Assembly (NCBI GenBank): GCA_014728145.1 | Contig: WJMC01000038.1 | Span: forward strand, 1-37,953 | Reading direction: 5' to 3' | Origin: Candidatus Zixiibacteriota bacterium | Lineage (GTDB): Bacteria > Zixibacteria > MSB-5A5 > JAABVY01 | Length of the DNA stretch: 37,953 nt | Shown here: positions 1-37,953 of the stretch, one piece after another | Layout of the letters: every line of letters begins with the position of its first letter | Numbering within the stretch: position 1 is the stretch's first letter | The notes under the pieces: generated by a model | What the model was told of the DNA's origin: nothing | The model's input: only the letters and a program-made list of their open reading frames with translations | Database searches by the model: none | Position numbers and translations under genes: made by a program

Positions 1-323
1 CCATCGGCCAGATTCACTTTCAGAACCCGCGGAGCAAACGCTTCAGCGGCATAAACCTCACCGTCGACGACTTCCAGTCCGCCAAAGAAGTAATTAGTGT
101 AATGATAATAGTTCATGACATTTCCGCTGAGGTCGAGGATATAGATACGGGAATCGAAGCTCTGATGCGCGGTGTAGATCATCATGCTGTCTCCACGCGG
201 AAGGTTTCCCAGCCTGTCAGGATACAGGACCGAATCAGGATAGATCGTCTCCTGCGAAGATGCTGAAGATACAAATATCAGGCCCAGAGCCACACTAATG
301 ATAAGTAATTTTTGCAGACGCAT
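1..323 (-). CDS. Secreted protein of unknown function, 3' part beyond window
   Basis: An open frame starts at the ATG at 321-323 and runs without a stop off the left edge, giving 107 residues. The N-terminus (MRLQKLLIISVALGLIF, then VSSASSQ) is a typical signal peptide with probable cleavage after Ser-Ser/Gln. The mature part contains IYILDLSGNVMNYYHY and a later segment LEVVDGEVYAAEAFAP, which resembles blades of an NHL or YVTN-type beta-propeller. That reading is an inference from a short fragment. In-frame stops lie just upstream, so this ATG is the only possible ATG start. No clear Shine-Dalgarno is seen, and the promoter hexamers lie so close that the mRNA would have almost no leader. 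The gene sits 76 bp downstream of the subtilase-like gene on the same strand. Confidence 0.7.
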   Translation of the reverse strand, partial: MRLQKLLIISVALGLIFVSSASSQETIYPDSVLYPDRLGNLPRGDSMMIYTAHQSFDSRIYILDLSGNVMNYYHYTNYFFGGLEVVDGEVYAAEAFAPRVLKVNLAD

Positions 324-331
324 ACTATATC

Positions 332-359
332 AATATAACAGAAACCGGCGATCCGTCAA
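332..359 (-). promoter_or_regulatory. Candidate sigma70-type promoter for the left-edge secreted protein
   Basis: On the minus strand TTGACG (354-359) and TATATT (332-337) are separated by 16 bp. The start codon at 323 lies only 8 bp beyond the -10 element, so the transcript would be nearly leaderless. Inferred from hexamers only. Confidence 0.4.
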
Positions 360-399
360 GTACACCCGATGCCTGACCTCATGTTATCTCTTCAGATCC

Positions 400-3300
400 T
401 CAGCAATCCGGATTGCCGTCACCGTCGGTATCGCAGGGTGTATTCCCTCCCGCGAAAGCATAATTAATGATAAATACGGCGTCGGAAACATCCACGCTGT
501 CGTCGCAGTTGGCATCTCCCGATTCCAGGGGATCAGGTGCTGTGCCTCCCGCAAACGCGTAATTGATGATAAATACCGCATCGGAAACATCCACAGACTG
601 ATCGCTGTTGGCATCTCCGCAGATATAAGTTGCTGTCTCCGGGATTGTTACATCCTGGTCGGCGGGAGTATTGGTTACTATCTTGACGCTGTCGGATGGG
701 AAGGTGACGATTATTGAATCGACCATCCTGCACATTCCCAGGCCGAATTCCGCTGTCAAAGAGTTCTGCGAACACAGTCCTGAACCGGCGCGGATTTCGC
801 GAATCTGGGTACTGCCACAGGCAACAACTTTAACTTTGGCCCCGATTCCGGAGGTGTTCGATTCAGTACCGACGACATCGACATGAATCCAGTGATTGGC
901 GGTACCGATTTTGTTTTCGAAAAGCTTATTCTGGTAAGGGTTATTGTTTGTTATAAATATATCCAGATCACCGTCGCTGTCGAAATCGGCCAAGGCTGTA
1001 GTGGTACCCGGGGCATAGTTTTTGAGGATATTGCTGGCGGCATCGACAAAGCTGTTACCTCCCTCATTGCGCAGTAGCCTGCTCTGACCGCTGGAGGATC
1101 CCATCGCCAGGTAGATGTCCAAATCACCGTCATTGTCGTAGTCACCCATCGCGCAGCCATAGCCGTAACCGAAATCGCTCAAAGGTGAAGAGCTGATATC
1201 AGTGAATGATCCCCCGCCGTCGTTACGCAACAGCTTGTTATTGCCATTATAAGTTACCAGAAACAGGTCAAGGTCGAGGTCATTATCGGTATCACCCCAG
1301 GCTACCCCCATTGTATTGCCGGCATCTCCCAGAGGTCCGGAGGTGACATCTGTAAAGCTACCCCCGCCGTCATTGCGGAAGAGTTTGTTGGCTGATCCAT
1401 TATTTGCCAGGTAAATATCGGCATCGCCGTCGTTGTCGTAATCGCCCCAGCTCACTCCGGTGCTGTTGCCTGGATCCGCTAACACCGTCGGGGTGACATC
1501 GGTAAAAGTGCCCCCGCCGTCGTTGCGTAAAAGCTTATTGGCCGAACCGAAGTTTGCCATGTATATATCGAGATCGCCATCTTTGTCGTAATCTGCCCAG
1601 GTGACTCCGAAGGTGTCGCCTGTATGCCCCAAAGGTCCGCTGGTGACATCGACAAAAGTATCGTTGCCGTCGTTGCGAAAGAGCTTGTTTGCCATGCCGT
1701 CACCTTTTCCAAGATAGAGGTCGAGGTCACCATCGCCGTCATAGTCGCCCCAGGCCACTCCGAGACCGTCGCGCAGGTCGCCGGGCGGACTGCCGGAGAT
1801 GGTTGTAAAGCTTCCACCGCCGTCGTTTCTGTAGAGCCGACTTCCGTAATTATAGCTGGAGATGTACAGGTCGTGGTCGCCGTCGTTATCGTAATCTCCC
1901 CATGCGGTACCATAACCACTGCTGTTGAGCGGGGAAGTGGTTATGTCTACCCAGGTATAGGCTAAATAGATTGAATCGAATGCTTTTTTGAGGTCGGGGC
2001 GCGGTCCGATATGGCCGCTGGATGGGGATACCTGCGGAGTGCCTGTCGCGATCAGTAAGTCGCGCAGGTATTCCGGTGTGGGAACCGAAGTGGATACATT
2101 GGCTTTCCAGTAACCGACACAGCAGGCGATTGCCCCCGCCACACAGGGTGCGGCGCTTGAAGTACCGGCAAAACCGCGGGTGAAGTAATAGTATAGTCCG
2201 TCGGAATTGAACAGATCACCGTAACCGGTAGTGTAGACATTCTCGCCCTGTCCCTGCAGATCGAAACGACTTCCATAGCTGGAGTAGTTCAATCTCTCCA
2301 GGTCTCCCTCCGGTCCGGCCGGAAGCGAACCACCAGGAAAAGCTCCCCCGGCACCGACGATGACCGCGCCGGAGTTGCCGTACCATGTGAGATTGTCTGT
2401 GTCAATACCGGTCAAAGTCGTGGGCGCGCCGCCATTGCCACCTACTTCGACCACACTGATTCCTTTGGCTATGGCGGTCTCTATGGCGGCATAGACCGCG
2501 TTGTAGTTCTGCGAATTGGGATGATAGTTAAGCCACCACTCTATAGGTATCAGGTCGGGATGAGAGGTGTTTGGATCGCTGTAATCCCACTGCTGTTCGA
2601 GCAGGATGACATCTCCGGGCGACAGCGCGTCGATGGTGTAAAGTAACGCGCCGGGCACATTCCATTCGGGCGGACTGCCGTAATAGGTTCCACAGGTCTT
2701 GAGCGTAGCCTGATTACAGATACCTGTCGTACCCCAGGAATTGACATCAGCAACCAGCATACCGATCACCGCAGTGCCGTGGTCATCGGTTTCACCCGGC
2801 GGAAGCGCGATCGGGTTGGGATTGATCTGTGAACCCGGTCCTTTACTTATATCGCTATGATAGAGCGTCCAGCCATACTCGAGATCGCAGACTGTAACAC
2901 CCTGACCTTTACCGCCGTTATGACCCCAGGCATACTCAGTATCCATACCGGTCGGTGTGGCCGTAGCCGGATCGAGATAAAACTGCGAATCAATATAATA
3001 GCCGGGCGACGGAAGCCGTACCGGACGAGGTACCGGGCGGGCCAGAATCACTTCCGGGAGTTGTTCCAGCTTACTGCTGATTTCCCAGACATCCGCATCG
3101 GATGATATCCTCAAGCGGTAGGTATTGTTCAGGTTGTAGAGGTCCCTGCCTGATCGAGACTCACCGATTTCTTCGAGCTGATCAATTTTCTCCTCCGGCA
3201 GATCGCAGATTCTTTTCCACTCCGCGAATGCGAGGCCGGAAAGGACATCCTCGAGACCATCCAGAGACCTGCCGGCTGCCATATCTGTGAGCTGACCGGA

Positions 3301-3474
3301 GCGAAGCCGTATTTGCGAACCCTTTTCAAACATCACCTCGATCAAGTCTCGTTCTGCCATGTACGGCCGCGAAACAGCCGGATTGCTGTTGGACGAATCG
3401 GCTAATATGTTTATTCCATTCGATACCAAAGCAAATATAACAATGCTTAGAATAGAGATAACCTGCTTGTTCAT
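400..3474 (-). CDS. Secreted subtilisin-like protease with FG-GAP repeats, ASPIC/UnbV domain and dockerin-like tail
   Basis: A 1024-residue secreted protein. The N-terminus from MNKQVISILSIVIFALVSNG is a signal peptide. A S8 (subtilase) catalytic domain follows: Asp197 in VTVCDLEYGW, His232 in DDHGTAVIGM, Asn347 of the oxyanion hole in VGGNGG, and nucleophile Ser439 in GTSSAAP, so the triad is complete. Seven FG-GAP/VCBS repeats of about 50 residues (WGDYDNDGDxDLY...NKLxRNDGGGSF) cover roughly residues 525-855. An ASPIC/UnbV-like domain and the 73-residue dockerin-like module end the protein. Twenty upstream in-frame residues were left out because the ATG at 3472-3474 begins the signal peptide and has GGGGG seven bases upstream. 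It probably degrades protein outside the cell. The repeats may bind calcium and form a propeller. The substrate is unknown. Confidence 0.92.
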   Translation of the reverse strand: MNKQVISILSIVIFALVSNGINILADSSNSNPAVSRPYMAERDLIEVMFEKGSQIRLRSGQLTDMAAGRSLDGLEDVLSGLAFAEWKRICDLPEEKIDQLEEIGESRSGRDLYNLNNTYRLRISSDADVWEISSKLEQLPEVILARPVPRPVRLPSPGYYIDSQFYLDPATATPTGMDTEYAWGHNGGKGQGVTVCDLEYGWTLYHSDISKGPGSQINPNPIALPPGETDDHGTAVIGMLVADVNSWGTTGICNQATLKTCGTYYGSPPEWNVPGALLYTIDALSPGDVILLEQQWDYSDPNTSHPDLIPIEWWLNYHPNSQNYNAVYAAIETAIAKGISVVEVGGNGGAPTTLTGIDTDNLTWYGNSGAVIVGAGGAFPGGSLPAGPEGDLERLNYSSYGSRFDLQGQGENVYTTGYGDLFNSDGLYYYFTRGFAGTSSAAPCVAGAIACCVGYWKANVSTSVPTPEYLRDLLIATGTPQVSPSSGHIGPRPDLKKAFDSIYLAYTWVDITTSPLNSSGYGTAWGDYDNDGDHDLYISSYNYGSRLYRNDGGGSFTTISGSPPGDLRDGLGVAWGDYDGDGDLDLYLGKGDGMANKLFRNDGNDTFVDVTSGPLGHTGDTFGVTWADYDKDGDLDIYMANFGSANKLLRNDGGGTFTDVTPTVLADPGNSTGVSWGDYDNDGDADIYLANNGSANKLFRNDGGGSFTDVTSGPLGDAGNTMGVAWGDTDNDLDLDLFLVTYNGNNKLLRNDGGGSFTDISSSPLSDFGYGYGCAMGDYDNDGDLDIYLAMGSSSGQSRLLRNEGGNSFVDAASNILKNYAPGTTTALADFDSDGDLDIFITNNNPYQNKLFENKIGTANHWIHVDVVGTESNTSGIGAKVKVVACGSTQIREIRAGSGLCSQNSLTAEFGLGMCRMVDSIIVTFPSDSVKIVTNTPADQDVTIPETATYICGDANSDQSVDVSDAVFIINYAFAGGTAPDPLESGDANCDDSVDVSDAVFIINYAFAGGNTPCDTDGDGNPDC
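403..621 (-). repeat. 73-residue dockerin-like C-terminal module, copy 1
   Basis: Two EF-hand-like loops (DANSDQSVDVSD and DANCDDSVDVSD), each followed by an FIINYAFAGG helix, then PCDTDGDGNPDC and the stop. Cysteines fall at module positions 1, 39, 63 and 73. The same module ends four other proteins in the window. Confidence 0.9.
905..1902 (-). repeat. Seven tandem FG-GAP/VCBS coding repeats
   Basis: The coding sequence repeats about every 150 bp inside the subtilase gene. Each unit encodes W-G-D-Y-D-x-D-G-D-x-D-(L/I)-Y near its start and a KLxRNDGGGSF segment about 18 residues later. The acidic DxDxDG motif is a calcium-binding loop in known FG-GAP blades. The last unit is the most divergent. 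Confidence 0.9.
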
Positions 3475-3611
3475 TAGTACCCCCAGGGATAAAAATTTAT
3501 AAAATCGGTTTATGTAGCCATAATAACGACGCACGAACCTATTTCGATTTTACCCCTGTGAAGATGTAACTCTCAATTCTGTGGCTTGCAGATGATAGGA
3601 ACTCTACTCTC

Positions 3612-3639
3612 ATTTTACCGGATTGCGGTTTTTTGTCAA
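3612..3639 (-). promoter_or_regulatory. Sigma70-type promoter for the subtilase gene
   Basis: On the minus strand TTGACA (3634-3639) and TAAAAT (3612-3617) are separated by 16 bp, close to consensus. Transcription would start near 3605 and leave a leader of about 130 nt before the ATG at 3474. Confidence 0.6.
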
Positions 3640-3710
3640 GCATTATTCCATAGATGGGGAGATTTGTCCTGTTTTTTGATAGCTGGAACAGAACCTGGCC
3701 GGTCGCTGTT

Positions 3711-3738
3711 TTAACAGGTATGGATTTTATAGTATTAT
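3711..3738 (+). promoter_or_regulatory. Candidate promoter for the dsbD-redoxin pair
   Basis: TTAACA (3711-3716) and TATTAT (3733-3738) are 16 bp apart, and the dsbD ATG follows 9 bp later. The -35 lies in the small inverted repeat CTGTTTTAACAG (3707-3718), which could be an operator. It is divergent from the subtilase promoter. Confidence 0.4.
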
Positions 3739-3746
3739 GCTAAAGT

Positions 3747-5885
3747 ATGCGGGGTAAGGCATTGATTACCAGCAAAGTAATACACCTGATCGTTTTCCTG
3801 GTTGCGATATCGGCAGGTTTGAACAATAGTCCAGTAAAGGCCGAAGCTGTTCGGGTCGGTCATGTCGAAGCGGAGCTTGTATCCGAGGTCGATGAGATCA
3901 GTCCGGGGCAGTCGATCTGGGTTGGACTGCACCTGAAGATGGATGATAAGTGGCATGTCTACTGGCGAAATCCGGGCGATGCCGGGCTTCCACCGAAGAT
4001 AAACTGGGATCTTCCGGATGGTTTCGAAGCTGGCTCAATCACCTGGCCACACCCGGAACGTATTGAGGTTGAGCCGGTTACGAGTTTCGGCTACTATCGC
4101 GAGGTGCTTCTGCCGGTTCGCCTGACAGTCCCGGAATCGATACAAATCGATGATACCGTTGAGCTTAAAGCAAATCCTGAATGGCTGGTTTGCAAACAGG
4201 TATGTATACCCGGGGAAGCGGAGTTGAGCCTCAGGCTGCCTGTCAGCCAGGATCATCCGAGCTACAATACTGCCTGGTCGGATAAATTCAACCAGGTCAG
4301 AAATAATCTGCCGTTAAAAGAGCATGGCTGGAAGATCAGTGTTTCCGGTGATGAAACCGGCTTTTCAGTCGAACTGGTAAAACCACAGTGGTTTGAAGCC
4401 GATATCGGCCAGATTAACTTCTTTCCATATAAACAGGGAGTTGTCGATATTTCCTCAATACAGGAAATGACGACTAATGATTCCGGATACGTTCTGTTGA
4501 TAGACCGCAACCCGAATCTTAAACAGATACCAGACAGCCTGTCTGGAGTCCTGGTATCGTCTTCCGGATGGCGGGGGCCGGATTCAGAGCAAGCGATCGA
4601 ATTTGTACTGCCGGTTACGAGCGATCGTCCGGAGGCCGAAGCGCTGGCTTCAATAAATATATGGCAAGCGCTTCTGTTTGCCTTTATTGGCGGGATGATA
4701 TTGAACCTGATGCCCTGCGTTTTGCCGGTACTGTCGATAAAGATTTTAGGTTTTGTCAATCAGGCCGGCGAGGAGCGCGGAAAGATCTTCGCCCATGGCC
4801 TCATTTTTACAGCCGGTGTGCTGCTGTCGTTTATCGCTCTGGCAGTAGTTTTGATTTTACTGCGCGCCGGAGGTCAGGAACTGGGCTGGGGATTTCAGCT
4901 CCAGTCGCCGGGATTTCTGGCCGGGCTGTCGATTTTCATGTTCCTGTTTGCCTTAAATCTACTGGGCGTATTTGAAATCGGCACCAGCCTGACCCGTCTC
5001 GATGCCGGGCAGTCCTCCGGATGGTCCGGCTCATTTCTGAACGGCGTGACCGCGACTGTGGTGGCGACACCCTGTACCGCGCCGTTTATGGGGTCGGCCC
5101 TGGGATTCTCGCTCTCGCAACCGGCCTGGGTGTCGCTATCGATCTTCCTCTTTCTGGGGCTCGGGATGGCGTTTCCCTACCTGATTCTGTCTGCTTTTCC
5201 GCGTTTTCTCAAGCTTTTGCCAAAACCGGGGCGCTGGATGGAATCACTTAAGCAATTTATGGGCTTTTTGCTTTTGGCTACCGTGATCTGGCTGGCATGG
5301 GTTTTGGGAGTGCAGGCGGGTGTGAATTCCGTTGCGGTTTTGATGATCGCGTTGCTTGTATCAGCCCTGGGTGGCTGGATCTATGGGCGCTGGGGAGGAC
5401 AGGTCAGTTCTTCTTCGGCACGAACTGTCGCGACACTTTTGGCAATCGTTTTGATCCTCGGGAGTTTCGGGTTTTCCGTGAGCGGAGTTGGATTGATGGC
5501 GGTCGACGAAGGGATCAGTTATCAGTTTTCCGGTGATGGTCTCGACTGGTTAAAATTCGACCCGGATCATGTAGCTGAACTAATCGAATCCGGCCAGCCG
5601 GTTTTTATCGATTTCACTGCCGCATGGTGCCTGAGTTGCCAGGTCAATGAAAAAGTAGCGTTCGGCTCCGAGGAAGTTCGTCAAAGGATCGCCGACCTGG
5701 GAGTGACCACATTTAAGGCAGACTGGACCAGGCGCGATGACACAATTACACGAGCGCTGGCGGAGTACGGGCGTAACAGCGTGCCCCTGTATGTTCTTCA
5801 CACCAATGATGGCGAGGAAATCATATTGCCGGAAATCATCACGCCTGAGATAGTTCTCGATGCCTTGAATAAAATCGACAGTTGA
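3747..5885 (+). CDS. dsbD: DsbD-type protein-disulfide reductase (envelope electron transporter)
   Basis: A 712-residue inner-membrane protein that carries electrons from cytoplasmic thioredoxin to thiol proteins outside the membrane. A signal peptide (about 1-32) leads a periplasmic DsbD-alpha-like beta domain with cysteines C149 and C153 (WLVCKQVCIPGE). A membrane domain from about residue 305 follows, with the two redox cysteines C324 (LMPCVLPVLSIK) and C443 (ATPCTAPFMGS). A C-terminal thioredoxin domain carries C628-L-S-C631 (AAWCLSCQVNE). All three cysteine pairs needed for the relay are present. The next gene, 44 bp downstream, encodes a redoxin lipoprotein that could be the electron acceptor. 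No strong ribosome-binding site precedes the ATG. A role in cytochrome c maturation or periplasmic peroxide reduction is possible and cannot be settled here. Confidence 0.93.
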   Translation: MRGKALITSKVIHLIVFLVAISAGLNNSPVKAEAVRVGHVEAELVSEVDEISPGQSIWVGLHLKMDDKWHVYWRNPGDAGLPPKINWDLPDGFEAGSITWPHPERIEVEPVTSFGYYREVLLPVRLTVPESIQIDDTVELKANPEWLVCKQVCIPGEAELSLRLPVSQDHPSYNTAWSDKFNQVRNNLPLKEHGWKISVSGDETGFSVELVKPQWFEADIGQINFFPYKQGVVDISSIQEMTTNDSGYVLLIDRNPNLKQIPDSLSGVLVSSSGWRGPDSEQAIEFVLPVTSDRPEAEALASINIWQALLFAFIGGMILNLMPCVLPVLSIKILGFVNQAGEERGKIFAHGLIFTAGVLLSFIALAVVLILLRAGGQELGWGFQLQSPGFLAGLSIFMFLFALNLLGVFEIGTSLTRLDAGQSSGWSGSFLNGVTATVVATPCTAPFMGSALGFSLSQPAWVSLSIFLFLGLGMAFPYLILSAFPRFLKLLPKPGRWMESLKQFMGFLLLATVIWLAWVLGVQAGVNSVAVLMIALLVSALGGWIYGRWGGQVSSSSARTVATLLAIVLILGSFGFSVSGVGLMAVDEGISYQFSGDGLDWLKFDPDHVAELIESGQPVFIDFTAAWCLSCQVNEKVAFGSEEVRQRIADLGVTTFKADWTRRDDTITRALAEYGRNSVPLYVLHTNDGEEIILPEIITPEIVLDALNKIDS

Positions 5886-5929
5886 TCGAATCAGACGATC
5901 AGCAAATTCCATAGTAAAAGGAGTAGAAA

Positions 5930-6610
5930 GTGAAAGCACTTAAAATTTACGCAGTTTTGTTCAGCCTGGTATTTATCGTTGTCGCCTGTGAATCGGGAGG
6001 TGATCAGGCGCAGACCGAATCCTCCGCAGAAGCCCGGATGAGCTCAGCGGATAAGGAAACTCATTCCGGCACTGCCACTGTTAGCGAACCCGCACCCGAT
6101 TTTACGCTGACTTCAACTGCCGGTAAGACGCACAGCCTGTCAGATTTTTCCGGTAAGTATGTCATCCTGGAGTGGATAAATTTCGATTGTCCATTTGTTA
6201 AGAAGCATTACCGCTCAGGTAATATGCAGGAGATTCAGAAGAAGTATCGTGAAGAAGGCGCGGTCTGGCTGACAATCTGTTCATCGGCTCCGGGAAAGCA
6301 GGGTTATTTCGAAGGTCAGGCTCTGGATGATCGAATCGAAAAAGAGAACTGGATGGGCGATGCCTACCTGCTCGATTCGGATGGGAAGGTCGGTAAGATG
6401 TATGCCGCCAAAACCACGCCGCATATGTATATAATCGATCCTGACGGGGTTCTGCTCTATGCCGGCGCGATCGACGACACCCCCTCGACCAAGCAGGAGG
6501 ATATCCCTAAATCGATCAATTACGTGGTAGAGGCGATGACTGCATCCATGGCCGGCGAAGAGGTCGATCCCAGCTACACCAAAGCCTATGGTTGTTCGGT
6601 GAAGTATTAA
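5930..6610 (+). CDS. Redoxin (AhpC/TSA-like, thioredoxin fold) lipoprotein
   Basis: A 226-residue envelope protein with a GTG start preceded by AAAAGGAG. The N-terminus ends in a lipobox-like VVAC with C20 as the probable lipidated cysteine, followed by a Ser/Glu/Thr-rich linker to about residue 50. The thioredoxin-fold domain has the AhpC/TSA-type features APDFTLTSTAGKTHSLSDF and EWINFDCPFVKKHY, with the likely active cysteine at C87. A second cysteine occurs in TICSSAPGKQ and a third, C222, near the C-terminus. The CPF motif differs from the PxxxTxxC of classical peroxiredoxins, so the enzyme may be a peroxiredoxin-like reductase rather than a true peroxidase. It follows dsbD by 44 bp, which suggests that DsbD keeps it reduced. 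A strong terminator ends the pair. Confidence 0.85.
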   Translation: MKALKIYAVLFSLVFIVVACESGGDQAQTESSAEARMSSADKETHSGTATVSEPAPDFTLTSTAGKTHSLSDFSGKYVILEWINFDCPFVKKHYRSGNMQEIQKKYREEGAVWLTICSSAPGKQGYFEGQALDDRIEKENWMGDAYLLDSDGKVGKMYAAKTTPHMYIIDPDGVLLYAGAIDDTPSTKQEDIPKSINYVVEAMTASMAGEEVDPSYTKAYGCSVKY

Positions 6611-6674
6611 GTTGATCAGACTGACCGATAAGCCAGTAAACTTACAACGGATTAATCAGTTTTGAAAATAAGAG

Positions 6675-6702
6675 CGGGCAGGTTCTGAGATGAACCTGCC
6701 CG
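6675..6702. terminator. Bidirectional intrinsic terminator between the redoxin gene and hcp
   Basis: A perfect 11-bp stem (CGGGCAGGTTC / GAACCTGCCCG) with a 6-nt loop is followed by TTTGATATATT and preceded by an A-rich stretch. It lies between two convergent genes and can serve both. Confidence 0.85.
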
Positions 6703-6714
6703 TTTGATATATTA

Positions 6715-8379
6715 TCATGCGCTCGCGGTCGGGGAAAGAATCTCATCCAGGTCTTCTTCTACCGTTGTTACACCCCGCAGACCGAATTTGTCGCTCAATA
6801 TCGCGAGTACATCGGGACTGACAAAGGCCGGCAGGCTGGGGCCCAGGCGGATATTCTCAATACCCAAATAGAGAAGTGTAAGCAGGATACAGACTGCCTT
6901 CTGCTCATACCAGCTGAGTACGAGAGTCAATGGCAGATCGTTTACATCGCAATTAAAAGCATCCGCCAGTGACTGCGCGATCTTGATTGCCGAGTAGGCG
7001 TCATTGCACTGACCGACATCCAGCATCCGGGGAAGATCGCCGATCTGGCCGAAATCGAGCTTATTGAACCGGTACTTTCCGCAGGCCAGGGTCATAATCA
7101 GGCAGTCTTCTGGTACCGCCTGAGCCATCTCGGTAAAATAGTTGCGACCGCTTTTAGCGCCGTCACATCCGCCAATCAGAAAGAAATGCCGGATTTGCTG
7201 ATCCTTGACTGCCTTGACGATATCGCCGGCCACCGATGATACCGCGTTGTGGCCGAAACCGGTCATAGTAAACGCCGGTTCATCATCTTCGTTAAACCCG
7301 GGAGAATTCTGGGCAGACTCGATCACTTCCGAGAAATCATAGCCGTCGATATGTCGTACGCCGGGCCACTCTACCAGCCCGCTGGTGTAAATCCGGTCCT
7401 TGTAGCTGTCACGGGGTTCCTGTATACAGTTAGTTGTCATCAGGATCGGTCCCGGGAAAGCGTCGAACTCCCGTTTCTGCTTCTGCCAGGCACCGCCGTA
7501 ATTGCCGACCAGGTGTTCGTATTTTTGCAACTCGGGATAACCATGGCAGGGAAGCATTTCACCGTGGGTATAGATATTAATACCGGTTCCCTCGGTCTGC
7601 TTGAGCAGTTCGGCCAGATCCTTGAGATCGTGACCTGAGACCAGTATCGCTTTGCCCGCAACAGGAGTGGTGCGCACTTTGGTCGGCCTGGGATGCCCGT
7701 AAGCTCCCGTATTGGCCTGGTCCAGAAGCTCCATGACACGGTAGTTGACTTTCCCGACATCCAGAGCCATAGTCGTCAGTTGCTCAGGATCGGCAGGTTT
7801 TTCGGCCAGAAACCCCAGCGCTTGCTCGAAAAATGCATAGATATCGTCATCTTCCTGCCCCAGTATATAGGCGTGATGAGCGTAGGCGGCACTGCCCTTG
7901 AGACCGTACATGATCAATTCCTGTAATCCTGCGACATCGTGGCCGTAAGCCTGCAGGCGGATTTCGGGAGTCAGGTTCTGGCCGGTTTCGATCAATGATT
8001 TGAGATCGTCAGGCAGGGGTTTGACTTCGAAAGGAATATCCTCGTTGAGCTTATCCGCGTGGTCGCTGAGGAGTTCGCGATGTTGGGCCAGAGCCTGCGC
8101 GAGGTATTCCTCGCCTGTTTTGATCATACGGGCGATGTTTTCCGGGTCAAAATTGACATTGGTTACAGTGGTGAAGAGCGCTTCCATAATGAAGCGGTCG
8201 ATGTCACGGCTTACCTTCCCGGCTTTCCGGGATTCTGAGGCGAACCATCCGAGTTTCTTGCTGGTATCCACAAGCAGGTCTTGCAGTTTGGCGGTTTCGG
8301 GACTTTTACCGCAGACGCCGCGCTTGGTGCATCCGCTTCCACCGGCGGTCTGTTCGCATTGAAAACAAAACATACTCAT
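6715..8379 (-). CDS. hcp: Hybrid cluster protein (Hcp, hydroxylamine/NO reductase family)
   Basis: A 554-residue cytoplasmic iron-sulfur enzyme of the Hcp family, linked in other bacteria to nitric oxide and hydroxylamine detoxification under anaerobic conditions. The N-terminus MSMFCFQCEQT begins the cysteine pattern C-x2-C-x8-C-x5-C (CFQC...GC TKRGVC), which is the spacing of class I Hcp from strict anaerobes. The body contains typical Hcp segments such as TTNCIQEPRDSYKDRIYTSG, GGCDGAKSGRNYF and DVGQCNDAYSAIKIA. The open frame continues 52 codons upstream, but the ATG at 8377-8379 is chosen because AAGGAG lies 9 bases before it and the family starts at MFCFQC. The gene stands alone on the minus strand with an HcpR/FNR-type box 106 bp upstream of the start. 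Confidence 0.95.
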   Translation of the reverse strand: MSMFCFQCEQTAGGSGCTKRGVCGKSPETAKLQDLLVDTSKKLGWFASESRKAGKVSRDIDRFIMEALFTTVTNVNFDPENIARMIKTGEEYLAQALAQHRELLSDHADKLNEDIPFEVKPLPDDLKSLIETGQNLTPEIRLQAYGHDVAGLQELIMYGLKGSAAYAHHAYILGQEDDDIYAFFEQALGFLAEKPADPEQLTTMALDVGKVNYRVMELLDQANTGAYGHPRPTKVRTTPVAGKAILVSGHDLKDLAELLKQTEGTGINIYTHGEMLPCHGYPELQKYEHLVGNYGGAWQKQKREFDAFPGPILMTTNCIQEPRDSYKDRIYTSGLVEWPGVRHIDGYDFSEVIESAQNSPGFNEDDEPAFTMTGFGHNAVSSVAGDIVKAVKDQQIRHFFLIGGCDGAKSGRNYFTEMAQAVPEDCLIMTLACGKYRFNKLDFGQIGDLPRMLDVGQCNDAYSAIKIAQSLADAFNCDVNDLPLTLVLSWYEQKAVCILLTLLYLGIENIRLGPSLPAFVSPDVLAILSDKFGLRGVTTVEEDLDEILSPTASA

Positions 8380-8484
8380 CTTATGATCACTCCTTTGCAT
8401 TTGTCGTTTTTCTAATTTATTGCAGTTCCGCAATCTCTTTCTGTCTTGTTGAACCGGAATAAAACAGGTTTGGATGATATAACT

Positions 8485-8500
8485 TTTGACCCAGGTCAAA
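8485..8500 (-). promoter_or_regulatory. HcpR/FNR-family operator upstream of hcp
   Basis: The 16-bp sequence TTTGACCCAGGTCAAA is a perfect inverted repeat (TTTGACC-N2-GGTCAAA) and contains TTGAC-N4-GTCAA. This is the form known for HcpR in sulfate reducers and for related CRP/FNR-family nitrosative-stress regulators. On the minus strand a -10-like TTTTAT (8459-8464) is centred 31 bp downstream of the box centre. This fits activation from a site near -41.5. No hcpR-like gene is in the window. Confidence 0.75.
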
Positions 8501-8571
8501 TTTGATAAATTTTCTCGGGATTTTTTTGCTGACAATTGCGGTTTCTGATAATATCGTATCGCAAATAGATG

Positions 8572-8599
8572 TTGACTAATTTTAAGATGTTAGTATATT
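8572..8599 (+). promoter_or_regulatory. Sigma70-type promoter upstream of the leader ORF and papain-like protease
   Basis: TTGACT (8572-8577) and TATATT (8594-8599) are separated by 16 bp. Transcription would start near 8606 and read a leader with a hairpin, then the 46-codon ORF at 8728, then the protease gene. Confidence 0.55.
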
Positions 8600-8636
8600 G
8601 GTAGTGCGTGATTTAGTGCTATAAGTGAATACTTCT

Positions 8637-8661
8637 GTTTCGGCATCTATCCGCCCGAAAC
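8637..8661 (+). promoter_or_regulatory. Leader hairpin between promoter and small ORF
   Basis: A perfect 7-bp inverted repeat GTTTCGG (8637-8643) and CCGAAAC (8655-8661) encloses an 11-nt loop, followed by TAATTTG. It would form in the 5' leader about 30 nt after the predicted transcription start. There is no long U-run, so it is not a standard terminator. The rest of 8380-8727 holds the hcp upstream region and no gene that I can support. Confidence 0.35.
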
Positions 8662-8727
8662 TAATTTGTGATTAAAAGTTAGATCTGACGCGTAAGATGT
8701 CGTGACGAATACCCGACGGGAGAAGTC

Positions 8728-8868
8728 ATGGGCCGTAGTCTGAGACTTGATACCCTCGAACCTTATCATTCATATCCTCACTTTTTTGACGCGCTCGGGA
8801 AATTTCTGATGACGGTTCTGATTCAGAGCCAGTTAATTTCCAAGGACGTTGTCGCCCTGCAGGATTAA
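8728..8868 (+). CDS. Small hypothetical ORF (46 residues) in the protease leader
   Basis: This short frame has ATG at 8728 with GGGAGA six to eight bases upstream, which is a believable ribosome-binding site, and stops with TAA at 8866-8868. The peptide begins MGRSLRLDTLEPYHSYPHFF and ends SQLISKDVVALQD. Its middle (FFDALGKFLMTVLIQSQLI) could form an amphipathic or weakly hydrophobic helix. It resembles no family that I recognise. It lies 62 bp before the papain-like protease gene and behind a good promoter, so it may be a leader peptide or a small independent protein. It could also be a chance frame, since there is no comparative evidence. Confidence 0.4.
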   Translation: MGRSLRLDTLEPYHSYPHFFDALGKFLMTVLIQSQLISKDVVALQD

Positions 8869-8930
8869 ACCGATACTCTCAGTCTTTTTCCTTAATTAAA
8901 ACTATAAATCGACAGCAGGAGTTGTATGAC

Positions 8931-10949
8931 ATGAATACAAGCGTTAAGATAATCCCCAAAACAACCGCTTTGGCGATTTTGGTCTTCGTCTTTATGAGCA
9001 CGCTTTTTATTTCCGGTTCAGCCAATGCGCAGTTGAGCCGGTCCCAACTGGATCAACTGCAAAAGCGCGCGCAAGCCGAAGACTGGACATTCGAGATAAG
9101 CGAAAACCCGGCCACACAGCAGTCGCTGGATAACTTGTGTGGTTTGAAAGAGCCGGAGAACTGGCGTGAAAATGCCAGTTTTGATCCCTGTACTCCTAAA
9201 CGTGAGCTTCCGGAGTATTTCGACTGGAGAGATTCCGGTTATTGCACTCCGATCCGTAACCAATCAAGTTGTGGAAGCTGTTGGGCTTTCGGATCTGTCG
9301 GACCGCTGGAAAGCAATATACTTCGTGTCGACGGTTTGGAGGTCGACCTCTCCGAGCAGTGGCTGGTGAGCTGTAACAGCGAAGGCTGGGGTTGTGACGG
9401 TGGATGGTTCGCCCATGACTACCATCAGTTCAAGACCGATCCCTGTGGTGGAACCGGGGCGGTCTACGAGAGCGATTTCCCGTACACCGCAACCGATGAG
9501 GCCTGCAACTGTCCCTACGAGCATCATTTCACAATAGATTCGTGGTCGTATATCGGAGGCAGTTCAACAGTTCCCGCGCCCGACGCGATCAAGCAGGCGA
9601 TACTCGATCACGGCCCGGTTTCGGTGGCGGTGATCGTGACTTCGGCAATGCAGGGTTACAGTGGCGGTGTTTTCAACGCTCCCGCGACCGGAAGTGTCAA
9701 TCATGCGGTTGTGCTGGTTGGCTGGGATGACAGTCAGGGGACCAACGGTGTCTGGTTTATGCGCAACTCCTGGGGGACCGGCTGGGGCGAAGATGGCTAT
9801 ATGCGGATCGAATACGGTGTGGCTGATATCGGCTATGGTGCCTGCTACGTCGAATATTCCGGTGTGGATAAGCTGGCAATAGAATATGTCAGTGAGCCCC
9901 CGGAATTTGTAATGCCGGGAGAACAGCACAGTTTCCAGGTCTCGGTCGAGGGCATTTACGGCGGTCAGCCTATGTCACAGAGCGGGACGTTGCATTATTC
10001 GATCAACGGCGAAGCGTATCAAACGTCTGCGATGACCGAGATCGAAACGAACCTCTACGAAGCGAAACTGCCCGCGCTTGAATGTTATGATTTCATCGAT
10101 TTCTATGTCTCCGCGGTCGAGGCGTCAGGTGACACTATTTACAGCCCGGTTGGAATGAATCCCTACAGCGCGGTAGCCACTACGGAAGTGGTCGATGTCT
10201 TCTCCGATGATTTCGAGACGGACCAGGGCTGGGTGGTGACCGGCAACGCTGTCGATGGACAGTGGAATCGCGGCATCCCGGTCAATTATGGTCGTGGCGA
10301 TCCGGTCAGCGATTACGATGGTTCCGGCCAGTGTTACCTGACCGACAATTACGCCGGTAATTCCGATGTCGATGATGGAAGTACAATTTTGACTTCACCG
10401 ATTTTCGACCTGAGCGAGAGTGAAGCAATTATCAAATACGCTCGCTGGTATTCCAACAGTTACGGGGCCGATCCCTATAATGACCAGATGCAGGTCTATG
10501 TCTCCAACGACGCCGGCCAGAACTGGGTGCTGGTGGAAAATATCGGACCGGTGGAACAGTCCTCCGGCGGATGGTATACCAATACCTTCTGGGTCTCCGA
10601 CCTGGTGACACCGAGTTCTCTGATGCAACTGCGCTTCAACGCTTCCGACCTGAGTTCCGGTTCGGTTGTGGAGGCGGCGGTTGACGCGGTCGAGGTCAAA
10701 ACCCTGCTGTGCGGTCCGCAGTATGTCTGTGGTGATGTCAACGCCGATGAAATCGTTGATGTCTCGGACGCTGTCTATATCGTTAACTTCGCCTTTGCCG
10801 GCGGTCCGGCTCCGGACCCGATCGAAGCTGGCGATGTTACCTGCGATCTGACGGTCGATGTCTCCGACGCTGTCTTTATCATTAATTTCGCTTTCTCGTC
10901 AGGTTTCATGCCCTGCGATACCGATGGTGACGGTGAACCGGATTGTTGA
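8931..10949 (+). CDS. Secreted papain-like (C1A) cysteine protease with dockerin-like tail
   Basis: A 672-residue secreted protease. The signal peptide (MNTSVKIIPK... ending SANAQ) is followed by a short pro-region and a C1A catalytic domain. Gln111 and nucleophile Cys117 lie in NQSSCGSCWAF, His258 in NHAVVLVGWDD, and Asn279 in RNSWGTGWGEDGY, so all catalytic residues are present. A beta-sandwich region follows, then a jelly-roll-like domain (about residues 430-595, DDFETDQGWVVTG... opening) of the kind that often assists secreted enzymes. The 73-residue dockerin-like module ends the protein. The ATG at 8931 is preferred to an in-frame TTG at 8922 because AGGAG sits 9 bases before the ATG but touches the TTG. 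A strong terminator follows. Bacterial C1A proteases are less common than subtilases. The natural substrate is unknown. Confidence 0.93.
   Translation: MNTSVKIIPKTTALAILVFVFMSTLFISGSANAQLSRSQLDQLQKRAQAEDWTFEISENPATQQSLDNLCGLKEPENWRENASFDPCTPKRELPEYFDWRDSGYCTPIRNQSSCGSCWAFGSVGPLESNILRVDGLEVDLSEQWLVSCNSEGWGCDGGWFAHDYHQFKTDPCGGTGAVYESDFPYTATDEACNCPYEHHFTIDSWSYIGGSSTVPAPDAIKQAILDHGPVSVAVIVTSAMQGYSGGVFNAPATGSVNHAVVLVGWDDSQGTNGVWFMRNSWGTGWGEDGYMRIEYGVADIGYGACYVEYSGVDKLAIEYVSEPPEFVMPGEQHSFQVSVEGIYGGQPMSQSGTLHYSINGEAYQTSAMTEIETNLYEAKLPALECYDFIDFYVSAVEASGDTIYSPVGMNPYSAVATTEVVDVFSDDFETDQGWVVTGNAVDGQWNRGIPVNYGRGDPVSDYDGSGQCYLTDNYAGNSDVDDGSTILTSPIFDLSESEAIIKYARWYSNSYGADPYNDQMQVYVSNDAGQNWVLVENIGPVEQSSGGWYTNTFWVSDLVTPSSLMQLRFNASDLSSGSVVEAAVDAVEVKTLLCGPQYVCGDVNADEIVDVSDAVYIVNFAFAGGPAPDPIEAGDVTCDLTVDVSDAVFIINFAFSSGFMPCDTDGDGEPDC
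10728..10946 (+). repeat. 73-residue dockerin-like C-terminal module, copy 2
   Basis: Same length and cysteine positions (1, 39, 63, 73) as the other four copies. The two loops are DVNADEIVDVSD and DVTCDLTVDVSD, and the end is PCDTDGDGEPDC. Position 3 of the second loop is Thr instead of Asn, which may weaken calcium binding. Confidence 0.9.
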
Positions 10950-10984
10950 TTCTGTTCGCTTGAATTGTTGCCTCGAATAAACCG

Positions 10985-11019
10985 AACCCGCCTGTACGCA
11001 AAACAGGCGGGTTTTTTTT
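10985..11019 (+). terminator. Intrinsic terminator after the papain-like protease
   Basis: A 10-bp perfect stem (AACCCGCCTG / CAGGCGGGTT) with a 9-nt loop is followed by a run of eight T. Confidence 0.92.
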
Positions 11020-11067
11020 GAATAGTTTCAACATATCTGCATCGAGATTAATTGCCATATTATGGTG

Positions 11068-11135
11068 CGTAAAATGTCTACGTATTCCTTATGCGATTTA
11101 CTCGTATTGTGTTAACACCTGCAATTCTTTAAAGT
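11068..11135 (+). promoter_or_regulatory. Direct-repeat operator array and promoter upstream of ppsA, copy 1
   Basis: Hexamers CGTAAA (11068), CGTATT (11081) and CGTATT (11103) lie 13 and 22 bp apart. The last one leads into TTGTGT (11107-11112) and, 17 bp on, TAAAGT (11130-11135), read here as -35 and -10. The 31 bases from 11079 to 11109 match 23119-23149 at all but three positions, in front of another gene block. The layout suits an activator bound to direct repeats next to a weak -35. The ppsA start is about 100 bp downstream. Confidence 0.6.
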
Positions 11136-11237
11136 TAGAAGCAAGTCAATGTTTGAAATGTCGTTTTTGTTAATCTGTGAGAGTATTTATTAAGCAGGAA
11201 TTGCAAATATTGGAAAAGCCCTCGGAGGTGCTTTTCA

Positions 11238-13673
11238 ATGAATGATTATAAGTATATCCGCTGGTTTGAAGATCTCGGTTCCGAAGAAGTTGATATCGTC
11301 GGTGGCAAAAATGCTTCATTGGGAGAGATGATTAGTGCTCTCCGGGAAGAGAGCATTTTAGTTCCGGCGGGATTTGCGACGACCTCCGAAGCCTATCACG
11401 ACTATATTCGTGAAAATGATATCAAGGATAAACTCTCGGAAAAACTGGGTAAGCTCAAAAAAGACATGAGCAACCTGGGCAAGATCGGCAAATCAATTCG
11501 TCGCTTGTTTTTAAAAGGTGAATTCAGTGATGAAGCATCCGGGGAAATCCGCAGTGCATACGCAGAGCTTTCCCGTCGCAACGATCGCGAGGAGGTCGGG
11601 GTAGCTGTCAGAAGCAGTGCCACAGCTGAGGATCTGCCCGATGCCAGTTTTGCCGGTCAACAGGAGACGTTTTTGAATATCTCTGGCGAAGATGATGTTC
11701 TGGATGCGTGCAAAAGGTGTTATGCTTCGCTGTTTACCAATCGGGCGATCAGTTACCGAATCGAACGCGGGTTTGATCATTTGGATGTAGCCCTTTCAAT
11801 CGGAATACAGAAGATGGTGCGTGCCGATAAAGCCGGTTCAGGTGTTATGTTTTCTATCGATACCGAATCCGGTTTCGAAAAAGTGGTCGTCATCGATGCC
11901 GCCTGGGGACTGGGTGAAAATGTCGTCCAGGGAGCTGTCAATCCGGATGAGTACCAGGTCTTCAAGCCTCTTTTGAATAAGGATAATTTCAAACCAATCA
12001 TCGACAAGACTCTTGGAGACAAGTCCAAAAAAATGGTATACGCCCGCAACGGTTCGGTTAATACCCGTAATGTGGATACATCCAAAAAGGAAAGAAACAG
12101 CTATGTGCTCAACGATGATGAGATTATCAGGCTGGCGCGCTGGGCTGTGAAAATAGAAGATCATTACGGCAGGCCGATGGACATGGAGTGGGCCAAGGAT
12201 GGTCAGGATAATGAATTATATATTGTCCAGGCACGACCTGAAACTGTTCAATCTCAAAAAGAAGGTTTATCAATCAAGTCATTCGAGCTCAAAGAAGAGG
12301 GCGAGAAAATACTTTCCGGCCTCAGTATTGGAGAGGCGATCGCTTCCGGCAAAGCTCAGATCATCAAGGATGCCAATGATATCGATGATTTTAATAACGG
12401 TTCTATCCTGGTTACCGGCATGACAGATCCGGACTGGGTGCCGATTATGAAGAAATCGGCTGGAATCGTTACCGACTATGGCGGACGAACTTCGCACGCC
12501 GCAATTGTCAGCCGCGAACTCGGAATACCGGCTATCGTTGGAACCGCTGAGGCTACAGAGGCAATCGCGGACGGCCAGGAGATTACAATAGATTGTACTT
12601 CAAGTGACGAGGGGATTGTGTATGACGGGAGTTTGGATTTCGAGGAATCTGAAATGGATCTCAAAAAAGTACCTGAAACCAAAACCGAGATAAAAATGAA
12701 TATTGCCAGTCCCGGCGCGGCTTTCAGGTGGTGGCGTTTACCAGCCAGAGGGATCGGTTTGGCCAGGATGGAATTCATTATAAATAATTCGATAAAAATC
12801 CATCCCCGGGCACTTTTAGAGTACGACAACCTTGAAGATAAGCAGGTTAAAAAAAGTATTCGCAGGCTAACTCGTGGCTACGCTAACAAGGAAGACTACT
12901 TCATTATCAATCTGTCACAGGGAATCGCCCGGATCGCCGCTTCTCAGCATCCTTACCAGGTGCTGGTTCGTATGAGCGATTTCAAGTCAAACGAGTATGC
13001 CGATCTTATCGGAGGTGGCCCATTCGAACCCTCAGAAGAAAATCCAATGCTCGGATTCAGGGGCGCCTCACGGTATTATAACGATAAATTCAGGGGAGCT
13101 TTCTCGCTTGAATGCAGGGCGATCAGGAAAGTTCGCGATGAACTGGGCCTTTCCAATGTCGCTATCATGATACCGTTTTGCCGTACACTCGCAGAAGCCG
13201 ATCGAATTCTTGAAATACTGGCCGAAAACGACCTGGAACGTGGCCGGAACGGTTTGCAGGTTTATGTCATGTGTGAGATTCCTTCCAATGTTATACTGGG
13301 CAGGGAATTCGCACAGCGCTTTGACGGTTTTTCGATTGGCACCAATGACCTGACCCAGCTCGTGCTCGGAATAGATCGTGACTCTGAGATTTTGAGTGGC
13401 CTCTTCGATGAACGAAATGAAGCTGTCAAACGCATGATATCTGATTTGATTGTAAAAGCCCATGAAGAAAACTGTGAGGTCGGGATCTGTGGCCAGGCGC
13501 CCAGCGATCATCCCGACTTTGCTGAGTTTCTGGTCCGATCGGGTATCGATTCAATCTCACTGAATCCTGACCGTGTACTGGATGTTATCCATAAAGTTGC
13601 AAAAGTGGAAGCAGAGATGGGCACAGATAAACAAAAAATAAAACAGCAACCCGGTGCGACTGTTGAATCATAA
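11238..13673 (+). CDS. ppsA: Phosphoenolpyruvate synthase
   Basis: An 811-residue cytoplasmic enzyme that makes PEP from pyruvate and ATP, releasing AMP and phosphate. The N-terminal ATP-grasp region has VGGKNASLGEM (22-31 area), AVRSSATAEDLPDASFAGQQ (123-142) and the ASGxxR-like swivel region. The phosphohistidine domain carries His420 in DYGGRTSHAAIVSRELGIP. The C-terminal barrel carries GTNDLTQLVLGIDRDS and catalytic Cys751 in GICGQAPSDHP. The order and length fit PpsA rather than pyruvate phosphate dikinase. The ATG has GGAGGTG eight bases upstream. It lies behind the repeat array and is followed 39 bp later by dodecin. With a nearby D-2-hydroxyacid dehydrogenase it places pyruvate metabolism beside the N-ATPase. 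This link is an inference. Confidence 0.95.
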   Translation: MNDYKYIRWFEDLGSEEVDIVGGKNASLGEMISALREESILVPAGFATTSEAYHDYIRENDIKDKLSEKLGKLKKDMSNLGKIGKSIRRLFLKGEFSDEASGEIRSAYAELSRRNDREEVGVAVRSSATAEDLPDASFAGQQETFLNISGEDDVLDACKRCYASLFTNRAISYRIERGFDHLDVALSIGIQKMVRADKAGSGVMFSIDTESGFEKVVVIDAAWGLGENVVQGAVNPDEYQVFKPLLNKDNFKPIIDKTLGDKSKKMVYARNGSVNTRNVDTSKKERNSYVLNDDEIIRLARWAVKIEDHYGRPMDMEWAKDGQDNELYIVQARPETVQSQKEGLSIKSFELKEEGEKILSGLSIGEAIASGKAQIIKDANDIDDFNNGSILVTGMTDPDWVPIMKKSAGIVTDYGGRTSHAAIVSRELGIPAIVGTAEATEAIADGQEITIDCTSSDEGIVYDGSLDFEESEMDLKKVPETKTEIKMNIASPGAAFRWWRLPARGIGLARMEFIINNSIKIHPRALLEYDNLEDKQVKKSIRRLTRGYANKEDYFIINLSQGIARIAASQHPYQVLVRMSDFKSNEYADLIGGGPFEPSEENPMLGFRGASRYYNDKFRGAFSLECRAIRKVRDELGLSNVAIMIPFCRTLAEADRILEILAENDLERGRNGLQVYVMCEIPSNVILGREFAQRFDGFSIGTNDLTQLVLGIDRDSEILSGLFDERNEAVKRMISDLIVKAHEENCEVGICGQAPSDHPDFAEFLVRSGIDSISLNPDRVLDVIHKVAKVEAEMGTDKQKIKQQPGATVES

Positions 13674-13712
13674 AAACATTGTTGTTCATTATAAATTGAA
13701 AGGAGTATTAAG

Positions 13713-13919
13713 ATGTCTGTCGTAAAAGTAATTGAAATCCTGGCTCAATCCCCGGATGGATGGGAGGCCGCGGCACAGGAAGCGGTCAGCGAAGCATCCA
13801 AATCTGTCAAAAATATACAACATGTCTATGTCAAAGATTTCCAGGCTATTGTTGAGGAGGATAAGATAAAAATGTACCGCCTCAACGCCAAAATTTCCTT
13901 CTTGGTGGGAGAACAATAA
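13713..13919 (+). CDS. Dodecin-family protein
   Basis: A 68-residue protein that matches dodecins along its whole length: VVKVIEILAQSPDGWEAAAQEAV, then the strand YVKDFQAIV, then the C-terminal strand YRLNAKISFLVG. Dodecins form hollow dodecamers that store flavin or coenzyme A. By my alignment to the Thermus protein, the position of the flavin-stacking Trp (in its segment HLDWFEVKE) is His37 here, so flavin binding may be weak or differ. The ATG has AAGGAG at a good distance. The gene is 39 bp after ppsA and is closed by a strong terminator, so the two probably form one transcript. Confidence 0.9.
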   Translation: MSVVKVIEILAQSPDGWEAAAQEAVSEASKSVKNIQHVYVKDFQAIVEEDKIKMYRLNAKISFLVGEQ

Positions 13920-13956
13920 CCCCGCACCTCACTACTCTACCTGTATCTCAAGGCCC

Positions 13957-13992
13957 GGGGGACATCTTGGCCAAGATGTCCCCCAACTTTTT
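13957..13992 (+). terminator. Intrinsic terminator after dodecin, perfect 28-bp palindrome
   Basis: GGGGGACATCTTGG (13957-13970) is followed directly by its reverse complement (13971-13984), then AACTTTTT. It closes the ppsA-dodecin unit and separates it from the ATPase operon. The remaining 56 bp before atpD hold no clear promoter hexamers. Confidence 0.85.
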
Positions 13993-14003
13993 AAAGATAC
14001 TAA

Positions 14004-15488
<1,485 letters not shown>

Positions 15489-15489
15489 A

Positions 15490-15876
15490 ATGAGGCTTAA
15501 AGTTTTAGTGCCGCATAAGGTTTTCTTCAATACTGAAGTTGACAACGTCAGTGCCGAGGGGATGGAAGGTTCATTCAGCCTGAGGCCGAATCATATCGAC
15601 TATGTCTCCGCGCTTACTGCCGGAATTTTGACATATAAAATAGATAATGAAGACAGGTATATGGCACACGACGAGGGAATCCTGGTCAAAAATGGCGATC
15701 AGGTTATGATATCCACTTATAAAGCGATTAAAGACCGGCCACTGGGTGAACTCCAGAAAGCAATTGAAAAGGAGATAAAAGAGTTAAGCGACCAGGAAAA
15801 AAAGGCGCGTTCTTCGCTGGCGATGCTGGAAGGCAGTATCATCCGCAAATACACCGAACAGACTCACATGGAATGA
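15490..15876 (+). CDS. atpC: N-type ATPase epsilon subunit
   Basis: 128 residues, starting one base after the atpD stop. The N-terminal beta-sandwich shows the epsilon pattern: MRLKVLVPHKVFF, EGMEGSFSLRPNHIDYVSALTAGILTYK and HDEGILVKNGDQVMI. A C-terminal helical part (IEKEIKELSDQEKKARSSLAMLEG) follows. Epsilon sits on the central stalk with gamma and can restrain ATP hydrolysis. Its place directly after atpD, at the front of the operon, is a hallmark of N-ATPases. Confidence 0.9.
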   Translation: MRLKVLVPHKVFFNTEVDNVSAEGMEGSFSLRPNHIDYVSALTAGILTYKIDNEDRYMAHDEGILVKNGDQVMISTYKAIKDRPLGELQKAIEKEIKELSDQEKKARSSLAMLEGSIIRKYTEQTHME

Positions 15877-15888
15877 TGAATTTGACCT

Positions 15889-16170
15889 ATGGAAGATAAA
15901 TTCGGCAAAAAAATCGGAGAAAAGGAACAGCGTAAACTTAAAGCCAAACGCGATAAAAACAGATCCGGCCTGTGGTTCGGGTTGGGGATGTTCGGGTTGG
16001 TCGGATGGTCGGTGGCGATACCGACATTGATCTGCTTGGCGATCGGTATCTGGCTCGATTCAAAGAATCCGGGAAGTATCTCCTGGACATTGACATTTCT
16101 GGTGGTCGGAGTAATTCTCGGTTCACTCAACGCCTGGTACTGGGTCAAACGGGAGAGCAGTCGTGAATAA
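15889..16170 (+). CDS. atpQ: N-type ATPase AtpQ (AtpI-like membrane protein)
   Basis: 93 residues. A charged N-terminus (EKEQRKLKAKRDKNRSG) is followed by two membrane helices (about 28-54 and 63-86) with the AtpI/AtpQ-like segment VAIPTLICLAIGIWLD. AtpQ is found in N-ATPase operons and is thought to help assemble the c-ring or import magnesium or calcium, by analogy with AtpI. The ATG follows atpC by 12 bp without a strong ribosome-binding site, so translation is probably coupled. The last 8 bases overlap the next gene. Confidence 0.85.
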   Translation: MEDKFGKKIGEKEQRKLKAKRDKNRSGLWFGLGMFGLVGWSVAIPTLICLAIGIWLDSKNPGSISWTLTFLVVGVILGSLNAWYWVKRESSRE

Positions 16171-17401
16171 CGCATCACATTTCATGATTCTGACACTTGT
16201 AATCGGGCTGGTTCTTCTGGCAGTAAGGCTTTTCGGATCTTATCTCAGGCGGATCGGGCTTCCCGCCATGGTTGCCTTTATCCTGCTGGGAATCATTTTG
16301 CGGGCAAGCGATTCACATTTTGAATGGATGACGACCGCCGGGGAAGATGTCTTCGAGTTTTTAGCCAAACTGGGATTGGTTATGCTGTTGTTTCGAATCG
16401 GCTTGGAAAGTGATATCAAGATGTTGTTTAAGAGACTTCGCAGAGCTTCATTGATCTGGCTGGGAAATATCCTGATAAGTTTTGCCGTCGGTTATGCCAC
16501 GGCCTATTATCTGCTCGGTTTCGATTTGGTTCCAAGCCTGTTTACCGGATCAGCTCTGCTGGCTACTTCGGTCGGAGTTTCGATCGGCATATGGAAGGAA
16601 GCCGGTCAACTCAAGTCACGACTGGGTGAAATCTTAACAGATGTTGCTGAGCTGGATGATATCACAGGTATTATCGTGATCGCAGTTTTATTTTCGATCG
16701 TACCGCTCTTGAGGGAACAGACCTCATCAGGCACATTGCTGATGCAGGTCCTGCAGGAAAGCGGAATGATTCTGCTTAAGCTGATTTTATTCGGTGGAAT
16801 CTGCCTTTTGTTCTCTATTTACCTGGAAGAACGACTGGTGCGCTTTTTCAAAAACCTGCAGGAAGAATCCGAACCGATTATCGTTATCGCCGGATTCGGT
16901 ATAGTTCTGGCCTCGCTGGCCGGGCTGATGGGATTTTCTTTGGCGATTGGAGCGTTTTTTGCCGGAGCGGCTTTCGCCCGCGATCCGGAACATGTCAAAA
17001 TCGATGCCTCCTTTTCATCGCTGTATTCATTTCTGAGCCCGTTTTTTTTCATCGGAATCGGTCTCAAAGTCAGTCTGATATCGGCAACCGCCGCAATCGG
17101 AGTTGGCGCCGTACTGACAGTGGCCGCGGTAATCGGCAAGATTGTCGGCACCAGCACAATAGCGATCTTCAGCGAGGGCCTGGGCGGTTCTGCTATACTG
17201 GGAATCAGCATGATTCCCCGTGCTGAAATCGCCTTGATAATTATGCAGAAGGGTCTCGCCCTGGGAAGCTGGGCAGTATCATCGAAACTGTTTTCCGCGA
17301 TGGTGTTCGTCTCTGCTGTAACCTGCATAATGACTCCTCTGGTGGTGAGGGCGATGCTCAACAGATGGCCTCAAGCACGGACAGGGAAAGCAAACTCATG
17401 A
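16163..17401 (+). CDS. CPA2-type monovalent cation/proton antiporter inserted in the N-ATPase operon
   Basis: A 412-residue inner-membrane exchanger with about 12 hydrophobic segments. The N-terminus LPAMVAFILLGIILR, the segment ALLATSVGVSIGIWKEAG, the acidic pair Asp165-Asp166 in AELDDITGIIV and the late IPRAEIALIIMQKGLALG all match the Na+/H+ exchanger domain of the KefB/NapA-like CPA2 family. The aspartate pair is typical of electrogenic members. There is no nucleotide-binding (TrkA-N) domain. The GTG start at 16163 has GGGAGAG upstream and overlaps atpQ by 8 bp; the stop overlaps the atpR start by 4 bp (ATGA). Such tight joins point to a fixed part of the operon. It probably trades Na+ for H+ next to the ion-pumping ATPase; the transported ion is an inference. 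Confidence 0.92.
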   Translation: MNNASHFMILTLVIGLVLLAVRLFGSYLRRIGLPAMVAFILLGIILRASDSHFEWMTTAGEDVFEFLAKLGLVMLLFRIGLESDIKMLFKRLRRASLIWLGNILISFAVGYATAYYLLGFDLVPSLFTGSALLATSVGVSIGIWKEAGQLKSRLGEILTDVAELDDITGIIVIAVLFSIVPLLREQTSSGTLLMQVLQESGMILLKLILFGGICLLFSIYLEERLVRFFKNLQEESEPIIVIAGFGIVLASLAGLMGFSLAIGAFFAGAAFARDPEHVKIDASFSSLYSFLSPFFFIGIGLKVSLISATAAIGVGAVLTVAAVIGKIVGTSTIAIFSEGLGGSAILGISMIPRAEIALIIMQKGLALGSWAVSSKLFSAMVFVSAVTCIMTPLVVRAMLNRWPQARTGKANS

Positions 17402-17688
17402 GCATAATCATTAAGTTGTTGATCGGGCTGGTTGCCGGTCTGCTGATCGGAATCTTTAACTACAATTTGCTCTGGCTGACTGTCAGATATATTACCCAAA
17501 GCAATCGTCGGGTTGTGATCATGATCGTCAGCTTCTTTCTGCGTATGGCTGTAGTGTTGGGAGTTTTCTATTTACTGGCGATTCGAACAGGCTGGATTTC
17601 GGTTCTGGCCGGTTTGGTCGGGATGATTCTGATGCGTACGCTTCTGATTAAAAAGTATAGTCCGAAAAGCGAACGGCATTCTCTGTGA
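17398..17688 (+). CDS. atpR: N-type ATPase AtpR
   Basis: 96 residues with three membrane segments, beginning MSIIIKLLIGLVAGLLIGIF. AtpR is specific to N-ATPase operons. The conserved arginines are thought to contact the acidic residues of the c subunit during ring assembly, and here R30 (LLWLTVRYI) and R49 (SFFLRMAVV) lie at the edges of helices. The ATG at 17398 overlaps the antiporter stop as ATGA and has GGGAAAG upstream. An upstream in-frame ATG inside the antiporter gene was rejected because it lacks these signals. atpB starts 7 bp downstream. Confidence 0.85.
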   Translation: MSIIIKLLIGLVAGLLIGIFNYNLLWLTVRYITQSNRRVVIMIVSFFLRMAVVLGVFYLLAIRTGWISVLAGLVGMILMRTLLIKKYSPKSERHSL

Positions 17689-17695
17689 AAGGCGG

Positions 17696-18448
17696 ATGAG
17701 TATGAACATCAGTCCTGATTCTATCATCTACTGGGAATGGGATTTCTTCAAGGTCAGCGCCACTATCCTGTTTACCTGGGTGGTGATGGCGATTCTGGTC
17801 CTGATTTCATTTCTGGTAACCAGGAATATCAAGAGCGGTCTCGAGATGTCGCGCTGGCAGAGTTTCCTGGAGACTCTGGTCGGCTATATTCGCAATCAGA
17901 TTCGTGAGATAGTGCGCGGAGATCCCAAGATCTATCTGCCGTTTCTGGGAAGTTTGTTTATGTTCATCTCGCTTTCGAATCTTTTGGCTTTCGTGCCGGG
18001 ATATCATCCCCCCACAGGCTCGATCTATACCACCGGAGCTCTGGCTTTATGTGTTTTTTTCGCGGTCCCGATATTCGGTATCGCCCGTGCCGGAGTGGGT
18101 GGATATTTGAAACATTATATTTCGCCGACTCCTATCATGTTTCCGTTTCTGGTGATCTCGGAGTTTTCGCGGACTCTTGCCCTGGCGGTGCGTCTGTTCG
18201 GCAATGTCCTGAGCGGGACTATGATCGCCGCGATCCTTTTGGCGGTAGCGCCTTTTTTCGTGCCGGTGGTGATGCAGGCTTTAAGTCTTCTGATCGGCCA
18301 GATTCATGCCTACATCTTCGCGGTTCTGGCGGCGGTCTACATCGGCTCAGCGGCGCGGGCTCGTTCGGAAGAGGAGCATGAAAGCGGTAAAGAAGATGAT
18401 AAAGATAAAGAAGGGAGAGATGGTGAAAGTGATGAATCCGAAAAATGA
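17696..18448 (+). CDS. atpB: N-type ATPase subunit a
   Basis: 250 residues, the stator channel of the membrane motor. The essential arginine is R166 in LALAVRLFGNVLSG. The other conserved features are PFLGSLFMFISLSNLLAFVPGYHPPT near residues 82-107 and GQIHAYIFAVLAAVYIG near 201-217. After the last helix the protein carries a very charged tail of about 29 residues (SEEEHESGKEDDKDKEGRDG and on), which is unusual for subunit a. A second ATG six bases on (17702) is better placed relative to GAAAGG and may be the true start. A gap of 48 bp separates it from atpE. Confidence 0.94.
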   Translation: MSMNISPDSIIYWEWDFFKVSATILFTWVVMAILVLISFLVTRNIKSGLEMSRWQSFLETLVGYIRNQIREIVRGDPKIYLPFLGSLFMFISLSNLLAFVPGYHPPTGSIYTTGALALCVFFAVPIFGIARAGVGGYLKHYISPTPIMFPFLVISEFSRTLALAVRLFGNVLSGTMIAAILLAVAPFFVPVVMQALSLLIGQIHAYIFAVLAAVYIGSAARARSEEEHESGKEDDKDKEGRDGESDESEK

Positions 18449-18496
18449 TCTGATAACGATATACAATTCAATGAATATAGAAGAGGAGGACAACTG

Positions 18497-18778
18497 ATGG
18501 ACAGCGTAACATTAATCGGAGCGGCTTCGGTTCTGGCCTCCGGGCTGGCGATTTCTATCGGTTCGATCGGTCCCGCTCTGGGTGAGGGTCGCGCGCTGGC
18601 GAGGGCGTTGGATTCAATGGCGCAACAGCCGGATGAATCCAGCAATATCACCCGGACCCTGTTTGTCGGCATGGCCATGATAGAATCGACAGCGATTTAC
18701 TGCTTCGTGATCGCCATCATCCTGATTTTTGCCAACCCGTTCTGGAATCATGTAACCGCGCAGGCGGGAGGTCAATAG
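18497..18778 (+). CDS. atpE: N-type ATPase c subunit (rotor ring)
   Basis: 93 residues, two helices joined by a polar loop (MAQQPDESSN). The ion-binding glutamate is E63 in MIESTAIYCF, followed by S64, T65 and Y68. This is the same E-S-T-x-x-Y pattern as in sodium-binding c subunits such as that of Ilyobacter. In the first helix the usual Gln32 of that family is replaced by E30 (GPALGEGRA), exactly 33 residues before E63 as in the model protein. N-ATPase c subunits commonly have two carboxylates. The motif favours Na+, but the Burkholderia N-ATPase was shown to pump H+, so ion choice is open. AGGAGG lies 8 bases before the ATG. Confidence 0.93.
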   Translation: MDSVTLIGAASVLASGLAISIGSIGPALGEGRALARALDSMAQQPDESSNITRTLFVGMAMIESTAIYCFVIAIILIFANPFWNHVTAQAGGQ

Positions 18779-18780
18779 AA

Positions 18781-19605
18781 ATGCAAATTGACTGGTTTAC
18801 ATTGATCGCGCAGATCGTAAACTTTCTGATTCTGGTCTGGCTCTTGAAGCATTTTCTCTACGATCGGATCGTCAAGGCGATGGACAAGCGTCGTGAGAAA
18901 ATCGCCGCAAAAATAAATGAAGCCGACGACACGAAGTCGGAAGCGGAAAAACTTCGCTCCGAATATCAGGATAAGCTTTCTGACCTGGAAGACAAACAAG
19001 ATGAGATCATATCCGAGGCCAGAGAGAAAGCCGAAGAAAAACGCAAAGAGATGACGCGCCAGGCCAGAGAAGAGATCGAAAAAATGCGCCAAAGCTGGAA
19101 GGAAGCGCTCGAAAACGAAAAACAATCAGTCGTAGAAGAGCTTCGTCGCAACGCCGCGCGCCAGGTTTTCGGTATCTCGCGCAAGGTGCTGAATGAATTG
19201 GCGGATGTCGAGATCGAGGAGAGGATCGTGGAAAGATTTCTGGATCGTTTCTCCGAGCTCAGCCAGAAAGATATGGATAAGCTGAAAGCGACCGCGAAAA
19301 GCAAAGACAGCGACGTCAGAATTGACTCAGCCTTCGAGATCTCCGGCAAAAATCGCGAGAAACTGACCAAAAGGCTCAAACAGGTCTTAGACGGAATCAA
19401 AGATATTGACTATCAAACTGATAGCGACCTTCTGGGCGGTGTGGTTCTTGAAGCGGGTGGTCAGAGAGTCGAATGGAATATCGCTGACTACCTGGAAAAT
19501 CTCGAAAACGATTTCAAAAACCGTCTTTCTAACTTGAAAAGCGAAACAGCAGAAGCGGAAAATCAAACAGATAGCGAACGGAAATCTGAAAGCGAAGAAA
19601 AGTAA
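18781..19605 (+). CDS. atpF: N-type ATPase subunit b with delta-like C-terminus
   Basis: A 274-residue peripheral stalk protein, longer than the usual b subunit of about 160. One membrane helix (DWFTLIAQIVNFLILVWLLKHFLY) is followed by a long charged coiled coil to about residue 150. The last third contains a stretch resembling the C-terminal part of the delta subunit: DSDLLGGVVLEAGGQRVEW near residue 215-233. No separate atpH gene occurs in the operon, so this protein probably does the delta job too, as known for N-ATPases. It begins 2 bp after the atpE stop. The very C-terminus is a Ser/Glu/Lys-rich tail. Confidence 0.9.
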   Translation: MQIDWFTLIAQIVNFLILVWLLKHFLYDRIVKAMDKRREKIAAKINEADDTKSEAEKLRSEYQDKLSDLEDKQDEIISEAREKAEEKRKEMTRQAREEIEKMRQSWKEALENEKQSVVEELRRNAARQVFGISRKVLNELADVEIEERIVERFLDRFSELSQKDMDKLKATAKSKDSDVRIDSAFEISGKNREKLTKRLKQVLDGIKDIDYQTDSDLLGGVVLEAGGQRVEWNIADYLENLENDFKNRLSNLKSETAEAENQTDSERKSESEEK

Positions 19606-19609
19606 CATT

Positions 19610-21151
19610 ATGAGTTACAAAACTAAAGATCTGAGGACTCTTCTGGACGACACCCTGAAGGTGATAGAAGAATCCAGAGAGGATTACATTCATGAGCTCC
19701 GGCTATACGAAAGCGGCCGCGCGATCTCGGTCACTTCCAGTATCGCCTGGATCAAAGGGTTGCAGGGTGCCGGATATCAGGAGCTTCTGCGTTTTGCGGG
19801 TGATTTACGCGGTATGGTCTTCAACCTCCGGCCGAAAAGGCTGGGAGTCGTGCTTTTGGATAAAGGGGCTGAAATCCCGGTCGGGAGCGAGGTTCGTCGC
19901 ACACGCAGTGTGGTCGATGTGCCGGTCGGCGAAGCGCTTCTGGGCCGGGTTGTCGACGCGGTCGGTCGTCCCCAGGATGGACAGGGGCAGATTCGTTCTG
20001 ATGAGAGACTGCCAATCGAAAGGGAAGCGCCTCCAATGATCGAACGAGATCCGGTCAAAAAACCGCTTCAGACCGGCGTCAAGGCTGTCGATACGCTGAT
20101 ACCGATCGGACGGGGGCAACGCGAATTGATACTGGGCGACCGCAAAACCGGCAAGACCGCGATTGCAGTCGACACGATCATAAATCAACGTGGCCGGAAC
20201 GTGGCCTGCATTTACTGCGCGATCGGCAAAAAAAGCTCCGATATCGCTTCGGTCATCGACGATTTAAAAGAATATGATGCTCTCGATTATACCACCGTAG
20301 TTGCCACATCGGGCGAGGATCCGCCTGGATTGAAATTCGTTGCGCCATACGCCGCCTGTTCGATGGGCGAATATTTCCGAGATCGTGGTCAGGACGCTTT
20401 GGTGATTTATGACGATCTGACGCTGCATGCCAGAGCCTACCGCGAACTCTCGCTTTTGTTGAGACGTCCTCCTGCGCGCGAGGCGTATCCGGGTGATATT
20501 TTCTATATTCATTCCCGTCTGCTGGAGCGAGCCACTCATTTGAATAAAGAACTCGGCGGCGGTTCGCTGACCGCTCTGCCGATAATCGAGACTCAGGCAC
20601 AAAACATTTCGGCCTATATCCCGACCAACCTGATCTCGATTACCGACGGACAGATATATCTCTCGCCCAAGCTCAATCGCCAGGGGATTCTGCCGGCTAT
20701 TGATGTGGGCAAATCGGTTTCCCGTGTGGGCGGCAAGACCCAGCTTCCAGCTTACCGCGGACTGGCCGGCGATCTGAAGCTGGCTTACTCGCAGTTCGAA
20801 GAACTGGAAACATTTTCACGTTTCAGCACCCGGCTGGATGAAGAGACCCGCGCCAAGCTGAAACGGGGCGAACAGGTCCGCGAAGCGCTCAAACAGCCCC
20901 AGTATCAGCCGATCAGTGTGCCCGAACAGATCGCTGTCCTGGTGGCCGTCAACCGTGGCCTCTTTGACAGAATCGATACCGATCAGGTCACCGAGGCTTC
21001 GCAAAAAGTACGCAGGGTGATGACGGACAAAGTGGAAAAAATATCCGCTAAAATCCAAGAAGGTGAAAAGCTCTCTGACGACGATCTGGATAAATTGGAA
21101 ACATTGTTTAAGCAAGCCCTCGATCTGAAGGATTCAGATGCTGACTCTTGA
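19610..21151 (+). CDS. atpA: N-type ATPase alpha subunit
   Basis: 513 residues, the non-catalytic nucleotide-binding partner of beta in the ATPase head. The P-loop is GDRKTGKTAIAVDTI (176-183 for the core), and the alpha signature regions APYAACSMGEYFRDRGQDAL, IYDDLTLHARAYRELSLLLRRPP and FYIHSRLLERA are intact. The RQGILPAIDVGKSVSRVGGKTQ region near the C-terminal third is typical. The start is the ATG 4 bp after atpF, with only a weak ribosome-binding site, so translation may be coupled. Its last 14 bp overlap atpG. Confidence 0.96.
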   Translation: MSYKTKDLRTLLDDTLKVIEESREDYIHELRLYESGRAISVTSSIAWIKGLQGAGYQELLRFAGDLRGMVFNLRPKRLGVVLLDKGAEIPVGSEVRRTRSVVDVPVGEALLGRVVDAVGRPQDGQGQIRSDERLPIEREAPPMIERDPVKKPLQTGVKAVDTLIPIGRGQRELILGDRKTGKTAIAVDTIINQRGRNVACIYCAIGKKSSDIASVIDDLKEYDALDYTTVVATSGEDPPGLKFVAPYAACSMGEYFRDRGQDALVIYDDLTLHARAYRELSLLLRRPPAREAYPGDIFYIHSRLLERATHLNKELGGGSLTALPIIETQAQNISAYIPTNLISITDGQIYLSPKLNRQGILPAIDVGKSVSRVGGKTQLPAYRGLAGDLKLAYSQFEELETFSRFSTRLDEETRAKLKRGEQVREALKQPQYQPISVPEQIAVLVAVNRGLFDRIDTDQVTEASQKVRRVMTDKVEKISAKIQEGEKLSDDDLDKLETLFKQALDLKDSDADS

Positions 21152-22073
21152 AGCTCTGCAACACAAAATCTCAAGCGGTGAAGACCTCTTATCAGTAGTC
21201 AAGACCATGAAGGCGATGGCGGCAGTCAGTATTCGTCAGTATGAAAAGGCGGTCGAATCAGCAGAGGCCTACTTTGATACGGTAGAACTTGGATTTCGGG
21301 CGCTCTTTCGTCGGGGTCGAAATATCGGCGACCTGATTGCTGGTTACCAGAAGACCGAGACAACGATAGTCCTCGCGGTCGGTTCGGATCAGGGGATGTG
21401 CGGTCAGTTCAATGAGAGGATTTTTGGCCTGATGGAAAACGGCTTGAATGAATTGGAAAACGAAAATCAAAACCTCAGAGTTCTGGCGATTGGTGCCAAG
21501 CTGAGCGGTTTGATATCGAGTTCTGATACTGAATTAAAACAAACATTCCGCGCCCCCGCTTCGATTCGCACTGTATCCAGCACGGTCGAGGAAATCCTGT
21601 TTTATCTGAGTCAGGTCGGCAGCGAGGTGGGCATTTTCAGCCTGCATCTCTACTACAATGCCAAAAGTTCCGGTTCCAGCTATGAGCCGCTTCATATCAT
21701 GCTTCTGCCTTTCGGTCTAAACTATGCGGAAAATTTGAGAGAGAAAGGCTGGCAGAGCGACCAGATTCCTTCTTTTCGGATTTCAAGTCGTCAATTGTTG
21801 TCGTCACTGACTCGGCAGTATATGTTCGCCGGTCTCTACCGTGCCCTGGCGGAATCACTGGCCAGCGAAAACGCCAGCCGACTGGCGGCAATGCAGGCGG
21901 CCGAGAAAAACATCGAGGAGCGACTAAAGCAGTATACCACCGAATACCACCACCAGAGACAGGAAAGCATTACCTCTGAGCTTCTGGATATGGTGGCCGG
22001 ATTCGAAGCCCTGACCGGTGATGACGAAGATGAAGAGGAGGATAGTGATGAAGACAGCGTTTCTGGAATGTGA
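21138..22073 (+). CDS. atpG: N-type ATPase gamma subunit
   Basis: 311 residues, the rotating central shaft. The N-terminal helix contains LLSVVKTMKAMAAVSIRQYE, and the C-terminal helix contains ENASRLAAMQAAEKNIEERLK, the two halves of the coiled coil that enters the alpha/beta ring. GSDQGMCGQFNERI in the middle matches the gamma Rossmann-like domain. It overlaps atpA by 14 bp and the dehydrogenase gene by 26 bp. After the coiled coil the protein ends in an acidic run (GDDEDEEEDSDEDSVSGM), absent from usual gamma subunits. The overlap with the next gene explains part of this extension. Confidence 0.93.
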   Translation: MLTLEALQHKISSGEDLLSVVKTMKAMAAVSIRQYEKAVESAEAYFDTVELGFRALFRRGRNIGDLIAGYQKTETTIVLAVGSDQGMCGQFNERIFGLMENGLNELENENQNLRVLAIGAKLSGLISSSDTELKQTFRAPASIRTVSSTVEEILFYLSQVGSEVGIFSLHLYYNAKSSGSSYEPLHIMLLPFGLNYAENLREKGWQSDQIPSFRISSRQLLSSLTRQYMFAGLYRALAESLASENASRLAAMQAAEKNIEERLKQYTTEYHHQRQESITSELLDMVAGFEALTGDDEDEEEDSDEDSVSGM

Positions 22074-23052
22074 AGAATGGGAAAAGCAAATCATACAGGA
22101 TCTTTTAAAAATTGACCATATCAAATTCTCCGAAAAGGAATTATCGGCTGAAAATGTTGAAAATTATGCCGACTTCGAGATAATTTCAACTTTCATCTAT
22201 TCAGATCTCGACCTGAAGGTGCTTGAGAAACTGGATAATCTAAAGATGATCGCCACCCGTTCGACCGGATTCGACCATATCGATATGGATTACTGCAAAG
22301 AAAATGATATCATTGTCTCCAACGTCCCCACTTACGGCTCGCGGACTGTGGCTGAACATGTCTTCGGACTTTTATTGACGATCAGTCATAACCTGACTGA
22401 AGCGATCGATCGCACCCGCAAGGGTGATTTCTCGCAGGAAGGCCTTTCAGGATTCGATCTTCACGGAAAAATCCTGGGGATAATCGGTACCGGAAAGATT
22501 GGTCGTCGCGCGATTGAAATCGCCCGGGGGTTTGCTATGCAGGTTCTGGCTTTCGATGTGAAACCGGATGAGGAACTGGCCGATAAATTCGGTTTCGAGT
22601 ATGTCGATTTCGACCAGCTTTTGGAAGAATCGGATGTGATCAGTTTGCATGTGCCTGCCAACAAAAAGACCCGGCATATGATAGCGAAAGATCAGTTCGA
22701 GAAGATGAAAGCGGGAGTGGTTCTGATCAATACCTCGCGCGGTTCGGTGATCGATGTCGAGGCTCTGGTCAATGCCCTGGGAAGCGGAAAAGTTCGAGCG
22801 GCAGGTCTGGATGTGTTACCCGAAGAGCCTGTAATTCGCGAGGAGGCCGAGCTTCTGCGCAGTGTTTTCCGTCGTGAACACGACCTGGAGACTCTTCTGG
22901 CCAATCATATCCTGCTCAGGCTTCGCAATGTCGTAGTCACTCCCCACAGCGCTTTCAATACCAGAGAAGCGGTAACCCGGATTCTGAAAACCTCGGCTGA
23001 AAATATACGCTCATTCATGGAAGGCAAACCACAAAATGAAGTCAGCGGTTAA
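22048..23052 (+). CDS. D-2-hydroxyacid dehydrogenase (D-lactate dehydrogenase-like)
   Basis: A 334-residue NAD-dependent enzyme of the D-isomer-specific 2-hydroxyacid dehydrogenase family. The NAD-binding fold has GIIGTGKIGRRA (G147, G149, G152). Catalytic residues are Arg231 (INTSRGSVIDV), Glu260 (DVLPEEP) and His300 (VVTPHSAFNT). The N-terminal signature TRSTGFDHIDMDYCKEN is typical of the D-lactate dehydrogenase branch, though the 2-oxoacid substrate cannot be read from sequence. The ATG at 22048 has AGGAGG eight bases upstream and lies inside the atpG gene by 26 bp, so the enzyme is co-transcribed with the ATPase. It may reoxidise NADH during fermentation while the ATPase uses fermentation ATP to keep an ion gradient. 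That pairing is an inference. Confidence 0.88.
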   Translation: MKTAFLECEEWEKQIIQDLLKIDHIKFSEKELSAENVENYADFEIISTFIYSDLDLKVLEKLDNLKMIATRSTGFDHIDMDYCKENDIIVSNVPTYGSRTVAEHVFGLLLTISHNLTEAIDRTRKGDFSQEGLSGFDLHGKILGIIGTGKIGRRAIEIARGFAMQVLAFDVKPDEELADKFGFEYVDFDQLLEESDVISLHVPANKKTRHMIAKDQFEKMKAGVVLINTSRGSVIDVEALVNALGSGKVRAAGLDVLPEEPVIREEAELLRSVFRREHDLETLLANHILLRLRNVVVTPHSAFNTREAVTRILKTSAENIRSFMEGKPQNEVSG

Positions 23053-23094
23053 ATGTTGAACCACTGATTCTGCAGACAACTAACTATTACTTAA

Positions 23095-23175
23095 CGTAAT
23101 AATCTTACGTACTTTATTTACGTATTCTTTATGCAATTAACTCGTATTGAACAATCAACTACCTGTAGCCATATT
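23095..23175 (+). promoter_or_regulatory. Direct-repeat operator array and promoter upstream of the BON block, copy 2
   Basis: Hexamers CGTAAT (23095), CGTACT (23108), CGTATT (23121) and CGTATT (23143) are spaced 13, 13 and 22 bp. The last leads into TTGAAC (23147-23152) and, 17 bp on, CATATT (23170-23175). The 13-22 spacing and the overlap with the -35 are the same as upstream of ppsA. The first BON gene starts about 60 bp downstream. Confidence 0.6.
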
Positions 23176-23237
23176 TAAGTTGAATCTGATAGTGAACTCT
23201 GACTTTGCAAACACTCAAAAGGAAGGAGTGATCGCAA

Positions 23238-23906
23238 ATGCCTCGAGTAGACGAAGAAATCAAAAAGGATGTAGTTGATCAGTTGTATTGGGATGACCGC
23301 GTGGATGCTTCTGACATCAAAGTTAAAGTTGATTCGGGCGAAGTCGAACTCTCGGGTACAGTCCCGTATTATTCGACACGGCGGGTTGCCCAGAATGACA
23401 GCTGGAATGTTCTCGGAGTGAGAGCCCTTGAAAACCGGCTGAGAGTCGATTACCCGGAAACGGTTCCGGTACCTTCAGATGCGGAAATACAGGCTAATCT
23501 GATCGATCTTTTCAGACTCGATCCGGAGTTGGATCATTCGAAAATAACACCGACGGTTGAATCCGGAAGAGTCCGGCTGGAAGGTGAAGTAAATAAACTC
23601 TGGAAAAAAGCCTGGGTAGAAAATCTGGTTGAAGGTGCCTACGGCGTTACTGAGATAGATAACCGGATAACTGTGGTCCCGACCGAAAGCTTAGTTGATA
23701 CCGCTATCGCGGAAGATCTGCAGGCGGCCCTGCGTCGAAATATCTATGTCGCAGAAGAAGAGATCGATATTAAAGTGCAGGATGGTGTGGTGACTATTCT
23801 TGGCACGGTCGACGATTGGATTTCCGCACGTGCTGCTTATAATACTGCTCTCTACACTGCTGGTGCGACCGATGTCATCAACAAAATGGTAATAGCGAAG
23901 AAGTAA
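23238..23906 (+). CDS. Triple BON-domain protein without signal peptide
   Basis: 222 residues made of three BON domains (about 5-72, 78-148 and 152-222). Each has the alpha-beta pattern ending in a strand such as VELSGTV, VRLEGEV or VTILGTV. BON domains are known from OsmY and related proteins and may bind phospholipid or polymers. There is no signal peptide, so this one should be cytoplasmic, unlike OsmY. The start ATG has AAGGAAGGAG upstream. Domains 1 and 3 resemble the two domains of the BON protein at 27115-27660, so the two genes are paralogues. It is the first gene after the repeat-array promoter. Confidence 0.88.
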   Translation: MPRVDEEIKKDVVDQLYWDDRVDASDIKVKVDSGEVELSGTVPYYSTRRVAQNDSWNVLGVRALENRLRVDYPETVPVPSDAEIQANLIDLFRLDPELDHSKITPTVESGRVRLEGEVNKLWKKAWVENLVEGAYGVTEIDNRITVVPTESLVDTAIAEDLQAALRRNIYVAEEEIDIKVQDGVVTILGTVDDWISARAAYNTALYTAGATDVINKMVIAKK

Positions 23907-23991
23907 GCTGATTCGCAGTTGAAATGACTTTCCGGTGGTCCAATCTAAAAACGCATGCTACCTGTTTTACAGTACTGGAGGATTTAACAGG

Positions 23992-26900
23992 ATGAACACA
24001 AGCTGTTTTAATCGTCCCTTTTCCATATTCGTAATGACACTATTTCTCGTTTTTGCAGATGCGTTCATGCCGGATTTGTCTGCACAGTATTTCGGTCGCA
24101 ACAAAGTGCAGTACGAAGATTTTGATTTCAATATAATCGAAACCGACAATTTTAAGATTTATCATTATGCTGAAGAGGGACAGGCGGCTGAGGACGCGTC
24201 GTATATGGCCGAACGCTGGTACCGACGTTTTTCAAGACTCTTCAATCACGAGATAAAAAACAAACAGCCTTTGATCCTGTATGCCAATCATGCTGATTTT
24301 AAGCAGACAAATGTCATCCAGGGACTGATCAATCAATCAGTCGGTGGTGTGACTGAAGGCCTGCGTCAACGCGTAGTGATCCCCATGACTGGTGTTTACA
24401 GTGAGGACAATCATGTTCTCGGCCATGAACTGGCCCATGCGTTTCAGTACGATATCGCCAAAGAGCTGGGTGTCAGGCTCTCCAGAATGGGACGACTGCC
24501 ACTATTCTTCATTGAAGGCACATCGGAATACCTGTCGATCGGTCGCGGGGATGTGCTTACCTCAATGTGGATGCGTGACGCGGTTATTCATGATGATCTG
24601 CCGGGAATCGAAGAGCTCTCCTGGAATCGGCGTTACTTCCCATACCGCTGGGGACACGCTTTTATGGCCTATGTCGCGGGGCGTCTTGGGGATGATGTCG
24701 TATTCGACCTGTATGCGGGTACTCTTAAGAATAGCTGGACCAAAGCTCTTGAAACAGTCCTGGGCGACAGCCTCAAGGCGGTTTCAGATGATTGGAGACG
24801 GACAATTCGCGATGAGTATCTTCCCCAGGTAAAAAACCGAACCCATCCGGACAGCCTCGGCAAAAAGGTCATTTCCGGTCAGGAAGGGATGAATCTGGCT
24901 CCGTCAATAAGTCCCGATGGGCGCTATCTGGCATTTGTATCGAACCGTGAATTGTTTACGCTGAACCTGTATCTGGCCGACGCCAATAGCGGTGAAATTT
25001 TGGATGAGCTGGTCAGCTCAAATACCGATGCCCATTTCGATGCCCTCCGATTTACGAACTCTTCGGGGGGATGGTCGCCGGATTCGAAAAAAATCGCTTT
25101 TGTTGTATTTAAAGATGGCGACAATGCCGTTGCTGTTCTCGATGTAAAATCACGAGATGTGGAAAAAGTGATTCCATTTGAACAGGTCGATAACTTAAAT
25201 GATCTGGCATTTTCTCCCGATGGTAGTAAAATTGCAATAACTGGTACCAGCGGAGGTATCAGCGACCTGTACATTTACGATTTCCAAACAGAGACGATTG
25301 AACAATTAACTGATGATCGCTATGCAGAAATACAGCCCGACTGGTCGCCCGATGGCAAAACCATCGCTTTCGCCACTGATCGCGGAAAAGGAACAGATTT
25401 TGAAAGGCTCGTTTTCGAGCGTATGAATATCGGCCTGTTGAACCTGGCCGAGAATGACGTTGAATTGCTGCTGATTTCACCCGATGCCAAGCATATTGAA
25501 CCGCAGTTTTCCGCCGATGGTGAAAGCTTGTACTTTGTTTCCGATCCCGATGGCTTTTCCAATTTGTATCGTTACTCATTCTCGGAACAGAGCTACTATA
25601 AGCTGACTGATGTGGCTACCGGTATTTCCGGTCTGACCGAGCTTTCACCTACCATGTCGATTGCTCCCGGTGATAATTTAGCGGCCTTTACGGTCTTCAG
25701 CAAAATGGAATACGGGATCCATACGCTAGATTTGAACCAGGTTAATGAACTGCCCTATTCCGGGGAAGCTGACGCGCTGGCAAACAATTCAAACCTGCCT
25801 CCAGCTGTTTATGAGAGTTTCGTGAATAGCTATATTCTGGCCGAAAACACCCGCCGTCCGGAACTGTCGAAATTCTACCGCAATGAGTATTCGCCCTCGC
25901 TGGATCTAATCTACGCCGGAAGATCAATGCTTGGTGTGGCAGTAGATCGCTATGGCGCTTCGCTGGGCGGGGCAGTCAATCTTCTCTACAGCGATATGCT
26001 CGGCAATCATCTTTTAAATGTTACTGCGCAGATTAACGGCGGACTTAAGGACCTGGGTGGGCAGGTTCTATACATAAATCGCGATAACCGTATAAACTGG
26101 GGCGCTATGATCGGGCATATACCGTATCAGACAGCCCGCATGTTTACCGGTTATGATACAGTCACGGTCAATGGCGATCAGGTCATTGCTCGTGAGTATG
26201 AACTTGTACGCGAAAGAGTCTTTAGTGAAAGAGCTTCGCTCATGGCCGAGTATCCACTCAGCCAGAATCGCAGATTTGAAGTCTCGAGCGGATATAATCA
26301 TATCAGTTATGACCGTGAGGTCGACCGGGTCTTTGTTGCCGGAGGAATTGTAGTTGACCGGGAAGAGGAGGATCTGGAAGGTCCCGCTCAACTGAATCTG
26401 TGGCAGAGCTCTCTGGCCTATGTCGGCGACTATTCATTTTTCGGGTTTACCTCGCCGGTGGCTGGAAAGCGTTTTCGTTTTGAAGTCGAGCCGACCCTGG
26501 GTTCGCTTCGGTATCTGACTCTGCTTTTGGATTATCGCCATTATTTCCATTTCCGACCGGCAACCCTTGCTTTTCGCGCAGTTCATCTGGGGCGCTACCT
26601 GGAGGACTCTGAAAGTGACCGTCTTTCCGAGTTGTATCTCGGTAATGAGACGATGGTGCGTGGCTACAGCCTGGGATCGTTCGATTTATCGGAATGTACC
26701 GATTTCAATGAAGAACAAGGATGTGTTGAAGTTGACCGCCTGATCGGATCGAGGCTGGCAGTTTTCAATGCTGAATTGCGTCTGCCTCTTTTGGGCAACA
26801 GCCAGTACGGGTTGATAAATTTTCCGACACTTCCGACCGAGCTCAGTTTCTTTTTCGATGGTGGTCTGGCATGGAAAAAAGGTCAGCATCCAAAGCTGGA

Positions 26901-27063
26901 CTGGTCTAATGAATCGGAGCGCAGAGTACCTGTCTTTAGTGCCGGCGTGTCGGCCCGGGTAAACCTCTTTGGTTATCTCGTCAGCCAGTTTTACCTGGCA
27001 GTGCCGTTTCAAAGACCAAATACTGATACGCAATTCGGTTTCGTGATCGCGCCGGGCTGGTAA
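23992..27063 (+). CDS. Outer-membrane metallopeptidase-like protein with beta-propeller and beta-barrel
   Basis: 1023 residues. A signal peptide (to about AQYFG) is followed by a peptidase-MA-like gluzincin domain with H145-E146-x-x-H149 in VLGHELAHAFQ and the likely third zinc ligand E175 in FFIEGTSEYLS. A TolB-like propeller from about residue 300 to 600 contains PD40 repeats such as ISPDGRYLAFVS, WSPDSKKIAFVV, FSPDGSKIAITG and WSPDGKTIAFATDRG. The last 350-400 residues have alternating beta segments and end in QFGFVIAPGW, like a surface-antigen (D15-type) barrel. This suggests an outer-membrane protein that senses or cleaves substrates at the surface. The ATG at 23992 is chosen over an upstream GTG because it begins the signal peptide and has GGAGG 12 bases before it. 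It lies between two BON genes. Confidence 0.85.
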   Translation: MNTSCFNRPFSIFVMTLFLVFADAFMPDLSAQYFGRNKVQYEDFDFNIIETDNFKIYHYAEEGQAAEDASYMAERWYRRFSRLFNHEIKNKQPLILYANHADFKQTNVIQGLINQSVGGVTEGLRQRVVIPMTGVYSEDNHVLGHELAHAFQYDIAKELGVRLSRMGRLPLFFIEGTSEYLSIGRGDVLTSMWMRDAVIHDDLPGIEELSWNRRYFPYRWGHAFMAYVAGRLGDDVVFDLYAGTLKNSWTKALETVLGDSLKAVSDDWRRTIRDEYLPQVKNRTHPDSLGKKVISGQEGMNLAPSISPDGRYLAFVSNRELFTLNLYLADANSGEILDELVSSNTDAHFDALRFTNSSGGWSPDSKKIAFVVFKDGDNAVAVLDVKSRDVEKVIPFEQVDNLNDLAFSPDGSKIAITGTSGGISDLYIYDFQTETIEQLTDDRYAEIQPDWSPDGKTIAFATDRGKGTDFERLVFERMNIGLLNLAENDVELLLISPDAKHIEPQFSADGESLYFVSDPDGFSNLYRYSFSEQSYYKLTDVATGISGLTELSPTMSIAPGDNLAAFTVFSKMEYGIHTLDLNQVNELPYSGEADALANNSNLPPAVYESFVNSYILAENTRRPELSKFYRNEYSPSLDLIYAGRSMLGVAVDRYGASLGGAVNLLYSDMLGNHLLNVTAQINGGLKDLGGQVLYINRDNRINWGAMIGHIPYQTARMFTGYDTVTVNGDQVIAREYELVRERVFSERASLMAEYPLSQNRRFEVSSGYNHISYDREVDRVFVAGGIVVDREEEDLEGPAQLNLWQSSLAYVGDYSFFGFTSPVAGKRFRFEVEPTLGSLRYLTLLLDYRHYFHFRPATLAFRAVHLGRYLEDSESDRLSELYLGNETMVRGYSLGSFDLSECTDFNEEQGCVEVDRLIGSRLAVFNAELRLPLLGNSQYGLINFPTLPTELSFFFDGGLAWKKGQHPKLDWSNESERRVPVFSAGVSARVNLFGYLVSQFYLAVPFQRPNTDTQFGFVIAPGW

Positions 27064-27114
27064 TTATCGAAAGTTAACAGGTTGTTGATAAATTTAAGTA
27101 GAAGGAGTCTGATC

Positions 27115-27660
27115 ATGAAAGGGCTCGATAAGAAAATAAAGAAAAAAATCATCGACCGTCTCTATGCTGACGACAGGCTGGATGCCACCAAAATTAATGT
27201 TGAAGTAGAAGGTTCGCGTGTGATTTTCAACGGCCAGGTCGAGACTGATATTGCCAGACAACTGGTTTCAGAAATCGCGCTTGAGATCGAGAACATTAAA
27301 TCAGTCGACAATCGCCTGGATATACGTTTTGCGACCGCTCAGCCAGCCGAGGTAAAATTTAACAGCCAACACGATCTCGGAATAGACCATCCCAGCCTGT
27401 TTGATATTTCCGACCGTATCGGTTCGAGGCCTTCAACTTTCGTAGCCGACAGCATCATCGCCGAGAGTGTTCGCGTAGCGCTGGATCGAAGCATGTATGT
27501 CGATGCTGATATGATCGATGTCAAGGTGTTGGATGGTATGGTGGTGCTGAGAGGAGAAGTCGCAAATATGATGGCTGTAAAGGCTGCCCTCGAAATCGCC
27601 ATGTACACTGAAGGTGTCCTGAACGTGCGCAGTAATCTCATTATTAATACGGACCAATAA
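27115..27660 (+). CDS. Double BON-domain protein without signal peptide
   Basis: 181 residues with two BON domains, at about 1-70 (KKIKKKIIDRLYADDRLDAT... VIFNGQV) and 110-181 (ESVRVALDRSMYVDADMIDV... VVLRGEV), joined by a linker containing FNSQHDLGIDHPSLF. Both domains align clearly with domains 1 and 3 of the BON protein at 23238-23906, while the middle domain is missing here. There is no signal peptide. The ATG at 27115 has AAGGAG at good distance, and an upstream in-frame start was rejected. It is followed after 23 bp by the site-2 protease gene. Confidence 0.87.
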   Translation: MKGLDKKIKKKIIDRLYADDRLDATKINVEVEGSRVIFNGQVETDIARQLVSEIALEIENIKSVDNRLDIRFATAQPAEVKFNSQHDLGIDHPSLFDISDRIGSRPSTFVADSIIAESVRVALDRSMYVDADMIDVKVLDGMVVLRGEVANMMAVKAALEIAMYTEGVLNVRSNLIINTDQ

Positions 27661-27683
27661 ATACTGCCAGGAGAGTGATAAGA

Positions 27684-28817
27684 TTGTTCGATAAGGGAAT
27701 TCATCTGTTTACATTGTTTGGCTTTGAAGTCAGGTTAAACTGGACCTGGTTGATTTTAGCCGTACTGATAACATGGTCACTGGCGACCGGTTTTTTTCCA
27801 GCTTACAGCCCTGATATGCAAACTTCTACATATTGGTGGATGGGGGTAGTCGGGACGATCGGATTGTTTTTCTCGATCGTGTTCCATGAGTTGTCTCATT
27901 CGCTGGTGGCTCGACGCTATGGAATTCCGATGCACGGGATAACGTTGTTCGTATTCGGAGGGATGGCTCAGATGCATCAAGAGCCACATAATCCAAAATC
28001 GGAAATCCTGATGTCTCTGGCGGGTCCGATTGCCAGCATTGTTATTGGATTAATGTTTCTGGGAGTAAACTATATTGGTGGTCAGGCTCTTGGTCAAACC
28101 GCTGTGGGCGTTGTGATAGGTTACCTGGGTATTATCAATTTGATTCTGGCCGCTTTCAACCTTATTCCCGCTTTTCCACTCGACGGCGGAAGAATTCTGC
28201 GATCTGTGCTCTGGGCGCGCGGCAAAGATTTGCGTAGAGCGACCCGGATTTCCTCCAGAATCGGATCTGGATTCGGGATATTTTTGATCGTTATGGGTGT
28301 TCTGGATTTTATTGGCGGTAACTTTATCGGCGGAGTCTGGTTGGCATTGATTGGGATGTTTTTGCGCAGTATCTCGAAGAACTCGTACCAGCAGTTGCTT
28401 ATGCGCAAAGCGCTCGAGGGTGAACCGATCAAGCGCTTCATGAAAACCGATCCGGTGACGGTTGAACCTTCCATTACACTCGAGGATCTGGTTGAAAACT
28501 ATATTTACCGTTACCATCACAAGCTTTACCCGGTCACTCGTAACGGCGAGCTTCTGGGATGTGTCAGCCTTCCGCAGGTCAAACAGTTCTCACGAGAACA
28601 ATGGGAGAAGCATACGGTCGACGATGTGGTTCGGAAGTGTGACGAAAATAACACCGTTGATGAAAATACAGATTCGGTCAGGATTATGTCGAGGATGCGC
28701 AAAAACGGCAATAGCAGGATGATCGTAACCAAAAACGGTCAACTGGCGGGAGTGATTACACTCAAAGACCTGCTGGAATTTCTTTCATTGAAAGTTGATC
28801 TGGAGGAGGTCGCTTAA
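27684..28817 (+). CDS. Site-2 protease family metallopeptidase with tandem CBS domains
   Basis: An integral membrane zinc protease of the M50/S2P family, 377 residues from the TTG at 27684. The zinc motif H68-E69-x-x-H72 (VFHELSHSLVARRYG) and the second metal site Asp167 in NLIPAFPLDGGR are intact. Two CBS domains fill the C-terminal third (from about residue 245: FMKTDPVTVEPSITLEDL and DDVVRKCDENNTVDENTDS), which in such proteins bind adenine nucleotides. This resembles the CBS-bearing Rip3-type proteases, one of which belongs to the DosR dormancy regulon of Mycobacterium. The TTG is favoured because AGGAG lies 10 bases upstream; a GTG at 27675 touches that motif. The substrate is unknown. 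Confidence 0.9.
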   Translation: MFDKGIHLFTLFGFEVRLNWTWLILAVLITWSLATGFFPAYSPDMQTSTYWWMGVVGTIGLFFSIVFHELSHSLVARRYGIPMHGITLFVFGGMAQMHQEPHNPKSEILMSLAGPIASIVIGLMFLGVNYIGGQALGQTAVGVVIGYLGIINLILAAFNLIPAFPLDGGRILRSVLWARGKDLRRATRISSRIGSGFGIFLIVMGVLDFIGGNFIGGVWLALIGMFLRSISKNSYQQLLMRKALEGEPIKRFMKTDPVTVEPSITLEDLVENYIYRYHHKLYPVTRNGELLGCVSLPQVKQFSREQWEKHTVDDVVRKCDENNTVDENTDSVRIMSRMRKNGNSRMIVTKNGQLAGVITLKDLLEFLSLKVDLEEVA

Positions 28818-28825
28818 ACAAAGCT

Positions 28826-29548
28826 ATGAAACTGAAATTTATTGGCACTCGGGGAAATATTGAAGCAAAAAACAGAAGACACCGCCGTCACAGCTCCCTT
28901 CTGGTGAGTTACAACAATCAGAATTTGATGATCGACTGTGGCAAAGACTGGCGGGGAAATTTTCAGAAGTATTCCCCGCAGGCGATTCTGTTAACTCATG
29001 CTCATCCTGACCATGCTTTCGGTTTGAAGGATGGTGCGCCCTGCCCGGTCTACGCTACGTCTACAAGCTGGAAGAAACTGGACGATCTTGAAATAGATGA
29101 TAAACGCAAACTGAGTACTGATAAAAAGCACACGGTGAAAGGGATCGAGGTGAAAGCCTGCACGGTCGAGCATTCTTTAAAAGCTCCGGCTGTCGGTTTT
29201 CGAATGAAAGCGGGACGACATCAGATCTTCTACGCTCCTGATCTGGTGTACATCCATGAACGAAGCAGGGCCTTAAAAGGTGTGGATGTGTATATCGGTG
29301 ATGGAGCCACGATCGACCGCTCTTTTGTGCGTAAACGCGGTGATTACCTGATCGGCCATGCGCCTGTGCGGACACAGCTTACCTGGTGTCAGAAAGAGAA
29401 CGTCGATTTTGCATTGATCACTCATTGCGGTTCGCAGATCGTCGAAAGCGATGAGCGCAAGCTGGGCGCAAAATTGCGCCGGATGGCCGGGGAACGCGGT
29501 GTCTCAGTCAAGATCGCTTATGATGGCATGGAAACCGTGCTGAGTTAA
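28826..29548 (+). CDS. Metallo-beta-lactamase-fold hydrolase
   Basis: 240 residues. The metal-binding motif is H58-x-H60-x-D62-H63 (LLTHAHPDHAFGL), with later candidate ligands in the EHSLKAP, YAPDLVYIH and LITHCGSQI segments. The family covers nucleases, phosphodiesterases and lactonases, and nothing here fixes the substrate. The N-terminus MKLKFIGTRGNIEAKNRRHRRHSS resembles PhnP/RNase Z-like members that act on phosphodiesters. It begins 8 bp after the site-2 protease gene, so the two are probably co-translated. No membrane segment or signal peptide is seen, so the protein should be cytoplasmic. Confidence 0.85.
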   Translation: MKLKFIGTRGNIEAKNRRHRRHSSLLVSYNNQNLMIDCGKDWRGNFQKYSPQAILLTHAHPDHAFGLKDGAPCPVYATSTSWKKLDDLEIDDKRKLSTDKKHTVKGIEVKACTVEHSLKAPAVGFRMKAGRHQIFYAPDLVYIHERSRALKGVDVYIGDGATIDRSFVRKRGDYLIGHAPVRTQLTWCQKENVDFALITHCGSQIVESDERKLGAKLRRMAGERGVSVKIAYDGMETVLS

Positions 29549-29572
29549 CACAATTGATTTGAGGTGATTTAA

Positions 29573-30370
29573 ATGCCGGAGCTTCCGGATGTTGAGGTTT
29601 TCAGGAGATATTTCAACCAGACAGCTTTGAATAAGAATGTCAAAGACTTACCTGTAGTCGAAGATGATTTGCTCGATAATACTTCACCACGAAGTATCAA
29701 ACGAAATTTAGAGAAACAAGCTTTTGAATCGACCGAAAGGCATGGGAAATACCTGTTTGCGCATACTGACAACGACAGGACACTAGTTTTGCATTTCGGT
29801 ATGACCGGTTTTTTGAAGTATTTTAAAAACAAAGATGAGCAACCGGAGCATACCCGTTTGATGATAGATTTCGAAAATGGTTATCATCTGGCATACGACA
29901 GCCAAAGGAAACTTGGCCTGGTGGGATTGACTGCCGACGTCGACAAGTTTGCCATAGAGAAAGAACTCGGTAGAGACGCATTCGATCCTGCTTTGGACTT
30001 CAACAGCTTTCGTGATATCCTATCTGAAAAACGCGGGATGCTCAAATCAGCATTGATGGATCAGAAGACTATTGCAGGTATCGGCAATATATACTCCGAT
30101 GAGATTTTCTTCGATGCCGGTCTTCATCCGGCCCGGAAAGTAGAGGAACTCTCGGACAACCAGCTTCAGAGTTTGTATTCATCATTACGAAAGGTCCTTA
30201 AAAAGGCGATCGAGGCAAAAGCTGATCCTGACAGGATGCCGCGCACATGGCTTCTACCAAACCGCGCAGAAGGGAGGAAGTGTCCGCGCTGCGATGGTGA
30301 AATAGCAACTGCTAAGATCGCCGGCAGGACATCGTATTTGTGCTTAAACCATCAGAAAACGAGTAGCTGA
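29573..30370 (+). CDS. mutM: Formamidopyrimidine-DNA glycosylase (Fpg/MutM/Nei family)
   Basis: A 265-residue DNA repair enzyme that removes oxidised bases and nicks the strand. The N-terminal MPELPDVEVFRR gives the catalytic proline and glutamate after loss of Met. Lys59 in ERHGKYLF fits the conserved lysine of the family. The helix-two-turn-helix region has DQKTIAGIGNIYSDEIFF. The zinc finger is C-x2-C-x16-C-x2-H (CPRC... CLNH), with His in place of the usual last Cys. It could belong to the Nei-like branch. The ATG has GAGGTG upstream. It lies within a stress-type gene run. Confidence 0.9.
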   Translation: MPELPDVEVFRRYFNQTALNKNVKDLPVVEDDLLDNTSPRSIKRNLEKQAFESTERHGKYLFAHTDNDRTLVLHFGMTGFLKYFKNKDEQPEHTRLMIDFENGYHLAYDSQRKLGLVGLTADVDKFAIEKELGRDAFDPALDFNSFRDILSEKRGMLKSALMDQKTIAGIGNIYSDEIFFDAGLHPARKVEELSDNQLQSLYSSLRKVLKKAIEAKADPDRMPRTWLLPNRAEGRKCPRCDGEIATAKIAGRTSYLCLNHQKTSS

Positions 30371-30403
30371 ATCCAAGCAATTTAACTATGAGGAGGATAT
30401 AAT

Positions 30404-31027
30404 ATGCAGATTCCTCTGGAACTGTCCTTTAGAGACGTTAACAAGACGGCCGAACTCGAGGATCTGATAAACGACAAAGTCGATGATCTCGAAAAAGTTT
30501 TTGACAATATAATCAGTTGCCGGATGGCGGTCGAGAAGCCCCAGGAACATCAGTCTTCCGGCAGTCCATACCGAGTCAGGATCAATGTTCGTGTTCCGCC
30601 CGGGAAAGAAATTGTGGTCACCAAAAACCCGGGCGATGGAGAAATGCACGATCCCCTCGAAGCTATAATCAGGGACGCTTTCGCGACCGCCACGCGGGAA
30701 TTGCGTGAACTTGGCAACAGGCTGAACCAGGAGGTTAAACAGCACCCGGAACAGGAAAATGCCGCAATTGTGGAGGAGATCAATTACGAGGATGGTTTCG
30801 GGTTTTTACGCAGTTTGGAAGGACGCAGGATCTACTTTCATGCCAATAGTGTGCTGAACAATGATTTCAAGCGGGTTGAGGTCGGCACCGGGGTGCGCTT
30901 CGTCAGCGAGATGGGCGAGGATGGCCTGCAGGCCTCCACAGTCCAGATCGTCGATAAGCCCGGAGGCAGTCTTCCAAAATCAGACGACCTCGATAAACTT
31001 ATTGAAAAAGGAAAACCGAGAAAATAA
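30404..31027 (+). CDS. Ribosome hibernation (HPF/RaiA)-like domain fused to a cold-shock domain
   Basis: 207 residues. The N-terminal part (about 1-115) has the HPF/RaiA fold pattern: MQIPLELSFRDVNKTAELED, then a strand with YRVRINVRVPPGKEIVV, then a helix containing PLEAIIRDAFATATRELREL. The second part (about 122-190) is a cold-shock domain with YEDGFGFLRSLEGRRIYFHA and a VGTGVRFVSEMGEDG turn. HPF binds the ribosome in resting cells and cold-shock domains bind RNA. The fusion could target hibernating ribosomes or mRNA, but its role is inferred. AGGAGG precedes the ATG. It ends 15 bp before the DUF2267 gene. Confidence 0.87.
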   Translation: MQIPLELSFRDVNKTAELEDLINDKVDDLEKVFDNIISCRMAVEKPQEHQSSGSPYRVRINVRVPPGKEIVVTKNPGDGEMHDPLEAIIRDAFATATRELRELGNRLNQEVKQHPEQENAAIVEEINYEDGFGFLRSLEGRRIYFHANSVLNNDFKRVEVGTGVRFVSEMGEDGLQASTVQIVDKPGGSLPKSDDLDKLIEKGKPRK

Positions 31028-31042
31028 TGAAAGGAGCATATG

Positions 31043-31429
31043 ATGGATTACAATGAATTCATTAACAAAATTCAGGCGTCAACGGGAATCGTTGAGGAGA
31101 AAGATGCGGTTCGGGCTGCACAGGCCACACTCAATACACTTTCAGAACGTATAACCGGCGATGAAGCTCATGATATGGCTGCCCAGTTGCCCGAACAAAT
31201 CAAGGAATTCACGAATGTGGACGAATACGCGCAGCGGTTTTCTGCTGATGAATTCTTCGAGAGGGTTTCCAAAAAGGAAGGCACCAACCGCAAGGAAGCT
31301 GAGCAGCATTCGCGCGCCGTTATCCATGTAATCAAGGACGCGATCACAGGGGGCGAAATCGATGACCTCAAGGATCAGCTTCCGGAAGATTTCGAGGTGC
31401 TGTTCAAGGCTCCGCCTAACGTTTACTGA
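31043..31429 (+). CDS. DUF2267 family protein
   Basis: 128 residues, all-helical by appearance, with no signal peptide or membrane segment. The two-part pattern AQATLNTLSERITGDEAHDMAAQLP and AVIHVIKDAITGGEIDDLKDQLP repeats within the protein and is the mark of DUF2267 proteins. Their function is not established; they recur in stress and low-oxygen gene clusters. An AAGGAG lies 6 bases before the ATG at 31043; an ATG at 31040 is too close to it. It is the last gene before a 284-bp non-coding stretch that holds a hairpin. Confidence 0.88.
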   Translation: MDYNEFINKIQASTGIVEEKDAVRAAQATLNTLSERITGDEAHDMAAQLPEQIKEFTNVDEYAQRFSADEFFERVSKKEGTNRKEAEQHSRAVIHVIKDAITGGEIDDLKDQLPEDFEVLFKAPPNVY

Positions 31430-31469
31430 TCAGCAGTCAGGATCGTATACCTCGCTGAGCATAGATACA

Positions 31470-31539
31470 GAAGCCGGGGTGCAGGTGTCATAAAACTGAA
31501 ACCATCTTTCTTGAACATGACTTTGTGCATCCCGGTTTC
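31470..31539 (+). other. Large imperfect hairpin in the gap after the DUF2267 gene
   Basis: GAAGCCGGGGTGCA (31470-31483) pairs with TGCATCCCGGTTTC (31526-31539) over 14 bp with two G-U pairs. An inner stem pairs GTCAT (31487-31491) with ATGAC (31517-31521). The G-U pairs favour a plus-strand RNA. No U-run follows, so it is not a usual terminator. The rest of 31430-31713 shows no convincing gene. A GTG-initiated extension of the next gene into it lacks a ribosome-binding site. Confidence 0.4.
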
Positions 31540-31713
31540 AAAGATGCCGTGGATTCTGTTTTTACACTGAGCGGATACGTTCAATTACCTTCTGTTCTGA
31601 ACAGGAGGCATCATCGGGAAGCGGTATATTCACAGAACCTGAATTTTTACAATGTGCAGGCTTCCAGTATTGAAGCTTGCAAAAATTTTCAACCTGTAAC
31701 AAGGAAAAGACCC

Positions 31714-32046
31714 ATGCAGAAAGTGGACCTTCCTGATTATGAATGGCCGGAATTCTTTTTGAATATGGCGACCGTTTATCGCAACCGGATAATGAATATC
31801 AAACAGGGAGATAATCGCGATGGCAATTCTGTTCGGATTGAAAATGTCGCATTGAAAAACATCGTGATGAGCGATGATGGTACTCGTTGTCTCCAGATGC
31901 AAACTGTCGATTCCGCTGGAAAACACCTGACACATACGATCGATTCACCGCTCAGAATTATGATGATAAACAAATCCAATGGCCTGTTTCCGGACTTTGA
32001 AATTGCCTCTACAAGCGGGTTGACCACAACAATTAAATTCAAATAA
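31714..32046 (+). CDS. DUF5335-like small protein
   Basis: 110 residues from the ATG at 31714, which has AAGGA about 10 bases upstream. A longer open frame exists upstream from a GTG at 31525, but it lacks a ribosome-binding site and its residues are uneven in character, so it was left out. The body EWPEFFLNMATVYRNRIMNI, then VALKNIVMSDDGTRCLQMQT, then SPLRIMMINKSNGLFP and TSGLTTTIKF resembles the DUF5335 pattern of a helix followed by strands. I recall this family only by its general pattern, so the name is tentative and the function unknown. The DUF72 gene follows after 6 bp. Confidence 0.6.
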   Translation: MQKVDLPDYEWPEFFLNMATVYRNRIMNIKQGDNRDGNSVRIENVALKNIVMSDDGTRCLQMQTVDSAGKHLTHTIDSPLRIMMINKSNGLFPDFEIASTSGLTTTIKFK

Positions 32047-32052
32047 GCAGCC

Positions 32053-32787
32053 ATGGAGAAGCGCGGTGAAGTTCATATCGGTACCTCGGGATGGAACTAC
32101 AAGCATTGGAGAGAAGTTTTCTATCCCAAAGATCTTGATCCAAAAGGATGGCTGGAATATTATGCTGAAAAGCTGAACGATGTCGAATTGAACAACACCT
32201 TTTATCAATTACCAGCTAAACGTTCATTCGAGCAATGGAAAAATACAGTGCCCTGTGAATTCAGCTTCGCAGTCAAGGGCAGCCGCTTTATCACCCATAT
32301 GAAAAAACTCAAAGATCCAAAGCAGTCCACACAGAAGTTATTCGAGAGAGTCGAAACCCTGCAGGACAAGCTCGGCCCGATACTTTTCCAACTCCCGCCA
32401 CGCTTCAAAGCGAATCCCGAAAGGCTGGACAGCTTTTTAAACAGGCTTCCTCGTAACTGTGAATATGCCTTTGAGTTTCGCGATCACAGCTGGTGGAATA
32501 ACGAGATTTTCGATATCTTAATCGAACATAAGGCCGCGTTTTGCATTTATGACCTGGCCGGCACACTGTCTTCCAAAAAGATTACCTCTCCCCATATGGT
32601 ATATATACGCCTGCACGGCCCTGGCGATGCCTATGAGGGCCGTTACAGCAAGCATGAACTGGCATCATGGGCTGGAGCGATCAACAGCTGGACTGAAACC
32701 GGACGTGATGTCTATGTCTTCTTCGATAACGACCAAGATGGTTACGCGCCCCTGAACGCCATCGAACTGCGCGATATGCTGTCCTGA
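32053..32787 (+). CDS. DUF72 (YecE-like) family protein
   Basis: A 244-residue TIM-barrel-like protein that matches DUF72 along its length: HIGTSGWNYKHWREVFYPKDL, then NNTFYQLPAKRSFEQWKN, then FAVKGSRFITHMKKL, then GPILFQLPPRFKANPERL, then AFEFRDHSWWN and finally YIRLHGPGDAYEGRYS and DVYVFFDNDQDGYAPLNAIEL. The family is widespread but its activity is not established. The start is the ATG 6 bp after the DUF5335-like gene, with a weak ribosome-binding site. Its stop codon at 32785-32787 touches the stop codon of the convergent secreted-protein gene. Confidence 0.9.
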   Translation: MEKRGEVHIGTSGWNYKHWREVFYPKDLDPKGWLEYYAEKLNDVELNNTFYQLPAKRSFEQWKNTVPCEFSFAVKGSRFITHMKKLKDPKQSTQKLFERVETLQDKLGPILFQLPPRFKANPERLDSFLNRLPRNCEYAFEFRDHSWWNNEIFDILIEHKAAFCIYDLAGTLSSKKITSPHMVYIRLHGPGDAYEGRYSKHELASWAGAINSWTETGRDVYVFFDNDQDGYAPLNAIELRDMLS

Positions 32788-33501
32788 TCAGCAATCGGGC
32801 AGGTTGTCGCCATCGGTATCGCAGGGATCGTGGCCGTCGCGAAACACGAAATCAACCAAAAATACCAAGTCCAGCATATTCACTTTTGTGTCGCAGTTGA
32901 CATCGGCGCTTTCGGGCGGGTCCGGAGCTGGACCACCATTAAACATATAATTCATGACAAAACTCACGTCAGATGCATCGTTGATTCCATCGGCATTAGC
33001 GTCGCCGCATCCGCCGGTCACCATGATTAGAACCTCTCCATCGTGCCAGAAACAATCAGGGCTATTGTCGTTAAAAACGCCCCTGACAGCCTTGAGCTCA
33101 GAGGTCTGTCCTGAGACAGCTTCTACTGCGGTTGTGAGTTCGATGAAAAACAGGTTACCGGAACCATAAATTTCTTTTTCCGAAGCACAAGCGACTATAA
33201 CCACGGTATCCAGAATATTGGATGTAAACATAGCGCCGGAGCTGATTGAATTGTGATTGTCGATTCCGACAACTTCCAGCTCCATCGGGTTGTATCTGAT
33301 TTCGACAGTATATGAATACACCTGATCTGAAAGATCGACATGGTCGACCTCGACCGCCAGCCTGAGAGTATCGCCTTTGTAAATGACGGTGTCGGGCAGG
33401 TACGTATTTATCGGTTCTGCCGAAGCTATCGACAACAGCAGTACCGACAAAAACGCGGCCTTGATCAACATACGAAAACTTATACAGTGCTGATATTTCA
33501 T
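32788..33501 (-). CDS. Secreted protein with cohesin-like domain and dockerin-like tail
   Basis: 237 residues. A signal peptide (MKYQHCISFRMLIKAAFLSV, ending SIASA) precedes a domain of about 125 residues with the cohesin-type pattern: a strand with KGDTLRLAVEVDHV, then YTVEIRYNPMELEVVGID, then LDTVVIVACASEK, then GNLFFIELTTAVEA, then SELKAVRGVFND. This is a fold-level reading, not a firm family match. The dockerin-like 73-residue module follows directly; its second loop is altered (CDTKVNMLD). The ATG has GGAGGG upstream. It is probably a small surface or extracellular protein. Having a receptor-like and a ligand-like domain on one chain suggests self-assembly, though nothing here proves binding. 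Confidence 0.85.
   Translation of the reverse strand: MKYQHCISFRMLIKAAFLSVLLLSIASAEPINTYLPDTVIYKGDTLRLAVEVDHVDLSDQVYSYTVEIRYNPMELEVVGIDNHNSISSGAMFTSNILDTVVIVACASEKEIYGSGNLFFIELTTAVEAVSGQTSELKAVRGVFNDNSPDCFWHDGEVLIMVTGGCGDANADGINDASDVSFVMNYMFNGGPAPDPPESADVNCDTKVNMLDLVFLVDFVFRDGHDPCDTDGDNLPDC
32791..33009 (-). repeat. 73-residue dockerin-like C-terminal module, copy 3
   Basis: Same length and cysteine positions as the other copies. This is the most divergent: the first loop reads DANADGINDASD and the second DVNCDTKVNMLD. The end is PCDTDGDNLPDC. Confidence 0.85.
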
Positions 33502-33788
33502 GCTATTCCCTCCAGTAAAATCATCTCAAAAAGTCCGTAATAAACTAAGTGATGAATCTGCGTCCAAGCTGAAAAAAGATGCAAAAAAACCGTTAAAAGA
33601 CTGGTGTCGATTTCAGGTTATTATAATTAGCCAGCCCTGTCAAGTAATATTATAGTTAATTTTAATTAAAGATCGTAATTTGCGCACACGAATATCAGCC
33701 TCAGCGTTTTTAAGGTTAAAACCGTGGTAGTTATAGGGTATGACAATTAACCTGAGAGGTCATCCGAGTCAGAACTTGTTAAATGCTT

Positions 33789-34697
33789 TCAGCAATCCAA
33801 GATTGAATCACCGTCGGTATCGCAGGGAGGATTGCCGTTGGCAAAAGCGTAATTGACGAGATAGACGACATCGGAGAGATCGACCGAATCATCGCAATTG
33901 ACATCACCAATCGACATGGGAGACGGTGCCGGCCCGCCGGCAAATGCGAAGTTCACAATGAGAACCGCATCGGTAATGGAAACACTGCCATCCCCGTCGG
34001 CATCACCGCAAAGATACATGCGGACGATACCGTTTTGGAATGCAAGCCTGCGGTTGGGTTGGTTCAGAAAACAGCTGTCGGGAGTTCCGATTCCGGGTAT
34101 ACGGTCTTGTTCCGGAAACTGATCGTCATCGGACTCATCCCAGATCAAGCTTTCATCGTAATCATAGATTAGTATATCGACATACAGGGAGTCACCCAGG
34201 ACAGACGAGAAAGCGTTCGCCCCGCAGTCGACCCAGCTGAATTCAAGCAAGGAGGATTCTCCTGCGTAGGCCGGATCGTCGGTAACTTTGAGACGCAGTT
34301 TTACCAGCTCGTATCTGGCAAAATCTGGAGGGCCGTAGCAAAGCGGTGTTCCCGGTTCCAGGGAGTTGGCGATGACGAAGAACTCCACACCGTATGCATG
34401 AGGTGTGACAGTAAACTGTTCCCATTCACAGTCCGTCAAAAGCTGTCCGGGAAGCGCTTCAACGAATTCAAAGACTGTGCTGTCGAAGGAGATATGAAAA
34501 TCGAAACCGCCGATTTGATAGGATGCGTACTCGGTCGTGACTGACACTTCGATCACCTGGTTCAAAAGCGCATCGCCGACCGGCTCAATTTTCAGCAGGG
34601 GAATATCCTGGGCGGAAATTCTGGTACCGCAAAAAGTGAAAATGATACAAAAGGCGAGAATAAAAGAAAAAGCGGCATTTCTGAAGGCCGGATTCAT
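33789..34697 (-). CDS. Secreted protein with cohesin-like domain and dockerin-like tail
   Basis: 302 residues. A signal peptide (MNPAFRNAAFSFILAFCIIF, ending RISAQ) is followed by a beta-rich domain of about 150 residues: QVIEVSVTTEYASYQIGGFD, then FHISFDSTVFEFVEALPGQ, then a region rich in aromatic residues with Cys pairs, then YELVKLRLKVTDD and SLLEFSWVDCGANAFSS. This resembles the cohesin-like domain of many secreted proteins in this bacterial group. The 73-residue dockerin-like module ends the protein. The start at 34697 has GAGAGGTG upstream, and 76 extra in-frame residues were rejected because they lack a ribosome-binding site and would bury the signal peptide. A region of 287 bp without a gene separates it from the previous minus-strand gene. 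Confidence 0.85.
   Translation of the reverse strand: MNPAFRNAAFSFILAFCIIFTFCGTRISAQDIPLLKIEPVGDALLNQVIEVSVTTEYASYQIGGFDFHISFDSTVFEFVEALPGQLLTDCEWEQFTVTPHAYGVEFFVIANSLEPGTPLCYGPPDFARYELVKLRLKVTDDPAYAGESSLLEFSWVDCGANAFSSVLGDSLYVDILIYDYDESLIWDESDDDQFPEQDRIPGIGTPDSCFLNQPNRRLAFQNGIVRMYLCGDADGDGSVSITDAVLIVNFAFAGGPAPSPMSIGDVNCDDSVDLSDVVYLVNYAFANGNPPCDTDGDSILDC
33792..34010 (-). repeat. 73-residue dockerin-like C-terminal module, copy 4
   Basis: Same length and cysteine positions. The loops are DADGDGSVSITD and DVNCDDSVDLSD, and the end is PCDTDGDSILDC. Confidence 0.88.
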
Positions 34698-34760
34698 CGA
34701 CACCTCTCTTTTATACGTTATATGAATTCTTGTGGAAGGCCTTAGCTTCACTCCTCGCAG

Positions 34761-34790
34761 GTTATACATTTTTCGGCCTGATAAGTTCAA
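34761..34790 (-). promoter_or_regulatory. Candidate promoter for the 34697 minus-strand gene
   Basis: On the minus strand TTGAAC (34785-34790) and TATAAC (34761-34766) are separated by 18 bp. Confidence 0.4.
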
Positions 34791-34831
34791 ATTCCGCTCA
34801 AGCATTATTCGGAATTCTATGACGGTTAATA

Positions 34832-34861
34832 TTAATACATTTCTTACCGATAAGATATAGT
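34832..34861 (+). promoter_or_regulatory. Candidate promoter for the PilZ gene
   Basis: TTAATA (34832-34837) and TATAGT (34856-34861) are 18 bp apart, divergent from the minus-strand promoter. The -10 is good and the -35 is weak. Confidence 0.35.
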
Positions 34862-34890
34862 ACCCGCCATGATTTGCAAAGGAGTGTCTT

Positions 34891-35256
34891 ATGTCGTCAA
34901 ATAAGCGCCAGCACGAGCGAGTCAAACCGCTGGATCATTTCCTGGTAATAGATCAACAAACTGGTGATTTCATCGGTCGAGTAGTGAATTTGTCTTCCGG
35001 GGGAATAAAACTGATCGGCGCTAATCCGGTTGTGAAAGAAAAGATATATCAATGCCAGATGACTTTACCCCGGGAATTTGAAGGTGAGACGATGATCGAA
35101 TTCGAGGCCTGCTGTAAATGGTCTGAGAAAAATGAATTTATGAAAATGTATGAGACCGGATTTGAAATCACGAAATGCTCAGAACAGGGAAAAAAGATAT
35201 TTGCAGAACTGATTGAAAAGTGGTGTGTCGGCAAGACCGGCACGGTTAAAGCATAG
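34891..35256 (+). CDS. PilZ-domain protein (probable c-di-GMP binder)
   Basis: 121 residues forming one PilZ domain. Both binding motifs are present: R-x3-R as R6-QHE-R10, and N-x-S-x2-G as NLSSGG. The strands FLVIDQQTGDFIGRVVNL and KIYQCQMTLPREFEGETMIEFEACCKW follow the usual PilZ barrel. There is no signal peptide or membrane segment, so it should act in the cytoplasm as a receiver of the second messenger. AAGGAG precedes the ATG. It stands alone between secreted-protein genes on the opposite strand, so its target is not shown by context. A terminator follows. Confidence 0.9.
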   Translation: MSSNKRQHERVKPLDHFLVIDQQTGDFIGRVVNLSSGGIKLIGANPVVKEKIYQCQMTLPREFEGETMIEFEACCKWSEKNEFMKMYETGFEITKCSEQGKKIFAELIEKWCVGKTGTVKA

Positions 35257-35283
35257 CTTGCATATTTTAAATATAAGAAAAAA

Positions 35284-35315
35284 AAGCCTGCCTCATAACG
35301 AGACAGGCTTTTTTT
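35284..35315. terminator. Bidirectional terminator between PilZ and the beta-helix gene
   Basis: A stem AAGCCTG / CAGGCTT, extended past one mismatch by CTC / GAG, with an A-run before and T-run after. It can end both convergent genes. Confidence 0.82.
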
Positions 35316-35332
35316 CTATGATGCTGACTTAT

Positions 35333-37953
35333 TTAGCAATCAGGAATACCGTTGCCGTCAGTATCGCAGGGCGGATTGCCGCCGGAGAATGCGTAGTTGA
35401 TGATATAAACCGCATCGGATACATCGATAACAGAATCGCAGTTGGCATCGGCAGACGCGATCGGATCGGGAGCCGGTCCGCCGGCAAAAGCGTAGTTAAT
35501 GATATAAACGGCGTCGGAGACATCGACCACACCGTCGCTGTTGGCATCGCCACAGATATAGTTACCGCTACATCCCACGCCCAGTGCACCGATCAGCTCG
35601 AAACAGGGTGAGTTGTCAGTCGCGCAGTAGGAAACCTGGTCGATATAGTAATCGCCATTGTCCTTGTCGCAGAAGAGCGGATTTTCAGTCAGGTTGTTGT
35701 TGAGGGTGTCGAGCCCGGCGATACAATCGACCCAGTTGCCAAGATTGTTGCCGTAGATATCGGTGCAACTGATATCCGGCTGGCTGGCGCCATCGACACA
35801 TTCAACTGCCGCGCCCTCAGTCGAAAAGGCCACGATGGTGCGGTTGATATCCGGTTCGGAAGCATCATCCATGGAGATACCGCCACCGGTCGGGGCATCG
35901 TTGCCTACGATCGTGCAGTTATTGATTGTCGGCGAGGCATCGATCAGGCCGATACCACCACCGCGTACTGCGTTATTGCCGGCGATCACACATCGTTCGA
36001 TAGTCGGTGATGAACCATCGCAGAGGATCGCTCCGCCGGTCCTGCGGTTGAGATCATCCGGATTGATCGTACCGAAACCGTTGACGAGTGTGAAGCCCTT
36101 CAGGGTTGAGGCCGCGCCTTCACCGTTGACAAAATAAACTGCACTGGCAGTGTCGACTATACCGAGCGAGTCCGAATTGGCGTCGATGATCGTATTGACG
36201 ATATGATCCTCGTCGCTGTCGAGTTCGTACAGGCTGGCCAGCAGGCAACCGCGTCCATCAAAATTGACGCTCTCATAATAGGTGCCGTCTACCGCATAGA
36301 TACTGCCACCCTTGGCATCGTCCACAAGACCCAGAGCTTCCTGGATTCTCATCACCGATCCAAACTGCGGGCTGTCATCGTCGACATACAGGACTGCCAG
36401 GCTGGGCTGGAATCCCGTTGTACCCGGATCAGTATCGGTATTGCTGCCAATCCAGGGCGTGTAGTCGATGTTGCCATCGATTAAGGCCGCTACCGCTGAA
36501 GCCCCGTTGACGCCGTAGCTGTTTGTCGAGCCATCCTGCAGGTTGGCTACCGTCGACGTGATCGCGTAATTATTAGTGGTCAACCTGTTATAATGCATGC
36601 TAACATCTGCCGGACCACCGTAGTCATAGACATAGATACCGTAATCCCAGTCGCTGATAGCGCAGTAGCTGATTTCGAGTTCGACCGGATCAGCGGAGGT
36701 TGAGAACGCGCCCACGCCCCAGCTGTCGGTAGCCGAGTTGCCGGTGATGACGGAATTAGTAAGACTGACCTGCATGGTTGCCTTATCAGGATTAGCCTGG
36801 ATGCCAGCGATACCGTCCGGCAGATGTTTCGGCCGGGTTGACTTCACAGTTGAGCCGTTGTAAGCATAGAAACCGTCACCGATCGGATTGGTGATCGTTC
36901 CGCCGTCGAAACTGCCTGAGCCGTTGATCCAGTAGACACCGGTCTGGCACTGGTCGATATCGACCGCTGTGGCGTTGACTGTGCCGGACGTACTCACCAA
37001 AAATCCGGTCGCAGTCCAGTCGGTGCCGTCATAGGCAATCAGGGAGATGTCGCAGTTATCGACAGTTCCACTTGCGCTGGACGCGATTTCGATACCGTTC
37101 TGGGCGATGACATCGGTCAGACCCTTTCCGGTCGCGGTGCAATTCGTAATCACCGCTTCGGAGTACTCGCCCAGTACAGTGATACCGTTTTTCTGGAAGT
37201 CGGAGACATCGCAATCAGTCAAAACAGCGGTCTTGACCGGATCTGTATCGTTATAGACCAGAATTGCGAGGCCGTGCTGGGAACCGCTGAAAGGCGTATC
37301 CTGGATATTGACGACATCGCAGTCGGCCAACTCTACTTCGGCATTGTAGCAGCCGATACCGGTGAAGCGATAGTTGCCGTTACCCCGGCCGAGACCATCG
37401 ACCGTAACACCCTCGAGTTCAACCGTGGCATCGTGGATGCAGACGACAGGGAAGTACTCATTACTGCCGTAGGTGAACGAGGTGGTCAATGACGTCGGTG
37501 ACTGGATAGTCACAAGGGTCGAACCGGCACCGTCGATGATGACGTTTTTGGCTACTTCGACCTGCTGTTCATAGGTGCCCTCGAGGAGGTAAATATAACC
37601 GTCTGCACGCACCGCGCTGACCCCATCCGGAAGGTTGTCAAAGGCGTCGTAGCCCCAGACATGACCGTCGTTTGTACCGGTCGGAGTGTAGTCGTCATCA
37701 ACCCAGACAGTGTCACGTTCGACACCGAACGAACAACTCGAGAGATCCTCGTTGCTCCAGGGCTGGAAGGTTGCGTTGTCGGTGATTTCATTTCCCTGAC
37801 CGAGCGGGTTGGAAGTCGCATTGTACGGTCCGGTGATATCTCCCCACCAGTTACAGGTGGCATCCCAGACAACTCCGGTGCCGTTGTCGATTCCATAGTC
37901 TGCGTTGTTCTTGATTTCGTTGTTATTGACCTGGAAGCTACCGGCAAAACTAC
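35333..37953 (-). CDS. Secreted right-handed beta-helix protein with dockerin-like tail, 5' part beyond window
   Basis: At least 872 residues; the frame is open to the right edge, so the start lies outside. The visible N-terminal part has NNNEIKNNADYGIDN and CNWWGDITGPYNATSNP, typical of surface beta-helix proteins. Two helix regions follow, each introduced by a segment such as YIYLLEGTYEQQVEVAKN or SIYAVDGTYYESVNF. Repeats of the type SPTIERCVIAGNNAVRGGGI and SPTINNCTIVGNDAPTGGGI build the second helix. The end has DNSPCFELIGALGVGC and then the 73-residue dockerin-like module. Such proteins often bind or cut polysaccharides, but no catalytic motif was recognised. A GTG at 37610-37612 could be mistaken for the start, but coding clearly continues upstream. 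Confidence 0.88.
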   Translation of the reverse strand, partial: SFAGSFQVNNNEIKNNADYGIDNGTGVVWDATCNWWGDITGPYNATSNPLGQGNEITDNATFQPWSNEDLSSCSFGVERDTVWVDDDYTPTGTNDGHVWGYDAFDNLPDGVSAVRADGYIYLLEGTYEQQVEVAKNVIIDGAGSTLVTIQSPTSLTTSFTYGSNEYFPVVCIHDATVELEGVTVDGLGRGNGNYRFTGIGCYNAEVELADCDVVNIQDTPFSGSQHGLAILVYNDTDPVKTAVLTDCDVSDFQKNGITVLGEYSEAVITNCTATGKGLTDVIAQNGIEIASSASGTVDNCDISLIAYDGTDWTATGFLVSTSGTVNATAVDIDQCQTGVYWINGSGSFDGGTITNPIGDGFYAYNGSTVKSTRPKHLPDGIAGIQANPDKATMQVSLTNSVITGNSATDSWGVGAFSTSADPVELEISYCAISDWDYGIYVYDYGGPADVSMHYNRLTTNNYAITSTVANLQDGSTNSYGVNGASAVAALIDGNIDYTPWIGSNTDTDPGTTGFQPSLAVLYVDDDSPQFGSVMRIQEALGLVDDAKGGSIYAVDGTYYESVNFDGRGCLLASLYELDSDEDHIVNTIIDANSDSLGIVDTASAVYFVNGEGAASTLKGFTLVNGFGTINPDDLNRRTGGAILCDGSSPTIERCVIAGNNAVRGGGIGLIDASPTINNCTIVGNDAPTGGGISMDDASEPDINRTIVAFSTEGAAVECVDGASQPDISCTDIYGNNLGNWVDCIAGLDTLNNNLTENPLFCDKDNGDYYIDQVSYCATDNSPCFELIGALGVGCSGNYICGDANSDGVVDVSDAVYIINYAFAGGPAPDPIASADANCDSVIDVSDAVYIINYAFSGGNPPCDTDGNGIPDC
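35336..35554 (-). repeat. 73-residue dockerin-like C-terminal module, copy 5
   Basis: Same length and cysteine positions. The loops are DANSDGVVDVSD and DANCDSVIDVSD, each followed by YIINYAF, and the end is PCDTDGNGIPDC. This copy is close to the consensus of the five. Confidence 0.9.

Follow-up and report, generated by a model that had tools for sequence, protein, structure and literature searches.

A predicted NapA-type antiporter gene between atpQ and atpR recurs in N-ATPase operons of seven bacterial phyla as a probable functional partner of the ATPase

Two questions attach to the N-ATPase, the alternate F1Fo-ATPase encoded by atpDCQRBEFAG: its role in the cell and the ion it transports. 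In the stretch of DNA analyzed here (37,953 nucleotides, positions 1 to 37,953 of contig WJMC01000038.1 from a Candidatus Zixiibacteriota genome, hereafter the window) such an operon carries, between atpQ and atpR, a gene for a CPA2 antiporter of 412 amino acids, here called X for both gene and protein; operons with and without it are denoted X+ and X-. The locus raises the question of what an ion exchanger does inside the operon of a rotary ATPase: whether it is a stray insertion, a subunit, or a partner in ion transport.

The complete N-ATPase operon extends from 14040 to 22073 on the + strand in the order D-C-Q-[X]-R-B-E-F-A-G, as assigned from open reading frames, Pfam and NCBIfam (Table 1). 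All nine N-ATPase subunits score above the curated NCBIfam cut-offs, seven of them with the 'alternate F1F0' TIGR models and the remaining two with the atpQ and atpR models. Both atpQ and atpR are present and a separate delta gene is absent, as expected of an N-ATPase, and X is the sole interruption of the gene order. The preliminary description of this region, given for 15889–17688 and thus taking in atpR at its end, had placed the antiporter inside the operon with overlaps of 8 bp with atpQ and 4 bp with atpR, which the open reading frames and both profile collections bear out. The GTG start of X overlaps the stop of atpQ (16170) by 8 bp (GTGAATAA) and its TGA stop overlaps the likely ATG of atpR at 17398 by 4 bp (ATGA). 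With the start of the longest atpR reading frame at 17365 the latter overlap would be 37 bp.

Table 1. Genes of the N-ATPase operon and the gene upstream of it (positions in the window)
Feature	Position	Strand	Evidence
ppsA, phosphoenolpyruvate synthase	11238..13673	+	TIGR01418 above cut-off
atpD, N-ATPase beta subunit	14040..15488	+	TIGR03305 771.8 bits, cut-off 752
atpC, epsilon subunit	15490..15876 (likely start 15490; longest ORF from 15370)	+	TIGR03166 112.6 bits, cut-off 100.1
atpQ, ATPase_gene1 family membrane protein	15889..16170	+	TIGR02230, PF09527 above cut-off
X, NapA-like CPA2 Na+/H+ antiporter (predicted)	16163..17401	+	PF00999 4e-49; NapA 5bz2 6e-35 by sequence; Foldseek 1.5e-13
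atpR	17398..17688 (longest ORF from 17365)	+	PF12966 9e-18; TIGR03165 above cut-off
atpB, subunit a	17696..18448	+	TIGR03306 above cut-off
atpE, subunit c: E30, E63-S64-T65..Y68 sodium-ligand motif	18497..18778	+	TIGR03322 above cut-off; motif counts
atpF, subunit b, delta/OSCP-like C terminus	18781..19605	+	TIGR03321 above cut-off; PF00213 over 171-243
atpA, alpha subunit	19610..21151	+	TIGR03324 above cut-off
atpG, gamma subunit	21138..22073	+	TIGR03323 above cut-off

Between ppsA and atpD lies a terminator-like hairpin (13957–13984, stem of 12 bp). Co-transcription of ppsA with the operon in the window is therefore doubtful, and ppsA is probably a separate transcript. Regarding the neighborhood of N-ATPase operons more widely, ppsA is found directly upstream of 6 out of 22 X+ but 0 out of 46 X- operons (Fisher p = 7e-4, with related sequences counted separately). 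These cases are the window and the loci L046, L047, L057, L091 and L278; a free X, in locus L052, likewise has ppsA directly upstream. Locus L046 (1395–10357, from a Desulfobacteraceae MAG) reads ppsA-C-Q-X-R-B-E-F-A-G, and atpD was not found between ppsA and atpC. Universal stress protein-like genes are likewise found repeatedly upstream of X+ operons, and upstream of one free X (L047, L052, L055, L279). A D-2-hydroxyacid dehydrogenase gene (22018–23052) follows downstream in overlap with the end of atpG; one further Zixibacteria genome (L044) shows this synteny. The window furthermore encodes a papain-family cysteine protease with a dockerin domain (8922–10949).

The solved structure closest to X is that of NapA from Thermus thermophilus (CPA2; PDB 5bz2, 4bwz), by profile (7e-37) as well as by sequence and by fold (Foldseek E-value in Table 1), the AlphaFold model of X having a pLDDT of 90 and a pTM of 0.90. 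D165, D166 and K326 of X align with D156, D157 and K305 of NapA and are invariant in 52/52 aligned family members. According to Masrati et al. (PMC6181914), electrogenic exchange goes along with Asp at both position 6 and position 7 of the motif plus Lys at position 8, and Na+ selectivity of CPA2 proteins with a non-polar side chain at TM4 position 4. X has the residues of the electrogenic type in that scheme, i.e. Asp 6, Asp 7 and Lys 8 with V161 instead of Glu at position 5, and its TM4 segment reads A-T-S-V, as does that of NapA. X misses the cut-off of the CPA2 family model TIGR00932 (105.2 bits vs 238.3), so that its assignment to CPA2 is based on fold and motif. A tree separates the X family, as its own clade, from the remaining CPA2 proteins of the phylum. 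Two further acidic residues near the aspartate pair of the ion site, D160 and E163 (window numbering), hardly vary within the X family, and 8 other CPA2 proteins from the phylum lack them; an influence on ion binding is possible. X differs from NapA in these clade-specific residues, in an overall identity of only about 25%, and in being encoded in a rotary ATPase operon. It is best read as a NapA-type electrogenic Na+/H+ antiporter, as predicted from homology, modeled fold and motif residues.

AtpR is present in 4 of 132 Zixibacteria genomes, and the same four genomes and no others encode a close relative of X (46–75% identity; other antiporters reach about 30%). All four N-ATPases of the phylum have the order D-C-Q-X-R-B-E-F-A-G. 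A profile made from the four antiporters was scanned against a collection of species genomes and yielded 48 relatives of X, 18 of which are located inside an N-ATPase operon, in Zixibacteria, Desulfobacterota, Calditrichota, KSB1, Cyanobacteria, Planctomycetota and Alpha- and Gammaproteobacteria. Counting Pseudomonadota as one phylum, the Q-X-R order thus occurs in six phyla besides Zixibacteria, seven altogether, and the adjacency is tight and conserved across them. It is also found in the N-ATPase operon of a complete Acaryochloris plasmid; a search of plasmids for further copies returned one record only. To avoid the bias of starting from the antiporter, N-ATPases outside Zixibacteria were also sampled via AtpR. 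In this sample atpQ is visible in 87 operons and X adjoins it in 7 of them; one of these copies is truncated to a remnant, which leaves roughly 7%. The remnant type is seen in the cyanobacterial locus L284 (G539:C9; also L152), where the N-terminal part of X only is left between atpQ and atpR, apparently a recent loss of X.

Conversely, X also occurs without the ATPase. For 26 of the 48 loci an intact N-ATPase gene is absent close by; in one locus X lies 4.5 kb upstream of an N-ATPase operon lacking an internal X, and three are partial or distant. Several genomes with a free X have no AtpR anywhere. Inspection of the neighbors of the free antiporters showed no shared partner gene. In the alkaliphile Desulfatitalea alkaliphila (L061:8813–12967) what appears to be the start of atpD is fused to the end of atpQ and X is intact; 7 bp downstream of X follows a type-II P-type cation ATPase, whose best models are Ca2+ types, below cut-off. 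The sequence of the junction shows a putative deletion scar, with X retained after loss of the ATPase genes. X has thus been kept without an N-ATPase and, in this one case, again beside a primary cation pump. Together with the small X+ fraction outside Zixibacteria, the 26 lone relatives indicate that neither X nor the N-ATPase needs the other. X is best understood as an exchanger that can stand on its own and is paired with a primary pump, and an obligate subunit is made unlikely by the free relatives and the Desulfatitalea deletion.

The preliminary description had named co-inheritance of antiporter and ATPase within the lineage as a test of its reading. For the ATPase we used a tree of AtpD, AtpB, AtpE and AtpA. 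X+ and X- operons are intermixed on it, with 13 label changes of which at least 8 are forced by supported branches. This rules out a single clean clade of X+ operons; nonetheless, X+ labels are clustered beyond what is seen with shuffled labels. Among 22 X+ operons the divergence of X follows that of the ATPase (Mantel r = 0.75, with 0 of 5000 permutations as high). The same coefficient is 0.76–0.77 for the true subunits F, G and R and 0.63 for Q, so that X is near the former and above the latter. Between the 7 groups congruence is weaker than within them (r = 0.61, 161 of 5040 permutations as high). In 21/26 X+ operons the start of X precedes the stop of atpQ by exactly 8 bp. As evidence of a single origin this exact overlap is only suggestive, since in 11 of 40 operons without X the start of atpR has the same offset from atpQ. 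In one genome (G141) X lies about 20 kb from the N-ATPase on the same contig, and its X and its ATPase cluster with one and the same set of X+ relatives, an arrangement that fits an old association with separations. We read these patterns as a probably old association of X and ATPase that was lost many times and in some cases split up or transferred. Of the outcomes named in the preliminary description as counting against its reading, an adjacency missing from every related genome and, within the lineage, an antiporter tree without relation to that of the ATPase, neither was observed.

The ion transported by the ATPase bears directly on any joint function. AtpE of the window has the N-ATPase c-subunit pattern, with Glu in both helices and ESTxxY (residues in Table 1), and the Na+ ligands are kept in 26/26 X+ operons. 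The genome of the window has in addition an ordinary F-ATPase, seen as a second c subunit with a proton-type site (contig C166). Na+ as the ion of the N-ATPase in X+ operons is predicted from the c-subunit motif, and it is not certain, because the N-ATPase of Burkholderia pseudomallei transports H+ and not Na+ (PMC5376962). The idea that the antiporter sets the ion used by the ATPase, raised in the preliminary description, found no support: the c-subunit ligands are identical in X+ and X- operons, and the X family also exists without N-ATPases. Of primary Na+ pumps, Rnf and Nqr were sought and not found in the 4 Zixibacteria genomes, so the N-ATPase may be a main one there. In Synechococcus 7002 N-ATPase transcripts are not raised by salt (PMC3468840).

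The gene order with its overlaps, its recurrence across phyla, the matched divergence, the intact catalytic residues and the existence of ATPase-free family members all point to a functional pair of X and N-ATPase, which we regard as likely; that the two act as one ion-cycling unit, as had been proposed, can reasonably be inferred. Our preferred reading, which we hold with modest confidence as somewhat better than an even chance, is that X is the electrogenic NapA-type antiporter of an N-ATPase operon variant that recurs and is co-inherited, a functional partner and not a subunit. Against it count the low X+ share outside Zixibacteria and the lone relatives of X, the weaker congruence between groups, the H+ transport by the B. 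pseudomallei enzyme and the Synechococcus 7002 transcripts that do not rise with salt. The N-ATPase would hydrolyze ATP and export Na+, one charge leaving per Na+, and so build up membrane potential. X would spend this potential, exporting one Na+ and importing 2 H+ with one net charge entering. At one to one the two would be electroneutral, 2 Na+ leaving and 2 H+ entering at the expense of ATP. In this way the pair would bring down both the Na+ of the cell and cytoplasmic pH while needing no respiration and leaving the membrane potential undrained. Such a respiration-free electroneutral Na+/H+ exchange would fit conditions of high salinity, of high pH or of a low proton motive force. Na+ pumping by the N-ATPase, the stoichiometry of X and the direction of the circuit are all predicted here, the direction being what we infer from gene content.

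Among the alternatives, the one that keeps a small but appreciable chance is that X and N-ATPase are parallel Na+ exporters under one promoter, X working on proton motive force and the ATPase on ATP under alternate conditions with no coupled circuit. Na+ export is predicted for both, and each occurs without the other; against it, overlapping genes and matched divergence favor a fixed ratio over alternation. A little less probable still is a converter running in reverse, in which Na+ exported by the N-ATPase re-enters via X and drives H+ out, so that ATP would be converted to a proton gradient once respiration ceases. The gene set would be the same, and many of the carriers fall in groups that include anaerobes (Desulfobacterota). 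However, an exchanger of 2 H+ per Na+ would run in this direction only at very low proton motive force, and the ordinary proton-type F-ATPase of the genome could pump H+ directly by ATP hydrolysis.

We consider it improbable that X serves the N-ATPase as a subunit with an accessory or assembly role. Its position between two small genes, one of which, atpR, is thought to aid assembly or activity of the c-ring (PMC4154653, PMC9927469), and a divergence matching that of subunits would suit such a role; on the other hand X retains all its catalytic residues, has free relatives in genomes without AtpR, survives the ATPase deletion in Desulfatitalea, and is missing from the majority of N-ATPases. 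A physical complex of X and N-ATPase is possible but unlikely, and to the same low degree as a subunit role we would credit a single membrane complex in which the rotary Na+ pump passes ions locally to the exchanger as an ATP-driven electroneutral exchange machine. Finally, although the window stems from a draft genome of 255 contigs, an assembly artefact or a chance insertion in one lineage has a negligible probability, and the preliminary description had already argued from the overlaps against a chance insertion: the order recurs in independent assemblies including the isolates Mastigocoleus testarum BC008, Henriciella aquimarina and Marinicaulis flavus and on the complete plasmid, which rules out a MAG artefact.

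An antiporter gene inside the N-ATPase operon has, as far as we could find, not been discussed in the literature, although the Q-X-R order is visible in databases, where public annotation already names an antiporter gene in this place. The full texts on N-ATPases (main text, with Dibrova et al. 2010 and figures outside the scope) contain no description of an antiporter inside the operon, and where they state a gene order it has nine genes or fewer, in agreement with the nine-gene operon without exchanger given in the preliminary description. An operon-embedded antiporter in seven phyla links the N-ATPase to the homeostasis of Na+ and H+, and a charge-balanced circuit is predicted from it, which bears on the questions of role and ion. 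X+ and X- operons, together with the genome that kept X and lost the ATPase, provide a natural contrast for studying the role of the ATPase.

Compared to known systems, the operon of the window shares with the standard N-ATPase its nine subunits, their order, the c-subunit motif and the coexistence with an ordinary F-ATPase, and differs in a tenth gene, the antiporter, between atpQ and atpR. With the plasmid-borne sodium-dependent N-ATPases of Acaryochloris marina (PMC8949462) it has the sodium-type c subunit and the link to salt in common, and one Acaryochloris plasmid carries X; the text of that paper, its gene map figure aside, names no antiporter within the operon. The Na+-ATPase operon of Aphanothece halophytica, as cited there, is likewise a salt-linked N-ATPase with a sodium-type c subunit. 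Pelobacter carbinolicus (PMC3543383) and Ca. Nitrospira alkalitolerans (PMC7784846) have an N-ATPase and separately encoded antiporters. The physiological idea is common to these organisms and the window, namely that Na+ and H+ gradients are interconverted or balanced; there, however, Mrp, NhaA, NhaB and NhaD are treated as separate systems, whereas in the window the antiporter is part of the ATPase operon.
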